Below, in pieces: positions 1 to 64,000 of a stretch of 64,000 nt of DNA (positions within the stretch are counted from its first letter, which is position 1; each line of letters starts with the position of its first letter). The DNA is from Solirubrobacteraceae bacterium. GTDB taxonomy: Bacteria; Actinomycetota; Thermoleophilia; Solirubrobacterales; Solirubrobacteraceae. A model generated the notes under the pieces. It was given only the letters and a program-made list of their open reading frames with translations. It was not told where the DNA came from and did no database searches. The stretch lies in assembly GCA_030447505.1 (NCBI GenBank), contig JAUJOT010000003.1, positions 310,001-374,000 of the forward strand, in the 5' to 3' direction. The position numbers and the translations under genes were made by a program.

Positions 1-578
1 TCCTCATCGGCCTGGGCCTGTTCGCGCTCGGCGCCCGCGCGCTTTATGCGATCCGGCCCACGATCGAGAGCCGCGTCGACGCCTGGCTGCATCCGTTCGA
101 CCCCGAGCTCTACGAACGCGAGATCGGCGGCAGCTACCAGATCGCGCAGTCGATCTTCTCGCAGGCCGACGGCGGCTTCTTCGGCCAGGGCTTCGGGCAG
201 GCGATCGTCCAGCTCGGCGACAACCCGCCGATCCTGCCCGCCGCGCACACGGACTTCATCTACGCCGTCATCACCGACGAGCTCGGGCTGATGGGGGCGG
301 TCGCGGTGCTGCTCGTCTACCTGTTGATCGTGGAGCGTGGATTCAAGACCGCGATGCTCGCAACCGATTCGTTCTCGAAGCTGCTGGCGACGGGGCTGAC
401 GGCGGTGCTCGCACTGCAGGTCTTCGTGATCGTCGGCGGCGTGACGAAGCTCATCCCACTGACCGGCGTGACCTTGCCCTTCATCTCCTACGGCGGCTCG
501 TCGATCGTCGCGAACTTCGTCCTGCTCGCGCTGCTGCTGCTCGTCTCCGACCGCGCGCGCCGGGAGGCCGCAGCGTGA
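1..578 (+). CDS. rodA: FtsW/RodA/SpoVE (SEDS) family peptidoglycan glycosyltransferase, C-terminal part
   Basis: The gene is cut by the window edge; the frame opens at base 3 and ends in TGA at 576-578, giving about 191 residues. SEDS proteins polymerise lipid II into glycan strands together with a class B PBP. Family marks seen are the extracellular loop with GFFGQGFGQ, the AHTDFIYAVITDELG segment, and the conserved end TLPFISYGGSS followed by a last membrane helix. The stop overlaps the GTG start of the next PBP gene by 4 bases, so the two are translationally coupled. RodA rather than FtsW is inferred from the order SEDS-PbpA-PknB known from mycobacteria; sequence alone does not separate the two. 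Confidence 0.93.
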   Translation, partial: LIGLGLFALGARALYAIRPTIESRVDAWLHPFDPELYEREIGGSYQIAQSIFSQADGGFFGQGFGQAIVQLGDNPPILPAAHTDFIYAVITDELGLMGAVAVLLVYLLIVERGFKTAMLATDSFSKLLATGLTAVLALQVFVIVGGVTKLIPLTGVTLPFISYGGSSIVANFVLLALLLLVSDRARREAAA

Positions 579-2017
579 ACGCGCCGATCCTCAAGCTCTT
601 CGGGCTCGTCCTCGTGCTGTTCGCGGCGCTCGCCGGGATGACGAGCTACAACAGCGTCATCAAGGCCGAGGAGTACCGCGCCAACGCGCTCAACAAGCGC
701 CCGCTGATCGAGCAGGCGCAGGTCAAGCGCGGCGTGATCCGCGCGCGCGACGGGTCCCTGCTGGCGCGTTCGGTCAAGGGCGAGGACGGCCTCTACGTGC
801 GCCGCTATCCGGAGGCGGCGGAGCGCTTCTCGCACGCGATCGGCTACGACTTCGGCCTCACGATCGGGCGCGCCGGGCTCGAGCGCTCGCGCAACGACGC
901 GCTGGCGGGCGAGACCGACGAGATCTCGTCGATCGTGGCCGACCTCAGCGGGCGGCGCAGGATCGGCGACAACGTCATCACGAACCTCGACCCGCGCGCG
1001 CAGCAGATCGCGCTGAAGGCCCTGGCGGGTCGGCGCGGCGCGATCGTCGCGATCGAGCCGGCGACGGGCAAGGTACGCGTCATGGCGAGCACTCCCGGCT
1101 ACGACCCCAGCGCGCTGCGCGACCCGCAGGTCTTCAAGCGCCTGAACCGCACGACGAACTCCCCGCTGTTCAACCGTGCGACGCAGGCGGGCTATGCGCC
1201 CGGGTCGACGATGAAGGTCGTGACCGCCGCCGCCGCGCTCGACAGCGGCCTGTTCACACCGCAGTCGACGGTGCTCGGCAGGTCACCGATCGTCGTGTCG
1301 GGGGTACCGCTGAAGAACTTCTCCAACAAGCAGTTCGGCGCGATCCCACTCACGACGGCGCTGACCAACTCCGTCAACACGGTCTGGGCGCAGGTCGCCC
1401 AGAAGCTGGGCCGCGAGCGGATGCAGGAGTACATGCAGCGCTTCGGCTTCGGCTCGGACCCGGCGCTCGACTACCCCGACGGGCAGATGTTGCCAAGCGG
1501 CGTGTACGACCTGAAGAAGGAGCAGCTGATCCCGCTCGACTCGCGCCGGGTCGACATCGGCCGCGTCGGCATCGGCCAGGAGCGCCTGCGCGTGACGCCG
1601 CTGCAGATGGCGGTCGTCGCGGCGACGGTCGCCAACGGCGGCGTGCGGATGAAGCCGCGGATCACGAGCCGCATCGTCGACCAGGACGGGCGGACCGTGA
1701 GGCGGATCGAGCCCGAGCGCGCCGAGCGCGTGATGTCGGCCCGGTCCGCTGCGCAGCTCACGCAGATGATGAGCGACGTCGTGCGCGAGGGAACCGGCAC
1801 CGCGGCGGCGCTGGAGGGCATCGAGGTCGCCGGCAAGACGGGCACCGCAGAGCTGAACATCGAGCGCCGGATCAACCAGCCGTGGTTCATCGGCTTCGCG
1901 CCGCGCGCGAAGCCGAAGATCGCGATCGCGGTGACGCTCGAGAACATCGTCGGCGCCCAGGGCGGCGTCGTGGCGGCGCCGATCGCCAGGCAGGTCATGC
2001 AGGAGCTGCTGCGATGA
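575..2017 (+). CDS. pbpA: Class B penicillin-binding protein (transpeptidase)
   Basis: 480 aa D,D-transpeptidase that crosslinks peptidoglycan outside the membrane. One N-terminal anchor helix (about residues 5-25) precedes a short dimerisation region and the transpeptidase domain. All three active-site motifs are visible: S211-T-M-K214, S266-V-N268 and K421-T-G423. At 480 residues it is the short PbpA type, not the longer FtsI or PonA types. The GTG start at 575 overlaps the upstream SEDS stop (GTGA), fitting a SEDS-PBP pair that works as one synthase. It is followed 46 bases later by the PASTA kinase, the usual actinobacterial arrangement for growth control by phosphorylation. Confidence 0.95.
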   Translation: MNAPILKLFGLVLVLFAALAGMTSYNSVIKAEEYRANALNKRPLIEQAQVKRGVIRARDGSLLARSVKGEDGLYVRRYPEAAERFSHAIGYDFGLTIGRAGLERSRNDALAGETDEISSIVADLSGRRRIGDNVITNLDPRAQQIALKALAGRRGAIVAIEPATGKVRVMASTPGYDPSALRDPQVFKRLNRTTNSPLFNRATQAGYAPGSTMKVVTAAAALDSGLFTPQSTVLGRSPIVVSGVPLKNFSNKQFGAIPLTTALTNSVNTVWAQVAQKLGRERMQEYMQRFGFGSDPALDYPDGQMLPSGVYDLKKEQLIPLDSRRVDIGRVGIGQERLRVTPLQMAVVAATVANGGVRMKPRITSRIVDQDGRTVRRIEPERAERVMSARSAAQLTQMMSDVVREGTGTAAALEGIEVAGKTGTAELNIERRINQPWFIGFAPRAKPKIAIAVTLENIVGAQGGVVAAPIARQVMQELLR

Positions 2018-2063
2018 CAGCGCGCGATCGCTTCACTGCGGCCGACGCCGACTCGGGCGGCGG

Positions 2064-4031
2064 GTGCCCGCGATGAGGGGCGGGATCGAGGTCGACGCCG
2101 TCGTCGACGAGCGCTACCAGGTCGTCGCCCACCTCGGCAGCGGCGGCATGGCCGAGGTCTACTGCGCGACCGACCTGCAGCTCGGGCGCAAGGTCGCGCT
2201 GAAGGTCCTGCACGAGCGCTTTGCGGCCGACGAGGAGTTCGTCGAGCGCTTCAAGCGCGAGGCATCGTCCGCGGCGGGCCTTCAGCACCAGCACCTCGTC
2301 GCCGTCTACGACCGCGGACAGCAGGACGGCACGTCGTACATCGCGATGGAGTACGTCGCCGGCCGCACGCTCAAGCAGATCGTCGCGGAAACCGACCCGC
2401 CCACCCCGCTGGCGCCTGCGCGCGCGGTCGACCTGACCGTGCAGATCCTGCGCGGGGCGCGCTTCGCGCACCGGCGCGGCGTCATCCACCGTGACTTCAA
2501 GCCGCAGAACGTCATCGTCGACGACGAGGGGCGCGCGAAGGTGACCGACTTCGGGATCGCCCGCGCCGGCGCGTCCGACATGACGCAGACCGGCTCGATC
2601 ATGGGGACCGCGCAGTACCTGTCGCCCGAGCAGGCGCAGGGCCACGCCGTCACGGCACGCTCGGACCTCTACTCGATCGGGATCATCCTCTACGAGCTGC
2701 TGACGGGCAGGGTTCCCTTCGAGGCCGACTCGGCCGTGACGATCGCCCTCAAGCAGGTCTCCGAGGAGCCGGTCGCGCCGAGTCGGATCAACCCGGCGGT
2801 GACGCCCGAGCTCGAGTCGGTCGTGCTGCGCGCGCTGATGAAGGATCCGCGCGAGCGCTTCGCCGACGCCGACGAGTTCATCGCGGCGCTCGAGGCGGCC
2901 GCCTCGCGGATCCCGTCGCCGGCGGCGATCGCCCCCGCGCAGGCGGGAGCCGGCCCGACGGCAGCGCCGGCGCCTGTCGGACCGCCAGCGCCGCTGACCG
3001 GCGTCTATCCGCCCTCGCCGCCGGACCGCCAGCGCGAGCGCGAGGTCGTCCCGCCGCCCCCGCCGCCCCCGCCGCGGCGCAAGCGCTGGCCCTGGCTGCT
3101 GCTCGGCGCGCTCGCCCTGATCGGGCTGATCCTGCTGCTCGTGTCCGTCCTGACGCCGACGCGCGTGCAGGTGCCCGCCGTCGTCGGAAGCTCGATCTCG
3201 GTCGCGGCGCAGCGGCTGCAGGACGAGGGCTTCGAGGTCGTGTCCGTGCGCGAGAACTCCGAGCAGCCGCGCAACGCGGTGATCCGCCAGGATCCGGGCG
3301 GCGGAGAGAGCGCCGACGAGGGGTCGCGCGTGACGATCGTCGTCTCCGACGGACCCTCGATCACCGACGTGCCGAACGTCGTCGGCGACGGCCGCAACGA
3401 GGCGCGCCGCGAGCTGAGCGCGGCGGGCTTCAAGATCGACGAGCAGCCGGTGGCGTCGGACTCCGTGCGGATCAACCGCGTCATCTCGCAGTCGCCCGAC
3501 GGCGGGTCGCTGGCCGAGCGCGGCGAGGTCGTCAGGATCGAGGTCTCGTCGGGACCCGAGCGCCTGCCGGTGCCAGACGTCACGGGCAAGAGCGAGGACG
3601 CGGCGCGGACCGCGCTGCAGGCGTTCCGCGTCGTCGTTCAGTCCAAGGAGGACGACGAGGCCGAGCCGGGCACGGTGCTCGCCCAGAAGCCGGCGCGGGG
3701 GAACCTGCCGCGCGGCGGGACGGTGACGCTGAGCGTCGCGGTCGAGCCCAGCCAGGTCTCCGTGCCCGACGTCGTCGGGCGCTCGCAGAACTCCGCGACG
3801 AAGACGCTGTCGGGCGCCGGCTTCGAGGTCGAGGTCGAGGAGCAGGCGGTCGACTCGCCCGACGAGGACGGGATCGTCCAGAAGCAGTCGCCCGGGAGCC
3901 GCGGCGGCAAGGTCGAGCGCGGATCGACGGTGACGATCAGCGTCGGGCGCTTCGATCCCCCGCCGAACCCCGAGCCGGACGCCGGGACGCCGACCACGCC
4001 GGCCACGACGACGACCACGCCGGCGAACTGA
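2064..4031 (+). CDS. pknB: PASTA-domain Ser/Thr protein kinase (PknB type)
   Basis: 655 aa from GTG 2064; an in-frame ATG at 2073 is an equally possible start. The cytoplasmic kinase domain (about 18-280) has the Gly loop G25-S-G-G28, catalytic K47, H142-R-D144 and D162-F-G164 with a Thr/Ser-rich activation loop. A Pro-rich juxtamembrane stretch leads to one TM helix near 345-367, then four extracellular PASTA domains, each opening with a VPxVxG-type motif. A Thr/Pro tail ends the protein. PASTA domains bind muropeptides or lipid II, so the kinase is expected to sense wall state and phosphorylate division and wall enzymes. Its stop overlaps the ddl start (TGATG). Confidence 0.96.
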   Translation: MPAMRGGIEVDAVVDERYQVVAHLGSGGMAEVYCATDLQLGRKVALKVLHERFAADEEFVERFKREASSAAGLQHQHLVAVYDRGQQDGTSYIAMEYVAGRTLKQIVAETDPPTPLAPARAVDLTVQILRGARFAHRRGVIHRDFKPQNVIVDDEGRAKVTDFGIARAGASDMTQTGSIMGTAQYLSPEQAQGHAVTARSDLYSIGIILYELLTGRVPFEADSAVTIALKQVSEEPVAPSRINPAVTPELESVVLRALMKDPRERFADADEFIAALEAAASRIPSPAAIAPAQAGAGPTAAPAPVGPPAPLTGVYPPSPPDRQREREVVPPPPPPPPRRKRWPWLLLGALALIGLILLLVSVLTPTRVQVPAVVGSSISVAAQRLQDEGFEVVSVRENSEQPRNAVIRQDPGGGESADEGSRVTIVVSDGPSITDVPNVVGDGRNEARRELSAAGFKIDEQPVASDSVRINRVISQSPDGGSLAERGEVVRIEVSSGPERLPVPDVTGKSEDAARTALQAFRVVVQSKEDDEAEPGTVLAQKPARGNLPRGGTVTLSVAVEPSQVSVPDVVGRSQNSATKTLSGAGFEVEVEEQAVDSPDEDGIVQKQSPGSRGGKVERGSTVTISVGRFDPPPNPEPDAGTPTTPATTTTTPAN

Positions 4032-5017
4032 TGCGCGTCGCCGTGCTCTGCGGCGGCCGCTCGTCGGAGCACGACGTCTCGCTTGCGAGCGGCGAGGGCG
4101 TCGCCGACGGCCTGGCCGCGACGGGCCACGAGGTGGTGCGCGTGACGCTCGAGCGCGACGGCACGTGGGTCAGCGACGGCGAGGAGCTGGCGCTCTGCCC
4201 CGGCCGCGGGCTGCTCGGCGCCGATGTCGCGTTTCCGGTGCTGCACGGGCCGTTCGGCGAGGACGGCTCGGTTCAGGGGCTGCTCGAGCTGCTCGACGTG
4301 CCCTACGTCGGCTCCGGCGTGCTCGCCTCCGCGGTCTGCCTCGACAAGGTCGTCGCCAAGGACCTGATGGCGCAGGCGGGCATCGCCCAGGTCGACTACG
4401 CCGGGATCCGCGCGGCGCGCTGGGAGGAGGACCGCGAGGCGGTGCTCGCGCAGCTGGCCGCGCTCGGCCTGCCGGTGTTCGTCAAGCCCGCGCGGCTCGG
4501 CTCGTCGGTCGGGATCGCGAAGGTCGCGGCCAGCGAGGATCTCGACGCCGCACTCGACGCCGCCTTCGTCCACGACCCCTGTGTGATCGTGGAGGCGATG
4601 AGCACGGGCGTGGAGGTCGAGTGCTCGGTGCTGGGCTCGGCGCGTGCCGCCGAGGCCTCGCAACCGGGCGAGATCGTGATCGCGGCCGAGTGGTACGACT
4701 TCGCCGCCAAGTACGAGCCCGGCGGGATGCAGTTGCGCGTGCCGGCGCGGATCTCCGAGACGGCGCGCGAGCGGCTGCGGACGATGGCCGTCGAGGCGTT
4801 CAGCCGCTTCGGCTGCTCGGGCCTGGCCCGCGCGGACTTCTTCGTCGAGGGCGAGCAGGTGCTACTCAACGAGCTCAACACGATGCCCGGCTTCACGCCG
4901 ACCAGCGTCTACGCGAAGCTCTGGGAGGCCAGCGGCCTGCCCTACGAGGAGCTCGTCGAGCGGTTGTGCACGCTGGCGATCGAACGCCACGCCGAGGAGC
5001 GCAGCTACCGCTCCTGA
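4031..5017 (+). CDS. ddl: D-alanine--D-alanine ligase
   Basis: 328 aa ATP-grasp enzyme that makes the D-Ala-D-Ala dipeptide for peptidoglycan stems in the cytoplasm. Visible marks are the N-terminal EHDVSLASG segment, GPFGEDGSVQGLLE, the ATP-grasp core with VKPARLGSSVGI, and the metal/substrate end LNELNTMPGFTPTSVY. Length is normal for the family. ATG 4031 overlaps the kinase TGA by one base, so it is the fourth gene of the SEDS-PBP-kinase operon. The operon ends here against a convergent kinase gene 34 bases away. Confidence 0.96.
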   Translation: MRVAVLCGGRSSEHDVSLASGEGVADGLAATGHEVVRVTLERDGTWVSDGEELALCPGRGLLGADVAFPVLHGPFGEDGSVQGLLELLDVPYVGSGVLASAVCLDKVVAKDLMAQAGIAQVDYAGIRAARWEEDREAVLAQLAALGLPVFVKPARLGSSVGIAKVAASEDLDAALDAAFVHDPCVIVEAMSTGVEVECSVLGSARAAEASQPGEIVIAAEWYDFAAKYEPGGMQLRVPARISETARERLRTMAVEAFSRFGCSGLARADFFVEGEQVLLNELNTMPGFTPTSVYAKLWEASGLPYEELVERLCTLAIERHAEERSYRS

Positions 5018-5051
5018 GGCCGGCCGCCGCGCGCCGCGCGCAAGGCGGCGA

Positions 5052-6572
5052 TCACTTGAACAGCAGGATCTCGGAGATCTCGGCCGACTCCTCGTCCGGC
5101 GCGAGCCTCGTGATCCAGACGAGGTAGCGGCGGAAGCGGTTGCCGGCGGTGTCGAGGTCGAGCTTCGCGTCGGCGCCGATCGTCGTCGGGCCGGCGAGCT
5201 TCGTCCAGCCGGGGTGCGGCACCGTCGGCGGCAGGTCGTCCTCGGCGACGTAGACCTCGGCGGTGAAGCCGGGCGCCGGCGTCTGGATCTGGATCTGGCG
5301 GGCGGCGACGCCGGCGGGCGGCGCGTCGAGCACGATCCCGACGCCCGCCTTCTGCGCCGCCAGGCCGCCGCGGTAGCTCTCCGTCGACCACGTCGACTGC
5401 GGGTCGCCGTCGACGACCGCGTTCGTGTCCTGCGGATGCTCCTCGCGGTTGTCGCCGAGCGGGTCGTAGTCCGACGCCGCGCGCTGACCGAGCGCGACGG
5501 GCTCGAGCTGCGGCGCCGCCGGCGCCACGTTCTCGCGCTCGCCGGTGCCGCGCTCGGTGCGCTGCGCGGCGACGTAGGCGAGCGCGCCCGCGGCCGCGAG
5601 CACGAGCACGAGCAGCGCCAGCAGCGCCTTCGTCGAGCTGCGGGCGCGCAGCGGCACGCGCCGACGCGTCGTCTCGGGCAGGCTGCGCAGCACCGTCGTC
5701 GCCTCGCCGGTGACCTGTCCGCTGCGGGCGGTCTCGATCGCGAGCACCTCCTCGAGGTCGGCGATCATCGCGCGCGCGTCCGGATAGCGGCGGTCGAGCT
5801 CCTTGGCCGTCGCACGGTCGAGCACGGCGGCGAGCGCGGCGGACACCTCGGGCCGGCGGATCTGCACGTCGGGCAGCTCCTCGCGCACGTGCCGCATCGC
5901 GACGGCGATCTGGTTGTCGCCCTTGAACGGGACGTCGCCGGTCAGCATCTCGAACAGGACGATCCCGAGCGAGTAGAGGTCGGACTGCCCCGAGACGGCG
6001 TGGCCGAGCGCCTGCTCGGGCGAGACGTAGTCCGTCGTGCCGAGCACGCGCCCGTCGGCGGTGAGCCCTTCCTGGTGCAACGTGCGCGCGATCCCGAAGT
6101 CGGTGACCTTCGCGGCTCCCTCCTCGTCGACGAGCACGTTCTGGGGCTTGACGTCACGATGCACGATCTGACGCTCGTGGGCGGCGCCCAGCGCGCGCGC
6201 GATCTCGATCGAGTAGGCGAGCGCCTCGGCGATCGGCAGCCGGCCGTTGCGGCGGATGCGCTGCTTGAGCGTCTCGCCCTCGACGTACTCGAAGACGATG
6301 TACGGCGTCGGGTGGTCGGGGTCGCCCTCCTCGCCGGCATCGATGACGCCGACGACGTGCGGGTGGTTGAGCTGCGCGACGGCGCGCGCCTCGCGGCGGA
6401 AGCGCTCGAGCTGATCGGAGTCGCCGGCGATCTCGCGATGCATGAGCTTGATCGCGACCTGGCGTTCGAGCACCGTGTCGAAGGCACGGTAGACGGTCGA
6501 CATCCCGCCCGTCCCGACCTGTGCATCGAGGCGATAGCGACTGGACAGCAGCGTGCCGACGGGCGTTGGCAT
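5052..6572 (-). CDS. Ser/Thr protein kinase with TM helix and C-terminal discoidin-like domain
   Basis: 506 aa from ATG 6572; a further upstream start at 6611 would add 13 residues, but MPTPVGTLLSSRYRL looks like the true beginning. The kinase domain shows G20-T-G-G23, K42, H138-R-D140 with KPQN, and a DFG, so it should be active. One TM helix (STKALLALLVLVLAAAGA) follows. The outer part has the N-A-V-V-D-G...ST-W-ST pattern of F5/8 type C (discoidin-like) jelly-roll domains, expected to bind glycans. It differs from the PASTA kinase only in its sensor half. The gene converges on ddl and may report on a different wall or capsule ligand. Confidence 0.92.
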   Translation of the reverse strand: MPTPVGTLLSSRYRLDAQVGTGGMSTVYRAFDTVLERQVAIKLMHREIAGDSDQLERFRREARAVAQLNHPHVVGVIDAGEEGDPDHPTPYIVFEYVEGETLKQRIRRNGRLPIAEALAYSIEIARALGAAHERQIVHRDVKPQNVLVDEEGAAKVTDFGIARTLHQEGLTADGRVLGTTDYVSPEQALGHAVSGQSDLYSLGIVLFEMLTGDVPFKGDNQIAVAMRHVREELPDVQIRRPEVSAALAAVLDRATAKELDRRYPDARAMIADLEEVLAIETARSGQVTGEATTVLRSLPETTRRRVPLRARSSTKALLALLVLVLAAAGALAYVAAQRTERGTGERENVAPAAPQLEPVALGQRAASDYDPLGDNREEHPQDTNAVVDGDPQSTWSTESYRGGLAAQKAGVGIVLDAPPAGVAARQIQIQTPAPGFTAEVYVAEDDLPPTVPHPGWTKLAGPTTIGADAKLDLDTAGNRFRRYLVWITRLAPDEESAEISEILLFK

Positions 6573-6703
6573 CGCTCTATTGTGCAGTCGGCCGCGGGTT
6601 GTGCACGTCACGTCCCTATTCGCGCACGTCGCACGAGCATCCTTGTCGGCCTACCCCGCGCAGTCGCATCTTGCAACGCCGGCCCCTGGCGCTGCGGGAC
6701 CGC

Positions 6704-7744
6704 TCAGCCGCGGTCGATCTGCCCGGCGCGGTCGGTGACCGTGCCGATCCGCGCGCTGCCGGGGTGGCGCGCCGACAGCAGCGCGGCGGCGCGCTCGGCG
6801 TCGGCCTCGGCGACGACCGCGACGAAGCCGCAGCCCATGTTGAAGACGTCCCACATCTCGGCCTCCTCGACGTTGCCGCAGCGCGCGACGAGCTCGAAGA
6901 TCGGCGGCACCGGCAGCGGCGTGTCGATCGCGAAGCCGACGCCGTCGTTGAGGCGCACGAGGTTCGTCAGCCCGCCGCCGGTGATGTGCGCGAGGCCGTG
7001 CACGTCGATCGGCGAGGCGAGCAGCTCGAGGATCGCGCGCACGTAGATGATCGTCGGCTCGAGCAGCGCGTCGGCGACCGAGGCGCCGCCGAGCTCGGCC
7101 GGCGTGTCGTCGAATGCGAGGCCGCCCTGCTCGAGCAGGGCGTGGCGCGCGAGCGTGTAGCCGTTGGAGTGCAGGCCGCTCGACGGCAGGCCGATCAGCG
7201 CCTGCCCCGGCGCGATCGTCTCGCCGCTGACGATCGCGCCGGGCGCGACGGTGCCGAACGCGGCGCCGCAGAGGTCGAAGCCGTTCGGGCTCGGATGACC
7301 GCGGATCAGCTCGGGCAGCACCGCGAGCTCGCCGCCCGGGATCTCGATCCCGGCGTCCTCGGCGCCGATCTTCAGCCCGCCCGCGATCGCCGCCAGCGCG
7401 GCGGGGTCGGGCTGCTCGACGGCGAGGTAGTCGAGCATCGCCAGCGGCTCGGCGCCGACGCAGATGAGGTCGTTGACGTTCATCGCGATGCAGTCGATCC
7501 CGACCGTCCCGAGGCGCCCGGTCTGCTCGGCGACGACGAGCTTGGAGCCGACGCCGTCGGTGCAGAGCGCGATCGCGAGGTCGGGGCTGATCTGCAGGAC
7601 GCTGGCGTAGTGGCCCGAGCCGAGCAGCGAACGGCGCGGCCGCCCGGTCTCGATCGTGCGCAGCACGTCGACGAGCGCGCGCACGCCCGCGTCGCTGGAG
7701 GCGATCGACACGCCGGCGGCTGCGTAGGCGTCGTCTGGCGGCAC
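6704..7744 (-). CDS. purM: Phosphoribosylformylglycinamidine cyclo-ligase
   Basis: 346 aa, normal for PurM (AIR synthetase), the fifth step of purine biosynthesis: ATP-dependent ring closure of FGAM to AIR in the cytoplasm. GTG 7744 gives VPPDDAYAAAGVSI, the usual N-terminus (DaYa.aGV). Also present are the ATP-site segment ALCTDGVGSKL, GIDCIAMNVNDLICVGAEPL and GLPSSGLHSNGYTLAR. It starts 11 bases after the end of the upstream uppP gene, so it is probably cotranscribed, although the functions are unrelated. An open frame runs upstream of the GTG but encodes low-complexity, Arg-rich sequence and is rejected as coding. Confidence 0.95.
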   Translation of the reverse strand: MPPDDAYAAAGVSIASSDAGVRALVDVLRTIETGRPRRSLLGSGHYASVLQISPDLAIALCTDGVGSKLVVAEQTGRLGTVGIDCIAMNVNDLICVGAEPLAMLDYLAVEQPDPAALAAIAGGLKIGAEDAGIEIPGGELAVLPELIRGHPSPNGFDLCGAAFGTVAPGAIVSGETIAPGQALIGLPSSGLHSNGYTLARHALLEQGGLAFDDTPAELGGASVADALLEPTIIYVRAILELLASPIDVHGLAHITGGGLTNLVRLNDGVGFAIDTPLPVPPIFELVARCGNVEEAEMWDVFNMGCGFVAVVAEADAERAAALLSARHPGSARIGTVTDRAGQIDRG

Positions 7745-7755
7745 TGGCAGCGAAC

Positions 7756-8598
7756 CTAGCGCAGCGTGCGGCGCGCGCCGTCCGATGCACGCAGCCGCCG
7801 CACGATCAGCCCCGCGAGCCCCAGCCGGTACGCCGCGTACGGCAGCAGCGACCGGTCGCGCTCGACCGCGCGGACGATCCGCAGCGACAGCAGCGTGGTC
7901 GCGAACGAGGCGCCGATCCCGGCGAGAAACGCGCCGGCGGTTCCGGCCGGCAGCCCGCGGCGGGCCAGCCGCGTCCCTTTGAGCAGTGTCGCGCCGACGA
8001 TGATCGGAAGCGCGGCGTGGCGCGACAGGATGGCGGCGTCCTGGCGCCCGAAGCCGCGCGCCCGCGCCGCCGTCAGCGTCGCGCCGTTGCGTGACACGCC
8101 CGGCATCAGCGCGCACGCCTGCGCCAGGCCGAGGCACAGGGCGTCGCCCGCGCCCGCGTCCTCGCGACGGCGCCGGCCGCTGCTCGCCGCGTCGGCGGCG
8201 GCCATCGCCAGCGACCCGAGCACGAGCCCGGCCGCGACGGTCTGCGGCGTGCCGAGGCGGCGTTCGATCGGACGCTCGAGGACGAAGCCGACGATCGCCG
8301 GCGGCACGAAGCTCAGGACGACGAGCTCGACCCGCCGGCGGTTGAGCTCGCGCGCGGCGGCGGCGACCTCGTCGCGCAGTCCGGCCAGCAGCGCGGCCGC
8401 GGTTCCGGCGTGCAGCGCGACCTCGAACGCCTTGCGCAGCTCGCCGTCGAGGCGGCTGTAGGGCCAGCCGCACAGCCACGGCACCACCGCGACGTGGCCC
8501 GACGAGGAGACCGGCAGCAGCTCGGCGGGCCCGTGCAGCAGCCCGAGGGCGATCGCGTCGCGGGTGCGCAGCCGCAGCTCGTCAGCGGCCCTGCGCAT
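7756..8598 (-). CDS. uppP: Undecaprenyl-diphosphatase (BacA/UppP)
   Basis: 280 aa multi-helix membrane enzyme that dephosphorylates undecaprenyl diphosphate to recycle the lipid carrier for peptidoglycan and other glycans. The first signature is clear (GPAELLPVSSSGH), with the conserved Glu before LPVSSSGH. The second signature reads PGVSRNGAT, where most members have PGxSRSxxT, so Ser is replaced by Asn. This may be lineage variation. The ATG at 8598 lies 17 bases inside the end of the upstream dedA gene. The link between carrier recycling and a DedA protein is functionally sensible, because DedA-superfamily proteins are implicated in returning undecaprenyl phosphate across the membrane. Confidence 0.92.
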   Translation of the reverse strand: MRRAADELRLRTRDAIALGLLHGPAELLPVSSSGHVAVVPWLCGWPYSRLDGELRKAFEVALHAGTAAALLAGLRDEVAAAARELNRRRVELVVLSFVPPAIVGFVLERPIERRLGTPQTVAAGLVLGSLAMAAADAASSGRRRREDAGAGDALCLGLAQACALMPGVSRNGATLTAARARGFGRQDAAILSRHAALPIIVGATLLKGTRLARRGLPAGTAGAFLAGIGASFATTLLSLRIVRAVERDRSLLPYAAYRLGLAGLIVRRLRASDGARRTLR

Positions 8599-9253
8599 CG
8601 GCCGCCGGCTCGACCGGTGCGATCGCCGCGCCGCCGCCGCCGCCGCGCCGGCGCTTGACGATCAGGTAGCCGATCCCGACGATGATGCAGGCGGCGACGA
8701 AGTAGTCGAAGTAGTGCAGCGAGTCCTTCCAGTCCGTCCAGTTCTCGCCGACCTGCTGTCCGATGAACGTGAGCATGAAGACCCACGGCAGGCAGCCGAG
8801 GAACGTCAGGACGGAGAAGCGGATGAACGGCATCCGCGCGACGCCTGCCGGCAGCGAGATGAACGTCCGGATGATCGGCAGCATCCGCGTGAAGAAGACC
8901 GTCGCATCGCCGTGGCGCTCGAACCAGCGGTCGGCGACCACGAGATGGTGGGGCTTGATGAAGAGCCGGTGGCCGTGCTTCTCGATCAGGTCGACGCGGC
9001 CGTAGTAGCCGACCGCGTACGCGACCCACGAGCCGGCGAGGTTCGCGACCGACCCGACGAGCGTCACCGCGATCAGGCTGTACTCCCCCTCGCTGACGTT
9101 GAAGCCCGCGAACAGCATCGTCGCCTCGCTCGGGATCGGGATGCAGGCGCTCTCGAGCAGCATGAGGATGAAGACGCCCGGAAGGCCGAGGTCGGCGACG
9201 ACGTTGGTCGCGAACTCGACGATCGGGTCCGTCAGCGAAGCGACGACGAACAC
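8582..9253 (-). CDS. DedA family membrane protein
   Basis: 223 aa SNARE-associated Golgi/DedA (VTT domain) protein with about five hydrophobic segments. Typical motifs are ESACIPIPSEATMLFAGF near residues 34-51, GSWVAYAVGYYGR, and the F-TRMLPIIRTFISLPAGVARM segment with conserved Arg and Pro. DedA proteins are inner-membrane transporters tied to membrane potential and lipid-carrier recycling. The start is GTG 9253; 114 bases separate it from the divergent CapD-type gene. Its end overlaps the start of uppP by 17 bases, so the two are an operon, with purM after them. Confidence 0.92.
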   Translation of the reverse strand: MFVVASLTDPIVEFATNVVADLGLPGVFILMLLESACIPIPSEATMLFAGFNVSEGEYSLIAVTLVGSVANLAGSWVAYAVGYYGRVDLIEKHGHRLFIKPHHLVVADRWFERHGDATVFFTRMLPIIRTFISLPAGVARMPFIRFSVLTFLGCLPWVFMLTFIGQQVGENWTDWKDSLHYFDYFVAACIIVGIGYLIVKRRRGGGGGAAIAPVEPAADAQGR

Positions 9254-9367
9254 GCGGGGAGGCTACATGGCGCGCGCGACCGAGGGGTGCGGTCGTGCGC
9301 AGGCCGACCGCGCGAGCGTCGTCGCGCCCCACGGCCCGTCGCCGCCGATCGCCCTACAATTGCCGCG

Positions 9368-11365
9368 ATGCGCCGACGGATTCGTTCGGCGGCCCTCCCC
9401 CTCCACCGTCATTCGCTGCCCCAGCTCGCGGTCGACGGGGTACTGGTCGCGCTCGCGTACTGGCTGGCCTACCAGCTGCGCTTCGACGGGCCCTCGGGGG
9501 TTCCGCCACGCTACGAGCAGCTCTTCGAGGCGACGATCGTCCCCGTCGTGGCGGGCTCGCTCGTCGTCTTCGCGGGCTTTGGCCTGTACGCGAAGTGGTG
9601 GCGCTACGTCACGCAGCGCGACTACAGCTCGATCGTCCAGGCCGTCGTCGTCGCCGCGCTGCTGCTGGCGCTCTACGTCGCGACGGTGAAGCCCGTGACG
9701 CAGCCGTCCGGCGTCGGCGCGACCGTCGTCACGACGCCGTCCGGGGTGCTCGCGCTGCACCTGCTGCTGATGCTCGCGTTCGTCTGCGGCTCGCGCTTCG
9801 TCGCGCGCACGATCTACGAGCGGCCGCTGCGCGGCTTTCGAGCGGCGAAGGACGCGCGCGGGCTGCTGATCGTCGGCGCCGGCGACGGCGGGCGACTCGT
9901 CCTGCGCGAGATCCTGCGCAACCCCGAGCTGCGCCTCAAGCCGGTTGGCTTCGTCGACGACGACCCGCTCAAGCGGCGGCTGCGGATCGACGGCGTGCGC
10001 GTGCTCGGCACGACGAAGGAGCTCGGGCGGATCCTCGACGAGGTCGAGCCCGACGAGATCACGATCGCGATCCCCTCGGCGCCGGGCATCCTGCGCGCGA
10101 ACGTCGTGCGCTGCTGTCGCGAGCGCGGGATCCCGGTGCGCACGCTGCCGACGGTCTTCGAGCTGCTGCAGAGCGCCGCCACCGCCGTGCGCCAGGTGCG
10201 CGATGTCCAGATCGAGGACATCCTCGGGCGTGAGCCGGTGCGGATGGAGCTCGACCGCGTCGGCGCGTACCTGAGCTCCGAGGTCGTGCTCGTCACGGGC
10301 GCGGGCGGCTCGATCGGCAAGGAGCTCTCGCGCCAGATCGCGCGCGTCGCGCCGCGCCGCCTCGTCCTGCTCGACCACGCCGAGGACAACCTCTTCGCGA
10401 TCCAGCGCGAGCTCGAGGACGACCGCCACGTGCACCCGTCGACGCTCGACGTCGTCCTTGCCGACTGCAAGGAGGAGGAGCGGATGCGCGAGGTCTTCGA
10501 CGCGTACCGCCCGACGATCGTCTTTCACGCTGCGGCCTACAAGCACGTCGGCCTGATGGAGTCAAACCCCGTCGAGGCCGTGCGCAACAACGCGATCGCC
10601 ACCCGCCTGATGGCGCGCATCTCGGGTCAGATGAAGGTCAAGACGTTCGTCCTCGTCTCGACCGACAAGGCGGTCGACCCGGCGACCGTGATGGGCGCCT
10701 CCAAGGCGCTGGCGGAGTTCGCGATCGAGGCCGAGCAGGCGCGCTTCGCGGGCACGCGCTTCTGCGCCGTGCGGTTCGGAAACGTGCTCGGCTCGTCGGG
10801 TTCCGTCGTGCCGATCTTCCGCCGTCAGATCGCCCTCGGCGGCCCGCTGACCGTGACCGACGAGCGGATGACGCGCTACTTCATGACGATCCCCGAGGCC
10901 GTGCAGCTGATCATCCGCGCGGGCGGTCTGTCGAAGGGCGCGGGCAACGGCGAGATCTACGTGCTCGAGATGGGCGAGCCCGTCCGGATCCTCGATCTTG
11001 CGCGTACGATGATCGAGCTCTCCGGGCTGGACCCCGAACGCGACATCGCGATCGAGATCGTCGGCCGCAGGGCGGGCGAGAAGCTCCACGAGGAGCTCTT
11101 CAACCGCTACGAGCGTCCGCAGCCGACGCCCGCCGAGAAGATCCTGCGCGCCGAGCGCGACCCGCGCCCGCCGCAGGTCGTCGACGAGATGTTCGACCAG
11201 ATCGGCCTGCTCGTCCTGGAGGGCGATGCGGCCGGTCTTGCTGCGAAGGTGTCCGAGCTGTCAGCGATTCCCGACGTCGCTCCCACTAGGATGCTGCGAT
11301 CTGAGCCCGAGGCTGCCGTGATCTCTGCTGAACCAGCACCCATCAGCGACGGCGCGCAGTCGTGA
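9368..11365 (+). CDS. Membrane nucleoside-diphosphate-sugar 4,6-dehydratase (CapD/WbpM/FlaA1 family)
   Basis: 665 aa from ATG 9368. The N-terminal 150 or so residues hold four membrane helices. A CoA-binding-like Rossmann segment follows (IVGAGDGGR), then an extended SDR domain with NAD motif TGAGGSIG at 310-317. The catalytic region reads STDKAVDPATVMGASK; Met442-xxx-Lys446 replaces the usual Tyr-xxx-Lys, as known for this subfamily. Such enzymes convert UDP-GlcNAc to a 4-keto-6-deoxy sugar for surface polysaccharides. A perfect hairpin sits over the stop codon. It opens the long glycan region, divergent from dedA. Confidence 0.93.
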   Translation: MRRRIRSAALPLHRHSLPQLAVDGVLVALAYWLAYQLRFDGPSGVPPRYEQLFEATIVPVVAGSLVVFAGFGLYAKWWRYVTQRDYSSIVQAVVVAALLLALYVATVKPVTQPSGVGATVVTTPSGVLALHLLLMLAFVCGSRFVARTIYERPLRGFRAAKDARGLLIVGAGDGGRLVLREILRNPELRLKPVGFVDDDPLKRRLRIDGVRVLGTTKELGRILDEVEPDEITIAIPSAPGILRANVVRCCRERGIPVRTLPTVFELLQSAATAVRQVRDVQIEDILGREPVRMELDRVGAYLSSEVVLVTGAGGSIGKELSRQIARVAPRRLVLLDHAEDNLFAIQRELEDDRHVHPSTLDVVLADCKEEERMREVFDAYRPTIVFHAAAYKHVGLMESNPVEAVRNNAIATRLMARISGQMKVKTFVLVSTDKAVDPATVMGASKALAEFAIEAEQARFAGTRFCAVRFGNVLGSSGSVVPIFRRQIALGGPLTVTDERMTRYFMTIPEAVQLIIRAGGLSKGAGNGEIYVLEMGEPVRILDLARTMIELSGLDPERDIAIEIVGRRAGEKLHEELFNRYERPQPTPAEKILRAERDPRPPQVVDEMFDQIGLLVLEGDAAGLAAKVSELSAIPDVAPTRMLRSEPEAAVISAEPAPISDGAQS

Positions 11366-11374
11366 CTGCGCGCC
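11351..11374 (+). terminator. Perfect GC-rich hairpin over the stop codon of the CapD-type gene
   Basis: A 10-bp perfect stem, ggcgcgcagt/actgcgcgcc, with a 4-base loop (cgtg). The TGA stop of the preceding gene (11363-11365) lies in the loop and second arm. No T-run follows, so it may be an attenuator or mRNA 3' stabiliser rather than a classic Rho-independent terminator. Confidence 0.6.
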
Positions 11375-11420
11375 GTTGCTCGACCAAGGTCGCGATCCAA
11401 CCGCGACGCTGGTGCTCGCG

Positions 11421-12653
11421 ATGAGCGCGATGATCATCGCTGCCTCCGCGGGCGGCGTCGTCGAGCAGATCGGCTCCTACGCGGGCTACGCCTCGATCGT
11501 CGGCCTCGGCGTGCTGGCGCTGCTCTACTTCACGCAGGCGCGCGAGGTCAGGCGGCTGCGCGAGTGGGCCGGCCGCGCGCCGGAGCGCGCGGTCGAGCTC
11601 GAGCAGCGCGTCCAGGCCGACGCGCAGAAGCGCGTCGTCGCGCAGCCGATCGCGGCGGCGTCCGCCGCCGGGCAGCAGAGCGCCGAAGGACGCGCGCAGG
11701 CGGCGGCGGCGGCGGCCGTCTACGCGAGCATCGGCGCGCAGCCCCCCGGAGCGCCGCCTCGGGCCGGCCAGCTCGCGCGTCCGTCGACGCCGAGCCCGGC
11801 CGCGTCCGCGCCGGGTGCTGTCCCGCGGGCTCCCGACGCCGCGACGCTGCCCGCGGCCGCGGCTGCAACGCAGACGCCCGCGCCGGCGCCGCCTGCTGCG
11901 GGGCGACCGATCGTGGCCGCGACGCCCCCGCCGGCACCCGCTTCCTCGCCGGCCGCCGGCGCGACGCCGCCGGCCGCCAGCACCGCGGCCGCGCGCATCG
12001 CGGCCGACTCGCGCCCGGTGCCGGCGCTCGCGCACGGCTCGAGCAATCAGGACACGGCCGAGTCCGACGCGGCGCGCCCGCAGCCGCTGCCCGAGTCGCC
12101 CTCGCGGCCGGCGGGCCAGTTGGCCGATGACGACGGCGGCGGATTTGGCCTCTCGCCCGCCCGCATCGCGATGATCGTCGGCGGCGGCGGCGCCACGATC
12201 CTCGTCGCCGTCGTGCTGATGATCACGCTGGCGTCAAGCGACGAGAAGCCGCCGCCGGAGAACAGCTTCGGCAACACGCCGTCGGTCGAGGCTCCCGCCA
12301 GCACCCCCGCTTCCTCCGGATCGGGCTCGGACTCGCCGCCGGCGGCCCTCACGAGCGCCGAGCGTCGCGCGACGGACGTCGCCGTCCTCAACGGCACGAC
12401 CCAGACCGGCCTTGCGCGCAGCGTCGGCGACGAGATCGAGAAGGGGGGCTTCCGGCTCGGCAGCGTGGCCACCAACCCCGACCAGAGCGTGCCGACGACG
12501 ATCGTCGCCTACAGCCCCGGCCACGAGGAGGCGGCGCTCGCGGTCGCGAAGATCATCGGCGTCGAGCGCGCATCGGTGCGGGCCGCCGACGCGAGCACGA
12601 CGGCCGCCGCCGCCGACGTCGTCGTGACGGTCGGCGCGGACAAGCTCGGTTAG
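11421..12653 (+). CDS. Membrane-anchored LytR_C domain protein with Ala/Pro-rich linker
   Basis: 410 aa from ATG 11421; TTG 11376 (base of the hairpin) and GTG 11412 are alternative in-frame starts. One or two hydrophobic segments lie near the N-terminus (IIAASAGGVVEQIG and ASIVGLGVLALLYF). A short coiled, charged stretch and about 150 residues of Ala/Pro/Thr-rich linker precede a second TM helix (IAMIVGGGGATILVAVVLMI). The last 90 residues form a LytR_C domain: VAVLNGTTQTGLA, then GFRLGS...TTIVAYSPGHE. LytR_C domains occur beside or within LytR-CpsA-Psr enzymes that attach glycopolymers to peptidoglycan, but the LCP catalytic domain is absent here. It probably acts in envelope glycopolymer assembly. 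Confidence 0.8.
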   Translation: MSAMIIAASAGGVVEQIGSYAGYASIVGLGVLALLYFTQAREVRRLREWAGRAPERAVELEQRVQADAQKRVVAQPIAAASAAGQQSAEGRAQAAAAAAVYASIGAQPPGAPPRAGQLARPSTPSPAASAPGAVPRAPDAATLPAAAAATQTPAPAPPAAGRPIVAATPPPAPASSPAAGATPPAASTAAARIAADSRPVPALAHGSSNQDTAESDAARPQPLPESPSRPAGQLADDDGGGFGLSPARIAMIVGGGGATILVAVVLMITLASSDEKPPPENSFGNTPSVEAPASTPASSGSGSDSPPAALTSAERRATDVAVLNGTTQTGLARSVGDEIEKGGFRLGSVATNPDQSVPTTIVAYSPGHEEAALAVAKIIGVERASVRAADASTTAAAADVVVTVGADKLG

Positions 12654-12673
12654 CGCTCATAGGGGGAGTGCGG

Positions 12674-13240
12674 ATGGCCGGCTCGAATGAGGTCCTGCTC
12701 GTGCGCCACGGGGAGACCGACGACAACGCGGCCGCTCGCCTGCAGGGTCGCCGCGAGACGCAGCTCAACGATCGCGGTCGCGAGCAGTCACGCGCGCTCG
12801 CGCAGAGCCTGCGCGACGAGGGCCTGCGGGCGCTCTACACGAGCCCGCTGCAGCGCGCGTGCGCGACGGCGCAGATCGTCGGCGACCTGCTCGGCCTGCA
12901 GGCCGTCGTGGACGAGCGCCTGATGGAGGCCGACGCCGGCGACTGGTCGGGCCGGCTGATCGCAGACGTGACCGCCGCCGACCCCGAGGGCTGGGAGCGC
13001 TGGCGCTCGGCCGATCCCAGCTTTCGCTTCCCCGGCGGGGAATCCGTCGCCGAGCAGGCCGCGCGCGTCTGCGCCGCGCTCGAGGACATCGCGCGAGGGC
13101 CGTTGCCGGCGCTCGTCGTCACGCACGGCGGTTCGATCCGCTCGGTCGGCGCGATCGACCGCCCGCCGGGCGGATCGATCGACAACTGCGCGCTGTATCG
13201 CCTGCCGGCGTTGCTCGCCGCCGGGAGCTCACGGACGTGA
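12674..13240 (+). CDS. Histidine phosphatase superfamily protein (phosphoglycerate mutase-like)
   Basis: 188 aa. AGGGGGA at 12661-12667 is well placed for ATG 12674, so the overlapping GTG at 12668 is less likely. The catalytic LVRHGETDDN gives R11-H12-G13-E14; a second conserved segment YTSPLQRACATAQ carries the phosphate-binding Arg, and VVTHGGSIR holds the second catalytic His. The substrate cannot be read from sequence; relatives include broad sugar-phosphate phosphatases and alpha-ribazole phosphatase. Its stop overlaps the next gene's GTG start (GTGA), tying it to an exported protein and the O-antigen ligase. Confidence 0.88.
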   Translation: MAGSNEVLLVRHGETDDNAAARLQGRRETQLNDRGREQSRALAQSLRDEGLRALYTSPLQRACATAQIVGDLLGLQAVVDERLMEADAGDWSGRLIADVTAADPEGWERWRSADPSFRFPGGESVAEQAARVCAALEDIARGPLPALVVTHGGSIRSVGAIDRPPGGSIDNCALYRLPALLAAGSSRT

Positions 13241-15036
13241 CGGCGAGCGCCCGGATCGTCTTCGCGGTGCTCGTCTGCGCGACGTTCGCGGCGTTCTTCG
13301 TCGCCCAGGAGCTCAAGAGCACGCCGCCGCGCGTGCAGGACCTCTCTGCGACCCCGTTCTTCTCGCCCAACCGAGACGGGCGCCACGACCGCGCGCGGAT
13401 GTCGTTCCGGCTCAAGCACGCCGATGACGTGACGGCGACCGTCGTCGATCACGACGGCGACGCGATCCGCACGCTCGTCGACAACCGGCGCCTGCGCGCG
13501 GGGCAGCGGATGCGGCTCGTCTGGGACGGGACGAACGCAAGCGGCCGCGAGGTGCCCGACGACAGCTACCGCATTCGCCTCAACTTGCGCCGCCAGGGCC
13601 GCGCGATCGTCGTCCCGCGCAACATCGACAAGGACACGACGCCCCCCGACGTCCTCGTCACGTCGATCGGGCCGGTCGCCGCGCCGGGACCGGAGCTGCT
13701 GCCCAACGACGCCCGCGACCCCGCCCGCGTCTCCTTCCGCGCCGGCGGCCGGCGCAAGGAGATCCTCGTCTACCGCACCGACGTGCGCCCCCTGCGGCGC
13801 GTCTTCGACGCGCCGATCAAGCTCGACGACGACGCCACGCAGTGGGAGTGGGACGGGACCGTCGACGGCCGCCGGGTCGCTGCGGGCACGTATCTCGTCG
13901 TCGTGCGAGCGCGCGACCGCGCGGGCAACATCGGCAGCTCCGTGCCGCTGCCCCCGCGCTTTGAGTACGGGCGGCGACTGCCGGGCCGCGGCGGGATCAG
14001 CGTGCGCTACCTGCGCGCCCAGGCGCCGGCGGCGCCCGTGATGGCGGGCGAGAACGCGCTCGTCGCCGTCGAGTCGGCGGGCGCGCGCTTCACCTGGACG
14101 CTGCGCCGCGTCGGCTCGAGCGCGATCCGCAAGCGCGGCAGCGGCACGCGCTCGCGCCGCGTGCGCTTCGTCGCGCCGCGCGGCAAGTCGGGGCTGTACC
14201 TCTTCGAGGTCCGCACGCGAACGCGGCGCACCGCGGCGCCGCTCGTGGTGCAGTCCCAGCGGGCGCGCGAGGTGCTCGTCGTGCTGCCGGTGACGACCTG
14301 GCAGGGCCTCAACCCCGTCGACGACGACGGCGACGGACGGCCGAACACGCTCCGCGCGGGCCTGCCCACGAGCGTGCTCGGGCGGCCATACGTCAAGGAC
14401 GGCGTCCCCGATCAGATCCGCCGCCACGAGGCGCTGCTGCTCGCCCAGCTCGACCGTGAGGGGCGCCGCTACGACCTCACGACCGACGTCGCGCTCGCGC
14501 GCGGTCAGGGGCCGAGGATCGAGGGCCATCGCGGCGTGATCATCGCCGGCGACGCGCGCTGGCTCGACGGTCGCGTCGCCCGCGCGCTGCGCAGCTACGT
14601 GCGCGGCGGCGGCCGGCTGCTGTCCGTCGGCACGGAGTCGCTGCGCCGCAGCGTCGCGCTGACGCCACGCGGCCGGGCGACGGCGCCGACGCTGCCGACG
14701 CAGCGCGACCTCTTCGGCGCGCGGCTGCGGCCGATCGTCCGCGAGCCGGTGACGCTCGTCAACGTCGCCGACGAGATCGACCTGTTCGCCGGGACGGCGG
14801 GCCAGTTCGCCGGTATCGGCGCGTTCGAGCAGACGCTCGACGTGCGCGGCGGCGGCGGCGCGCTCGCGGCCGCCGCGGCCACGCAGGACGGCAAGCGCCA
14901 GGTGATCGTCGCCTCGCGCCTGGGCGACGGCCTCGTGATCCGCCCCGGGCTGCCGGAGTTCTCCGCCAGACTGCAGGACGACGACGGGCTCGCCGAGCTG
15001 CTCGACCGCATCTGGACGCTGCTGCGCAGCCGATGA
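13237..15036 (+). CDS. Exported protein with FlgD-like Ig repeats and DMFase beta-like C-terminal domain
   Basis: 599 aa from GTG 13237, overlapping the previous stop by 4 bases. An N-terminal hydrophobic helix (IVFAVLVCATFAAFFV) acts as signal or anchor. Two FlgD-type Ig-like units follow, recognised by FFSPNRDGRHD, LVWDGTNASGREVPDDSYRI and later WEWDGTVDGRRVAAGTY. The C-terminal half (VTTWQGLNPVDDDGDGRPNT onward) resembles the C-terminal domain seen in N,N-dimethylformamidase beta-subunit-like proteins, with a GATase-like fold (RGVIIAGDARWLDG). No catalytic residues can be assigned. It is coupled by ATGA to the O-antigen ligase, so a role at the cell surface in polysaccharide assembly is likely but unproven. 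Confidence 0.8.
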   Translation: MTASARIVFAVLVCATFAAFFVAQELKSTPPRVQDLSATPFFSPNRDGRHDRARMSFRLKHADDVTATVVDHDGDAIRTLVDNRRLRAGQRMRLVWDGTNASGREVPDDSYRIRLNLRRQGRAIVVPRNIDKDTTPPDVLVTSIGPVAAPGPELLPNDARDPARVSFRAGGRRKEILVYRTDVRPLRRVFDAPIKLDDDATQWEWDGTVDGRRVAAGTYLVVVRARDRAGNIGSSVPLPPRFEYGRRLPGRGGISVRYLRAQAPAAPVMAGENALVAVESAGARFTWTLRRVGSSAIRKRGSGTRSRRVRFVAPRGKSGLYLFEVRTRTRRTAAPLVVQSQRAREVLVVLPVTTWQGLNPVDDDGDGRPNTLRAGLPTSVLGRPYVKDGVPDQIRRHEALLLAQLDREGRRYDLTTDVALARGQGPRIEGHRGVIIAGDARWLDGRVARALRSYVRGGGRLLSVGTESLRRSVALTPRGRATAPTLPTQRDLFGARLRPIVREPVTLVNVADEIDLFAGTAGQFAGIGAFEQTLDVRGGGGALAAAAATQDGKRQVIVASRLGDGLVIRPGLPEFSARLQDDDGLAELLDRIWTLLRSR

Positions 15037-16511
15037 TCGCCACCGTCACAACCCTCGCAGACCTCGCGCAGACCGCGGGCGTCGTCGTCGCGGCGCTGCT
15101 GGCGGCGGTCGTGCTGGTGCACCGCTCGCCGCGTCCGCGCGCGGCGGCGATGCTCGCAGCGCTCGTCCTGACGCCGGTCCTGCTCGTCGCGAACATCTGG
15201 TCGACACCGCAGTTCGAGCCGCTGCGCGAGCGCCCGCTGCTGGCGCTGATCGCCGCCGCCTGCGGCCTGGCCGTGCTCGGACTCGCCGCGTTCGCGATCG
15301 ACCGCCGGCCGCAGCTGCTCGCGCTCGGCGCCGCCGCGGCGCTCCCCTTCCGCGTGCCGATCGAGTCCGGCGGCGAGACCGCGAACCTGCTCGTGCCGCT
15401 GTACCTCGTGATCGCCGCCGGCGCGCTCGCGTACGCGCTGCCGCGCCTGCGCGCCCCGCGCGGCCTCGACGACCCCGAGCCCGAGGAGGGCGAGCACGAG
15501 CGCGGCCTGCTCGAGTGGCTGCTGGCGGGAGCGGTCGTGCTCTACGCCGCGCAGGCGGCCTACTCGAGCGACTTCGACGGCGCGCTCGCGCAGACGATCT
15601 TCTTCTACGTCCCGTTCGCGCTGCTCTACGCGCTGCTCGTGCGGCTCCGGTGGACGGCGCAGCTGGCGGGCCGCTGCCTGATCGTGCTGCTCGCGCTGGC
15701 CGTCGCGTTCGTCGGGATCGGCTTCGTCGAGTACGCCAAGCGCGAGCTGCTACTCAACCCGAAGGTGATCAGCTCCAACCAGTTCGAGTCGTACTTCCGC
15801 GTCAACTCGCTGTTCTTCGATCCGAACATCTACGGTCGCTTCCTCGCGACCGTCATGCTGGCGCTCGCCGCGATCCTGCTGTGGTGTCGCCGCACGGCGC
15901 TCGTCGCGGCCTGTGCCGCGGGCCTGGCGCTGCTGTGGGCAGGGCTCGTGCTGACGCTGTCGCAGTCGTCGTTCACGGCGCTGCTCACGGGGCTGGTCGT
16001 GCTCGGCGCGCTGCGCTGGGGCCTCAAGCGGGCGGCGGCGATCGTGACCGCGTTCGCCGTCGCGGCCGTCTTCGCGGTCGTCGCCGCGCCCGCCGCGGTC
16101 GGCGTCGACGGCTCGGCGGACAGCGTCACCAGCGGACGCTGGTCGCTCGTGCGGGGCGGCGTCGAGCTCGCGTCCGATCGACCGCTGCAGGGCTGGGGCT
16201 CGGCCGCGTTCAAGACCGAGTACCGCGAGCAGGAGAAGTCGTCCAGCGCACGCGCGTCGGCGGCGTCGCACACGATCCCGATCACGGTCGCAGCCGAGCA
16301 GGGCCTCGGCGGGCTGGCGCTCTACCTCGCGCTCGTCGTCGTCGCGATCGGCACGCTGCTGCGCAACGCGCGGCGCTCGATCGCGCGCGCCGCGGTCGCG
16401 GCGGCGTTCGTCGCGCTCGTCGTCCACACGCTGCTCTACGCGGCGTTTCTCGAGGACCCGCTCGCGTGGGCGCTGCTGGCGGTCGGCTCGGCGCTGCCGG
16501 CCGAGCCGTGA
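15033..16511 (+). CDS. O-antigen ligase/polymerase family membrane protein (WaaL/Wzy-like)
   Basis: 492 aa integral membrane protein with about 11-12 hydrophobic segments. The large outer loop near residues 220-420 carries the Wzy_C family pattern: FDPNIYGRFL, LTLSQSS, then SGRWSLVRGG and PLQGWGSAAF, with SHTIPITVAAEQGLGGL near the end. Such enzymes polymerise or transfer lipid-linked glycans on the outer face of the membrane. Coupled by ATGA to the gene before and by GTGA to the GT-C gene after, so four genes (12674-17923) form one tight operon. Whether it is a ligase or a polymerase cannot be told from sequence. Confidence 0.88.
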   Translation: MIATVTTLADLAQTAGVVVAALLAAVVLVHRSPRPRAAAMLAALVLTPVLLVANIWSTPQFEPLRERPLLALIAAACGLAVLGLAAFAIDRRPQLLALGAAAALPFRVPIESGGETANLLVPLYLVIAAGALAYALPRLRAPRGLDDPEPEEGEHERGLLEWLLAGAVVLYAAQAAYSSDFDGALAQTIFFYVPFALLYALLVRLRWTAQLAGRCLIVLLALAVAFVGIGFVEYAKRELLLNPKVISSNQFESYFRVNSLFFDPNIYGRFLATVMLALAAILLWCRRTALVAACAAGLALLWAGLVLTLSQSSFTALLTGLVVLGALRWGLKRAAAIVTAFAVAAVFAVVAAPAAVGVDGSADSVTSGRWSLVRGGVELASDRPLQGWGSAAFKTEYREQEKSSSARASAASHTIPITVAAEQGLGGLALYLALVVVAIGTLLRNARRSIARAAVAAAFVALVVHTLLYAAFLEDPLAWALLAVGSALPAEP

Positions 16512-17923
16512 GAGCGGCGAAGATCGCGCTCGGCGCGCTCGCGCTCGGCGCCGTGCTGGCGTGGGCGCTGGTCCCGACGTACCCCGACTACGACGCCTAC
16601 CACCACCTCGTCTGGGGCCGCGAGCTGCTGGAGGGCGGCGCACCCGGGTTCGAGGACTACGCCGCCCCGACGCAGCACCCGCTCTACCTCGGCCTCGGCG
16701 CTGTGCTCTCGCTTGCCGGACAGCACGCCGACCGGTTGCTCGTGCTCGTCACGATCCTCAGCCTCGTCGCGTTGACCGCGGGCGCCTACGCGCTCGGCAG
16801 GGAGCTGTTCGGCAGCGCAGCGGGCGTCGCCGGCGCGGTCTTCGTCGGGTCGAGCTTCGCGTTCGCGCTGTACGCGGTGCGCGCGTTCGTCGACGTGCCG
16901 TTCCTCGCGCTCGTCGTCTGGGCGGCGGCACTGGAGGCGCGCCGCCTGCGGCGCGGCCTCGCGCCGATGGCGCTGCTCGCGGCGGCGGGCCTGCTGCGCC
17001 CCGAGGCGTGGCTGCTGGCGGGGCTGTACTGGCTGTGGTGCCTGCCCGGGCGCGAGCTGCGCGAGCGCGCGGCGCTGCTCGCGCTCGTCGTCGCCGCGCC
17101 CGTGCTGTGGGCGCTCGTCGACTTCGCCGTCACGCAGGACCCGCTCTTCAGCCTGCATTCGACAAGCGATCTGGCCGCGTCGCTCGGGCGCGAGCGCGGC
17201 CTGCGCAACGTGCCCGCGGCGTTTGTGACGTTCCTCGCCGACCTCGCCCGCCCGCCGGTGGCGCTGGCGGGCGTGGTCGGCCTCGTGCTCGCGCTGCGGC
17301 GCTTCGGCCCGCGCAGGATGGCGGTCCCGCTGGCGCTCGCCGGCAGCGGCGCGATCACGTTCATCGCGATCGGCGTCGCCGGCCTCTCGCTGATCCCGCG
17401 CTACCTGACCGTGCCGGCGGTCGCGCTGTGCGTGCTCGCCGGCTATGCGGTGCTCGGCTTCACGACGCTCGCGCCGGGCGCCGCGCGCGAGCGCTGGCGG
17501 CGCCTGGCGGTCGGCGCGCTCGCGGTCGGGCTCGCGTTTCTCGCCGTCAAGGCGTCGAGCTTCCAGCGCCTGTACGACGAGCTGCGCTTCATCGACCGCA
17601 CGCACGACGAGCTCGCGGGGCTGCTCGCCGACCCGCGCGTCCGCGACGGGATGCGCTGCGGGGCGCTGACGTTCCCGACCTACCGGCTCGTGCCCGACGC
17701 GCGCTGGCAACTCGACGCGGATGCAACCGCGGTCCACAGCCGCGCCGGCGACCGTCCCGCCGGCGCCGTGGCGGTCTACATCAACGGCGACGAGAAGTTC
17801 GAGCGGCGCTTCGGGCGGGCGGACGGCGTCAGTCGGGAGACGAACCGCCCGCCGCCCCGGGAACCGGCTGTCGTCCGCGGGCCGTTTGCGGCGTATGTCG
17901 TGTGTGGCGCGCGAGCACGCTAG
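16508..17923 (+). CDS. GT-C fold membrane glycosyltransferase (PMT/ArnT-like)
   Basis: 471 aa from GTG 16508. About ten hydrophobic segments follow an N-terminal helix. The first outer loop carries YPDYDAYHHLVWGREL, the acidic motif typical of polyprenyl-phosphate-sugar-dependent GT-C enzymes, then QHPLYLGLG and later AFVDVPFLALVVWAA. The C-terminal soluble part has several His and Arg residues. These enzymes move a sugar from a lipid-phosphate donor to an acceptor outside the membrane. It is the last gene of the 12674-17923 operon. A clear paralogue lies at 58940-60331 (same WGREL loop). Confidence 0.82.
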   Translation: MRAAKIALGALALGAVLAWALVPTYPDYDAYHHLVWGRELLEGGAPGFEDYAAPTQHPLYLGLGAVLSLAGQHADRLLVLVTILSLVALTAGAYALGRELFGSAAGVAGAVFVGSSFAFALYAVRAFVDVPFLALVVWAAALEARRLRRGLAPMALLAAAGLLRPEAWLLAGLYWLWCLPGRELRERAALLALVVAAPVLWALVDFAVTQDPLFSLHSTSDLAASLGRERGLRNVPAAFVTFLADLARPPVALAGVVGLVLALRRFGPRRMAVPLALAGSGAITFIAIGVAGLSLIPRYLTVPAVALCVLAGYAVLGFTTLAPGAARERWRRLAVGALAVGLAFLAVKASSFQRLYDELRFIDRTHDELAGLLADPRVRDGMRCGALTFPTYRLVPDARWQLDADATAVHSRAGDRPAGAVAVYINGDEKFERRFGRADGVSRETNRPPPREPAVVRGPFAAYVVCGARAR

Positions 17924-17935
17924 TCTCGCGAGTCG

Positions 17936-18493
17936 ATGTCGTTGCTCTGGAGGCCCCTGCTCGTCCTCTTCGCGTTCGTCGCGATCGTGGTCGTGATCCT
18001 GGTCCTGCTGTTCTCGGGCGGCGGTGACGACGGCGCCGCGGACGGCGACGATGCGCCTGTCGTCGCGACGCCGGACGTCGAGCCGGAGGAGTTGGACGTC
18101 CAGCCGAAGAACCCGGACGCCGAGCCGGTCTCCGCCAAGGACCTCGAGGTCGGCGACTGCATCGCGGAGGCCAAGACGACGACCGGCGACGTGACGGCGT
18201 TCGACAGGATCGACTGCGACAAGCCGCACGACGGCGAGGTCTTCACGCTGATCGAGCTGGAGGGCGACAGGTACCCCGGGACGAAGTTCGTCAGCGCCAA
18301 GGGACAGCGCGGCTGCCGCGCGCGGCTGCGCCGCCAGGCCGCGCGGGAGGAGTTCGCCGACAGGCAGCTGGGCTACAAGTTCGTCTATCCGACGGCGCAG
18401 AGCTGGGCCCAGGGCGACCACGAGATCACGTGCATCGCGACGTTCAACAAGCCCCGCACGACGAAGCTCGAGCAGCGCGCCGCCGCCTCCTAG
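17936..18493 (+). CDS. Membrane-anchored Septum_form family protein
   Basis: 185 aa. An N-terminal TM helix (LLVLFAFVAIVVVILVLLF) is followed by an Asp/Glu/Pro-rich stalk and a small outer domain with the Septum_form pattern: VGDCI, TTGDVTAFDRIDCDKPHDGEVF, then GCRARLRR and a final ITCI Cys. Four cysteines in the domain could form two disulfides. The family is common in actinobacteria and often found as a C-terminal domain in septum-linked membrane proteins; no precise function is known. It starts 13 bases after the GT-C gene and may belong to the same operon. Confidence 0.8.
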   Translation: MSLLWRPLLVLFAFVAIVVVILVLLFSGGGDDGAADGDDAPVVATPDVEPEELDVQPKNPDAEPVSAKDLEVGDCIAEAKTTTGDVTAFDRIDCDKPHDGEVFTLIELEGDRYPGTKFVSAKGQRGCRARLRRQAAREEFADRQLGYKFVYPTAQSWAQGDHEITCIATFNKPRTTKLEQRAAAS

Positions 18494-18562
18494 TCGCCGA
18501 TCCACTGGCACCGATCAAGCCCACGGGCCTGCCCTCGAGCCGCGGCAGGGACGTGCCGACGC

Positions 18563-19594
18563 TCAGCCCAGCCCGAGCGCTCGCAGCCGCTTCCACAGCG
18601 GCGCGTTGACCTTCTCCGCCGTCTGCTCCAGAGCCCACGACCGCAGCTCGGGATCGGGCCGCAGGCGCGCGCCGGCCTGCGCCCGCAGCGCGGCCACGAA
18701 GGCATCATGGTCGGCCGCCGTCGTCACGGCCCGGTCCCACGTACGCACGCCCGCGAGCTCGGGCGAGATCGTGCGCCGGCCGAGCCGGGCGTACTTGAGG
18801 ATCCGGTAGGGCAACGCGGCGTCGTTGAACGGCTCGACGCGGAAGGGCAGGATCCCGACGTCGGCGCACAGGATCAGCCGCGCGGCCTCCTCGTCGCTGC
18901 GGCGCCCGAGCCAGACGAGGTTGGGCGCGCTGCGGCAGCGCGCGAAGTCGGCGTCGTCTGAGCACTCGTCCTCGTGCCATTCGCCGACGAGCAGCAGCAC
19001 GAGCTCGGGCATCCGCTCGGCGACCGCGCGCAGCAGCGCCCAGTCCGTGCGCCAGCCGAGATGGCCGAGCGAGACCGCGACGACGGCGCCGCGCGGGTCC
19101 GGCGCGGGAAACGAGTCGGCGGCAAGGCCGACGAGCTGCGCCTCGCGGCCGGCCTCGCGCTCGAGCTCGGCGAGCTTGGCGGAGACGACGAACGTCAGCG
19201 CCGAATGCGACGCCGCCTGCTCGTGCAGCAGCGCCAGCCGCGCGCGCATCGCCGGCGACGCGTCGTAGGCCATCTCGTAGCGGTCCCAGCGCCCGTACCA
19301 GAGCTCGGCCTGCGGGCGCATCTGCAGCAGCGCCCGCGCGAGCGGCCACTGCACCGGGTGGAAGATCGCGACCGCGCGGAGGTCGCCGCGCAACGCGCGC
19401 AGCAGCCGCCGTGCGGTGCCGCGCGCGAGCCGGTCGCGCAGCGGCCCGGGTAGCCGCGCCACCGCGCCATAGGGCACGCGCGGCGGATCGGCGGCGACGA
19501 CGCCCTCCGCGCGCAGCAGGTCACGCGCCTGGTCGGCGAGGATGAACCCCTCCAGCGGTCGCGGCAGCAGCAGCAGGGCACGCGGATCCGGCAC
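18563..19594 (-). CDS. Glycosyltransferase, GT-B fold (GT4/GT1-like)
   Basis: 343 aa from GTG 19594. The Rossmann-like C-terminal half has VAVSLGHLGWRTDW, LLLVGEWHED, NLVWLGRRSDEEAARLI and the donor-site acidic stretch ADVGILPFRVEPFNDAALPYRILKY-like segment, which matches GT-B sugar transferases that write ILPF and KY near the active site. The N-terminal half includes HPVQWPLARAL and WYGRWDRYEMAYDASP. It lies divergent to a flippase gene, their starts only 24 bases apart, which implies a shared compact promoter region. Sugar and acceptor are unknown. Confidence 0.82.
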   Translation of the reverse strand: MPDPRALLLLPRPLEGFILADQARDLLRAEGVVAADPPRVPYGAVARLPGPLRDRLARGTARRLLRALRGDLRAVAIFHPVQWPLARALLQMRPQAELWYGRWDRYEMAYDASPAMRARLALLHEQAASHSALTFVVSAKLAELEREAGREAQLVGLAADSFPAPDPRGAVVAVSLGHLGWRTDWALLRAVAERMPELVLLLVGEWHEDECSDDADFARCRSAPNLVWLGRRSDEEAARLILCADVGILPFRVEPFNDAALPYRILKYARLGRRTISPELAGVRTWDRAVTTAADHDAFVAALRAQAGARLRPDPELRSWALEQTAEKVNAPLWKRLRALGLG

Positions 19595-19618
19595 GTGCGG
19601 ACAGTAGCGTGGCACCCC

Positions 19619-21088
19619 ATGCACGGCCTCTTCGGGCGCCTGATCGCGGGAGGCGCGGCGTACCAGGCGTCGAGCGTCGTGTCGGCGGCGCTGGCGCTCG
19701 TCACGCTGCCGCTCTACACGCGCGCCTTGAGCCGCGCGGACTTCGGCGTCGCCGAGACGCTGCTGACGTTCATCATCCTCGTCTCGATCCTGCTGCGCTT
19801 CGGCCTCGGCGAGGCGTTCGTGCGCTTCTACTCGCAGACCCCGCACGACGAGCGCGATCGGCTCGCGCGCACGACCACCGCCGCGGTCCTGCTCACCACG
19901 ACGGCGACCGCGCTGCTGGCGGCCGCGCTCGCCGGCCCGCTCAGCTCGCTGATCCTCGGCTTCGAGGATGCGGGCCTGATGCGGATCGCGATCTTCGGGC
20001 TGTGGGCGTTCACGAACCTCGAGATCGCCTACGCGCTGCTGCGCGTCGACGAGCGCCGGCGCCTGTACGTCGCGGCGTCGTTGTGCAACGTCGTGCTGAG
20101 CGTCGCGCTGACGGTGACGCTGGTGGTCGCCCTCGACCAGGGCGCGCGAGGCTACCTGGCCGGCAACTACGTCGCGTCGGGCGTCGTGCTGCTGGGCCTG
20201 TGGTGGTCGCTGCGCACGCGGATCGGGTTGCCCACCAGCGGTCACGGCTTCCCGCTCGGGCCGCTGCTGCGCTTCGGCGTGCCGACGGTGCCCGCCGACG
20301 CGACGGTGTTCGCGCTCAACGTGATCGACCGCGCCTACCTGCTGCGCGCGCAGAGCGCCGCCGCCGCCGGCCTGTTCGCGCTCTCGGTCAAGCTCGCGAC
20401 AGCGGTCATCCTCGCCGTGCGCGGCTTTCAGCTCGCCTGGCCGCCGCTTGCCTATTCGATCGGCGACGACCGGGAGGCGGGGCGCTTCTATGCCGCGGTG
20501 ACGACGTGGTACGTCGTCGTCACGGGCTTCGTCGTCGCGGGCCTCACGCTGCTCGGGCGCTGGCTCGTGCGGCTGCTGGCGGCGCCGCAGTACTTCGAGG
20601 CTCACGAGGCGCTGCCGTGGGTCGCGCTGGGCTGGGCGATGTACGGCCTCTTTCTCGTGCTCGTGACGATCGGCGGGCGCGTCGGCGTGACGACGCGGAC
20701 GTTCCCGGCGGCGCTCGCGGGCGTTCTCGTCAACGTCCTCGCGCTCGTCGTGCTCGTCGAGCCGCTCGGAATCGCGGGCGCCGGCATCGCGCTCGTCATC
20801 GCCCATGCCGTGATGCTCGTCGTACTGCACCTGCTGACGCGGCGGCTGTTCGCGGTGCCGTTCGAGTGGCGCCGGCTGGCGCACGCGGTCGTCCTGCTGA
20901 CCGGTGTCAGCGTCGCCGGCGAGCTGGCGCTGCCCGAGGCGGGCGTCGACGGCTTCGTCACGCGCGCCGTCGCGCTCGCGCTGCTCGCGCTCCTGTTCGC
21001 CGCGACGCGATTCGTGCGGCCCGCGGAGTGGACGGGGCTGCGCGGCCTGCTGCGCCGCCGGCCCGCAGCGGGAGCTGAGCAGCCGTGA
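19619..21088 (+). CDS. Oligosaccharide flippase, MOP superfamily (Wzx-like)
   Basis: 489 aa with about 12-14 hydrophobic helices. Start ATG 19619 is preferred over GTG 19595, which would abut the divergent gene. The N-terminus GGAAYQASSVVSAALALVTLPLYTRALSRADFGVAE is the classic polysaccharide_synt pattern (residue run shortened in family terms: LPLYTRxLSxxDFG). A central FGVPTVPADATVF and INVIDRAYLLR-like segment matches the second helical bundle. Such proteins flip undecaprenyl-linked oligosaccharide units outward. Position among glycosyltransferases and with the O-antigen ligase upstream supports a Wzx/Wzy-type surface glycan route. Confidence 0.88.
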   Translation: MHGLFGRLIAGGAAYQASSVVSAALALVTLPLYTRALSRADFGVAETLLTFIILVSILLRFGLGEAFVRFYSQTPHDERDRLARTTTAAVLLTTTATALLAAALAGPLSSLILGFEDAGLMRIAIFGLWAFTNLEIAYALLRVDERRRLYVAASLCNVVLSVALTVTLVVALDQGARGYLAGNYVASGVVLLGLWWSLRTRIGLPTSGHGFPLGPLLRFGVPTVPADATVFALNVIDRAYLLRAQSAAAAGLFALSVKLATAVILAVRGFQLAWPPLAYSIGDDREAGRFYAAVTTWYVVVTGFVVAGLTLLGRWLVRLLAAPQYFEAHEALPWVALGWAMYGLFLVLVTIGGRVGVTTRTFPAALAGVLVNVLALVVLVEPLGIAGAGIALVIAHAVMLVVLHLLTRRLFAVPFEWRRLAHAVVLLTGVSVAGELALPEAGVDGFVTRAVALALLALLFAATRFVRPAEWTGLRGLLRRRPAAGAEQP

Positions 21089-21091
21089 GGC

Positions 21092-21451
21092 TCAGCGCGG
21101 GACCCAGACGCTCAGCGCGCCCATGACGACGGCGAGCGCGGCGAGCAGGATCCCCAGCAGATTCGCGGCGCCGCCGATCGCAGCGCCGGCGAGCAGCAAC
21201 ACGCCCGCCCAGACGGTGCAGGACAGCTGTGCGCCGAGGCCCGGAGCCCGCAGCCAGCCGACGGCGGCGCCGATCAGCATCGCGACGCCGAGCAGAACGA
21301 GGGGGACGCCGATCACGAGGGCGGCGGCGCCGTCGTCGCAGGCACCGCTCGATCTGCAATCGCGGCTGATCACGATCTCGAGACCGACCGCGATCGCGCC
21401 GACCGCGAGCAGGCCCGACAGGAGCAACGCGAATCCGGCCCGCGACGGCAT
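21092..21451 (-). CDS. Small hypothetical membrane protein
   Basis: 119 aa, mostly hydrophobic, with four predicted TM helices: ALLLSGLLAVGAIAVGLEIV, AALVIGVPLVLLGVAMLIGA, LSCTVWAGVLLLAGAAIG and LLGILLAALAVVMGALSVWV. Two Cys (SRDCRSSGACDD) lie in the first loop. No family recognised. It converges on the flippase with only 3 bases between stops. The ATG at 21451 is clean and codon use matches the neighbours. Confidence 0.65.
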   Translation of the reverse strand: MPSRAGFALLLSGLLAVGAIAVGLEIVISRDCRSSGACDDGAAALVIGVPLVLLGVAMLIGAAVGWLRAPGLGAQLSCTVWAGVLLLAGAAIGGAANLLGILLAALAVVMGALSVWVPR

Positions 21452-21581
21452 GCCACGACTCTACGAGGCGTCGGAGCTCGGCAGGTTTCGTGCGCTGCGC
21501 AAGCCGCGCGGCGACTGCGCCGAGAGCCCGCGCGCGCTCTTGGCGGTTTGACCTCTGCCGCGAGGCGGGCAACCGGAGCGT

Positions 21582-21785
21582 ATGGACCAGCAGCAGCGCA
21601 ATCCCGAGAAGGACCCGAGCGACTGGACGACCGGCGACGAGCCGATGACGGGGCCGCAGGCCTCGTATCTGGAGACCCTGTGCCGAGAGGCCGGCGAGGA
21701 GTTCGACTCCAACCTGAGCAAGGCGGAGGCCTCACGCCGGATCGACGAGCTTCAGGAAAGGACAGGCCGCGGCAGCGACTCATGA
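21582..21785 (+). CDS. DUF3072 family protein
   Basis: 67 aa soluble protein. The core PSDWTTGDEPMTGPQASYLE followed by TLCREAGEEFDSNLSKAEAS and RRIDELQ matches the DUF3072 signature throughout, so it is a full-length member. The function of the family is unknown; members are small and common in actinobacteria and other soil bacteria. Its TGA overlaps the ATG of the following CHAD gene (ATGA), so the two are translated together. Confidence 0.85.
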   Translation: MDQQQRNPEKDPSDWTTGDEPMTGPQASYLETLCREAGEEFDSNLSKAEASRRIDELQERTGRGSDS

Positions 21786-22945
21786 GCCTCGCGAAGGTGG
21801 CGCGCGGTCTCGTCCTCGCGACGGCCGCCGTCTCGGCGCTGCACGCGCTCAGGATCCGGCGCAGGGCGGTGAAGACGATCTCGATGACACGCGCTCCCAG
21901 TTCCCGGCAGACCGACCCCGCAAGCCGCACGCTGATCGCGGCCGCCGTCACCGGCACGGCCGCGGCGGACGATCCGCCGCCGGCGCCGAAACCAGCCGGC
22001 GGCGAGGAGCGCGCGTTCAGGCTGCGCGCGGACGAGACGGTCGCCGACGGCATCCGGCGCGCGGCCCGCGGTCAGCTCGCCGACAGCTCGGAGGCGCTCG
22101 CGGGCGCGTCCGGCACAGACGAGCTCGGGGACGCGGTGCACAGCACGCGCAAGGCGATCAAGCGCGTTCGAACGACGCTGCGGCTGTCGCGCGACGCGCT
22201 CGGCGAGCGCGCGTACGAGCGCGAGAACAGCGACATCCGGACGATCGCCGGCCGCCTCTCCGACGCGCGCGACGCGCAGGTGCTGATCGAGACGCTGGAC
22301 GCGCTGGAGCAGCGCTTCGAGGACGAGCTGGCGCCCTCGACCGCCGAGAAGCTGCGCGCGCGGCTCGAGGACGAACACGAGCGCGCGCTCTCCGCGTTCG
22401 CCGACGACGGCGATCTCGCCGCGACGACGCGGCAGGCGCTCGAGGAGGTGCGGGCGCGGACGGCGGAGTGGAGCTTCGGCCGGCAGGGCTTCGATTCCGT
22501 CAAGCCGGGACTGCGACGCGTCTACCGACGCGGCCGCAAGCGCATCCGCGCCGCCTGCGCCGATCCGAGCGCTGAGAATCTGCACGATGCGCGCAAGCGC
22601 GTCAAGGATCTCTGGCACGCGGCGGAGCTCCTGCACGAGGCGCATCCCGAGCGGATGAAGTGCCTGGCGCGCGACGCGCACGCGCTCTCCGACCTGCTCG
22701 GCGAGCACCACGACCTCAGCGTCCTGCGCGACCACGTCGAGGCAAACCCGCAGCTGTTCGCCGACATGACGGCGCGCGAGGCGCTGCTCGCCGTCCTCGA
22801 GCGCCGTCGCGACATGCTGCAACGCCGCGCGCTGAAGCTCGGGCGGCGCGTCTACAGGCATTCGCCGAAGCGCTTCGTCAAGGACGTCGAGCGTGGCTGG
22901 CGCAAGCGCGTCGGCTCGGTCCCGCCGCGCCCGCACAGCGCCTGA
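21782..22945 (+). CDS. CHAD domain protein (polyphosphate-binding type)
   Basis: 387 aa from ATG 21782. A hydrophobic N-terminal stretch and a disordered Ala/Pro-rich part precede the CHAD domain (about residues 85-385). The domain is helical with regularly spaced His, Arg and Lys: AVHSTRKAIKRVRTTLRL, then NLHDARKRVKDLWHAAELLH and LLGEHHDLSVLRDHV. The repeated H-xxR-K-xx-K-R pattern is the phosphate-binding surface of the family, known to bind inorganic polyphosphate. No CYTH triphosphatase domain is attached. Operonic with the DUF3072 gene by a 4-base overlap. Confidence 0.9.
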   Translation: MSLAKVARGLVLATAAVSALHALRIRRRAVKTISMTRAPSSRQTDPASRTLIAAAVTGTAAADDPPPAPKPAGGEERAFRLRADETVADGIRRAARGQLADSSEALAGASGTDELGDAVHSTRKAIKRVRTTLRLSRDALGERAYERENSDIRTIAGRLSDARDAQVLIETLDALEQRFEDELAPSTAEKLRARLEDEHERALSAFADDGDLAATTRQALEEVRARTAEWSFGRQGFDSVKPGLRRVYRRGRKRIRAACADPSAENLHDARKRVKDLWHAAELLHEAHPERMKCLARDAHALSDLLGEHHDLSVLRDHVEANPQLFADMTAREALLAVLERRRDMLQRRALKLGRRVYRHSPKRFVKDVERGWRKRVGSVPPRPHSA

Positions 22946-23076
22946 ACGCGAGGCACCGCCCGATCGCGTCGGACGAAGCGCCGGCAGGCCGCGCCTGACT
23001 GTGTCGCCGCGGTCGCGACGGTACGGGACCGCGTCGTAAGGAGCGAGCCCGGCGCTTCGGCCTATCGTTCGCGGCC

Positions 23077-23799
23077 ATGCGCCCCGCGATCGGCATCACC
23101 TCCACCGTCGGCGACATCCACGCGAGCGGCTGGGACGAGCACGCGGCCTTCTCTCCCTTCGCCTACATCCGCGCGGTGCAGCGCGCCGGCGCGCGCGCGG
23201 TCCTGCTGGTCGCCGATGACGAGGACGCCGAGGATCCGCAGGACCTGTTGAAGATGCTCGACGGCGTGATTCTGAGCGGCGGCGCGAGCGATGTCGCACC
23301 CCGCCGCTACGGCCAGGAACGACATCCGGCGACCGCCGCCGAGGAGCCCGGCCGAGACGCCTTCGAGATGGCGTTGGCGCGAGGCGCGAAGGACCACGGG
23401 ATCCCCCTCCTCGGCATCTGCCGCGGCATGCAGCTCCTCAACGTCGCCTACGGCGGCACGCTTCACCAGCACCTGCCCGACGTGGTCCAGCACGACGACC
23501 ACCGCGCGCTGCCGGCAGACTTCGCCCACCACGAGGTGCAGATCGAGCCGGGGTCTGTTGCCGCAGCTGCGACCGGCAAGCGCATCGAGACGGTGCTGTC
23601 CCATCACCACCAAGGTCCCGACAGGATCGGCGAGGGCCTGAAGGTGACGGGCAGGTCGACCATCGACGACAGCCCTGAAGCCATTGAAGACCCCGCCGCG
23701 CACTTCCTGCTGGGCGTGCTGTGGCACCCTGAGGAGGACGAGCGCTCGCGGGTCGTCGGCGCGCTGGTCGACGCGGCGCGCGAACGGCTTTCGGCGTAG
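23077..23799 (+). CDS. Class I glutamine amidotransferase-like hydrolase (peptidase C26, PuuD-like)
   Basis: 240 aa cytoplasmic enzyme of the gamma-glutamyl-gamma-aminobutyrate hydrolase family. The nucleophile elbow GICRGMQLLNVAYGG holds the catalytic Cys, and FLLGVLWHPEED near the C-terminus supplies the His and Glu. GVILSGGASDVAPRRY corresponds to the family's GG-xD-xxP segment. C26 enzymes release glutamate from gamma-glutamyl amides; putrescine catabolism is the best known case, but no other puu genes are nearby. Stand-alone on the plus strand; 151 bases separate it from a convergent glycosyltransferase. Confidence 0.9.
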   Translation: MRPAIGITSTVGDIHASGWDEHAAFSPFAYIRAVQRAGARAVLLVADDEDAEDPQDLLKMLDGVILSGGASDVAPRRYGQERHPATAAEEPGRDAFEMALARGAKDHGIPLLGICRGMQLLNVAYGGTLHQHLPDVVQHDDHRALPADFAHHEVQIEPGSVAAAATGKRIETVLSHHHQGPDRIGEGLKVTGRSTIDDSPEAIEDPAAHFLLGVLWHPEEDERSRVVGALVDAARERLSA

Positions 23800-23950
23800 T
23801 GACTGCGCCGCGACGCTCGCGCGCAGGTTGACGACGGTGAGGTCGCGTTCGACGGCGATGGCGAGCTTGGCGAGCTTGGCGTAGAGCTCGTCGGCGAGCG
23901 TCTGCAAGCGTGACAACCACGCCGGCGCGCTCGATCGGCTGCACCAACAG

Positions 23951-24886
23951 CTACAGCCGCCGCCCGCGGTTGTGCTCCGAAGCCGCCTCGCGCAGACCCT
24001 CGCCCTGCGCCGGTCGCAGCGTCGCGGTCACGTGACGCCAGTAGCGCCGCGGGTCGTGGCCCGGCAGCACGACGGCGGCGATCGAGCGCGCGGCGTACGT
24101 GAACGCGGTCAGCAGCCGCACGGTCCACGCCGCCGCGCGCGAGTGGTGCTTTCGCATGTAGAGGTCGCGATTGCGCGACAGCTCGACGATCCGCCGCTCC
24201 GGGACCGCGCCCGTCGAGAGCTGCTCGTGGTGGATCGCGACGGCCTGCGGGACGTAGAGCGTCCGCCAGCCGGCGTCGCGCAGGCGCTTGCAGAAGTCCA
24301 CCTCGTCGGAGTAGACGAAGAACTTCGGATCGAACCAGCCGATCTGCGCGGCCGCGTCGCGCTGCACGAGCAGCGCCGCCGACTGCGCCCAGTCGACCTC
24401 GCGGATCTCCTCGCCGCGGCTCTGCACCGTGTAGCGGCGGTGCAGGAAGAGCGCGCCGACGAGCGCCGTCAGCGGCGTCGGAAAACGCCAGGCGGAGGGC
24501 TGCTGGCGCCCGTCGGGCCGCTGCAGCCGGGCGCCGGCCGCGGCCGCTTTCGGATCCGCGTCGAGCGCCGCGCGCAGCGTCTGCGTCGCGCCGGGCAGCA
24601 GCTCTGAGTCCTCGTTGAGCAGCAGGCACAGGCGCCCGCGCGCGAGCTGCAGCAGCTGGGAGTCGTTCTCGCCCTTGCCGCGCCGGCGCTCGAGCGCGAC
24701 GACCTGCGTCGTCGCGGGATGGGCGCGCGCGGCGCTCGCCGAGCCGTCGGCTGACGCGTTGTCGAGCACGAGCACCTCGGTCTCGACGTCGAGCGTCGCC
24801 TGCTCCTGCGCGATCGCGTCCAGGCAGCGCAGCATCAGCGCGCGCAGCTCGGTGTTGACGACGCAGTAGGAGATCTCGACGGACAC
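23951..24886 (-). CDS. Glycosyltransferase family 2 (rhamnosyltransferase-like)
   Basis: 311 aa from GTG 24886, which gives VSVEISYCVVNTELRAL, a normal GT2 N-terminus. Motifs: LVLDNASADGSA (nucleotide-binding acidic motif), LLLNEDSELLPGA (DxD position, here E-D-S-E), and FFVYSDEVDFCKRLRDAGW, the conserved E-DxD-F-xxR pattern of the GT-A active site. A C-terminal hydrophobic stretch (TAFTYAARSIAAVVLPG) may hold it at the membrane. It is divergent from the GT4 gene at 24974, with 87 bases between starts. Acceptor and sugar are not readable from sequence. Confidence 0.87.
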   Translation of the reverse strand: MSVEISYCVVNTELRALMLRCLDAIAQEQATLDVETEVLVLDNASADGSASAARAHPATTQVVALERRRGKGENDSQLLQLARGRLCLLLNEDSELLPGATQTLRAALDADPKAAAAGARLQRPDGRQQPSAWRFPTPLTALVGALFLHRRYTVQSRGEEIREVDWAQSAALLVQRDAAAQIGWFDPKFFVYSDEVDFCKRLRDAGWRTLYVPQAVAIHHEQLSTGAVPERRIVELSRNRDLYMRKHHSRAAAWTVRLLTAFTYAARSIAAVVLPGHDPRRYWRHVTATLRPAQGEGLREAASEHNRGRRL

Positions 24887-24973
24887 GGCGCCACGGTATG
24901 GGAAGCGTCTGTCCGACGGCGCCGCGCAGCACCGCAGCAGCACCCGCAAAGGTCGCCCGGCTACGCTCGTGGC

Positions 24974-26077
24974 GTGCGTGTGGACGTCGTCGACCCCTCG
25001 GCGTACACGCCGCCCTACGATCACGCCCTGTGCACCGCGCTGGCGCGCGCGGGGGCGCAGGTTCGCCTGCAGACGAGCCGCTTCGGCTACGGACCCGTGC
25101 CACGGCCGGAGGGCTATCAACGGGTGGAGTACTTCTATCGCCGCGGCGCGTCCGCCCGCCCGGGCTCCGCGGCCCGCTTCGCGGCGAAGCTGGCGCAGCA
25201 GGTTCCCGACATGCTGCGCTACGCCCGGACGGCCGCGCCGCACGCGGACGTCGTGCACTTCCAGTGGCTGACGGTGCAGCAGGTCGACCTGCACCTGCTG
25301 CCGCGCGGGCGCCCGGTCGTGCTGACCGCGCACGACGTGCTGCCGCGCGAGCCGCGCCGCGGCCAGCTCGCCGCGCAGCGCGCGCTGTACGAGCGCGTCG
25401 ACGCCGTCGTCGTGCACTCCGAGCACGGTCGCGAGCGCCTCGTCTCCGCGCTCGGCGTGGCTGCGGCGAAGGTGCACGTCATCGCGCACGGGGCGTTCGA
25501 GCACCTCACGCACGTCGCCGGCGAGCAGCCGCTACCGCAGGCATTGGCCGCCGTCGAGAAGCCGGTCGTGCTGTGCTTCGGGCTGCTGCGCCCGTACAAG
25601 GGGATCGACGTGCTGCTCGACGCGTGGCGGGCGGCCGCCGTCGACGCCGAGCTGTGGATCGTCGGGATGCCGCGGATGGACGTCACCGCGCTGCGCGCCG
25701 CAGCGCCGCCGTCGGTGCGCTGGATCGCGCGCTTCATCGCCGACGATCAGCTCGCCGCCTACTTTCGCCGTGCGGATCTCGTCGTGCTGCCCTACCGCGC
25801 GGCCGAGCAGTCCGGCGTGCTCTTCACGGCGCTGGCGTTCGGGCGCCCGCTGCTGCTCAGCGCGGTCGGCGGCTTTCCAGACGTCGCGGGACACGGCGCG
25901 GCGGCGCTGGTCGCGCCGGGCGACCCGCTCGCTCTGGCCCAGCAGCTGCGCCGCCTGCTCGCCGATGACGGCGCGCGCGCCCGGCTCGCCGCAGGCGCCC
26001 GCACGGCAGCGGCCGGACCGTACTCCTGGGACGCGATCGCCGCCGCGCACCTGGAGCTCTACCGATCGCTGGGCTAA
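24974..26077 (+). CDS. Glycosyltransferase family 4 (GT-B)
   Basis: 367 aa from GTG 24974 (VRVDVVDPSAYTPPYDHAL). GT4 marks: N-terminal PPYDHAL, HFQWLTVQQVDLHLL, TAHDVLPREP, HSEHGRERL; then the C-terminal donor domain KPVVLCFGLLRPYKGIDVLL, WIVGMPRMD, and the catalytic end LVVLPYRAAEQSGVLFTALAF, which is the E-x7-E-type region. VGGFPDVAG matches the conserved G-G-x-x-E/D segment. It builds part of a surface glycan in the cytoplasm. The next glycosyltransferase starts 51 bases downstream. Confidence 0.9.
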   Translation: MRVDVVDPSAYTPPYDHALCTALARAGAQVRLQTSRFGYGPVPRPEGYQRVEYFYRRGASARPGSAARFAAKLAQQVPDMLRYARTAAPHADVVHFQWLTVQQVDLHLLPRGRPVVLTAHDVLPREPRRGQLAAQRALYERVDAVVVHSEHGRERLVSALGVAAAKVHVIAHGAFEHLTHVAGEQPLPQALAAVEKPVVLCFGLLRPYKGIDVLLDAWRAAAVDAELWIVGMPRMDVTALRAAAPPSVRWIARFIADDQLAAYFRRADLVVLPYRAAEQSGVLFTALAFGRPLLLSAVGGFPDVAGHGAAALVAPGDPLALAQQLRRLLADDGARARLAAGARTAAAGPYSWDAIAAAHLELYRSLG

Positions 26078-26128
26078 GGGCCCCTGACCGCTCCGACCGG
26101 CGGCGTTCGCGCGCGACAGAATGAGCAC

Positions 26129-27274
26129 GTGCTCGCCTGGGAGGTCGTCTTCTGGCTCTGTGCCGGCCTGCTCGTCTACGCGCAGATCGGCTACCCGCTC
26201 GTGCTCGCGGCGATCGCGCGGCTGCGGCCCGCGCGGGCGCCGGCGCCCGCGCCCGCGCCGGACGAGCCGCCGACGGCGAGCCTGATCGTGGCGGCATACG
26301 ACGAGCAGGCGGTGATCGCGCGCAAGGTCGCCAACGCGCTCGCGCTGGACTACCCGCGCGATCGCCTGGAGGTCATCGTCGCCAGCGACGGCTCATCGGA
26401 CGAGACGGTGCGGGCGGCGCGCCGCGCGGGCGCCGACCTCGTGCTCGACCTCCCGCGCGGCGGCAAGATCCGTGCCCAGGACGCCGCCGTCGCGCAGTCG
26501 CGTGGAGAGATCGTCGCGTTCTCGGACGCGAACAGCACGTGGGAGCCCGGCGCGCTGCGGTTGCTCGTCGCCGCGTTCGCCGACCCTCGCGTCGGCTACG
26601 TCTGCGGGCAGGTGCGCTTCGTGCTATCCGATCCCACCCACCCCGATTCCAACCAGGAGGGCCTGTACTGGCGCTACGAGATGGCGCTGCGCGCCCTGGA
26701 GTCGAAACTCGCCTCGATCACCGCCGGCAACGGCGCGATCTACGCCACGCGCCGCGCGTCCTACATCGAGGTCGACCCGATCATGGGCCACGACCTCTCG
26801 TTCCCGTTCAAGATGGTCAAGCGCGGCTGGCGCGCGGTGTATGTGCCGCAGGCGCGCGCGAGCGAGAAGATGGTGCCCTCGATCGAGGGCGAGTTCGCGA
26901 GAAAGCGGCGGATGATGAGCCATACGTGGCCGATCGTCCTGCGCGGTGGGCTGCTGTCGCCGCGCGGGTACCCGCCGCTGTACGCGCTGATGATCGCCTC
27001 GCACCGGGTGCTGCGCTACGCGTCGCCGTTTCTGCATCTGGGCGCGTTGGCGGCGAGCGCCGTGCTCGCGACGGCGAGCGTCGTCTACGGCGTGCTGCTC
27101 GCGCTGCAGGTCGTGCTGATCCTGGCGGCGCCGCTCGCGCCCGTCGTGCCGCTGCGCCCGTTGCTCGTCGCTCGCTACTACGTCCTGACGACCGCGTCCG
27201 TGGCGGCCGGGCTGTGGGACTGGCTGCGGCACGGCACGGCCGCGGGCTGGGAGCCCGCGGAGGGAACGCGCTGA
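26129..27274 (+). CDS. Membrane glycosyltransferase family 2 (processive type)
   Basis: 381 aa from GTG 26129. An N-terminal TM helix (VVFWLCAGLLVYAQIGYPLV) precedes a GT2 domain with LIVAAYDEQAVIARKV, IVASDGSSDET, IVAFSDANSTWE (DxD-like) and GNGAIYATRR; EFARKRRMMSHTW fits the Q/R-xxRW-like acceptor motif. Three C-terminal TM helices (about 285-360) complete the usual hyaluronan/cellulose-synthase-like layout. It probably adds one or more sugars on the cytoplasmic face of the membrane. Its stop overlaps the start of the phosphoglycosyl transferase by one base (TGATG), so both are coupled. Confidence 0.9.
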   Translation: MLAWEVVFWLCAGLLVYAQIGYPLVLAAIARLRPARAPAPAPAPDEPPTASLIVAAYDEQAVIARKVANALALDYPRDRLEVIVASDGSSDETVRAARRAGADLVLDLPRGGKIRAQDAAVAQSRGEIVAFSDANSTWEPGALRLLVAAFADPRVGYVCGQVRFVLSDPTHPDSNQEGLYWRYEMALRALESKLASITAGNGAIYATRRASYIEVDPIMGHDLSFPFKMVKRGWRAVYVPQARASEKMVPSIEGEFARKRRMMSHTWPIVLRGGLLSPRGYPPLYALMIASHRVLRYASPFLHLGALAASAVLATASVVYGVLLALQVVLILAAPLAPVVPLRPLLVARYYVLTTASVAAGLWDWLRHGTAAGWEPAEGTR

Positions 27275-27864
27275 TGGCGCGCCGCGCGTTCGACATCGGC
27301 GTCGCCGCCTTCGCGCTGCTGGTGTCGTCACCCCTGTTCGCGCTCGCAGCGATCGCGATCCGCCTCGAGTCCAAGGGCGCCGTGATCTACCGCCAGCGCC
27401 GCGTCGGCAAGGACGGCCACGAGTTCGACGTGCTGAAGCTGCGCACGATGGTCGACGGCGCCGAGCACATCGGCGCCGGCCTGGCTGTGAACAAGGGCGA
27501 CGCGCGCATCACGCGCGTCGGCAGGATCCTGCGGCGCACGTCGCTCGACGAGCTGCCGAACCTCCTCAACGTCCTGCGCGGGGAGATGGCGATCGTCGGC
27601 CCGCGGCCGACGTTGCCGTCCCAGGTCGCGCACTACAGCGAGCGCGAGCGCGGTCGCCTCGCGATCCGCCCCGGCATCACGGGGTGGGCGCAGGTCAACG
27701 GGCGCACCTCGCTGCCATGGACCGAGCGAATCGAGCTCGACCTCTGGTACATCGAGCATCGCTCGTGGCGGCTGGACCTGAAGATCCTGTGGCGCAGCGC
27801 GCGCCTCGTCGTCGCCGGCGAGGGGCTCTACAAGGGCAGGACGGGCGGCTGGACGCAGCGATAG
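27274..27864 (+). CDS. Small monotopic phosphoglycosyl transferase (bacterial sugar transferase)
   Basis: 196 aa, the minimal size of the family. A re-entrant N-terminal helix (AFDIGVAAFALLVSSPLFAL) is followed by the catalytic core: YRQRRVGKDGHEFDVLKLRT, RTSLDELPNLLNVLRGEM (the catalytic D-E pair), AIVGPRPTLPSQV and RPGITGWAQVNGR. These enzymes transfer phospho-sugar from a UDP-sugar to undecaprenyl phosphate and so start a repeat unit. With the CapD-type dehydratase, glycosyltransferases, flippase and O-antigen ligase in the same region, it would be the initiating enzyme of the surface glycan. Confidence 0.93.
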   Translation: MARRAFDIGVAAFALLVSSPLFALAAIAIRLESKGAVIYRQRRVGKDGHEFDVLKLRTMVDGAEHIGAGLAVNKGDARITRVGRILRRTSLDELPNLLNVLRGEMAIVGPRPTLPSQVAHYSERERGRLAIRPGITGWAQVNGRTSLPWTERIELDLWYIEHRSWRLDLKILWRSARLVVAGEGLYKGRTGGWTQR

Positions 27865-28322
27865 CGCTGACGCCTCGCTGACTCGCAAGAAGCTGCGGCG
27901 CCTCGAGCTGACTACCGGCGCCGGCAGCCAGTGCGCAGACCGCCAACCCGGCGAAGGCGGGCGCGAGCGTGACATCGGGGCGCGCATCACGTGGGCGAGC
28001 GACAGCGCTGGAATTCGTCGACAGTGAGAGCGCTCTGCCAGCGATCGCCCGCGCTCCTGCCTCCCGTGGAGGGCTGTCGCGGCTCCGCCCAGGCGTGGCG
28101 GTCGCGGCGGCGCGACGTGCTGGCGATGACGCGAGCGACGCGGGCGATCGTGTCGTTGGGCGAAAGCGGCGGACTGCGTGGTCGAACTTCACGCCGCACC
28201 TGGTGGCCGCAGCGGCCGCGAGGTCGACCGCCCGGATTGTCCCTAAGCAGGCGAAAGCGCTGCAAAGCGGTTGCTGCAACACAAGTTGCCCTGCGGTCTG
28301 GTTGTATCGCCGTGAGGCAACA
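27865..28322 (+). other. 458-base region without a confident gene
   Basis: Open frames exist on both strands, but their translations are Arg/Ala/Ser-rich and carry no recognisable domain. The last 20 bases hold a usable ribosome-binding site (gtgagg, 5 bases before GTG 28323). I see no tRNA, hairpin with T-run or repeat here. It probably carries the promoter of the histidine kinase. Confidence 0.5.
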
Positions 28323-30518
28323 GTGCAGCTGGCAGTCGAGCTCGCCCATTACGTCACCGGTGCCGCTGCGCTGATCCTGGCGACCGTCGCGGCGCTCCAG
28401 GCCGGTCGTGGCGGGCGTGCTGGGCGCTGGGGGGCGGCGGCATTCGGGGCGCTTGCGGTGGCGCTGCTCATCCGCGCAGTCGACGAAGCTGCGCGGCCGG
28501 AGTGGACGGTGAAGGTGCTGGTCTGCTTCCTGCTCGCGTTTCCGTACCTGCTGTTGCGCTTCACGGAGTCCTTCGTGGCCGTGCCGGTCGTGATGGCGCG
28601 CCTGGCCGCTGGGTCGCTGGCGGCGTTGCTGGCGGCGACCGTAGCGCTGCCCTTTTTTCCTGAGGACGGTGCTGCCCGGCCGGGGTGGTACACGGCCTAT
28701 ATCGTGGTCGGCGCCGCCTTCTGGACCGCTCTCGCGGGCACGACGATGGTGGGGCTGTGGCGCGGCGGAGCAGGGCGGCCGACGCTGATGCGCCGGCGCG
28801 TGCGGCTGATGAGCGCCGCGACCGGCGGCATCAACGTCGTGGTCCTTGTTCTCGCCGGCGGGGACGAAGGCGGCGTGGAGCTGGCGCTCCAGGCGCTGCT
28901 GCTGGTCAGCCTGGCAGCGTTCGCGGTGGGTCTGGCGCCGCCGGTCTTCGTGCGCCTCGCTTGGCGGCAGCCCGAGCAGGAGGCGCTGCGGCGCGCCACC
29001 GAGGAGCTCGTGCGGGCCGGCACGGTGTCGGAGGTCACCGACACGCTGCTGCCCCACGTGGCGAGCATCGTCGGCGGCTCGGGAGCCGCCCTATGGGACG
29101 AGGACGGCACGGTCGTGGCGTCCTTCGGAAGCATGCCGCACGCAGAGGGAGACCCCGGATCGCGCGATGGCGCGAGGCTCGAAGCGCTGGCACTGTCGCC
29201 GCCGTTCGGATCCCTCGTGGTGGCGACGAGTTCGCTGACGCCGTTCTTCGGCCGCGAGGAGCTCCGGTTGCTGCATGCCCTCGCTGCGCTTGCCGATCTG
29301 AGCCTGACGCGCTGCGTGCTCCACGAGCGCGAGCGTGAGAGCCGGCGCGCGCTGCTGATCGCGATGGAGGACGCCAAGCGCGCCAACATGGCCAAGAGCG
29401 ACTTTCTCTCTCGGACGAGCCATGAGTTGCGCACGCCGCTCAACGCCGTGCTCGGCTTCGGGCAGATCCTGGAGATGAGCGACTCGCTCGGCGACGATGA
29501 CCGCGAGGCCGTCGAGCAGATCCTGAAGGCCGGACGTCACCTGCTGGAGCTGATCAACGAAGTGCTGGATCTGTCGAGGATCGAGTCCGGCCAGATGGCC
29601 ATATCGCCGGAGCCGGTCGAGTTGGCCGGTCTCACCGACGAGGCGCTCGACCTGATCCGCCCGCTTGCGCAGGAACGCTCGGTGCGGCTCCTGATGGACG
29701 TCGGCAGATGTGATCGCCATGTGATCGCCGACCGCCAGCGCCTCAAGCAGGTGCTGCTCAACCTGCTCTCCAACGCGATCAAGTACAACCACGAGGGCGG
29801 CGAGGTCGCGGTCTCCTGTGTCGAGCCAGAGCAGGGACGGCTGCGGCTGCGTGTGCAGGACACAGGCCCCGGGATACCGGCGCCGTGGATCGACCGGCTG
29901 TTCGAGCCGTTCGAGCGCCTCGGCGCCGAACGCGGTCCGGTGGAGGGCACCGGGCTGGGCCTCGCGCTGTCTAGCCAGCTCGTCAAGCTGATGGGCGGCG
30001 AGATCGGCGTCGACAGCCGCGAGGGCGAAGGCAGCACCTTCTGGCTCGAGTTGCCGTCGACCGACGCACCAGGTGCCGCCCGGATCGAACGCGTCCACGT
30101 CGGTCGCCGGCAACTGCGCCCCGCGCCGTCGTCCGGGCACCGGCGACTACTGCTGATCGAGGACAACCTCTCCAACATCAAGGTCATCCAGCAGCTTATG
30201 GGCCGCAGACCGCACATCGAGCTGCTGCCGGCCATCACCGGTGGTCTCGGCATCGAGCTCGCGCGTCAGCACCGCCCCGACCTCATCCTGCTCGACCAGC
30301 ACCTGCCCGACGTGACCGGCGCCGAGGTGCTACGTCGTCTGCAGGCCGACCCCGCGACGCGGCACATCCCCGTGGTCGTCCTTAGCGCCGACGCCACCGA
30401 CGGCCAGATTCGCAGGATGCTCGAGCTCGGTGCGGTCGAATACCTGACCAAGCCGTTCGCCATCCCGAACTTCCTGCAGGTCGTCGACGGCATCCTCGCC
30501 CGGTCCACCGTGCCGTAA
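28323..30518 (+). CDS. Hybrid sensor histidine kinase with C-terminal receiver domain
   Basis: 731 aa from GTG 28323, preceded by GTGAGG. Seven N-terminal hydrophobic helices (to about residue 220) form a membrane sensor. A GAF-like region follows (TVSEVTDTLLPHVASIVGGS). The HisKA domain has the phospho-acceptor His367 in SRTSHELRTPLN; HATPase boxes are NLLSNAIKYNHEGGE, DTGPGIPAPW and GTGLGLALSSQLVKLMGG. The receiver domain (from about 607) has LLIEDN, phospho-acceptor Asp658 in LILLDQHLPD, and Lys in EYLTKPF. No response regulator or histidine phosphotransferase lies beside it, so it is an orphan hybrid kinase. Target genes are unknown. Confidence 0.92.
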   Translation: MQLAVELAHYVTGAAALILATVAALQAGRGGRAGRWGAAAFGALAVALLIRAVDEAARPEWTVKVLVCFLLAFPYLLLRFTESFVAVPVVMARLAAGSLAALLAATVALPFFPEDGAARPGWYTAYIVVGAAFWTALAGTTMVGLWRGGAGRPTLMRRRVRLMSAATGGINVVVLVLAGGDEGGVELALQALLLVSLAAFAVGLAPPVFVRLAWRQPEQEALRRATEELVRAGTVSEVTDTLLPHVASIVGGSGAALWDEDGTVVASFGSMPHAEGDPGSRDGARLEALALSPPFGSLVVATSSLTPFFGREELRLLHALAALADLSLTRCVLHERERESRRALLIAMEDAKRANMAKSDFLSRTSHELRTPLNAVLGFGQILEMSDSLGDDDREAVEQILKAGRHLLELINEVLDLSRIESGQMAISPEPVELAGLTDEALDLIRPLAQERSVRLLMDVGRCDRHVIADRQRLKQVLLNLLSNAIKYNHEGGEVAVSCVEPEQGRLRLRVQDTGPGIPAPWIDRLFEPFERLGAERGPVEGTGLGLALSSQLVKLMGGEIGVDSREGEGSTFWLELPSTDAPGAARIERVHVGRRQLRPAPSSGHRRLLLIEDNLSNIKVIQQLMGRRPHIELLPAITGGLGIELARQHRPDLILLDQHLPDVTGAEVLRRLQADPATRHIPVVVLSADATDGQIRRMLELGAVEYLTKPFAIPNFLQVVDGILARSTVP

Positions 30519-30934
30519 GCACCCAAGGCCAGCGACGGGCCACCGCCGCCAGCGGGGGCGGTAGCGGCCGGCCCACAGCCGCAGCTGACAGGCGCGGCAA
30601 TGACCCCGCAGGGCCCGACCTTAGGCTGCTCAGGGCCGGTGCCGACTCGTCGTCTGAAGGGGCAGTGCCCGAGCCCGCCGGAACTGTTGATAGCGCTCTC
30701 GACTCTCGTCTACTGGGCCGCGTTCGTCAGGACAACCCGCGCCCGCCCGCTCGGCGACGGCCCGCGACGGTCCTGAGCCGCGGGGCTCACCGTCGCCGTC
30801 ACAGACGCTCCGGAGCCAGCGACGCTGCTCGCAACGTGAGGCCGGGTGCCGCTTATCGTCCGAAGGGGTAGCGAAGACGTTGCCTCGCCCGTGCTCGGGT
30901 CGCTGGCGATGTTGCACAAAATGGCAACGGGTCG
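30519..30934. other. 416-base region without a confident gene
   Basis: Between the hybrid kinase and a broken gene. A weak inverted repeat (ACCGCC at 30542-30547 with GGCGGT at 30557-30562) could be part of a transcription stop for the kinase. Codon use is less biased than in the neighbours and no family is recognised in any frame. It looks like the left edge of a small degraded accessory island that runs to about 32.9 kb. Confidence 0.45.
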
Positions 30935-31526
30935 CTAGGGAACCACGGACACGAAGTTCAACCTGATGGTGGTGTTGCCCCCAAGGCGCAGGTCGTAGTA
31001 GGCGCCCCCGAGGCCAATTCGAAGCGAGTCGTAGTTCTGCAGGACGTGCTTGTCGCCGCCCCGACTGGTATTGGAATACTCCTCGATCCTCTCGCACTGC
31101 TCATCGACGATCGACTCGATCTTGAAGATCTCGCTGGTCGGGAAAGAACGCAAACCTCGTCGCGCCGATCGAGCGGTTGTTGTTCGTGAGCCTGAGTCCG
31201 ATCGTTCCGGCCTTCGTTTGGTCCGTCGCGATGACGTCGAGGTCTACGGTCCCCGCTTCGACCGTCGCAATCCGGTCGGGTCGTATGCCATCGAAGTATC
31301 GGCGAAGGCAGGCCGTTCCGCCGGAGTTCGACACTGCCTTGGTTTCGCTGGAAGGCGAATCGCCAGGCACACGGGATCCCGTGCCGGCGTGTTCGATGAA
31401 CAGGGCAGCCAACGCTGCGATTGCGCCGACGACCGCGGCTATTCCTGTGAGAACGCCCGGCAGTGACGTCCAGAAGGCCAGGAACCCCGACCTCGCGTCT
31501 CCGTCCTTGTTCTCGGGCATCGTCAT
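30935..31526 (-). pseudogene. Hypothetical single-TM membrane protein, frameshifted
   Basis: Two frames join into one coherent protein of about 196 residues. The N-terminal part (ATG 31526, MTMPENKDGD) has one TM helix (LPGVLTGIAAVVGAIAALAA) and an outer region with two Cys-free beta-like stretches (DLDVIATDQTKAGTIGLRLT). At 31140-31145 (GGGAAA on the plus strand) removing one base changes FFPDQRDLQ, which soon stops, into FFPTSEIFKIESIVDEQC and then reads through YDLRLGGNTTIRLNFVSVVP to the stop at 30935. The break lies in two homopolymer runs, so either a real 1-base insertion or a sequencing error. Lower GC than its surroundings. Family not recognised. Confidence 0.7.
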
Positions 31527-31711
31527 CGCTCTCTTCGAGATGGGCAGAAACGACCTTGAACGGTCCCGAACCCAACCTAGTCGCGGGGCCTGCTCGCGTC
31601 CAACGAAATGGGAGTCAGAAGGTGCTGTTGCACGCGTCAGAGCGTACGGTTCTCCCCTCGCGGCGACGACAAGGCTGCGCTGCTCCCTTCCATGCGCGGC
31701 GGTGATGGCTG

Positions 31712-32020
31712 TTGGGTGACGGCCCAGTACGCGAGTGGGACCTTCGGGCTCTCAAACACCGCGGTGCGTGCACAGCTCCGACACGTCGCTACCAGGCTGG
31801 CGTCCGCCGCCGCTTCGCCCCGCACCAACTACGCCACGCGCATGCCGTAGAGATGGCGCGCGAGGGCGTGCCGCTGATCGTCATCCAGCGCCAGCTTGGG
31901 CACACCAGCCTCGGAGTGACGTCGATCTACCTCCAAGGCATCGACAGCGCCGAGATCATTGACGCCGTCCGTGCTCGACGAGCTCCCATGGTCCCGGTTG
32001 ACGCCTCGCTGCGCCTATGA
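31712..32020 (+). pseudogene. Tyrosine recombinase/phage integrase, C-terminal remnant
   Basis: About 102 residues that match only the C-terminal catalytic part of tyrosine recombinases: PHQLRHAHAVEMAREGVPL (the H-xx-R box), IQRQLGHTSLGVTSIYLQGI with the second conserved His (GH) and the Tyr nucleophile. The first catalytic Arg, the core-binding domain and the rest of the N-terminus are missing, and stops close the frame just upstream (TGA at 31703). A neighbouring frame gives a few compatible residues before it, hinting at an additional frameshift. It therefore cannot be active. It marks a past integration event next to the TOPRIM gene. Confidence 0.75.
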
Positions 32021-32074
32021 GCGCAGCTGCCAGTCGTCGTCCAATCCGGCAGTCGCGGGTGGCATGGCGCGTCC

Positions 32075-32776
32075 ATGCCGGGTACGGTCCCGGCGTGCGT
32101 CCCCTTGCTCGCCCTCGGAGCCACGACCCTGGCCCTCGGAGCGCTCCGCCGTGCGGTGTTCGTTGAAGGGCCGTCCGACGCAATCCTCCTCCCTGCGTTG
32201 CTACGCGAGGCTCTGGACCTGCCGGTTCTGGGCTTCCAGGTGGTGCCCGGACTCGCTTGGCTCCGGGCGGACGCGGTTGACGACCTAGAGCGTGATGCCG
32301 CACAAGCGGCCTATTTGCTTGACGGCGATGAGGCCGGAACCGCAATCGCCGATCGCCTTCAAGCATCGGGGATCCCCGCCGACCGGATCGTCAAGCTGGA
32401 GGCTGGCAACGAGCCGCTTGAGCTGGAGGATCTCGTTTCGAAGGACGCAATCGTCGGTGCCCTCAACTCGCTCGCCCGGATCATTGAAGCGGATGCGCCT
32501 CCGGTGACCACGCAGGATCTTGAAGCGGGACCTACTCGAGCGCGAGCCGTGGAAGTCTGGTTGAACACTCACGCTAGAGCCGTTGGCAAGCCGCTTCTCG
32601 CGCAGGAGCTCGTGCGCCTTCATAGCACCGGCGAGATTGCCGATCTGGTAGCACCGGAGAGGTCTCGAGAACTAAAGAAAATCGGGAACCGCCTTCGCGA
32701 ACGCCTATCGGTCGGCGACCAGGTGGCCGAGTCCGTGGGTGTGCTCGCTCGAAGCCCTTCGCGTGATGGAGCTTGA
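32075..32776 (+). CDS. OLD-type TOPRIM nuclease domain protein lacking the ATPase half
   Basis: 233 aa. The sequence begins abruptly with VPLLALGATTLALGALRRAV and runs into a TOPRIM domain: FVEGPSDAILLPALLREA (catalytic Glu), VVPGLAWL, AAYLLDGDEAGTAIADRL (Asp-x-Asp), LEAGNEPLELEDLV. This is the C-terminal nuclease half of OLD-family ATP-dependent endonucleases such as those in OLD and Gabija-like phage defence. The N-terminal ABC ATPase that normally precedes it is absent upstream. A start at ATG 32075 without clear ribosome-binding site and the integrase stump beside it suggest truncation, though a stand-alone TOPRIM protein cannot be ruled out. Confidence 0.72.
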   Translation: MPGTVPACVPLLALGATTLALGALRRAVFVEGPSDAILLPALLREALDLPVLGFQVVPGLAWLRADAVDDLERDAAQAAYLLDGDEAGTAIADRLQASGIPADRIVKLEAGNEPLELEDLVSKDAIVGALNSLARIIEADAPPVTTQDLEAGPTRARAVEVWLNTHARAVGKPLLAQELVRLHSTGEIADLVAPERSRELKKIGNRLRERLSVGDQVAESVGVLARSPSRDGA

Positions 32777-32906
32777 TTTCCGCGTATCCGCAGCGAGGGA
32801 ACGAACGACCGACCTCGTCGAGCGACGGATGCTTCGGCTCGACCGAGGCAGCGACGGCCACTGGACGCGCTTTGCCACCGCTACCGCTTTCCATGCCACG
32901 CGGTAG
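32766..32906 (+). CDS. Possible small ORF after the TOPRIM gene
   Basis: 46 codons from ATG 32766 to TAG 32904-32906, overlapping the TOPRIM stop by 11 bases. The product MELDFRVSAARERTTDLVER... is charged and looks more protein-like than other frames here (it ends in RFATATAFHATR). No family is recognised. It could be a partner of the TOPRIM protein or the stump of a longer gene lost with the island. Confidence 0.3.
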   Translation: MELDFRVSAARERTTDLVERRMLRLDRGSDGHWTRFATATAFHATR

Positions 32907-32974
32907 TCCGGCGAACCCGGCGAGCAGAGTTGCGCGTCTCGACGAACGGAGGACCTCCAGCTCCCCGCTAACGC

Positions 32975-33844
32975 CTATCCCCGCCGCAGATCCGCCTCCA
33001 GCTCGTCGAGCGCCTCGCGCACCGCCAGCACGCGCTCCTCGACCGTCGGCGCCGGCGAGGCGCCATGCTCGAGCGCGTCCGCGCGCTCGCGCGCATGCTC
33101 GATCGCCCGCGCCTCCTCGAGCGAGTTGATCACGACGCCGATCAGGATGTTGAAGATGAGGAACGCCGCGACGAGCGCGTAGGAGACGAAGTAGAGGATC
33201 GTCCAGTCCGACAGCTCGCGGCCCAGAGCGAGCTGGTCGGGAAGGTTCTCGAGCGTCAGCGTGACGAACAGCGTCAGCATCGCCTCGCCGATCGTTCCGT
33301 ACTGCTCGGGAGCGTGATCGCCGAAGATCGTCCAGCCGAGCATCCCGTAGACGAACACGACGAGCAGCGCGAGCACGGTCAGCGACAGGACGCCCGGGAT
33401 CGAACGCCCGATCGCGATCGTCAGCACCCGCAGGTCCGGCAGCAGGCGGACGACGCGCAGGATCCTCGCCAGCCGCGCGAGCCGCAGCAGCAGCGCGTTC
33501 TCGCGCAGCCCCGGCGCCAGCGATGCCACGACCACCAGCAGGTCGAAGATGTTCCAGCCGCTGCGAAAGAACTCCTGCGGCTTCGATCCGAAGGCCGTCA
33601 GCCGGATCGCGAGCTCGACGACGAAGACCGCCAGGAAGACGTCGTTGAGCGTGCGCAGCAGCCCGCCCGCCTCGCGCGCGACAGCCGGATAGGTCTCGAG
33701 CCCGAGCACGACGGCATTCGCCAGGATCACGACGAAGATCGCGATGTTGAACGCCGACGAGTCGGCCAGCTGTGCGCAGAAGCGCACGACGGGGCTGCGG
33801 CTGTCGTGATGCTCTCGGTCGTCGGTGGAGGGCAGGTGCCGCAT
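32975..33844 (-). CDS. Voltage-gated cation channel, NaChBac/BacNav-like
   Basis: 289 aa, one six-helix subunit of a tetrameric channel. S1 about 31-49, S2 about 66-83, S3 with WNIFD at 97-101. S4 carries Arg at every third place (R121, R124, R127, R130, R133), a clear voltage sensor. The pore loop reads TLFVTLTLENLPD; Glu199 aligns with the filter Glu of NaChBac (TLESWAS there), but the Ser-Trp that follows is replaced by Asn-Leu. A cytoplasmic C-terminal helix rich in Glu and Arg (VINSLEEARAIEHARERAD) fits the tetramerising coiled coil. ATG 33844 is chosen. Ion selectivity (Na or Ca) cannot be stated. Confidence 0.88.
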   Translation of the reverse strand: MRHLPSTDDREHHDSRSPVVRFCAQLADSSAFNIAIFVVILANAVVLGLETYPAVAREAGGLLRTLNDVFLAVFVVELAIRLTAFGSKPQEFFRSGWNIFDLLVVVASLAPGLRENALLLRLARLARILRVVRLLPDLRVLTIAIGRSIPGVLSLTVLALLVVFVYGMLGWTIFGDHAPEQYGTIGEAMLTLFVTLTLENLPDQLALGRELSDWTILYFVSYALVAAFLIFNILIGVVINSLEEARAIEHARERADALEHGASPAPTVEERVLAVREALDELEADLRRG

Positions 33845-33918
33845 GGCGGCGCGAAGCGTAGCCGCGCCGACCCGATCCGCCGGCCATCGCCCTAGGCGGG
33901 CGATCGCCCGGCGCGCAG

Positions 33919-35457
33919 TCAGACGGAGGCGTGCGCGAGGCTCGGGAAGCGGTCGGTGACGAAGCTCCTGCGCAGGTAGAAGAACCACGTGAGCGCGGCG
34001 AACACGAGGTATGCGACGAGGAACACCCCCAGCGCGGGGGTCGACCAGTCGGCCTGCGCCTGCGCGAGGGCCAGCTTCTCGGCCGGCGTCTCGGCGCCCT
34101 TCACCGCGGCGGAGACTCCGAGCGAGGCCTGGCGGAAGGCGACCTGGATCAGGAAGCCGCCGAACGCCCCGATCGCGCCCGCGATCCCGATCACGGCCGC
34201 CGCCTGGTGCTTGAAGTCGAGGATCGTCTTCTTGACGTCGAGCCCCTTCTCCGCCGCCTCCTTGCGCCCGAGAGCGCTGAAGATCGACGGGATCATGCGG
34301 TACGTCGACCCGTTGCCCATCCCGGCGAGCAGGAAGATCGCCATGAACGACCCGAAGAAGATCGGGAAGCTGTGCTCGTTGACGCCGATGATCGCCGTCA
34401 GCGTGAAGACGGCCTCGCCGAGGAAGACCGCGAGCGTCACGCGCGCGCCGCCCAGACGATCCGACAGCCAGCCGCCGAGCGGCCGCGCGACGGAGCCGAT
34501 CAGCGCGCCGACGAAGCCCAGGCCGGCGAGGTACGTCGCGATGAACGGGTGCGAGGCGAGGAACTCCGGGAACGTGTTCTTGGTGACCAGCGGCAGCGCG
34601 AACGCATAGCCGATGAACGAGCCGAACGTGCCGATGTAGAGCAGCGACATGACCCACGTCTGACCGTGCCTGAGCGACTTCAGATACGAGCTCGGGTCGG
34701 CCTTGGCGTCGGTGATGCTGTCCATCCAGCGCCACGCGAGGATCGCTGCCAGGACGATGAAGGGCATCCAGACGAGGCCTGCGTAGGCGAGGTTGACCTC
34801 GTGCGCGGGCAGTTTCACGGCCGCCGCCGGCACGCCGACGATGATCACGAGCGGGATCAGCAGCTGCGCGACCGCGACGCCGAGGTTCCCGCCCGCCGCG
34901 TTCAGCCCGAGCGCGACGCCCTTGTGGCGCTCCGGATAGAAGAACGAGATGTTCGCCATCGAGGACGAGAAGTTGCCGCCGCCGAAGCCCGCCGTCGCGG
35001 CGCACAGCGCGAGGACCCAGACCTGCGTGGAATGGCCCTGCTCGAGCAGCCAGCCGCTTGGCACGAGGAACGCCAGCAGCGCCGCGGGGATCAGCAGCAG
35101 CGACGCGCTGACGCCCGTCCACGCCCGCCCGCCGTACCTCGGCACCGCGAACGTATATGGAATCCGCAGCGTCGCCCCGACCAGGTTCGGCAGCGCGATC
35201 AGCAGAAACTGCTCGGACAGCGAGAGCGTGAAGCCGGCGTTGGCGAGGTTGATGACGACGATCGTCCACAGCACCCAGATCGAGAAGCCGAGGTGCTCGG
35301 CGAAGATCGACAGAGCGAGGTTCTTGCGCGCGATGCGCCTACCGGCCGACTGCCAGAACGCCTCGTCGTCGGGCTCCCAGTCGTCGAGCCACCGGCCTCG
35401 CCGCGTGTACGTCGGCGTCGCCGGACCGGCGGCCGGCCTGTCGACCGTCGTGCTCAC
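33919..35457 (-). CDS. narK: Nitrate/nitrite transporter, MFS (NarK/NNP family)
   Basis: 512 aa with about 12 TM helices after a 45-residue hydrophilic N-terminus. The GTG start at 35457 has a strong ribosome-binding site (AGGAGGAG a few bases upstream). NNP signatures are seen: FGGGNFSSSMANISFFYPER (nitrate signature around GGGNF) and GLNAAGGNLGVAVAQL, plus RLGGARVT and a second Gly-rich signature GMGNGSTYRMIPSIF. The family moves nitrate in or nitrite out. No nitrate reductase genes are near, so the direction and pathway cannot be fixed. A hydrophilic loop of about 50 residues before the last helix is longer than usual. Confidence 0.9.
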   Translation of the reverse strand: MSTTVDRPAAGPATPTYTRRGRWLDDWEPDDEAFWQSAGRRIARKNLALSIFAEHLGFSIWVLWTIVVINLANAGFTLSLSEQFLLIALPNLVGATLRIPYTFAVPRYGGRAWTGVSASLLLIPAALLAFLVPSGWLLEQGHSTQVWVLALCAATAGFGGGNFSSSMANISFFYPERHKGVALGLNAAGGNLGVAVAQLLIPLVIIVGVPAAAVKLPAHEVNLAYAGLVWMPFIVLAAILAWRWMDSITDAKADPSSYLKSLRHGQTWVMSLLYIGTFGSFIGYAFALPLVTKNTFPEFLASHPFIATYLAGLGFVGALIGSVARPLGGWLSDRLGGARVTLAVFLGEAVFTLTAIIGVNEHSFPIFFGSFMAIFLLAGMGNGSTYRMIPSIFSALGRKEAAEKGLDVKKTILDFKHQAAAVIGIAGAIGAFGGFLIQVAFRQASLGVSAAVKGAETPAEKLALAQAQADWSTPALGVFLVAYLVFAALTWFFYLRRSFVTDRFPSLAHASV

Positions 35458-35570
35458 GCGCGCTCCTCCTCAGACCCCGAGACCCGTATGAGGAGCACCT
35501 CAGCAAGGCGCGGTTTCCCGGCCGTGTGCGCTCTGTGTCGAGCGCGTGAACCGCGCGTTGCAGCCCTGCG

Positions 35571-37292
35571 TCAGCGGCGGCGCACGGCGCGCAGGTAGAT
35601 GTCGCCCGACCGTGCGCCGCGGTTGCGCGCGTCGCCGCGAAACACGGCCCGCAGCCTGTGCAGCGCCGGCCGGCGCAGGCGCACGCGTGTCGAGAAGCGC
35701 CCGCGCCGGACCCTCACCGGCACCCGCGCGACGCTGTGCATCCGCGCGTCGCTGCCCTCGCGGGCGATCTCGAGCACGACGCGCGGGCGGCGTGGGCGGA
35801 TGCTGCCGCTGACGGTGAAGCGCCGCTGCGCGGCCACGCGCTTGGGAGCGCGCACCAACAGCCGCGGCGCGACCTGCACCTCGACCCGCGGCGAGCTGAC
35901 GAGCGTCCCGTCGGGCAGCGCCGCGACCGCGCGCAGCGCGCGCGAGTACTGCGTCGCGAGCGGCGCCGACCAGGTGCCGTCGGCGTTCGTCGTCGCGCGC
36001 GCGAGCGTGGCGAAGCCGCTGCCGGTCGCGGCCTGCACGGAGATCGGCGCGCCGGCGAGCGCGCCGCCGCCGACGGTCGTCGCGCGACCGCTGAGCTGCG
36101 CCGCCTGCGGGAAGTCCAGCGTGCGGTCGGCGGCCTCGAGCGACACCGCGCTCGCCGCCGGGACGAACGCGTACTGCGGTGCGAGCGCCGCCGCCTGCTG
36201 GCGGATCTGCGGCAGCTGCGCGAAGAACGCGTCGCCCGGGCAGCTCGTCTTGTCGGCGTCGCGGTGGGCGGCGATGCGCTCGAACGTCACGAGGCGCCCC
36301 GACGGATAGCGGTTGGACGATCCGCCCGCCGACGTCACCGTGACCTGGCCGGCGACCGGTGCGCCGTGCAGTGACATCTTCCACGCCAGCAGCTCGGCGG
36401 TCGCCGCCAGCCCGGCCTCGGTCTGGCGCTCCTGCGAGAACGTGCCGATGTTCGCCACGCCCGTCGAGACGCCGTTGTAGCCCTGCGCCTGGGCGCCGAT
36501 GACGGGCTGGTCGATGCCGCCCGCGCGGCCCTCGAAGATCTGGCCATAGCGGTCGACGAGGAAGTTGTAGCCGATGTCGAGCCAGCCGTTCTCGTTACGG
36601 TGATAGCGGCAGATCGACAGGACGATCGCGGCGCTGTCCTGCGGTGCGTACGTGTTCGCGTTGACGGTGTGGTGCACGTAGCCGAGCTGCACCTCGCCGT
36701 AGGCGGGAGCGGCGCGTGGGGTGCACTGATCGGCGCCCCACGCCTCGCGCGGGATGATCGCCGGCGCTCCGCGGCTGCCCGGCGCCGGCGCCTGCGCGCG
36801 CGCCGGGGTTCCCGCGATCGTGGCGAGCGCGCGGTGCGCCGCCCGCCGCAGCGACGTGCTCAGGCGGTCGGAGGCGGTCGCTGTGCCGGTGGCGTTGACG
36901 AAGCGCGCCTTCAGCGCGCGGGGACGGCCGTTCATGCGCAGCTGGTAGCCGTTCGCACCGCCGGCCCAGACGGGCTCGGCGCCGGCGCCGCCGACGTGGT
37001 CTTGCGCCATCAGCGTCCAGCGGCCCCAGCGCCCGCGCGCGTCGCGCACGCGGATCCGCGCCTCGCGCTCGCCCGCCGCCGCGCGCCACTGCAGCCCCAC
37101 GAGGTCAAAGCGCTTGGGTGCCGTCACGACCTGCGAGCGCCACGTGCCGTCGCCCGCGCGCTGCCACCCGCTCGTGTCCAGCGCCTGCTCGAACTCGACG
37201 GCGCGAGGAACGAACGGTCGCGACGACAGCGCCGGCGCGGCGAGCCAGACGAGCAGGCCGGCGGCCACGAGCAGTACGGCAGGACGGCGCAT
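35571..37292 (-). CDS. Secreted N-acetylmuramoyl-L-alanine amidase with PGRP domain
   Basis: 573 aa with signal peptide (LLVAAGLLVWLAAPALS). A short beta-rich N-terminal domain is followed by a PGRP/Amidase_2 domain: REAWGADQCTPRAAPAYGEV, YVHHTVNANTY (Zn-binding His and the adjacent conserved His), GYNFLVDRYGQIFEGRAGG, and AHRDADKTSCPGD, which supplies the second His and the Cys ligand. It cleaves the bond between muramic acid and L-Ala of the stem peptide. The C-terminal about 190 residues form beta-rich repeats, the last strongly basic (Arg-rich), likely for wall or glycan binding. Related architecture is common in actinobacteria. Confidence 0.92.
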   Translation of the reverse strand: MRRPAVLLVAAGLLVWLAAPALSSRPFVPRAVEFEQALDTSGWQRAGDGTWRSQVVTAPKRFDLVGLQWRAAAGEREARIRVRDARGRWGRWTLMAQDHVGGAGAEPVWAGGANGYQLRMNGRPRALKARFVNATGTATASDRLSTSLRRAAHRALATIAGTPARAQAPAPGSRGAPAIIPREAWGADQCTPRAAPAYGEVQLGYVHHTVNANTYAPQDSAAIVLSICRYHRNENGWLDIGYNFLVDRYGQIFEGRAGGIDQPVIGAQAQGYNGVSTGVANIGTFSQERQTEAGLAATAELLAWKMSLHGAPVAGQVTVTSAGGSSNRYPSGRLVTFERIAAHRDADKTSCPGDAFFAQLPQIRQQAAALAPQYAFVPAASAVSLEAADRTLDFPQAAQLSGRATTVGGGALAGAPISVQAATGSGFATLARATTNADGTWSAPLATQYSRALRAVAALPDGTLVSSPRVEVQVAPRLLVRAPKRVAAQRRFTVSGSIRPRRPRVVLEIAREGSDARMHSVARVPVRVRRGRFSTRVRLRRPALHRLRAVFRGDARNRGARSGDIYLRAVRRR

Positions 37293-37361
37293 CGCAGGAT
37301 CAACACGCTGACGACCGCAGGGGTGCGGTTCACGTGTGCGGCGTGCGCGCGTATCCCGGCG

Positions 37362-38039
37362 CTACGGAACCGTCTCCGGCCCCTTGTCGACGAGCTCCTC
37401 GCGGAATGCCCGCAGCGCCTCGATCGACTTCGGCGTGAACTCGCGGCATCCGATGTAGTGGCGCCACGCGACCGCCGCGACCTCGAAGGGCATCCTCGTG
37501 TTGTTGCGCATCAGGACGCTGTGGTAGCCGCCGCCGCTGCCGGCGACGTCCTCGTTGAAGAGCTTCTCGAGCTGCGCGACGACCGAGCTGTCGACGCCGG
37601 GGCGGTACTGGAAGATGATTCGGCCGTGCTCGAGCGTGTGGACCCAGTTGCCGATCTCGGGTTCGTTGCCGGCGACGTAGAGCCCGTCGGGAGCCGGCTC
37701 TGGGTCGTGCGGCCCCGAGGTCGGCGGATTGGTCTTGTAGTCGGCCGCGCTGAGCGGCTCGGTCACGTGCTCATCGCCCTCGAGCGGGAACGAGCGATAG
37801 ACGCACCCCGCGCGCTGCGCGGCCGCCTCGAGCCTGCCCTCGTCGACGTCGGCAGAATCGTCTGCGCCTGAGCCGCCGCTCGATACCGCGACGGCGACGC
37901 CGGCGATGATCGCGCAGGCGGCGACGACGCCGCCGAACAGCTGCAGCAGGCGCGTGCGCTTCGCCTTCGCGGCGGCGACGCGCTCGCGCTCCTCGCGCTC
38001 GCGCCTGAGGCGTTCCTTCTCTTCCTTGCGGCTCGACAT
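37362..38039 (-). CDS. DUF3105 family membrane-anchored protein
   Basis: 225 aa. A charged cytoplasmic N-terminus rich in Glu/Arg (coiled coil) precedes one TM helix (LLQLFGGVVAACAIIAGVAVAV) and an outer DUF3105 domain: DYKTNPPTSGPHDPEPAPDG, NWVHTLEHGRIIFQYRPG. The strictly conserved NPPTSGPH and HxLEHG motifs suggest a metal site, but the function of the family is unknown. It lies between an amidase and an alpha/beta hydrolase gene, all on the minus strand. Confidence 0.88.
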   Translation of the reverse strand: MSSRKEEKERLRREREERERVAAAKAKRTRLLQLFGGVVAACAIIAGVAVAVSSGGSGADDSADVDEGRLEAAAQRAGCVYRSFPLEGDEHVTEPLSAADYKTNPPTSGPHDPEPAPDGLYVAGNEPEIGNWVHTLEHGRIIFQYRPGVDSSVVAQLEKLFNEDVAGSGGGYHSVLMRNNTRMPFEVAAVAWRHYIGCREFTPKSIEALRAFREELVDKGPETVP

Positions 38040-38076
38040 CGGCGCTCAAGCCTAGCCGTCCGCGGCGCCTTGCGTG

Positions 38077-38985
38077 TCAGGACGCCGCGGCCGCGCGGCG
38101 GCGTCGGGCGCGCCTCGCCGGCTTCCAGCACTCGTCGAGAAAGGCCGCGATCTCGGTCGTCAGACGCTCGGGCGTGAAGCGCAGCTCGACAAGCGAGTCG
38201 GCCTCCAGCAGCCGCGCGTTGGGCAGCTCCTCGGCGAGCGTTCCGGCGTCGCTGAGCGGATGCACCGGGTCGCGCCGGTGGCCGATCACGAGCGTCGGCG
38301 CGAGCATCGCGCGGCGCTCCGCCGCGTACGGTGCGACGCGCCCGAAGAACAGGCCCCGCAGGACCGCGCCACTGGGGCCGGGGTCCTGGCGGACCGCGGC
38401 GAGGACGACGTCGGCCCAGAACGGCAGCACGCGGCGCGGCACGGCGCGCGCGGCGAGGGCTGTGAGCCGCGCGACCGGCTGCGCGACCGCCAGGCCGATC
38501 AAGAGCGGGCCGAACGCGACCAGGCAGGCGATCAGCGCGTGGTCGAGGACCGGCATCTCGACGACCATCCCGCGGACCCGCGCGGGCGCGAGCGCGGCGA
38601 CCTCGAGCGCCGTGTTCGCTCCGAGCGAGGTGCCGAGGATGACGGCCTCGTCGATCTCGAGGTGGTCGAGCAGCGCGACGACCTGCTCGGCGAAGATCGA
38701 CGTCGAGTAGCTCGACGGCTCGGTCGGGCGGTCGGATCGGCCGTGACCGAGCAGGTCGATCGTGACGACGCGGTTGCCGCGCGCGGCGAGCGCGCGCGCG
38801 AGCGGCTCGTGCATGCGCTGGGACAGCAGCAGGCCGTGGATCAGGACGACCGCGCGCCCACCGCAGCCGTACTCGCCGTAGGCGATGCGCTGCCCGGCAT
38901 GACGAAAGCTGGGGATCGCGCAACGATAACCGTCCAACCTCTGACGACGACGCCGGTTGGAAGGGCGTGTCAGGTTGTCGAGCAT
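38077..38985 (-). CDS. Alpha/beta hydrolase
   Basis: 302 aa from ATG 38985. The fold is clear: AVVLIHGLLLSQRM (oxyanion HG motif), VVTIDLLGHGRSDRP, then the nucleophile elbow LGTSLGANTALEVA with Ser in G-T-S-L-G, and VIGHRRDPVHPLSD carrying a late acidic residue. The usual catalytic His near the C-terminus is not obvious: LEADSLVELRF stands where S-H is expected, so activity is uncertain. The ATG shares bases with the divergent sigma factor's possible ATG (38984); a shorter start (TTG 38937) would relieve this. Substrate unknown. Confidence 0.82.
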   Translation of the reverse strand: MLDNLTRPSNRRRRQRLDGYRCAIPSFRHAGQRIAYGEYGCGGRAVVLIHGLLLSQRMHEPLARALAARGNRVVTIDLLGHGRSDRPTEPSSYSTSIFAEQVVALLDHLEIDEAVILGTSLGANTALEVAALAPARVRGMVVEMPVLDHALIACLVAFGPLLIGLAVAQPVARLTALAARAVPRRVLPFWADVVLAAVRQDPGPSGAVLRGLFFGRVAPYAAERRAMLAPTLVIGHRRDPVHPLSDAGTLAEELPNARLLEADSLVELRFTPERLTTEIAAFLDECWKPARRARRRRAAAAS

Positions 38986-40573
38986 GCGTGCCGATACGAC
39001 TCTCATGGACGGATTCGTCGCTCCTGTGCCGAGGCGGCGGCTCGCGCTGCCGCGCCGATCGCTGCGCAGCGCGGCCGACGAGCGCCTCGTCGCGCAGACC
39101 CGCGGCACCGACGGGCGCGCCGCACGCGCCGCATTCGAGGTCCTCTTCGACCGTCATAACCGCGGCGTGCTCGCCTTCTGCCGGCACATGCTGGGCTCGC
39201 TCGAGGAGGCCGAGGACGCCGTCCAGCACACGTTCAGCGCCGCCTACACCGCCCTGCTGCGCGACGATCGCGAGATCGCGCTGCGCGCCTGGCTGTACGC
39301 GATCGCGCGCAACCGCTGCCTGTCGATGCTCGCCGCGCGGCGCGAGCAGGTCGCGCTCGACGACGTCGACGGCCTGCTGCCGTCGACCGCCGGCCTCGCG
39401 CTCGAGGTCGAGCGGCGCAGCGACCTGCGCGAGCTGCTGGCCGACATGCAGCGCCTCCCCGACGACCAGCGCGCGGCGCTCGTCCTCGCCGAGCTCGAGG
39501 CGCACACCCACAAGGAGATCGCAGAGATCCTCGGTGTGCCCGTGGCGAAGGTCAAGGCGCTCGTCTTCCAGGCGCGGGAGACGCTGATGATCCGCCGCCA
39601 GGCGCGCGAGACCGATTGCACGCAGATCCGCGAGCAGCTCTCGGTGCTGCGCGGCGGCGCGCTGCGCCGGCGCGAGCTGCGCCGCCACGTGGACTCCTGC
39701 GAAGGCTGCGGGATGTTCGAGGCCGAACTGCGCCGCCAGCGCGCCGGCATGGCGATCCTGCTGCCGGTCGCGCCGACGCTTGCGCTCAAGAACGGCACGC
39801 TGGCGGCGACGTTCGGAGTGACCACGACGTCGACCGCGGCGGGGATCGGCACGATCTCGGCAGGCGGCGCCGTCGCGGGGATCGCGGTCGGCACGAAGGC
39901 GATCGCCACGAAGGCGCTGGCGGTGCTCGCGCTCGCCGGCAGCGCGGGCGGCGGCGGATACGTGACCGTCAGCGAGGTCCGCGACGCGCGCGCCGCGACG
40001 CGCGCCGAGGCAGAGTTCCAGCGCGGCACCGGCGCGGGCGCGGGCGCCGCGAAGGCTGCGCCCGCTGCGTCCGCGCTCAGATCGCCGGCGACGGCCTCGC
40101 CCGGCTCGACGGCCAGCCCGGGGACGGCGGATTCCGCCGCAGCGAGCAGCTCCGGCGGCGGCGGCGTGAGCGGCCCCGAGCGGGCAGGCGATCGCTCCGG
40201 CGGTCGCTCGGACGGCGCCCCGGGCAACTCCGTCGCGGCGCGCTCGGACCTCGCCGCCGCCGCCGGAGCCGGTCGCGACGGCGTCGACAAGAAGCGCTCG
40301 GTGGCGCGCAGGAGCGCCGCCGGCAGCCGCCGCGCCGGCTCGAAGACCAGCGCCGAGCGGGCGGCGACGAAGGGCACGCAGCGCGAGGCGCAGCGCGACG
40401 CGCTCGCGGCGCGCCGTGCCCGTCCGCTGCAGGAGGCGCTGCGCGGACGCAAGGCCGACGCTGCGCGGGGCGCGCAGCAGAAGCCCGTCAGCCCGCCGCA
40501 GACGACAGCGCCGCCTTCGCCCCAGCGCCCCGAGCGCCCGCTCGAAGCCGCGCCCTCCGCCGCAGCGCGCTGA
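38984..40573 (+). CDS. ECF-type sigma factor fused to anti-sigma-like zinc finger and TM tail
   Basis: 529 aa from ATG 38984; ATG 39005 is an alternative. Sigma region 2 (about 45-110) has [20 protein letters not shown] and [18 protein letters not shown]; region 4 (about 150-200) has [20 protein letters not shown] followed by [20 protein letters not shown]. Directly after it comes [17 protein letters not shown], an H-xxx-C-xx-C pattern of zf-HC2 anti-sigma domains. A Gly/Ala/Thr-rich hydrophobic region with likely TM helices (about 265-325) and a long Ser/Ala/Arg-rich tail follow. Sigma and its brake therefore appear to be one membrane-bound chain, so release may need proteolysis. Confidence 0.85.
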
Positions 40574-40722
40574 AACGCCGCCGGCACAGCACCTGCGTCG
40601 AGACGCGCGGGAACCCGCTCGGGGCGCGATCGCGGCGATGCTGTGACCGAGGTTTCGGGTGCAACGTTTGTAGGCGACCCACTAGTCCGCAGCGATTGCG
40701 GCGGATGTTGATACTTCAGCGC

Positions 40723-42714
40723 ATGACCTCCGAGACCGACCAGCTCTGCATCGACACGATCCGCGCGCTGTCGATGGACGCCGTCCAGAAGGCGAACTCC
40801 GGCCATCCGGGTCTCCCGATGGCGATGGCGCCCGCGGCCTTCGTGCTCTATCGCAAGATCATGCGCCACGACCCGGCCGACCCAGAGTGGCCCGACCGCG
40901 ACCGCTTTCTGCTCAGCGCGGGCCACGGATCGATGCTCCTGTACTCGATCCTGCACCTCACCGGCTACGGCCTGTCGATGGACGAGATCAAGAACTTCCG
41001 CCAGTGGGGATCGCTGACGCCGGGTCACCCCGAGCGCGACCGTGTCCACGTCACGCCCGGCGTCGAGGTCACGACCGGCCCGCTCGGCCAGGGCTTCGCC
41101 AACGGCGTCGGGATGGCGATGGCCGAGAGGTTCCTGCGCGAGCACTACGGCGAGGACGTCCAGAACCACCACGTCTACGCGATCGTCTCCGACGGCGACC
41201 TGATGGAGGGCATCGCCGCCGAGGCGGCCTCGCTCGCAGGTCAGCTCGGCCTCGGCCGGCTCGTCTACCTCTACGACGACAACGACATCTCGCTCGACGG
41301 CCCGACGTCGCTGAGCTTCGACAGGGAGGACGTCGACAAGCGCTTCGAGGCCTACGGCTGGCACGTGCTCGACGTCCGCGACGCCAACGACACGGTCGCG
41401 CTCGAGGCCGCGATCCGCGCGGGCCAGAAGGTCGAGGACCGCCCGACGCTGATCCGCGTCAAGTCGGTCATCGGCTACCCGTCGCCGAACAAGCAGGGCA
41501 CGAGCAAGGTGCACGGCGCCGCCCTCGGCGAGGACGAGGTGCGCGCCACCAAGGAGGTCATGGGCTGGGACCCCGACAAGCACTTCTACGTCCCCGACGA
41601 GGTCTACGCCGCCGCCTCGATGAAGGAGGACGGCGCCAAGGCGCACGCCGAGTGGAACGAGCGCTTCGCTTCCTGGAAGGACGCGAACGGCGAGCTCGCG
41701 CAGGAGTGGGACCTCGCCTGGCAGGGCAAGCCGCTGCCGGGTCTCGCCGACGCGCTGCCGACCGAGTGGGACAAGGACAAGCTCGCGACCCGCGTCGCGG
41801 GACAGAAGGTGATGGCCGCCTTCGAGTCGTCGGTGCCGACGATGCTCGGCGGCGCCGCCGACCTGTCGGAGTCCACGAAGACCGAGTTCCCGGAGTCCGA
41901 GCGCTACACGGCCGAGAAGGCCGGTCGCAACGTCTTCTTCGGGGTGCGCGAGCACGCGATGGGCGCGGCCGTCAACGGCCTGGCCGCCCACGGCGGGATC
42001 GTGCGCCCGTACGGCTCGACGTTCCTGCAGTTCGCCGACTACATGCGCGGCGCGATCCGCCTGTCGGCGCTGACCGGCCTGCCGACGACGTGGGTCTTCA
42101 CGCACGACTCGGTCGGCCTCGGCGAGGACGGCCCGACGCATCAGCCCGTCGAGCACTTCGCGGCGCTGCGGGCGATCCCCGGGCTCGTCGTGCTGCGCCC
42201 CGGCGACGCGCAGGAGACCGCGGAGAGCTGGCGCGTGATGCTCGAGGACCTCGAGGGCCCCGCGGCGCTGATCCTCTCGCGCCAGGACCTGCCGATCCTC
42301 GACCGCAGCGAGTACGCCTCCGCGTCGGGCGTCGGCAAGGGCGCCTATGTGCTCGCCGATGCCGACGACGCACAGGTGACGATCATCGGCACCGGCAGCG
42401 AGGTCGCGACGGCGCTCGCCGCGCGCGACCAGCTCGACGTGCCGGCGCGCGTCGTCTCGATGCCGTCGTGGGAGCTCTTCGAGCAGCAGGACGACGACTA
42501 CAAGGAGTCCGTCCTGCCGGTCGACCTGCCGACGGTGTCCGTCGAAGCCGGCGTGCGGATGGGCTGGGAGCGCTACGCCGACGCGATCGTCTCGATCGAC
42601 CGCTTCGGCGCGTCGGCCCCCGGCACGATGGTGCTCGAGAAGCTCGGCATCACGCCCGAGAACGTCGTCGCGCACGTGCAGGAGCTGCTGGGCACGAAGG
42701 TCGAGCTCTCCTAG
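40723..42714 (+). CDS. tkt: Transketolase
   Basis: 663 aa, normal length. Thiamine diphosphate enzyme of the non-oxidative pentose phosphate pathway, exchanging two-carbon units between ketose and aldose phosphates. Motifs: [26 protein letters not shown], the ThDP-binding [29 protein letters not shown], and [15 protein letters not shown] with the catalytic Glu, then [22 protein letters not shown] 40723 gives the expected [19 protein letters not shown]; an open frame upstream is shadow of the sigma gene. No other pentose phosphate genes lie nearby. Confidence 0.97.
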
Positions 42715-42858
42715 CCCGGCGCGTGGGTGACGAGCAGGCGGTGGCGCTGCGCGCGCTGCTCGAGGCGCTGCGCGAGACGGCCGAGGAGCACCGCGAGCGC
42801 CCTCCAGGCGGGGCCTCGGCAATCGACGAACCCTCCGCGATCTGCCTGAAGCAGGTTC

Positions 42859-44295
42859 TCAGGGCTCGAGCACCGCGCCCAGCCGCCGCGCGTCCGCCGA
42901 CACCGTGACGTGGATCGCGGCGGGCTCGCGCACCCAGGCGATCAGGTCGTGCGACTGCAGGCGCTCGAGCATGAACTGCAAGGCCCGCGCCTGGGCGCGC
43001 GACACGTACGCGCGCAGGATGTCGAACGCCCAGCCGGTGGTGTGCAGCGAGTAGTTCGGCGTCGCCTCGCGGTTGCGGGCCAGCAGCAGGCGCTGGTAGC
43101 GCTCGTCGCGCACCGTGCTCGTGACGACCAGCGAGCCCTCGCTGCCTGAGATCGACCTGACGCCCGCGCCGACGTAGGCGAGCAGCGCCAGCGCCGTCGG
43201 ACGCAGGCCGCGGTATGTCGCCTTGCGGCGCTTCAGCCGCGGCGCGAGCTCGCCCATCGCGGGATCGATCGTCAGGCCGTACTTCGCGAGCGTCGCGCGC
43301 TGCAGCGGCACGATGCGCTCGTCGTCGTAGGCGTCGCGCAGCTCGGAGGGCGTTGCGAACGGGTCGCTTTCCTGCTCGGGGTGCAGGAGCTCCTCGGCCG
43401 AGTTCTTGGCGGTCTGCAGCGCCGCGATGCGGTCGAGCCGCGCCGGGTCGGAGCGATACAGGCGCATGATCTCGCGCGCCGCGTGGACGCGCCACAGGTA
43501 CGTCGCGGAGTCGTCTCCGAGGGCGGCCAGCCTGCGGTAGGCCTCGGCGTGCTCGAGCGGCGTCGAGTCGAAGTACAGCCGCGCGTAGGAGATGTCGTCC
43601 TCGCCGTAGGCGCGCAGCACGTTCTGCAGGTTGCCGATTCCCATGTGGTAGCTGACGACGGCGAGATCGGTGCGGCCGAGCTGCTCGCGCGCGAACTTCA
43701 GGTAGCGCGCCGCTCCCGCCAGCGCCTTTGGCGGATCGAAGCGCTCGTCGACCGCGCGACGGCGGGCGCGCAGGCGGCTGACAAGCGCGGCGTCGCCGCG
43801 TTGCGTGGCCCGCCGCAGCGAGCGCCCGATCCGCCGGGCGCCGGTCGGATCGACCTTCATCCCCAGCAGGTTGCGCCCGGTCTCGGCGAGGATCTGCGTC
43901 AGCCCGACGGCGCCCTCGAGCTGCGGGTCGGCGACCGCATCGGGACGGCCCGCGCTTTCGAGCAGGACGATCGCCTCGAGCGTGTCGGACTCGACCTCGG
44001 CGGCCTCGGCGGCGGCCTCGACGAGCGAGCGGTAGCGCGCGGTGCGCGCCGCGCTCGCGCGCGCTCCGCCCGGCGACTTGGCGTAGATGACGTGCGCGTG
44101 CCCGCGGGCGGCGGCGGCCGCGAACTCGCTCTCGCGAGCGGGCGTGTACGCGAGCGGGTCGTTGTCGGCGCCGCTGCCGGGCACGAGCCGCGGGCGGCTC
44201 GTGTCGCCCGGAAACAGCACGACCACGGCGACCACCGCCAGCACGACGACGGCGAGGAGCGCGAGCGCGCGGCGGGGCAGGGACGCCATCCGCAT
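42859..44295 (-). CDS. Lytic transglycosylase fused to LAS-type (DUF5715-like) domain
   Basis: 478 aa from ATG 44295; ATG 44289 is next. A signal anchor (ALALLAVVVLAVVAVVVLF) leads to a lysozyme-like SLT domain with catalytic Glu in AIVLLESAGRPDAV, then EGAVGLTQILAETG and VVSYHMGIGNLQNVL, the typical SLT motifs. The C-terminal part reads VVTSTVRDERYQRLLLARN, NYSLHTTGWAFDILRAY and IHVTVSADA, which matches the His/Asp metal-site pattern of LAS (VanY-like) enzymes and DUF5715. One exported chain may thus cut both the glycan and the peptide part of peptidoglycan. Whether the LAS-like site is complete is not certain. Its end overlaps a small doubtful reading frame after tkt. Confidence 0.85.
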   Translation of the reverse strand: MRMASLPRRALALLAVVVLAVVAVVVLFPGDTSRPRLVPGSGADNDPLAYTPARESEFAAAAARGHAHVIYAKSPGGARASAARTARYRSLVEAAAEAAEVESDTLEAIVLLESAGRPDAVADPQLEGAVGLTQILAETGRNLLGMKVDPTGARRIGRSLRRATQRGDAALVSRLRARRRAVDERFDPPKALAGAARYLKFAREQLGRTDLAVVSYHMGIGNLQNVLRAYGEDDISYARLYFDSTPLEHAEAYRRLAALGDDSATYLWRVHAAREIMRLYRSDPARLDRIAALQTAKNSAEELLHPEQESDPFATPSELRDAYDDERIVPLQRATLAKYGLTIDPAMGELAPRLKRRKATYRGLRPTALALLAYVGAGVRSISGSEGSLVVTSTVRDERYQRLLLARNREATPNYSLHTTGWAFDILRAYVSRAQARALQFMLERLQSHDLIAWVREPAAIHVTVSADARRLGAVLEP

Positions 44296-44377
44296 GTAGG
44301 CTCGCAAAGTCGAGCGTGCGACGGCGCCGCCCCGCCGGCAGCGGCTACGACCGTCGGCGGCCATAGGCTGCGCCGCG

Positions 44378-45163
44378 ATGCGCACGCTCACGGCGGGTGA
44401 ACCCGCCGTCCTCGACGAGGACCTGCTGATCGCCGGCGACAACCTCGCGGCGATGGCCGCGCTGCCCGAGGGCGGATTCGACATGGCCTACCTCGACCCG
44501 CCGTTCAACACCGGCATCGAGCGCCGCCGCGGCGCGATCGCGTACTGCGACGCCTTCGAGGACTACGCGGGCTTCCTCGCCCCGCGGCTGGAGCGCGTGC
44601 GCGAGCTGCTCGCGCCGCACGGCACGCTGTACCTGCACCTGGACTACCGCGAGGCGCACCGCTGCAAGATCCTGCTCGACGAGCTGTTCGGGCCCGAATG
44701 CTTCCTCAACGAGCTGATCTGGATCTACGACTACGGCGGCCGGCCGAAGCGCCGCTGGCCGGCGAAGCACGACACGATCCTCGTCTACGTGCGCGACCGC
44801 GAGCGCTACCACTTCGACGACGACGAGGTCGACCGCGAGCCGTACATGGCGCCCGGGCTCGTCGGACCCGAGAAGGCGGCGCGGGGCAAGCGCCCGAGCG
44901 ATTGCTGGTGGCACACGATCGTCGCGACGAACTCGCGCGAGAAGACCGGATACCCGACGCAGAAGCCGGTCGGGATCGTGCGGCGGATGGTCGCCGCGTC
45001 GTCGCGCCCCGGCGGCTGGTGCCTGGACCCGTTCGCCGGCTCGGGCACGCTCGGCGCCGCCTGTCGCTCGCTGGGCCGGCGCTTCGTGCTCGTCGACGCG
45101 AGCCGCGAGGCGATCGCCGTGACTCAGGCGCGGCTCGGCGAACCGCTGCGGCGCTCCGCGTAG
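44378..45163 (+). CDS. Site-specific DNA methyltransferase, beta class (orphan)
   Basis: 261 aa. Motif IV LDPPFNTG (D40-P-P-F43) lies near the N-terminus and motif I FAGSGT (219-224) near the C-terminus, the beta order. DPPF and the overall pattern (YPTQKPVGIVRRMVAASSRP, LDPFAGSGTLGAA) fit amino-methylation, N6-adenine more likely than N4-cytosine. The target region between the motifs holds ELIWIYDYGGRPKRRWPAKH. No restriction endonuclease gene is adjacent, so it seems solitary, with regulatory or protective use. It precedes the NLR-type operon by about 300 bases; a functional link is speculation. Confidence 0.9.
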   Translation: MRTLTAGEPAVLDEDLLIAGDNLAAMAALPEGGFDMAYLDPPFNTGIERRRGAIAYCDAFEDYAGFLAPRLERVRELLAPHGTLYLHLDYREAHRCKILLDELFGPECFLNELIWIYDYGGRPKRRWPAKHDTILVYVRDRERYHFDDDEVDREPYMAPGLVGPEKAARGKRPSDCWWHTIVATNSREKTGYPTQKPVGIVRRMVAASSRPGGWCLDPFAGSGTLGAACRSLGRRFVLVDASREAIAVTQARLGEPLRRSA

Positions 45164-45370
45164 GCGGGCGGGCCGGGTGCGCGGGGCGAGCGCAACCACC
45201 TCGGCTGGTCGAGCGCGATCGCGCCGGGTCGTCGTCGGCAAACCGATCGTCGTGGGGAGCTGCGCGCGCTTGCTGGAGGCGCTTGTGTGACATCCGCCAC
45301 GTTACCCCGCCGCGGTGCGGGTGCGGCAGTACGATCGCGCCACTGAAGCGCCGGGGTCGAGGGGGATCAG

Positions 45371-45475
45371 ATGAGCTGCACGCTGTTGTCGAAGGCACCC
45401 TTGCGGCCCGATGTATCAAGCGGCTTCACAAGCGCCTCTGATGAACGATGGCGTCAAGTTGGAGGTGGGCAATGA
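45371..45475 (+). CDS. Possible 34-aa leader ORF coupled to the Bell-like gene
   Basis: ATG 45371 is preceded by AGGGGGA (45360-45366, 4 bases away). The frame runs 34 codons (MSCTLLSKAPLRPDV...) and stops at TGA 45473-45475, overlapping the ATG 45472 of the next gene (ATGA). This layout would couple translation of the effector to that of the leader. The product has no recognisable domain. The 207 bases between the methyltransferase and this ORF hold no other gene that I can see. Confidence 0.4.
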   Translation: MSCTLLSKAPLRPDVSSGFTSASDERWRQVGGGQ

Positions 45476-45891
45476 TCGATGTTGCGGTCGTCGGAGCGCT
45501 GCTGGCGCCCGCCCTTCCGTATCTCCTGCGCTCGGCTGATCACGCCGCATCGCAGGCGGTGGAGGTGCTCGGCGACAAGAGCTGGGAGTACGCGCAGCGT
45601 CTGTGGGAGAAGCTTCGCGCACGCGTGCGAGAGCGGCCCGCCGCGCAGGAGGCCGCCGAGGACGTGGCGGCAGCGCCCGGCGACGAGGACGCCCGGCATG
45701 TGCTCGTCTATCAGCTGCGCAAGCTGCTCGAGCGTGACGCCGGGCTTGCCGGCGAGGTCGAGCAGTTGATGGCCGAGGCCGCGCAGCACGTCTCGATCGA
45801 CGTCGTCGGCGATCGCAACGTCTCGATCGCCGCGCCGGTCGATCGCAGCACGATCATCAGCGGAGACGGCAACGCCGTCGGCGGTCGTTAG
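45472..45891 (+). CDS. Bell-like effector with C-terminal amyloid-type signalling motif
   Basis: 139 aa from ATG 45472, with GGAGGTG a few bases upstream. A hydrophobic first helix (VAVVGALLAPALPYLL, residues 4-19) is followed by amphipathic helices with KSWEYAQRLWEKLRARV and ARHVLVYQLRKLLERDAGLA. This is the layout of the Bell domain, the bacterial analogue of fungal HeLo-like membrane-killing domains. The last 27 residues are different in style: GDRNVSIAAPVDRSTIISGD then GNAVGGR. That motif recurs at the N-terminus of the next protein. The stop is 2 bases before the next start, so they are one operon. Domain assignment is from pattern memory, not a search. Confidence 0.8.
   Translation: MIDVAVVGALLAPALPYLLRSADHAASQAVEVLGDKSWEYAQRLWEKLRARVRERPAAQEAAEDVAAAPGDEDARHVLVYQLRKLLERDAGLAGEVEQLMAEAAQHVSIDVVGDRNVSIAAPVDRSTIISGDGNAVGGR
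45808..45879 (+). other. Amyloid-signalling-type motif, effector copy
   Basis: Encodes residues 113-136 of the Bell-like protein, starting GDRNVSIAAPVD and ending TIISGDGNAV. Two short beta-prone stretches (NVSI and STIIS) separated by a turn, with Gly-Asp-x-Asn caps, as in bacterial amyloid signalling sequences. It aligns without gaps to the NTPase copy at 45921-45992 with 12 of 24 residues identical. Confidence 0.75.
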
Positions 45892-45893
45892 CG

Positions 45894-48800
45894 GTGGCAA
45901 CGCGGACGGCCATCGTCGAGGGTGAGCGCAACGTCCTGATCACGGCGCCGACGAACAACGCGCTGATCGTCACGGGAGATCGCAACACCGTCGAGATGCA
46001 GCTCCAGGGCGCCGGAGCGGCGCTTGCCTTTGTCTTTCGCTGGAACCGGCCGCGGCCGCGCAAGCGCGGCGATCGGCCGTGCGCGCCGCCGTGCTTTGCG
46101 TGCCACGTCGATCGCGACGCCGAGGTGCGCGTGCTGGCCGCAGAGGCGGACGCGCCCCGCGTCGTCAACCTCTACGGCGAAGCGGGCGTCGGCAAGACGC
46201 ACGTGCTCGTCGAGGCGCTCAACCGCCGGGAGTGCGAGATGCGCGACGGCAGCGTCTACCTCGACGGCCGCGAGCGCGATGCCGACGACCTGCTGCACGC
46301 GATCTTCGAGGCGTTGTTCGAGTGCCGCGTCCCGCTGCGCGACCTGCAGATCGAGCGCCACCTCAAGGATCGGCGCGCGCTGCTTGCGCTCGAGAACCTC
46401 GACCTGCCACCCGACCACGCGCAGCGCCTGACGCTCGGCCTGCCGGACTGCCGCGTCTTCGTGACTTCGCGCGCGCGCGTCCTCTACGACGCAGTGCCGC
46501 TGAAGATCGACGGACTGGCCCCGGAGCACGCCGTGGCGATCGCCGAGCAGGAGCTGGGGCGCTCGCTGACGGGGCGCGAACGCGCGGTCGCCGAGTCGGT
46601 CGCGGCCGGGCTGCGCGGGCACCCGCTCGGGCTGCGCCAGATATTCAGCCGTGCGCGCGATGCGGGCCTGCCGCTCGAGCAGCTCGCGCCGCGCGCGGCG
46701 AGCGCCTACGACCGCGCGCAGGCGCTGTCGGCAGACGAGCGGCTGGTGGCGCGCACGCTCGCCGTCCACGGCGACGCACCGCTCGGCCTCGAGCACATCG
46801 AGGTGCTTGCGGGCGATCGCGCGCCGGCCGCAGCGGCGGCGCTCGAGGCGCGCCACGAAGCGCGCTCGCATTCGCCGCGTTACAGCCTGCTTGGTGGGCT
46901 CGCCGCCGCCTTCGACGAGCGTGAGCTTGGCCCGGAGCTCGATCGTGCGCTGGAGCACTTCACCGGCTGGTGCGAGGACGAGGCGCGGGCCGGCAGGCGC
47001 GACGCGGTGCTGCTCGAGACGGTCGCGCTCGTCGCGCTGCTCGAGCGCGCCCACGCCGCCGGTCGCAACGACGACGTCGTGCGCCTCGGCTTCGCGATCG
47101 AGGGCGCGCTGGCGTGGGGCAACCGCTGGAAGGCGTGGGGGCGCGTGCTCGAGCTCGTGCTCGCTTCGGCGCGCGAGAACGGCGACAGCCTGGCTGAGGC
47201 CGCAGCTCTGCACCAGCTCGGTACTCGCGCCTACGGCACGGGCGATGTCCGTGCTGCGAGGAACCTCCTCGAGCAGGCGCTCGCCCTGCGCGAGCGGATC
47301 GGCGACCTGACGGGCGCCGAGACGACGCGCCGCAACCTGCGCGTCGTCGACGGTCGCGCACCGCTGCTGTACCGGCTCAGCCACCTCCCGCTCACGATCC
47401 TCGCGTTTGTCTTCGTGCTCCTGATCGGCGCCGCCGGGGTCGCCGGCGCCACGGCGCTCGGACCTCCCGACGGCGGCGATGCGGTCGCTGAGCTGTCGAT
47501 CGGCGTCCAGGGGGAGGGGGCGGTCGTCAGCAACGATGGGTCGATTCGCTGCGCGCAACGCGAGTGCCGCAAGCAGCTCTCGCTGCAGCGCGAGCTGCTG
47601 CTGCGCCCGCAGCCACAGGAAGGCTGGGAGTTCGCGCGTTGGAGCGCAGCGTGCTCGGGGCGCGGCGCGTGCCGGCTGCTGATGACAGGTGACACGCGCG
47701 TCGTCGCCGAGTTCAAGCGCGTACGCGAGCCGCGCACGGTCACCGTGGTCGTCGGGCGCGGGGGGACGGTCGTCAGCCATCCGGCCGGCATCACCTGTCA
47801 GGCCGGCGACACCTGCAGTGGGACGTTCACGCGCTCGCGCACCGTCGAGTTGACGGCCGCCGCCGCGCACGGGCATCGCTTCGTCGGCTGGTCGCGTGAT
47901 TGCGACGACGTGCGCCGATGCGTGATCGGCGGCGACGCCGTCGTGCACGCCCGCTTCGCCGCCAACCCCGACGCCGTGACGCTGAGCGTCGACGTGCGAG
48001 GAGACGGCGTCGGACGCATCACCAGCCGCCAGTCGGGCATCGACTGCGGCCAGCTGTGCACCGCCGGCTACCGCCGCGACAGCCGCGTGCTTCTGACTGC
48101 CGTCGCGCAGCGCGGCTCGCGCTTCTCCGGCTGGGGCCACGCTGCGTGCGCGGCGACAGGCAGCGACAACACCTGCACCGTCACCCTCGACCGCAGTCGC
48201 ACTGTCGTTGCGCGCTTTGACCGACTGTCAGCGGCGCCGGGCCCAACGAGCTCACCGCCGACGACAAGCACCGCGCCGCCGGCGCAGGCCCCGTCGGTGC
48301 GCATCACGTCGCCGGCCGATCGGAGCGTGTTCGCCGCCGGCGAGAGGATCACCTACGTCGCGCAGATCAGCGATCCGCAGGACGCCGGCCTGTCGTCATA
48401 CGAGGTCTCCTGGCGCGAGGACGGAATCGTGTTCGGTCGCGGGCAGCTCGTGACGCGCGACAAGACCAGACCGGGGACGCACAGCATCGAGGTGACCGCG
48501 GTCAACGACAAGGGCCAGTCCGCGTCCGCGCAGATCACGATCCGTGTCGATCCGCCGCCGCAGCCGATCACACCGAGTGACGTCGCTCCGCCGCGCAACA
48601 GGGCGCCGCGCGTCACGATCGACGCACCGCCCCCCGACACGAGCTTCGTCGCCAACAAGGCTGACAAGGGGCGGTTCTACAGCGACGTCCAGTTCGAGGC
48701 GACAGCGACCGACCCCGACGGCGACCCGCTCACGTTCCGCTGGACCGACAGCAGCAAGGCACCGGCCGAGCCATCGGTGCAACGGTCGCCGCTTCTGCGG

Positions 48801-48938
48801 CTGTACGTATCCGAAGAGGATCCCGTATCCGCCAATCGCCGTACGACGGTTCACGAAATCAAGGTCACGGTGTCCGACGGAACGCTCAGCACCACGGAGA
48901 CGATCACCGTCTCGGTGTACTACGCCATACCACCGTAG
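45894..48938 (+). CDS. NB-ARC/STAND NTPase with N-terminal amyloid-type motif, TM helix and extracellular repeats
   Basis: 1014 aa from GTG 45894. Residues 10-33 copy the effector's C-terminal motif. The NTPase has Walker A GEAGVGKT (95-102), Walker-B-like LLALENLD (163-170), FVTSRARVL (about 189-197) and a GLPL-like GHPLGL (242-247). A short helical, TPR-like part (EAAALHQLGTRAYGTGDVRA) follows. A single TM helix spans about 498-522. Beyond it are three InlB/Flg_new-like repeats, each with paired Cys and an F-x-G/R-W core (530-605, 612-690, 693-776), a Pro/Ser/Thr linker and two Ig/PKD-like domains (SPADRSVFAAGERITYVAQI; DPDGDPLTFRWTDSS). Likely a switch that oligomerises on signal and nucleates the effector. 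The outward sensor is unusual. Confidence 0.85.
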   Translation: MATRTAIVEGERNVLITAPTNNALIVTGDRNTVEMQLQGAGAALAFVFRWNRPRPRKRGDRPCAPPCFACHVDRDAEVRVLAAEADAPRVVNLYGEAGVGKTHVLVEALNRRECEMRDGSVYLDGRERDADDLLHAIFEALFECRVPLRDLQIERHLKDRRALLALENLDLPPDHAQRLTLGLPDCRVFVTSRARVLYDAVPLKIDGLAPEHAVAIAEQELGRSLTGRERAVAESVAAGLRGHPLGLRQIFSRARDAGLPLEQLAPRAASAYDRAQALSADERLVARTLAVHGDAPLGLEHIEVLAGDRAPAAAAALEARHEARSHSPRYSLLGGLAAAFDERELGPELDRALEHFTGWCEDEARAGRRDAVLLETVALVALLERAHAAGRNDDVVRLGFAIEGALAWGNRWKAWGRVLELVLASARENGDSLAEAAALHQLGTRAYGTGDVRAARNLLEQALALRERIGDLTGAETTRRNLRVVDGRAPLLYRLSHLPLTILAFVFVLLIGAAGVAGATALGPPDGGDAVAELSIGVQGEGAVVSNDGSIRCAQRECRKQLSLQRELLLRPQPQEGWEFARWSAACSGRGACRLLMTGDTRVVAEFKRVREPRTVTVVVGRGGTVVSHPAGITCQAGDTCSGTFTRSRTVELTAAAAHGHRFVGWSRDCDDVRRCVIGGDAVVHARFAANPDAVTLSVDVRGDGVGRITSRQSGIDCGQLCTAGYRRDSRVLLTAVAQRGSRFSGWGHAACAATGSDNTCTVTLDRSRTVVARFDRLSAAPGPTSSPPTTSTAPPAQAPSVRITSPADRSVFAAGERITYVAQISDPQDAGLSSYEVSWREDGIVFGRGQLVTRDKTRPGTHSIEVTAVNDKGQSASAQITIRVDPPPQPITPSDVAPPRNRAPRVTIDAPPPDTSFVANKADKGRFYSDVQFEATATDPDGDPLTFRWTDSSKAPAEPSVQRSPLLRLYVSEEDPVSANRRTTVHEIKVTVSDGTLSTTETITVSVYYAIPP
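45921..45992 (+). other. Amyloid-signalling-type motif, NTPase copy
   Basis: Encodes residues 10-33 of the NB-ARC protein, from GERNVLITAPTN to ALIVTGDRNTV. Same spacing as the effector copy; conserved positions are G, R, N, V, I, A, P, then I, G, D, N, V. In known pairs the NTPase copy templates the effector copy. Confidence 0.75.
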
Positions 48939-48999
48939 TCGTCTCGGCGTCCGCCCTAGAGCGAAGCGGTCCGCCGTTCGGGCAGCCGATGAGCGTCCG

Positions 49000-49875
49000 T
49001 CAGGTCGCTGTCGTGCCGCCGTCGGCGGCTTGTGATCGCTTGCTCGGGGGCGTCGCGTCCGGCGGGGCGTGGTGGACGAAGGCGGCGGCGAGGAAGCGGT
49101 AGGTCCATTCCTCGGCGAGTTTGCGGGAGTCCGCGAAGACGATCGGGACCGTGGGGTAGCGGACCTGTAGCCGCGCGACGAGCTCGAGCAGCCAGCCCGG
49201 CTGGACGTGCTCGTTGTTGAGCAGCGCGCCGTAGCGTTCCTCGACGACGACGGCGGCGACCGGGAGCGTTGCGAGGTCCGCGAGCGCGTAGTTCAGTGCG
49301 CCGTCGACGAGCGCCTTGGTGAAGTCCTCCAGCGTCTTGCGCTCGACGGCGGCGATCACGTCGTCACCGACGCGAACGGCGTAGTCACCGACGCGCAGCG
49401 CGTGGCGCTCGCGCTGGATCGGGCGTCCGGCGAAGCGGTAGGGGTAGCGCTCGCGGGTGTCGACGGCGATCGTGAGCGTCTGAAGGCCCGAGGCGCGGTG
49501 GGTCGGGACGCGCTGGCCTGGTCGCGCGCGGCGCGCGGTTCGCGCCGTCTGCCAGAAGATCATCGGCCGGCCGCCCTGGCGGCCGGCGTCGGGCTGCGTG
49601 AAGACGATCTGCGAGCGGTTCTCGCGGGCGCGGTCCAAGACGAGGTCGATCGCGGCGCCGCGGCGCTGGCAGTGTCGGACCGCGACCTGTTCGAGGATCT
49701 CGGCGTCCGCCGGCCACTGCTCGAGCGGATGGCAGTACACGCGCGTCGTCGTGGGCCAGCGATCGCGGGCCTTGAGCAGGATGCCGCCGTCGAGTGGCAC
49801 CCTGAGCAAGAACGGGAGTGTGCTGTCGGGTTCGGGGTTGCGAGCGACCACGAAGCTCGCGTCGACGTCTGACAT
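49000..49875 (-). CDS. ERCC4 (XPF/MUS81-type) nuclease domain protein
   Basis: 291 aa from ATG 49875. The ERCC4 domain begins near residue 138 with IAVDTRERYPYRF, then GDYAVRVGDDVIAAVERKTLEDF, matching the GDx...ERKxxxD catalytic pattern of XPF-type nucleases. The N-terminal 130 residues form a separate domain with PLEQWPADAEILEQVAVRHC. No helicase or helix-hairpin-helix region is attached. Such stand-alone ERCC4 proteins occur widely in actinobacteria; they should cut branched or damaged DNA. It converges on the NB-ARC gene (61 bases between stops), so it is probably not part of that operon. Confidence 0.85.
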   Translation of the reverse strand: MSDVDASFVVARNPEPDSTLPFLLRVPLDGGILLKARDRWPTTTRVYCHPLEQWPADAEILEQVAVRHCQRRGAAIDLVLDRARENRSQIVFTQPDAGRQGGRPMIFWQTARTARRARPGQRVPTHRASGLQTLTIAVDTRERYPYRFAGRPIQRERHALRVGDYAVRVGDDVIAAVERKTLEDFTKALVDGALNYALADLATLPVAAVVVEERYGALLNNEHVQPGWLLELVARLQVRYPTVPIVFADSRKLAEEWTYRFLAAAFVHHAPPDATPPSKRSQAADGGTTAT

Positions 49876-50015
49876 GCGGCCGCCAGCGTAGCCGGCCTTG
49901 AGGGGTGGGCGTTCTTTTCAGGTCATTCGTCCGGACCACCGTGGATTGGGGGCTGCGTCACGTCTTGCTCTCAGATCCCGCCGCATGGGCGGGCAACACT
50001 CCCCGGAGGATCACA

Positions 50016-50975
50016 ATGTTCGACCAGACCAACCCGAAGTGCACGAAGCTCGCCCTCAGCATGGCCCTCGTCGGCGCGCTGGCGCTGCCCGGTGTCGCGC
50101 AGGCCGAGACGTCGGCGAAGGCGTCGGCGGCGGCCAAGGCGAGCGCCCGCGCGGAGCTTAATCTTGAGCGCGCGACGCGCTTGGCAAGCGACGGCAGCGC
50201 GCAGGCGCAGGCGCGCGCACACGCGCTGCTGTCACGCAGCCGCGGTGAGCTCAAGACCGCCGTCTCGACATCGCGCAAGCTGGTCGCCAAGGCCAGCACG
50301 CCCGTCGAGGTCCGTGTTGCCGGCAGGGTCGCCGAGCGCGTCAGCTCGACGCTGATGCGCGACGCCGAGCTGCAGTCGGAGATCGCGGTCGAGGGCACCT
50401 CCCGACTGGAGACCCAGGCCGCCAAGTCGCTGGTCAGCGACGTGCGTATGCAGCAGGCGATCATCGCCGGCGTGTTGCGCCTCGCCGCCAAGCACGCCGA
50501 CGAGCGCGCGCAGGTCGCAATGAAGGCCGGTGGCAACGCCGTCAGCGCGCTGTCCGAGCAGGTCGAGATCGCCGCGCAGACCGCGGCTTCCGCGCAGGTC
50601 GGCGCACGCGGCCAGGCATCGGCCGACATGGCCGTCGCGATCGGCACCGACGCGCTGAGCAAGAGCGCCACGACGGCCGCCGCGATCCAGATGCAGACCG
50701 CCGGCACGACGAAGCTCGCCGCCCAGCGCGTGCGTGACGGTCTGGCCAACGCCGCCGCGAAGATCGCCGCGATCGTCAGCGGCACGCAGATCGACGGCCA
50801 CCAGGTCACGCTCGACGGTCACGGCTCGACGACGCTCGGCGCGCTCGCCGACCTCGGCCTCAACGCGACCGCGTCGGGCTCGATGTCCGCTGGCACGACC
50901 AGCGCCAACGGCGAGGCCTCCTCACAGGTCTCCGTCAACAGCGGCCTCGGCGGACTGCTCGGAGCACGCCGGTAG
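50016..50975 (+). CDS. Secreted Ala-rich helical protein
   Basis: 319 aa. Start ATG 50016 has GGAGGA at 50005-50010. A classic signal peptide (LALSMALVGALALPGVAQA, cleavage after AQA) is followed by about 250 residues of Ala/Ser/Gln/Arg-rich helix with no Cys and heptad-like spacing, and a Gly/Ser-rich tail ending GLGGLLGARR. No family recognised. A strong hairpin 88 bases after the stop suggests a single-gene transcript. It may be a wall- or surface-associated structural protein. Confidence 0.75.
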   Translation: MFDQTNPKCTKLALSMALVGALALPGVAQAETSAKASAAAKASARAELNLERATRLASDGSAQAQARAHALLSRSRGELKTAVSTSRKLVAKASTPVEVRVAGRVAERVSSTLMRDAELQSEIAVEGTSRLETQAAKSLVSDVRMQQAIIAGVLRLAAKHADERAQVAMKAGGNAVSALSEQVEIAAQTAASAQVGARGQASADMAVAIGTDALSKSATTAAAIQMQTAGTTKLAAQRVRDGLANAAAKIAAIVSGTQIDGHQVTLDGHGSTTLGALADLGLNATASGSMSAGTTSANGEASSQVSVNSGLGGLLGARR

Positions 50976-51062
50976 GAACGACCGCAACCGCACGTCGCGG
51001 ACCTCCCCGCGACGCACACCACACCCAATCGCGCGTCGCACGACAAGCGAAGCAGCAGAGCT

Positions 51063-51092
51063 CAGGCGGCCGGTCCACAGACCGGCCGCCTG
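51063..51092 (+). terminator. Perfect 12-bp hairpin downstream of the secreted Ala-rich protein gene
   Basis: Arms caggcggccggt (51063-51074) and accggccgcctg (51081-51092) are exact complements around a 6-base loop ccacag. No T-run follows on either strand, as is common for GC-rich actinobacterial stop signals. Confidence 0.7.
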
Positions 51093-51161
51093 GACGTAGG
51101 CAGCCACGCCCCCGGCCCCGAGGCCGGGATCGTCGGGAGCCAGGGGCCCTCCGGCGAGTCT

Positions 51162-51266
51162 TCATACAGCTCTTCCAAGTCGAGCACGGCGATTCGCCCC
51201 CGAGATCCCAGCACGTACTGACGTGCTTGCGAACGTCGCCGACAGCACTGCGAGTTTGCGGAACAT
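51162..51266 (-). CDS. Possible 34-aa small ORF with strong ribosome-binding site
   Basis: ATG 51266 is preceded on the minus strand by GGAGGA about 8 bases away. The product begins MFRKLAVLSATFASTS, like a short signal peptide, then an Arg-rich tail. Another frame from about 51220 down reads a smoother acidic sequence (IAVLDLEELYEDSPEG...), so a frameshifted small secreted protein is also conceivable. The rest of 50976-51451 holds the 51063 hairpin and nothing else I can recognise. Confidence 0.3.
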   Translation of the reverse strand: MFRKLAVLSATFASTSVRAGISGANRRARLGRAV

Positions 51267-51451
51267 GGATCGATCCTCCGATCGCGGTGTCCTCCCCGTG
51301 TCAGACGCTAGCCCCGATACGAGTCGTCGCACACGGTCACGGCGAAAAGTGATGATCTCGGCCAAGGCGCGGGTCGCGCATGAGCCGCTGCCCCCCGGCG
51401 GTGGGAGTGCCAAGGACCCGCGTGTTCCCACAGGTGCAGGTACTCCGGGAG

Positions 51452-51524
51452 TGGAGCTAGGGGGACTCGAACCCCCGACCTCCTGGGTGCGATCCAGGCG
51501 CTCTCCCAACTGAGCTATAGCCCC
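51452..51524 (-). tRNA. tRNA-Ala (anticodon CGC)
   Basis: 73 bases on the minus strand, from 5' ggggctatagctcagttggg to the discriminator A at 51452. Acceptor stem pairs GGGGCTA with TAGCTCC, including the G3-U70 pair that marks alanine tRNAs. D loop agctcagttgggagagc, anticodon arm cctgg-atcgcac-ccagg (anticodon CGC, codon GCG), T arm gggggttcgagtccccc. The 3' CCA is not encoded. Confidence 0.97.
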
Positions 51525-51612
51525 GCGGCAGCGACAGTGTACCGGCGAAAAAGGTCCGACAAGTGCTTGCAGGGCTGCGGCTGCGACGCGAACGCGCCGA
51601 TACGTTACGACC

Positions 51613-53490
51613 TTGAGCTTCCGCAACCGCCTGGCGCTGTTCTTCGTCGTCATCGTCATCGTCCCGATGCTCGCGGTGGCGTTCCTGCTGTTCCGTCTCG
51701 TCGACGAGAGCGCGGAGGGGCAGGCGGAGGCCGCGATCGCCCAGCGGCACACGTTCGCGAGCGCCCTGTTTCGCGCTGAGCGCAGGTCCGCGGAGAAGGC
51801 GATCGAGGCTGTCGGCGTCGACCCCGTGTTCACCGGCGCGCTGCAGGAGGGCGACATCGACCGCGCGCGCCGCCGCGCGCAGCAGCTGCTCGAGCGCCGC
51901 CCGATCGAGCGCATCGTGTTCGTCCAGGACGGCAAGGCGGTCGTGCGCGTCGGTGACAAGCACGCGATCGCGCCGGCCGTGCAGCGCGTCGTATCGAGCG
52001 CCGAGCAGGATCTCGGAACGCTCGGGGTGTCGGTCATCGACGCACGCACGTACGTCGAGCGCGTGCGCGATCTCGCCGGCCTGCGCGCGGTCGTGCTCAA
52101 CGGCGACAAGGTGCTGGCGAGCACGCTGCCCGCGGTCGATCGCGCAAGGCTGCCGACCGGCGAGGGCGCAAGCCTCGACGTCGGCGAGGACGAGTACCGG
52201 GTCCAGAACTTCGAGGACCGCGCGGCCTTCGAAGGCCAGAAGATCCGCATCTTCACGCTCGGCGACCCGTCCGCGCTCGAGGATTCGAAGACCGGCGAGC
52301 GCCTGTTCGCGGGCGCGATCCTGCTTGGCTTCTTTCTGATCGCGATCGCCTGCGCGGTGCTGGTCTCGCGCACCCTGCAGCAGCAGATCGCGGCCTTCCT
52401 CGCCGCCGCCCGGCGGCTCGCCAGCGGCGACTTCTCCGCGCAGGTGCCGACCGTCGGGCACGACGAGTTCGCCGAGCTCGGGGAGGAGTTCAACAAGATG
52501 TCGCGCGAGCTCGCGCGACGGCTCGCCGAGCTCAGCCAGGAGCGCGGTCGCGTGCAGGACTCGATGCGCCGCCTCGGCGAGGCGGTCGGGGCGAACCTCG
52601 ATCGCGACGCGCTGCTCGAGCTGATCGTGCGGACGGCCGTCGACGGCGTCGGTGCCGACGCCGGCCGCGCCTGCGTGCGCACGAACGGCCACGGGACGGT
52701 CGAGGAGCGCTCGCGCGTCGGCGACATGATGGGCCTGGAGCATGCGGTCGCATCCGTCGAAGCCGAGGCGATGAGCAGCGGCAGCGCGCGTGAGACGACG
52801 ATCGGCGTGGCGACCGTGATGGCCAATCCGCTGCGCCGCGCCGACGCAAGCGACGAGGTCGTCGGCGTCGTCTCGGTCGGTCGCACCGGCAGGCCCTTCA
52901 CCCCGGGTGACCGCGAGCTCTTCAACTACCTGGCCGGCCAGGCCGCCCGCTCGATGGAGAACGTCGACCTGCACGAGACCACGACGCGGCGGTCGGTCAC
53001 GGACGAGCTCACGGGCCTGAACAACCGCCGCGCGTTCGACGACGCGCTGGCGAGCGAGGTCGAGCGCGCCAAGCGCTTCGGCAGCGATCTCGGCCTCGTG
53101 CTGATCGACCTCGACAGCTTCAAGCGCGTCAACGACCTGTATGGCCATCCGCAGGGCGACCTCGTCCTGCGCGAGGTCGCGCGCGTGCTGCGCGAGAGCT
53201 CGCGCGAGATCGACCATCCGGCGCGCTACGGCGGCGAGGAGCTCGCCGTCGTGCTGCCCGGCACCGATCTCGACGGCGCGTTCAAGCGGGCCGAGCGGAT
53301 CCGCGAGGAGATCGGGCAGCTGCGGATTCCGCGCCTCCGCGGGGCCGGCACGGTGAGCATCACGACGAGCTGCGGCGTCGCCGCAATGCGCCCCGAGGCG
53401 GCCGACCCACGCGCGCTGGTGCAGGCCGCCGACGACGCGCTGTACGAGGCCAAGAACAGAGGCAGGAACACGTCCGTCCGCGCGAGGTAG
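51613..53490 (+). CDS. Membrane diguanylate cyclase (sensor-HAMP-GAF-GGDEF)
   Basis: 625 aa from TTG 51613. TM1 (LALFFVVIVIVPMLAVAFLLF) and TM2 (about 236-256, LFAGAILLGFFLIAIACAVL) flank an extracellular Cache-like sensor domain. A HAMP domain (ASGDFSAQVPTVGHDEFAEL), coiled stretch and GAF-like domain (about 330-450) lead to the GGDEF domain. The active loop is G540-G-E-E-L544, and R531-E-I-D534, five residues before, is a proper inhibitory I-site. It should make cyclic di-GMP with product feedback. No EAL or PilZ genes are nearby. Confidence 0.93.
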   Translation: MSFRNRLALFFVVIVIVPMLAVAFLLFRLVDESAEGQAEAAIAQRHTFASALFRAERRSAEKAIEAVGVDPVFTGALQEGDIDRARRRAQQLLERRPIERIVFVQDGKAVVRVGDKHAIAPAVQRVVSSAEQDLGTLGVSVIDARTYVERVRDLAGLRAVVLNGDKVLASTLPAVDRARLPTGEGASLDVGEDEYRVQNFEDRAAFEGQKIRIFTLGDPSALEDSKTGERLFAGAILLGFFLIAIACAVLVSRTLQQQIAAFLAAARRLASGDFSAQVPTVGHDEFAELGEEFNKMSRELARRLAELSQERGRVQDSMRRLGEAVGANLDRDALLELIVRTAVDGVGADAGRACVRTNGHGTVEERSRVGDMMGLEHAVASVEAEAMSSGSARETTIGVATVMANPLRRADASDEVVGVVSVGRTGRPFTPGDRELFNYLAGQAARSMENVDLHETTTRRSVTDELTGLNNRRAFDDALASEVERAKRFGSDLGLVLIDLDSFKRVNDLYGHPQGDLVLREVARVLRESSREIDHPARYGGEELAVVLPGTDLDGAFKRAERIREEIGQLRIPRLRGAGTVSITTSCGVAAMRPEAADPRALVQAADDALYEAKNRGRNTSVRAR

Positions 53491-53501
53491 GCTTCGCTGG
53501 G

Positions 53502-54464
53502 ATGGGATTGCTGGACGACGCCATCAAGGAGCATCTCGAGCTCAAGCGGCGCCGCGGCGCTGACGCCGGCGAGATCTCCCGGCTGGAGACGGAGGCGCTC
53601 GGACCCGTGCGCCGTTCGGCCGACGGCGTGCCCGACCTGTCGGACACGTTCGAGCCGCCGCAGGAGCCCGCCGGCAAGGGCGCGGCGCAGGAGACGCAGC
53701 CCGGCGGCCCGCCTGAGGCTCCGGCTCTGCGTCGATGGGAGGACGAGCAGAGCGCGGCGCACAGCCAGCTGCCGGAGACGCCCGCCTACGAGCCGCCCGC
53801 CTACGAGCCGCCGCCTCCGCCGCCCCCGTCCGCGCATGAGCCGCGACCGGCACCGCCGCCAGCCGGCTACGAGCCGCCGCCGCCGCCACCAGCCGCGTAC
53901 GAGCCCCCGCCCCCGCCACCAGCCCCCTACGAGCCGCCGCCGCCGCCACCAGCCGCGTACGAGCCCCCGCCCTCGCCGCCAGCCGCGTACGACCCCTCGC
54001 CGCCGCCGCCGCCAGCCGCGTACGAGCCGCCGCCGGCCGCATCCTACGAGCCGCCGCCGCTCACCCCGCCCGCGATCGGCGAGCCCTGGACGACCGGCGA
54101 TCTCGGCCCGGAGCCCGAGCCGCAATCGCCGCCCGATCCCGATCCCCCGGCGCAGTCGACCGGCCTGTTCTCGCGGCTGCTCGGCGGGCGCAGGTCGAAG
54201 TCCGAGCGCGAGCCGCAGCCGCCGGCGGCCTACGAGCCCGAGGCCGCCCCCTACGAGTCCGCGCCCTACGAGCCGCCCCCGCCCCCGCGGTCGTCGTACG
54301 AGCCGCCGCCGGTCCAGCACGAGCCCGACATCGTCCCGGCGGACGACGAGCCAGAAGTCGAGGACCTGCTCGAGGAGACGCCGGAGTTCCTCGAGGAGAC
54401 ACCGGAGCACGACCGGCTCTGGTTCGAGCAGCGTCCCCCGCGCGATTTCAACTTCGACGACTGA
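53502..54464 (+). CDS. Pro/Tyr/Glu-rich repeat protein of unknown function
   Basis: 320 aa from ATG 53502, 11 bases after the diguanylate cyclase, so probably one operon. The N-terminus (MGLLDDAIKEHLELKRRRGA) is helical and charged. The centre (about 85-190) consists of YEPPPPPPAA-type decapeptide repeats. The C-terminus is very acidic and distinctive: EDLLEETPEFLEETPEHDRL then WFEQRPPRDFNFDD. No signal peptide or TM segment. Such proteins may act as scaffolds through the proline-rich stretch; the conserved-looking ends, not the repeats, are the best search query. Confidence 0.75.
   Translation: MGLLDDAIKEHLELKRRRGADAGEISRLETEALGPVRRSADGVPDLSDTFEPPQEPAGKGAAQETQPGGPPEAPALRRWEDEQSAAHSQLPETPAYEPPAYEPPPPPPPSAHEPRPAPPPAGYEPPPPPPAAYEPPPPPPAPYEPPPPPPAAYEPPPSPPAAYDPSPPPPPAAYEPPPAASYEPPPLTPPAIGEPWTTGDLGPEPEPQSPPDPDPPAQSTGLFSRLLGGRRSKSEREPQPPAAYEPEAAPYESAPYEPPPPPRSSYEPPPVQHEPDIVPADDEPEVEDLLEETPEFLEETPEHDRLWFEQRPPRDFNFDD
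53868..54060 (+). repeat. 30-bp coding tandem repeat (Tyr-Glu-Pro-Pro decapeptides)
   Basis: About six imperfect copies of a 30-bp unit beginning tacgagccgcc, each encoding Y-E/D-P-P/S-P-P-P-P-A-A/P. Copy length varies slightly near the end. It is a coding minisatellite within the Pro-rich gene, so copy number may vary between strains. Confidence 0.85.
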
Positions 54465-54474
54465 ACCTCAGGCG

Positions 54475-55148
54475 TTGCGTCGCCGGCTGACCTGGCTCGA
54501 CGTCTTCACCGACGTCCCGCTGGCCGGAAACCAGCTCGCCGTCGTCCACGACGCCGACGGCCTCGACGACGCCACGATGCTCGCCTTCGCCCGTGAGACG
54601 CGGCTGTCGGAGACGACGTTCGTGCAGGCGCCGACCGCATCCGGTGCCGACTATCGCAACCGCCGCAGTTCGGCGCGCGGCCGAGTCCCGCCGACGTGCT
54701 CGCCGCCGCCGGGCTGCCGATCTGCGCGGCCGACCCGCAGCTCGCGCCGCACGTCATCTCGACCGGCATGGCGCACCTGATCGTCCCGCTCAAGGATCAG
54801 GCCGCGCTGCGCGACGCCGCGCCCGACAGGCAGGCGATGCGCGCGCTGCTCGAGCCGATCGGCGCGATGGTCCTCTACCTCGCGGCGGTCGACGTCGACT
54901 CGGGCGTCGCCCGCGCGCGCGGCTTCTTCCTCGACGCCGGCGGCATCACAGAGGACCCGGCGTCAGGCTCGGCCGCGGGCCCGCTGCTCGCCTACCTGCG
55001 CGAGCGCGACGGGCGCGACGAGCTCACCGTCGAGCAGGGCCTGGAGATCGGGCGCCCGAGCCGGATCGACTGCGCCTGGGCGGACGATCGCCCGCGCGTG
55101 TCAGGCGACGTCGTCGTCGTGGCCGACGGCGACGTGCTGCTCGTCTGA
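54475..55148 (+). pseudogene. PhzF family isomerase, internal deletion plus frameshift
   Basis: The first 60 or so codons (TTG 54475) encode a normal PhzF N-terminus: LTWLDVFTDVPLAGNQLAVV and RLSETTFVQAP, including the catalytic Glu. After GADYRN at about 54660 the frame turns into nonsense, but the next frame from 54666 gives PQFGARPSPADVLAAAGLPI and continues with APHVISTGMAHLIVPLKDQ and GITEDPASGSAAGPL to the stop at 55148. Compared with a typical 280-300-residue PhzF, about 80-90 residues with the PFAGHPTLG region are missing at the junction. The gene cannot make an active enzyme. Its end overlaps the convergent ABC ATPase gene by 48 bases. Confidence 0.82.
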
Positions 55149-56231
55149 CGACGACGCGTTCTCGCGCGGCAGCACCTCGACCGGTCCCTCGATCCACGCC
55201 TGCACGTGATCGCCCGGATGCCACGCCGGGTAGCCCAGCCGCCGCGAGGAGATGACCCGCCCGGACCGGAGCCGCAGCCCGACGAGCTGGTCATGGCCGA
55301 AGAAGCGCCGCGTGACGACCTCGGCGCGCGCCGCGCTCGCCGGCCCGCTGACGCCGATCGCGACCGACTCGGGTCGCACGAGCACCTCGCAGGCGCCGCT
55401 GACGTCGCCCGCCGGGAGCGTGCCGAGCTCACAGCTCGCGCGGCCGTCCTGCGCGTCGCCCGGCAGCACCTCGATGTCGCCGAGGAACGCCGCCATCCAG
55501 CGCGAGGCCGGCCGCAGGTAGACCTCCTCCGGCGTCCCCGCCTGCTCGACCCGGCCGTCGCGCATCACGGCGACCGTCTCGGCGATGCTCATCGCCTCCT
55601 CCTGGTCGTGCGTGACAAACAGCGCCGTCACCCCGGCGGTGCGCAGGATCTGCGAGACCTCCTGGCGCAGGCGGTCGCGCAGCGAGGCGTCGAGGTTGGA
55701 GAACGGCTCGTCGAGCAGGACGAGGTCCGGGCTGGGCGCCAGCGCGCGCGCCAGCGCGACGCGCTGCTGCTGGCCGCCGGACAGCTCGTGCACGGGGCGC
55801 TTCTGCGAGCCGGCCAGGCCGACGAGCTCCAGCGCCTCGCGGATCCGTCCCGGATCGGGCTTGCGCCCGAGGCCGTAGCCGACGTTGCCGGCGACGTCGA
55901 GGTGCGGAAAGAGCGCGTAGTCCTGGAAGACCATGCCGATCCGCCGCTGCTCGGCGGGCACGAAGCGATCGGCGCTGGACACGACGCGGCCGCCGACGAC
56001 GATCTCGCCCGCGTCGGGTCGCTCGAGGCCGGCGATCAGCCGCAGCGTCGTCGTCTTGCCGCAGCCGCTCGGGCCGAGCAGGGCGCAGGTGCCGCCCGCA
56101 TGCAGCTCCAGATCAGCGCCGTCGACGGCGCGGACCGGGCCGAACGACTTGCGCAGGCCGCGCAGGCGCAGGCCGACGCGGGGCGCGGGATCCGCGCCGT
56201 TGCCATTGCCGTTCCCGCTTGTCGCCTGCAT
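55101..56231 (-). CDS. fbpC: Ferric-iron ABC transporter ATP-binding protein (FbpC-like)
   Basis: 376 aa from ATG 56231. Walker A GPSGCGKT (53-60), Q-loop GMVFQDYALFPHL, signature HELSGGQQQRVALARALAPS, Walker B LVLLDEPFSNLDASLRD, H-loop VTHDQEEAMS. A C-terminal TOBE-like regulatory domain follows (CEVLVRPESVAIGV). The N-terminus has an Asn/Gly-rich stretch before the domain. It powers import through the permease encoded just upstream (2 bases between genes). Sulfate or spermidine importers look similar; the neighbouring binding protein supports iron. Confidence 0.92.
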   Translation of the reverse strand: MQATSGNGNGNGADPAPRVGLRLRGLRKSFGPVRAVDGADLELHAGGTCALLGPSGCGKTTTLRLIAGLERPDAGEIVVGGRVVSSADRFVPAEQRRIGMVFQDYALFPHLDVAGNVGYGLGRKPDPGRIREALELVGLAGSQKRPVHELSGGQQQRVALARALAPSPDLVLLDEPFSNLDASLRDRLRQEVSQILRTAGVTALFVTHDQEEAMSIAETVAVMRDGRVEQAGTPEEVYLRPASRWMAAFLGDIEVLPGDAQDGRASCELGTLPAGDVSGACEVLVRPESVAIGVSGPASAARAEVVTRRFFGHDQLVGLRLRSGRVISSRRLGYPAWHPGDHVQAWIEGPVEVLPRENASSSDEQHVAVGHDDDVA

Positions 56232-56233
56232 CG

Positions 56234-57856
56234 CTACGAGGCCACGCTTGCCTTCGCGCTCAGAAGGTACAGCGGCGGTGCCGCGATCAGCAGCAGCAGC
56301 AGCGCCGGGATCGCGCTCGCCTCGTAGAAGCCGAACGACGTCTGCTGCCAGACGTCGGTCGCCAGCGTGTCGAACCCGATCGGCGCCAGCAGCAGCGTCG
56401 CCGGCAGCTCCTTCAGGGCGTGCAGGAACACGAGCGCCGCGCCGCCCAGCACGCCGCTTGCGACGAGCGGCGTCGTGATCGTGCGCAGGACGGCGATCGG
56501 GCTGCGGCCGAGGCCGCGCGCCGCCTCCTCCAGGCGCGGGGGCACCTGCAGCAGCGACGCGCCGATCGGGCTGACGGCGAGTGGCAGGTAGTGGATCGCC
56601 AGCGCGAAGACGAGCACCGCGAGCGTCTGGTAGAGCGGCAGCGCGACGCGCGTCGTGAAGAACACGAGCGCGAGCGCGACGACGATCCCCGGCAACGCGT
56701 AGCCGGCGTAGCCGACGCGCTCGACGATCCGCGTCACGAGGCTCGGATAGCGCACCGACAGCAGCGCGACGGCGATCGCCCCGAGGCTCGCGGCAAGCGC
56801 GGCGGCCGCCGCGGCGAGCAGCGAGTGCCAGCTGTTCGCCGCAAGCGCGCCCAGCTCGAGGCCGCTCGAGATCTGCTTCGTCGCCCAGTACAGCAGCACG
56901 CCGACCGGCAGCACGAGCGCGATCGCGGCGACGCCGGCGCAGAACGCGAGCGCCGGCCAGCGCCAGCGCGCGAGCGCCACCGGCTGGGCCGGGCGCTGCG
57001 CGCCGGGCGTGACGCGGTGAAGCGCGCGCGCCGCGCGCACGCGCGCGTAGGCGGCGAACAGCACGAGCATCACGAGCACGAGGACCATCCCGAGCGCCGC
57101 CGCCTCGGTCCGCCCGAAGCCCGACTCGTAGGCGATGTAGATGTCGTGGGTGAACGAGTTGAAGCGCATGATCGAGACGGCGCCGAAGTCGCTGAGGACG
57201 TACAGCGCGACGAGCACGCCGCCGGCGCCGATCGCGGGCGCGAGCTGCGGCAGCACGACGCTGCGAAAGACGTCGCGCGGGCTGCGGCCCATGACGCGCG
57301 CCGCCTCCTCGAGCGACGGGTCCATCCGCTGCAGCGCGCCGCGCAGCGGGATCAGCACGAGCGGATAGGTGAACAGCGTGAGCACGAGGAACGCCCCGCT
57401 GAAGCCGTAGATCGAGGGCAGCTGCTCGACGCCGAGCAGGTCGGCAAGCGCACCACGGGGGCCGAGCGCCGACACGAACAGGTAGGCGCCGATGTAGCTC
57501 GGGATGACGAGCGGCAGCGTCAGCAGCGTCGCCCAGATCCGCCGTCCCGGCAGGTCCGAGCGCACCGTCAGCCAGGCGAGCGGAACGGCGATCGCGATCG
57601 CCGCGGCGGTGACGGCCGCCGCGAGCCCGAGGCTGCGCGTGATCAGCCCGACCGTGCGGTCGGTCAGCACGGCGTCGAGCGCTCCGCGCGCGTCGTCGAG
57701 CACCGCGACGACGAGGTACAGCGCGGGCAGCGCCGCGGCGAGCCCGACCATCAGGCCGAGGCCGAGCAGCACGAGCGGCGGCCGGCGCATGCCGAACGCC
57801 CGCGCCGCCGACGGCAGCCGGCGCCCGAACGTGCGTCCCGCAGTCGCCGCGTCCAC
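56234..57856 (-). CDS. fbpB: Ferric-iron ABC transporter permease, fused two-domain (FbpB-like)
   Basis: 540 aa with about 12 TM helices in two homologous halves. Each half has the EAA loop that docks the ATPase: EEAARVMGRSPRDVFRSVVL in the first and EEAARGLGRSPIAVLRTITT in the second. Double-length permeases are usual for the FbpB/ThiP group. It is placed 3 bases after the end of the binding-protein gene and 2 before the ATPase, so the three genes form one operon read from 58864 leftwards. Confidence 0.93.
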   Translation of the reverse strand: MDAATAGRTFGRRLPSAARAFGMRRPPLVLLGLGLMVGLAAALPALYLVVAVLDDARGALDAVLTDRTVGLITRSLGLAAAVTAAAIAIAVPLAWLTVRSDLPGRRIWATLLTLPLVIPSYIGAYLFVSALGPRGALADLLGVEQLPSIYGFSGAFLVLTLFTYPLVLIPLRGALQRMDPSLEEAARVMGRSPRDVFRSVVLPQLAPAIGAGGVLVALYVLSDFGAVSIMRFNSFTHDIYIAYESGFGRTEAAALGMVLVLVMLVLFAAYARVRAARALHRVTPGAQRPAQPVALARWRWPALAFCAGVAAIALVLPVGVLLYWATKQISSGLELGALAANSWHSLLAAAAAALAASLGAIAVALLSVRYPSLVTRIVERVGYAGYALPGIVVALALVFFTTRVALPLYQTLAVLVFALAIHYLPLAVSPIGASLLQVPPRLEEAARGLGRSPIAVLRTITTPLVASGVLGGAALVFLHALKELPATLLLAPIGFDTLATDVWQQTSFGFYEASAIPALLLLLIAAPPLYLLSAKASVAS

Positions 57857-57859
57857 TAC

Positions 57860-58864
57860 CTACAACGCCCCGGTCTCCCGCATGAGCTTCAGCGTGCCCT
57901 GCAGGTCGTCGAGCTTGGCGAGGTCGATCTTCGGGGCCGGCACGTCGGCCAGCGGCGTGAGCTCCTTGGGCGCCGGCACGCCGGAGACCAGCGGATACTC
58001 CTTCGAGCTCTCCGAGAAGTAGGTCTGCGTCTGCTCGGAGAGCATCTGGCGCACGAACTTCAGCGCCTGCTCCTTGTTGTCGGTCGAGGCGAGCACGGCG
58101 ACGCCGGCGGTGTTGACGAGCGAGCCGAGGTCCTCCGGCGGGAAGTGCACCTTGACCGGGTAGTCGGGATCCTCGGCCTGCGCCTCGGCGACGTAGTAGT
58201 GGTTGATCAGGCCGAGGTCGATCTCGCCCTTGGCGATCGCGTCGCGGATCGGGATGTTCGAGTTGTAGGTCTGCACGTCGTTGGCGACCATGCCCTCGAG
58301 CCACTTCCGCGCGACGTCCTCGCCCTCGACGAGCCGCAACGCCGTGACGTAGCCCTGCAGCGACGCGTTGCGCGGCGCCCAGCCGACGCGGCCCTTCCAC
58401 TTCTTGTCCGTGAGCTGCAGCGGCGAGTCGGGCAGCTCGGACGCCTTGACCTTCTCCCCGTAGGCGATCACGCGCGCGCGGCCGGTGACGCCGACCCAGG
58501 CACCGCCCTTGGACCGGTAGCGCGGCGGGACCTCGGCGAGGATGTCCGCCGGCAGCTCGAGCAGCAGGCCCTGCTTCTCGACGGCCTCCAGCGACCCGGC
58601 GTCCTGTGCGAAGAACACGTCGGCGGGCGAGTTCTTGCCCTCCTCGAGGATCGTCGCCGCCAGTGACGGGCTGTCGCCGTAGCGCGTGTTGACGTCGAAG
58701 CCCGAGGCGGCCTCGTACTGCTTGACGGCCGGACTGATGATCGGCGCGATCCGGCCCGAGTACAACGTGAGGGTCGTCTCGTCCTCGGACGCGCCGCACG
58801 CGGCGAGGCCTGCCAGCAGCGCTGCGAGCGCGGCGAGCGGTGCAAGGCGTCGACGGATTAGCAT
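57860..58864 (-). CDS. fbpA: Iron(III) ABC transporter substrate-binding lipoprotein (FbpA/FutA-like)
   Basis: 334 aa from ATG 58864. The signal peptide ends in a lipobox (LAGLAAC, lipidated Cys23). The mature part has TLYSGRIAPIISPAVKQYEA, NTRYGDSPSLAATILEEG, ADVFFAQDAGSLEAV and, near the hinge, LGLINHYYVAEAQAE, whose paired Tyr are the Fe(III) ligands in this family. It captures ferric iron at the outer surface and delivers it to the permease. An IdeR/DtxR-like box lies 51 bases upstream of the start, in the shared region with a divergent glycosyltransferase. Confidence 0.93.
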   Translation of the reverse strand: MLIRRRLAPLAALAALLAGLAACGASEDETTLTLYSGRIAPIISPAVKQYEAASGFDVNTRYGDSPSLAATILEEGKNSPADVFFAQDAGSLEAVEKQGLLLELPADILAEVPPRYRSKGGAWVGVTGRARVIAYGEKVKASELPDSPLQLTDKKWKGRVGWAPRNASLQGYVTALRLVEGEDVARKWLEGMVANDVQTYNSNIPIRDAIAKGEIDLGLINHYYVAEAQAEDPDYPVKVHFPPEDLGSLVNTAGVAVLASTDNKEQALKFVRQMLSEQTQTYFSESSKEYPLVSGVPAPKELTPLADVPAPKIDLAKLDDLQGTLKLMRETGAL

Positions 58865-58914
58865 GCTGTGCGCTCTCCTCCTCGGGTCGGTGCGGCCTGA
58901 TGTAGCGGCGCAGC

Positions 58915-58933
58915 TTAGGGCAGCCTAACGGCT
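58915..58933 (-). promoter_or_regulatory. IdeR/DtxR-like iron box upstream of the iron transporter
   Basis: ttagggcagcctaacggct matches the 19-bp IdeR/DtxR consensus (TTAGGTTAGGCTAACCTAA) at 12 of 19 places, with the first 15 bases matching at 12. It also contains the short palindrome TTAGG-gcag-CCTAA. It lies between the divergent starts at 58864 and 58940, so an iron-loaded repressor could silence the transporter, and perhaps the GT-C gene, when iron is plentiful. Confidence 0.75.
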
Positions 58934-58939
58934 TCCGCC

Positions 58940-60331
58940 ATGACCACCCCTCGGTTCTCATTCGCGGTGCTCGCCTGTGTCGCGGTCGCTGCCGGCACGC
59001 TGCTGGTCGCCGACGAACCGGTCTATGACGCGTGGTCGTGGCTCGTCTGGGGTCGCGAGCTCGCGCACCTCGGGCTCGACACGACGAGCGGCCCGTCCTG
59101 GAAGCCGCTGCCCGTCGTGCTCGCGGCGCCGCTGAGTCTCGCCGGCGAGGCCGCGCCCGAGCTGTGGCTCGTGCTCGTCCGCACGGCGTTCCTGCTGACG
59201 TTCGTGCTGGCGGCCGACCTCGCGTACCTGCTGACGGCCGGCAGGCCGCGCCCGCTGCGGCTCGCCGCCGCCGCCTTCGCGGTCGTCAGCCTCGTGCTGC
59301 TGTCCGACGCCGGGTGGTCGCGTCAGGTCGCCGGCGGGATGTCCGAGCCGCTGTTGGTCGCGCTCGTCCTCGCGGCCGCGCGCGCGGGGCTGGCAGGTCG
59401 CGGTCGCAGCGCGCTCGTGCTCGGCGCGCTGGCGGCGCTCGTGCGTCCGGAGGCCTGGCCGCTGCTCGTGGCCTACGCGCTGTGGTGCTGGCGCCGCGAT
59501 CCGCACGTGCGGCCGCTCGTCCTCGTGGTCGGCGTCGGGGTTCCGGTCGCGTGGCTCGCCCCGGAGCTGCTCGGATCCGGGGGCGGCGGCGCCGAACGCG
59601 CGCAGCGCGGAACGGGCGATCCTCGCGAGACGCTCAGGCGCGCCTTCGTGCTGCCGATCGCGCTTGTGTGGCCGCTCGCGCTCGCCGCGCTGCGCGAGCG
59701 CGCGGCGCGCGTGCTCGCAGCCGGCGCGATCGCGTGGATCGCGATCGTCGCGGCGATGACGCTGATCGGCTTCCCGGGCCTTTCGCGCTTCGTGGCGCCG
59801 CCGGCGGCGATCATCTGCGTGCTCGGGGGCGTCGGCCTCGCCGCGGTGCTCGTGAACCGGCGCCCGCGCGGCGCCGCGGGCGCGGCCGGCGCCGCGCTCG
59901 CCGTGGCAGCGTCGGTGGCGCTGGTCTTCACCGTGCCCGGCCTGCCCGACCGGGTGTCCGAGCTGCGCGCGGGCTGGCGCACCTCGGCGCGCGCGAGCGA
60001 GTCGCAGGACCGCGTTCGCGCGCTGTCGCGCGCCGTCGGTCGCGATCGCCTGCTGCGCTGCGGGCGGCTCGCGACGAGCGATACGCTCGTCCGCACCGCG
60101 CTCGCATGGCAGCTCGGCGTCCCGCTCTCGCACGTCGTCAGCTTCGGTGAGCCGCCGCGCCTGTCGGGCGCGTTCGTCGTCGACCTCGAGGCGCGCCCGC
60201 GGCTGCGCAAGGACATGCATGCCGTGGCGACGCAGATCGGCCGCGTCGGCGAGTGGCGCGCCTACTCGATCGACTGCCCCGCGACGGAGCTCGTCGGCGG
60301 CCCGCAGCGCGGGCGTCTCGGGCGCGGGTAG
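58940..60331 (+). CDS. GT-C fold membrane glycosyltransferase, paralogue of the gene at 16508
   Basis: 463 aa, about ten TM helices. The first outer loop DEPVYDAWSWLVWGRELAHL carries the acidic GT-C motif and the same WGREL as the 16508 gene. SWKPLPVVLAAPLSL and GGMSEPLLVALVLAAARAGL follow. The C-terminal soluble part has paired Cys (LLRCGRLAT and SIDCPATEL). Probably uses a polyprenyl-phosphate sugar on the outer face. It starts 6 bases after the IdeR-like box and is divergent from the iron transporter, so joint iron control is possible. A hairpin follows the stop. Confidence 0.8.
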   Translation: MTTPRFSFAVLACVAVAAGTLLVADEPVYDAWSWLVWGRELAHLGLDTTSGPSWKPLPVVLAAPLSLAGEAAPELWLVLVRTAFLLTFVLAADLAYLLTAGRPRPLRLAAAAFAVVSLVLLSDAGWSRQVAGGMSEPLLVALVLAAARAGLAGRGRSALVLGALAALVRPEAWPLLVAYALWCWRRDPHVRPLVLVVGVGVPVAWLAPELLGSGGGGAERAQRGTGDPRETLRRAFVLPIALVWPLALAALRERAARVLAAGAIAWIAIVAAMTLIGFPGLSRFVAPPAAIICVLGGVGLAAVLVNRRPRGAAGAAGAALAVAASVALVFTVPGLPDRVSELRAGWRTSARASESQDRVRALSRAVGRDRLLRCGRLATSDTLVRTALAWQLGVPLSHVVSFGEPPRLSGAFVVDLEARPRLRKDMHAVATQIGRVGEWRAYSIDCPATELVGGPQRGRLGRG

Positions 60332-60377
60332 GTCTGCGCCTGCCGCCGGCGCCTGCTCGTGGCGACTCGCCGGCGAC

Positions 60378-60399
60378 ACCGACCGCGCAGGCGGTCGGT
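60378..60399 (+). terminator. Hairpin after the GT-C gene
   Basis: Perfect 9-bp stem accgaccgc/gcggtcggt with a 4-base loop gcag. No T-run. It sits 46 bases after the GT-C stop and before the second IdeR-like box, so it separates the two transcripts. Confidence 0.6.
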
Positions 60400-60481
60400 C
60401 GATCGAGAGAAGCTGAGCCGTCTGCCGTTCGCTGCCCTGGCGGGACTGAGGCAGCTACTCTTTCTGCTGCATTGGGGAACT

Positions 60482-60500
60482 CTAAGTTAGGGTCTCCTAA
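60482..60500 (+). promoter_or_regulatory. IdeR/DtxR-like iron box abutting a glycosyltransferase start
   Basis: ctaagttagggtctcctaa matches the IdeR/DtxR 19-mer at 14 of 19 places and ends one base before GTG 60501; it contains the palindrome TTAGG-gtct-CCTAA. A repressor bound here would cover the start of the 60501-63834 operon. No other binding site is seen in the 150 bases upstream. Confidence 0.7.
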
Positions 60501-61397
60501 GTGCTGACCGTCGTGATCCCGGCCACCGATGCGCCCCTGGCCCTCGCCGGCTGCCTCGCGGCGCTGGAGCGTTCGTGCGAGGCGCACACGCTCGAGGTCG
60601 TGACGGCGCCCGCTCGTTGCGGACCCGCCGCCGCCCGCAACGCCGGCGTCGCGCGCACGGGCGGCGAGATCGTCGTCTTCGTCGACTCAGATGTCGCGGT
60701 CCACTCCGACGCGCTGCGCCGCCTGCGCGAGGCGCTCGAGCGCGACGCGGGCCTGGACGCCGTCTTCGGCAGCTACGACGAGCACCCCGCCGCGGCGGCG
60801 ACCGTGTCGCGCTTTCGCAACCTCCTGCACCACCACGTGCACACGACCGCGCCCGGCCCCGCGACGACCTTCTGGGCCGGCCTCGGCGCGATCCGGCGTG
60901 AGGCCTTTGACGCGGTCGGCGGCTTTGACGCACACCGCTACCCGCGCCCGTCGATCGAGGACATCGAGTTCGGCATGCGCCTGCACGCGGCGGGTCGCCG
61001 GATCGCACTTGACCCGCGAGCGCGCGGCACGCACCTCAAGCACTGGACGCTGCCCTCGATGCTGCGCGCGGACCTCGGCGCGCGCGGCGCGCCCTGGGTC
61101 GCGCTGCGCCTGGAGCGCGGCGGTGACGGCGCCACCGCGCTCAACCTCTCCTGGCGCCACCGGCTCGCGGCCGGGGCCGCGCTGCTCGCCGCCGCATCTG
61201 CGCTGACGGGCCGCGGGCGCGTCTCGGCGGTCGCGCTGGTCGCGATGATCGCGCCCAACGCGCGCTTCTACGCGCTGCTCGCGCGGCTCGGCGGCCCGCG
61301 GCTCGCGCTGGCGGGCGTGCCGCTTTCACTCGTCCACCACCTGACGGCCGCCGCCTCCGTCCCCGCCGGCATCCTGCTGTGGCTGCGCCTGCGATGA
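60501..61397 (+). CDS. Glycosyltransferase family 2 with C-terminal membrane part
   Basis: 298 aa from GTG 60501. GT-A motifs: LTVVIPATDAPLALAGCLAA, GPAAARNAGVA, IVVFVDSDVAVHSDALRRL (DxD) and PRPSIEDIEFGMRLHAAGRR, the E-D-xEFGxRL pattern for the base and acceptor. Two or three hydrophobic segments near the C-terminus (from about 215) place it at the membrane. Its stop overlaps the next gene's ATG (ATGA). First gene of a three-gene operon preceded by an IdeR-like box. Confidence 0.88.
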   Translation: MLTVVIPATDAPLALAGCLAALERSCEAHTLEVVTAPARCGPAAARNAGVARTGGEIVVFVDSDVAVHSDALRRLREALERDAGLDAVFGSYDEHPAAAATVSRFRNLLHHHVHTTAPGPATTFWAGLGAIRREAFDAVGGFDAHRYPRPSIEDIEFGMRLHAAGRRIALDPRARGTHLKHWTLPSMLRADLGARGAPWVALRLERGGDGATALNLSWRHRLAAGAALLAAASALTGRGRVSAVALVAMIAPNARFYALLARLGGPRLALAGVPLSLVHHLTAAASVPAGILLWLRLR

Positions 61398-62332
61398 CCC
61401 AGGAGCCCCTGCGCCTGGGGCTCGTCGGCTGCGGCCGGCTCGCCGAACTCGGCTATGCGCCGGCGGCACAGGCTGCGGCGGGCGTCGAGATCGTCGCGGT
61501 AGCCGATCCCGACCGCAGCCGGCGCGCGCTTGTCGCGGGCAGGCTCGGGGCGTCCGGGCACGCGCGCCTGGATCAGCTGCTGGCCGCCGTGGCGCTCGAC
61601 GGGATCGTCGTCTGCACGCCCGCCGAGGACCACGAGGAGGCTGCTGCCGCCGCCGCTCAGGCCGGACTGACGGCACTCGTCGAGAAGCCGCCGGCGCCCG
61701 ACGGCGCCGGGGCGCTGCGGATCGCGGCGCTCGCGCCGTCGCCGTGGATCGGCTTCAACCGCCGCTTCGACCAGGGTCTCGCGCTGCAGCGGCGGATGCC
61801 TCCCGACGGCGACCTCGAGCTGAAGATGGTCCTGCGTTACCGCCGCAGGTCGTGGCGTCCGGTCGCCCGCGCCGACGACGCGCTGCTCGACCTGGCCCCG
61901 CATCTGATCGATCTCGCGCTGTTTCTCACGGCATCGCCGCCGATCGCCGTTCGCGCGCACTGCACGCGCGAGCGCGCCGGGCTCGTGCTCGGGACGACGC
62001 GCGCCGAGGTGAACATCGAGTGCGCAACGAACCGGCCGTACCGCGAGCTCGTCGAGATCCGCCGCGCCGGGGGGCGCCGCGTGGGACGCGCGAAGCGCGG
62101 CGGCCGCGTGAGCGCCGTCCTCGGGCGGCTGACGCCGCGCGCGCACCCGCTCGTGCGCTCGCTGACGCTGCAGCTGGAGGCCTACGGTCGGGCGCTGCGC
62201 GACGAGGATCCGGGGCCGCTGGCGACTGCCGGCGAGGGCGCCGCAGTCATGCGCGTGCTCGACGCGGCGCGCCGCTCACACGCCGTCGGCGCCGACACCG
62301 TTGCCGTCGAGGGCGCCGCGGTGACGCGTTGA
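61394..62332 (+). CDS. Gfo/Idh/MocA family NAD(P)-dependent oxidoreductase
   Basis: 312 aa from ATG 61394. Rossmann start LRLGLVGCGRLAELGYAP, then VAVADPDRSRR, LDGIVVCTPAEDHEEAA and the EKPPAP motif (usual E-K-P). IGFNRRFDQGL is the family's N-R-R-F segment. LAPHLIDLALFLTA corresponds to the catalytic GxHxxD region. These enzymes oxidise or reduce sugar rings or their nucleotide forms. In this operon it may prepare a sugar for the flanking glycosyltransferase. The stop overlaps the next start (TTGA). Confidence 0.87.
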   Translation: MTQEPLRLGLVGCGRLAELGYAPAAQAAAGVEIVAVADPDRSRRALVAGRLGASGHARLDQLLAAVALDGIVVCTPAEDHEEAAAAAAQAGLTALVEKPPAPDGAGALRIAALAPSPWIGFNRRFDQGLALQRRMPPDGDLELKMVLRYRRRSWRPVARADDALLDLAPHLIDLALFLTASPPIAVRAHCTRERAGLVLGTTRAEVNIECATNRPYRELVEIRRAGGRRVGRAKRGGRVSAVLGRLTPRAHPLVRSLTLQLEAYGRALRDEDPGPLATAGEGAAVMRVLDAARRSHAVGADTVAVEGAAVTR

Positions 62333-63834
62333 TCTGCGTGCTGCAGTTCGATGCCGCGAGCGTCGCGGTCGTCGACCGGATGCTCGCCGCCGGCAGACTG
62401 CCGGTGCTCGCCGGGCTGATCGATCGCGGCCGGAGGGTCGTGCTCGAGACGCCCGCCAACCACTTCGCGGCGGGCGCGTTTCACACGCTCTACAGCGGCA
62501 TCGAGCTCGCCGATCACGGCCTCTTCTATCCCTTCCAGTGGGATCCCGCCGCGCAGCGCGCGCGCTACATGACGGCGTTTCCCGCACCGCCGGCGATCTG
62601 GGAGCGGCTTGCCCGCGCGGGTCTGCGCACGCTCGCGATCGACCCCTACGAGAGCCGCCCGCCGCGCGACTGGCGCGGCACCTACGTCTGCGGCTGGGGC
62701 TTTCGCGACCGCGTCGTGCTGCCGCGCTGGTCGCTGCCGCGCGCCGCGGGGTCGCAGCTCGCCGAGCGCCACGGCGCCGGCCCGCATGCGACGGAGATCT
62801 TCGGCCGCCCGACGGTGCGCGAGCTGCTCGCGCTGCGCGCGAAGCTCGTCGCCGCGCCGGAGCGGGTCGCGACGGCGGCGATCGAACTGCTGCGGCGCGA
62901 CGACGCGTACGACCTCACCTGGCTGACGTTCAGCGCGGCGCATCTCGCCGGCCACCAGTTCTGGGATCTCTCGCAGCTCGCCGAGCAGCCGCGCGGTCGC
63001 GAGCGCGAGCTGCTCGAGAGCGCACTGGAGGACGTCTACGGGGCGGTCGACGAGGCGTTCGGACGCGTGCTCGCGGCGCTGCCCGCCGACACCGACGTGA
63101 TCGTCGCCTCGGCCGTCGGGATGGACGTCAACAGCTCGCGCGCGGACCTGCTGCCGCAGATGCTCGCAGCGGTGATGAACGGAGGACCGCTGCCCTGCGA
63201 CGGCGGCGGTGCGGGCGCGATCTGGCGGCTGCGCGCGGCGATCCCGACGGGCGCGCGCGGCGCGATCGCGCGGGCGCTGCCCGACCGCGTCGCGCTCGAG
63301 CTGACGGCGCGCCTGGAGCTGCGCGGGATCGGCTGGTCGGATACGGCGGCGTTCTGCCATCCCGCTGACAACCAGGGCTACATCCGCCTCAATCTGCGCG
63401 GTCGCGAGCGCGACGGGATCGTCGCCCCAGGCGATGCCGACGCCCTGATGCACGCGATCGCCGACGGCCTCACGAGCTTCGACGATCCCGACGGCGCGCC
63501 CGCCGTCGCCCGCGTCGACCGCGTCGACGACCACCACGCCGGTGCGCGCGCCGACCAGCTGCCCGACCTCGTCGTGCAGTGGAGCGAGCGTCCGGCGACG
63601 ACGCTCGAGGGCGTCCACTCCGGCCGCTTCGGCGACGTGCTGCGGCGCGGGAGCGGAAGCGGTCGTTCGGGCAACCACACGCCGGGCGACGCCTGGGCCG
63701 TCGTCGCGCCGGGCGCCCACGATCCGCGCCCGCCCGCCGCGCGCCCGCCGCGGCTGGCCGACGTCGCGGCGACGGTCGCCGCCGTCTGCGGCGTGGACCG
63801 CGACGGCCTAGCGGGCGAGCCGCTGCTGCAGTAG
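62329..63834 (+). CDS. Alkaline phosphatase superfamily protein (type I phosphodiesterase-like)
   Basis: 501 aa from TTG 62329; GTG 62338 is an alternative. N-terminal VLQFDAASVAVVDRML carries the metal Asp, and NHFAAGAFHTLYSGIELADHG has the position of the catalytic Thr/Ser and a His-rich metal region. TWLTFSAAHLAGHQFWDL provides further His ligands. DVIVASAVGMDVN replaces the usual S-D-H-G by S-A-V-G-M, so one metal site may be incomplete. Relatives hydrolyse phosphodiesters or nucleotide sugars. No signal peptide seen. Third gene of the 60501 operon; its last 27 bases overlap a convergent gene. Confidence 0.78.
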   Translation: MICVLQFDAASVAVVDRMLAAGRLPVLAGLIDRGRRVVLETPANHFAAGAFHTLYSGIELADHGLFYPFQWDPAAQRARYMTAFPAPPAIWERLARAGLRTLAIDPYESRPPRDWRGTYVCGWGFRDRVVLPRWSLPRAAGSQLAERHGAGPHATEIFGRPTVRELLALRAKLVAAPERVATAAIELLRRDDAYDLTWLTFSAAHLAGHQFWDLSQLAEQPRGRERELLESALEDVYGAVDEAFGRVLAALPADTDVIVASAVGMDVNSSRADLLPQMLAAVMNGGPLPCDGGGAGAIWRLRAAIPTGARGAIARALPDRVALELTARLELRGIGWSDTAAFCHPADNQGYIRLNLRGRERDGIVAPGDADALMHAIADGLTSFDDPDGAPAVARVDRVDDHHAGARADQLPDLVVQWSERPATTLEGVHSGRFGDVLRRGSGSGRSGNHTPGDAWAVVAPGAHDPRPPAARPPRLADVAATVAAVCGVDRDGLAGEPLLQ

Positions 63835-64000
63835 CTCGCGCGCCGCGCCCGTGGCGACCGACAGCTGCGCGAGCGCGACGAGCGCCGCGGGCCCGGCGCC
63901 GGTGCACGCCGACCGGCGCGCCAGCGCACGGTAGAAGCCGGCGCCCGCGAGCGCGCCGCCGGCAGCGCGGAAGCCGACCGCGCCGGCGCCGTAGCGCAGC
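63808..64000 (-). CDS. C-terminal end of an unidentified protein (partial)
   Basis: An open minus-strand frame enters from the right edge and ends in TAG at 63808-63810. It encodes 63 residues: LRYGAGAVGFRAAGGALAGA, GFYRALARRSACTGAGPAAL then VALAQLSVATGAARELLQQR. The Ala/Gly-rich, mildly hydrophobic end resembles the C-terminal membrane part of GT2 enzymes such as the 60501 product (ARFYALLARLGG), but this is only a likeness. Confidence 0.55.
   Translation of the reverse strand, partial: LRYGAGAVGFRAAGGALAGAGFYRALARRSACTGAGPAALVALAQLSVATGAARELLQQRLAR

What the first reader, a model, noticed from the sequence alone, without database searches (positions are those of the whole stretch)
38984..40573. 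Sigma factor with built-in zinc-finger brake and membrane tail
ECF regions 2 and 4 are followed directly by an H-xxx-C-xx-C anti-sigma-type finger, hydrophobic segments and a long low-complexity tail. Sigma and anti-sigma are normally two proteins. A single tethered chain implies control by proteolysis or by the finger's redox or zinc state.
Basis: partly seen in the sequence, partly recalled or inferred. Interest (0 to 1): 0.55.

Follow-up and report, generated by a model that had tools for sequence, protein, structure and literature searches.

The report
Sigma factor with built-in brake
A soil-type actinobacterium carries a gene switch (sigma factor) fused in one chain to a domain of the kind that normally restrains it and to a probable but weak membrane anchor; such fusions are known, but here they form a conserved family, and this member's gene and several secreted-protein genes appear to share one promoter signature.

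Summary
The fusion is real. The ORF is an ECF sigma factor (Pfam regions 2 and 4) followed by an anti-sigma-like domain with C...H-x3-C-x2-C; the four ligand residues are among only ten invariant columns in 45 fused proteins. The genome has eight such long-tailed proteins. But it is under purifying selection, and two relatives carry extracytoplasmic-type modules beyond it: SH3_3, and thrombospondin-3 in a shifted frame. New here: CCAACC-N15-[CG]GTT, an ECF-type promoter word; AACC-N15-[CG]GTT lies upstream of 10 of 13 clade members and 0 of 32 other family members (window 38934-38958). A stricter, start-codon-coupled pattern has five sites in this genome: the sigma gene, three genes for signal-peptide proteins (one GH5-like), one without a gene. 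Best reading: a tethered, autoregulated one-component sigma factor freed by proteolysis, like ECF48/52/53. Inhibition, membrane insertion and proteolysis are inferred. New variant of a known kind.

The parts
38934..38958 (+). Predicted ECF-type promoter of the sigma gene, CCAACC-N15-GGTT (-35-like CCAACC 38934-38939, -10-like GGTT 38955-38958)
   Evidence: AACC-N15-[CG]GTT upstream of 10 of 13 clade members and 0 of 32 other family members; AACC-N15-CGTT is the top word pair in an unbiased count, 8 of 13 against a maximum of 5 in 20 shuffles; place
39005..40573 (+). Fusion gene: ECF sigma, anti-sigma-like domain, linker, weak hydrophobic segment, tail; probable start ATG 39005 (alternative ATG 38984)
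39143..39343 (+). Sigma-70 region 2
   Evidence: PF04542, 51.8 bits
39431..39586 (+). Sigma-70 region 4
   Evidence: PF08281, 51.5 bits
39617..39814 (+). Anti-sigma-like domain: Cys205 (39617-39619), His228 (39686-39688), Cys232 (39698-39700), Cys235 (39707-39709), then helices 3 and 4
   Evidence: ligands invariant in 45 of 45; 39 of 44 excised domains match NCBIfam antisigmaE at E<=0.1, the window's own copy not among its listed matches; four helices predicted (model residues 203-267, which are two less than the numbering used here); coordinates
39815..39910 (+). Gly/Ala/Thr-rich linker
   Evidence: dN/dS 0.18 against the closest relative, 29 codons
39911..39973 (+). Candidate membrane segment [21 protein letters not shown]
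   Evidence: best 19 residues KD 1.67, flat Hessa sum 3.71; dN/dS 0.23 for residues 301-325; similar stretch at the same place, mostly after a Lys, in relatives
39974..40570 (+). Low-complexity basic tail, presumably outside the cell; a helix is predicted at about 40349-40474
   Evidence: net charge +16, no Cys; dN/dS 0.71; helix in the full-length model

Best explanation
This is a one-component, self-restrained ECF sigma factor. Regions 2 and 4 form the sigma; the fused class I-type anti-sigma domain folds back on them and keeps the protein off RNA polymerase (inferred). A weak Ala/Gly-rich segment holds the chain at the membrane with the tail outside (likely, not shown). A signal acting on the tail or envelope leads to cleavage near the membrane by a site-1 and then a site-2-type protease, and trimming of the cytoplasmic remainder frees the sigma (inferred from IutY and ECF52). 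The freed sigma transcribes its own gene and a small set of genes for secreted proteins from CCAACC-N15-[CG]GTT promoters (supported by sequence only). The zinc site is most likely structural.
For: Domains and fusion. Paralogues and orthologues with the same order. Segment and linker under purifying selection, tail relaxed. Extracytoplasmic-type modules beyond the segment: SH3_3 in 1 of 45 members (by my reading of the tails it is L120) and five TSP_3 stretches, 60.5 bits, in the shifted frame of paralogue L002. Clade-specific self promoter. Genome sites of the strict pattern: 38 rows against 2 rows for the reversed control in 8 genomes; in the window's genome five sites, namely the sigma gene, three genes that start 8 to 10 nt after the motif and have signal-peptide-like N-termini (KD15 2.27 to 2.69), and one with no gene found. 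Two of the three keep the site in the closest relative. A second copy next to the sigma gene precedes a signal-peptide gene in 3 of 10 orthologous loci. Precedents: PMC8999054, PMC5826349, PMC5411451.
Against: Hydrophobicity is marginal: flat Hessa sum 3.71, while 21 of 22 window ORFs with a KD>1.8 segment reach 1.3 or lower and the other 21 ORFs have 3.79 or more; none of 39 family members reaches 1.3. The full-length model gives the segment no confident structure. The tail is basic, and flank charges only weakly favour N-in (19 of 39 for, 8 against). Core model pTM is 0.50, so packing of the brake on the sigma is not shown. No protease is linked. 3 of 13 clade members lack the exact promoter word. 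The looser genome pattern is noisy: 6 rows against 6 for the control in G005. The finger is below Pfam's cut-off in the window protein.
Confidence: 0.58

Rival explanations
1. Soluble self-inhibited sigma factor: the Ala/Gly-rich segment does not span the membrane, the tail is a disordered cytoplasmic region, and release is by ligand, partner or a zinc/redox change.
For: Marginal hydrophobicity; basic tail in the window protein; L117 and L015 have the finger without a membrane segment; soluble class I anti-sigma factors are enriched in zinc motifs (PMC7406223).
Against: Segment and linker are conserved while the tail is not; SH3_3 and TSP_3 modules in tails of relatives; tails lack Cys in most members.
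Confidence: 0.22
2. The fused finger domain is not a brake but a structural or activating part; the sigma is active when made and the tail only places it.
For: C-terminal extensions are needed for activity in ECF42 and CorE (PMC8999054); packing against the sigma is not shown.
Against: 39 of 44 excised domains match an anti-sigma factor model; four predicted helices, as in class I anti-sigma domains.
Confidence: 0.15
3. The fusion is an assembly or frame artefact.
For: Paralogue L002 does show a shifted frame in a GGC-rich repeat.
Against: The same architecture in 45 aligned proteins; coding signature through the tail.
Confidence: 0.02

Closest known systems
ECF52 sigma factors (SCO4117 of Streptomyces coelicolor)
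   Same: One chain with ECF sigma, zinc finger, membrane region and long extension; truncation and autoregulation data fit release from the brake (PMC5826349, passages; PMC8999054).
   Different: No carbohydrate-binding match in 45 members; weak membrane segment; several paralogues per genome, against one in S. coelicolor; ECF group models were not available.
ECF48 and ECF53
   Same: Described as C-terminal fusions with a zinc finger, likely of ZAS type, and one or two membrane helices (PMC8999054).
   Different: No sequence of either group was compared here; group assignment is open.
IutY (ECF243) of Pseudomonas putida
   Same: Sigma and anti-sigma in one polypeptide, freed by Prc and RseP (PMC5411451, passages).
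   Different: IutY's anti-sigma domain is periplasmic; here it is a zinc domain directly after region 4, and no FecR-type match was found in 45 members.
Two-protein ECF systems with zinc anti-sigma factors (RsiW, ChrR, RsrA)
   Same: H-x3-C-x2-C and predicted helices; a profile of the domain finds RsiW and ChrR in the PDB, but only weakly (E 0.12 and 0.42).
   Different: Two genes there, one gene here.

Membership tests
ECF sigma factors | Sigma-70 regions 2 and 4 | tested here: met
   PF04542 and PF08281 over cut-off in the window protein; both in 45 of 45 members at E<=0.01
Class I anti-sigma domain, zinc type | H-x3-C-x2-C motif, here with an upstream Cys | tested here: met
   Invariant in 45 of 45, an [HC]-x3-C-x2-C match being the entry criterion
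Class I anti-sigma domain, zinc type | Three-helix bundle plus a fourth helix | tested here: inconclusive
   Four helices predicted, the fourth with low confidence; the fold lists are filled by sigma chains
Class I anti-sigma domain, zinc type | Profile match to anti-sigma families | tested here: inconclusive
   39 of 44 match NCBIfam antisigmaE and 25 of 44 zf-HC2 at E<=0.1; the window's own domain reaches only RsrA 13.2 and zf-HC2 15.7 bits, both under cut-off
Class I anti-sigma domain, zinc type | Binds and inhibits the sigma | not testable with these tools
   Needs biochemistry; pTM of the core model 0.50
ECF52 | Zinc finger after the sigma in one chain | tested here: met
ECF52 | Membrane helix or helices | tested here: inconclusive
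   Marginal segment
ECF52 | C-terminal carbohydrate-binding domain | tested here: not met
   No such Pfam match in 45 members at E<=0.01
ECF48 / ECF53 | Match to the group's profile | not testable with these tools
   Group models not at hand; the classification paper is not held
IutY / ECF243 | FecR-type anti-sigma domain | tested here: not met
   No such Pfam match in 45 members at E<=0.01
ECF41 / ECF42 | SnoaL-like or TPR extension | tested here: not met
   No such Pfam match in 45 members at E<=0.01

The most novel reading that the evidence does not exclude
Solirubrobacteraceae and Thermoleophilaceae have multiplied one-protein signalling units: in each, a variable outer tail (plain linker, SH3, thrombospondin-3 repeats) is the sensor, a deliberately weak membrane segment is the cleavage switch, the fused zinc domain is the brake, and each paralogue group has its own promoter word. 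The window's member would sense the state of the envelope or of polysaccharides and turn on its own gene and secreted, partly glycosidase-like proteins: a one-chain counterpart of two-protein polysaccharide sensors.
Probability: 0.27. Interest if true: 0.68.

Novelty: new variant of a known kind. Interest (0 to 1): 0.5.

Why it matters
According to the 2022 review (PMC8999054), IutY was the only fused sigma/anti-sigma whose release by proteolysis had been characterised. This family offers a promoter word and a short list of predicted targets, so the tethering and release model becomes testable with a reporter in a laboratory host. One genome also keeps eight such proteins, which raises the question of how they avoid cross-talk; the distinct promoter words of two paralogue groups (AACC-N15-[CG]GTT, and [CG]AACTT) suggest an answer.

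Tried and rejected
Redox or zinc sensing by the finger: no supporting evidence, kept within a rival. A linked protease gene: none recognised by eye among the neighbouring ORFs; M50 matches lie elsewhere. A two-way promoter for the divergent hydrolase: the motif in the window is palindromic (both strands hit), but the hydrolase homology starts so close to it that I do not claim it. A leaderless housekeeping-type promoter: [CG]ATAAT six bases before ATG in L018, L019, L021, L022 and L024, CACAAT in L023, a wider gap in L025, but only GATACG at that place in the window. Fold searches listed sigma chains only, so they tell nothing of the anti-sigma-like part. A profile of the domain against the PDB gave no significant true relative; its best row (E 0.00065) is a collagen IV protein and looks like a coincidence of Cys and His. 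The plasmid search gave ECFs of which none covers 80% of the query. Searches for this family in print: (listings only, except the papers named); the last (Thermoleophil, sigma factor, zinc finger) returned 0 papers. I found no description there, but the 2021 ECF classification paper is not held, so it may already hold a group for these.

Rows dropped: nine rows were marked duplicate (eight with a finger, among them L005, nearly a copy of L007, and L011 without). L139 and L142 were missed by my local search but show the same architecture by eye; they are in no alignment. L015 (finger, no membrane segment) is in A2 but not in A3 or A4. Of 146 matches listed in 7 genomes I read 42 loci (30 returned, 12 fetched). 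The flank-charge count uses 39 of 45 members. In one search at least four of the 26 loci had too little upstream sequence to be tested (L233, L242, L245, L247).

Full report
What is there. The ORF at 38984-40573 encodes an ECF sigma factor with regions 2 and 4. It is followed directly by a domain with Cys205, His228, Cys232 and Cys235 (numbering from ATG 39005, the probable start), a Gly/Ala linker, a weakly hydrophobic stretch, and a basic low-complexity tail of about 200 residues. The reading frame is coding to its end by codon-position GC: third-position GC is 0.90 or more in every part.

It is a family. The genome of the window gives 15 matches to the protein. Eight of these (L001-L007, L012) have the fused finger and a long C-terminal part, L002 with its tail in another frame; L015 has the finger with a short end. 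A scan of a public genome collection gave 10 close loci (L016-L025), all with H-x3-C-x2-C. Seven of these loci led to whole genomes with further members. In an alignment of 45 fused proteins the ten invariant columns include all four ligand residues. Entry to that set required an [HC]-x3-C-x2-C match, so the last two Cys columns are built in; the upstream Cys, and His rather than Cys at the second place, are not. Two more divergent members were seen by eye.

The fused domain. NCBIfam's antisigmaE model matches 39 of 44 excised domains and zf-HC2 matches 25 of 44 at E 0.1 or better, but the window's own copy is weak: RsrA-type 13.2 bits and zf-HC2 15.7 bits, both under cut-off. AlphaFold2 on the 44-row core alignment gives four helices after region 4, mean pLDDT 85.8, pTM 0.50; the parts are thus predicted well and their packing is not. 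In published complexes helix 1 of a class I anti-sigma domain binds region 4 and helix 4 binds region 2 (PMC7406223, passages); whether this happens inside one chain here is inference.

The membrane question. On a flat Hessa scale the best 19 residues of the window protein after the finger sum to 3.71. In the window, 22 of 43 ORFs have a segment with KD above 1.8; 21 of these reach 1.3 or lower and one has 5.43 (one of the 21 is the alpha/beta hydrolase, which need not be a membrane protein). The other 21 ORFs have 3.79 or more. Family members lie between 1.42 and 5.21, 21 of 39 under 3.79. A separate anti-sigma-type ORF in the same genome has 1.33, and the protein at L130 has -2.85. Shuffling the C-terminal region gives an equal or better KD peak in 21 of 2000 trials for the window protein; across 18 members the count runs from 0 to 829 of 2000. 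So the segment is weak and, in some members, not beyond composition. Points for a membrane role: it sits at the same place, mostly after a Lys, in relatives; linker and segment have dN/dS of 0.18 and 0.23 against the closest relative while the tail has 0.71 (25 to 29 codons for the first two, so rough); one member's tail matches SH3_3; and paralogue L002 has, in a shifted frame, a homologous segment followed by five thrombospondin-3 stretches (60.5 bits). Flank charges favour N-in in 19 of 39 and the reverse in 8. I put membrane insertion with the tail outside at about 0.7.

Its own promoter. Upstream of the clade's genes, AACC-N15-[CG]GTT occurs in 10 of 13 members and in 0 of 32 other family members; at other spacings from 8 to 22 the clade has at most 1, and at 23 it has 4. 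An unbiased count of all pairs of four-letter words gives AACC-N15-CGTT as a top pair, 8 of 13, against a maximum of 5 in 20 block shuffles. The window's copy is CCAACC-N15-GGTT at 38934-38958. Such a pair resembles ECF promoters, with an AAC-containing -35 and a CGT-type -10 (recalled, from no call). Another paralogue group has [CG]AACTT upstream in 8 of 8, against 0 of 13 in the main clade and 3 of 24 in the rest.

Predicted targets. CCAACC-N15-[CG]GTT gives 15 rows in the genome of the window against 0 for the reversed pattern, but several rows lie inside coding regions. In the seven relatives it gives 73 rows against 23, and in G005 6 against 6, so this pattern alone is noisy. The stricter CAACCT-N14-[CG]GTT, followed after 5 to 14 bases by ATG or GTG, gives 38 rows against 2 in eight genomes; a few rows are double counts of one site. 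In the window's genome it has five sites: the sigma gene, three genes with signal-peptide-like N-termini that start 8, 10 and 9 bases after the motif (L194, L202, L218), and one site with no gene found. By a generous rule 11 of 43 window ORFs have such an N-terminus. L202 is weakly like GH5 cellulases (21.4 bits, cut-off 23.5), and its relative L206 in G007 passes the cut-off (36.6 bits); they are 52% identical. L202 and L218 keep the site in the closest relative. Among 26 GH5-like loci only L202, L229 and L231 have the site; L230 and L232, also close, do not. At the sigma locus itself a second copy precedes a signal-peptide gene in L021, L023 and L025; L024 has a copy without a clear such gene; the other six of the ten loci have none of this kind. 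Sites in other genomes also precede genes without a signal peptide (L196, L209) or lie inside genes.

How it probably works. A brake fused to its sigma, held at the membrane, freed by proteolysis, feeding its own promoter and a small secreted regulon. Shown by sequence: fusion, conservation, promoter word, predicted sites. Inferred: inhibition, membrane insertion, cleavage, signal. Site-2-protease-type genes are present but are present in all 14 control genomes too.

What is known. The review PMC8999054 (outline, section 3.5 part 1 and the tables read) names ECF48, ECF52 and ECF53 as fusions with a zinc finger, likely of ZAS type, and one or two membrane helices, and says that only IutY had been characterised experimentally. 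SCO4117 (ECF52) is an activator whose truncated form supports release (PMC5826349, passages). So the architecture is a known kind. What I did not find in print, in the searches named under Tried and rejected, is this family in Thermoleophilia, its promoter word and its predicted targets. PMC8103513 was read in passages only.

Noticed in passing
L002 (G000:C3:647877-648803, minus), tail L002:191-1315 minus: The closest paralogue has its membrane segment and a thrombospondin-3 repeat tail in another frame, the break lying in a GGC-rich tandem repeat: sequencing error or slippage switch.
   Followed up: partly
L130:1201-2520 (G000:C7): Protein with an ECF-like N-terminus by eye (no Pfam sigma match), a zf-HC2-like finger, a strong membrane helix and a Pro/Ala tail: perhaps a fused sigma that lost region 4.
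   Followed up: partly
L117 next to L110 (G005:C9:220988-224265): Two fused members in a row, one with and one without a membrane segment.
   Followed up: no
L026-L050: Many actinobacterial ECFs here have an Ala/Gly/Val-rich hydrophobic stretch and a long tail soon after region 4 but no finger.
   Followed up: partly
upstream of L003, L104-L109, L124: Another paralogue group has [CG]AACTT upstream in 8 of 8, suggesting group-specific promoter words.
   Followed up: partly
upstream of L018, L019, L021, L022, L024: [CG]ATAAT exactly six bases before ATG, as for a leaderless housekeeping-type promoter, besides the ECF-type word.
   Followed up: partly
L005 and L007: Two nearly identical fused members in the window's genome, a recent duplication.
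   Followed up: no
L010 / L011 (G000:C5:117375-118814): Two ECF genes close together, the second followed by a separate anti-sigma-type ORF with finger and membrane segment.
   Followed up: no
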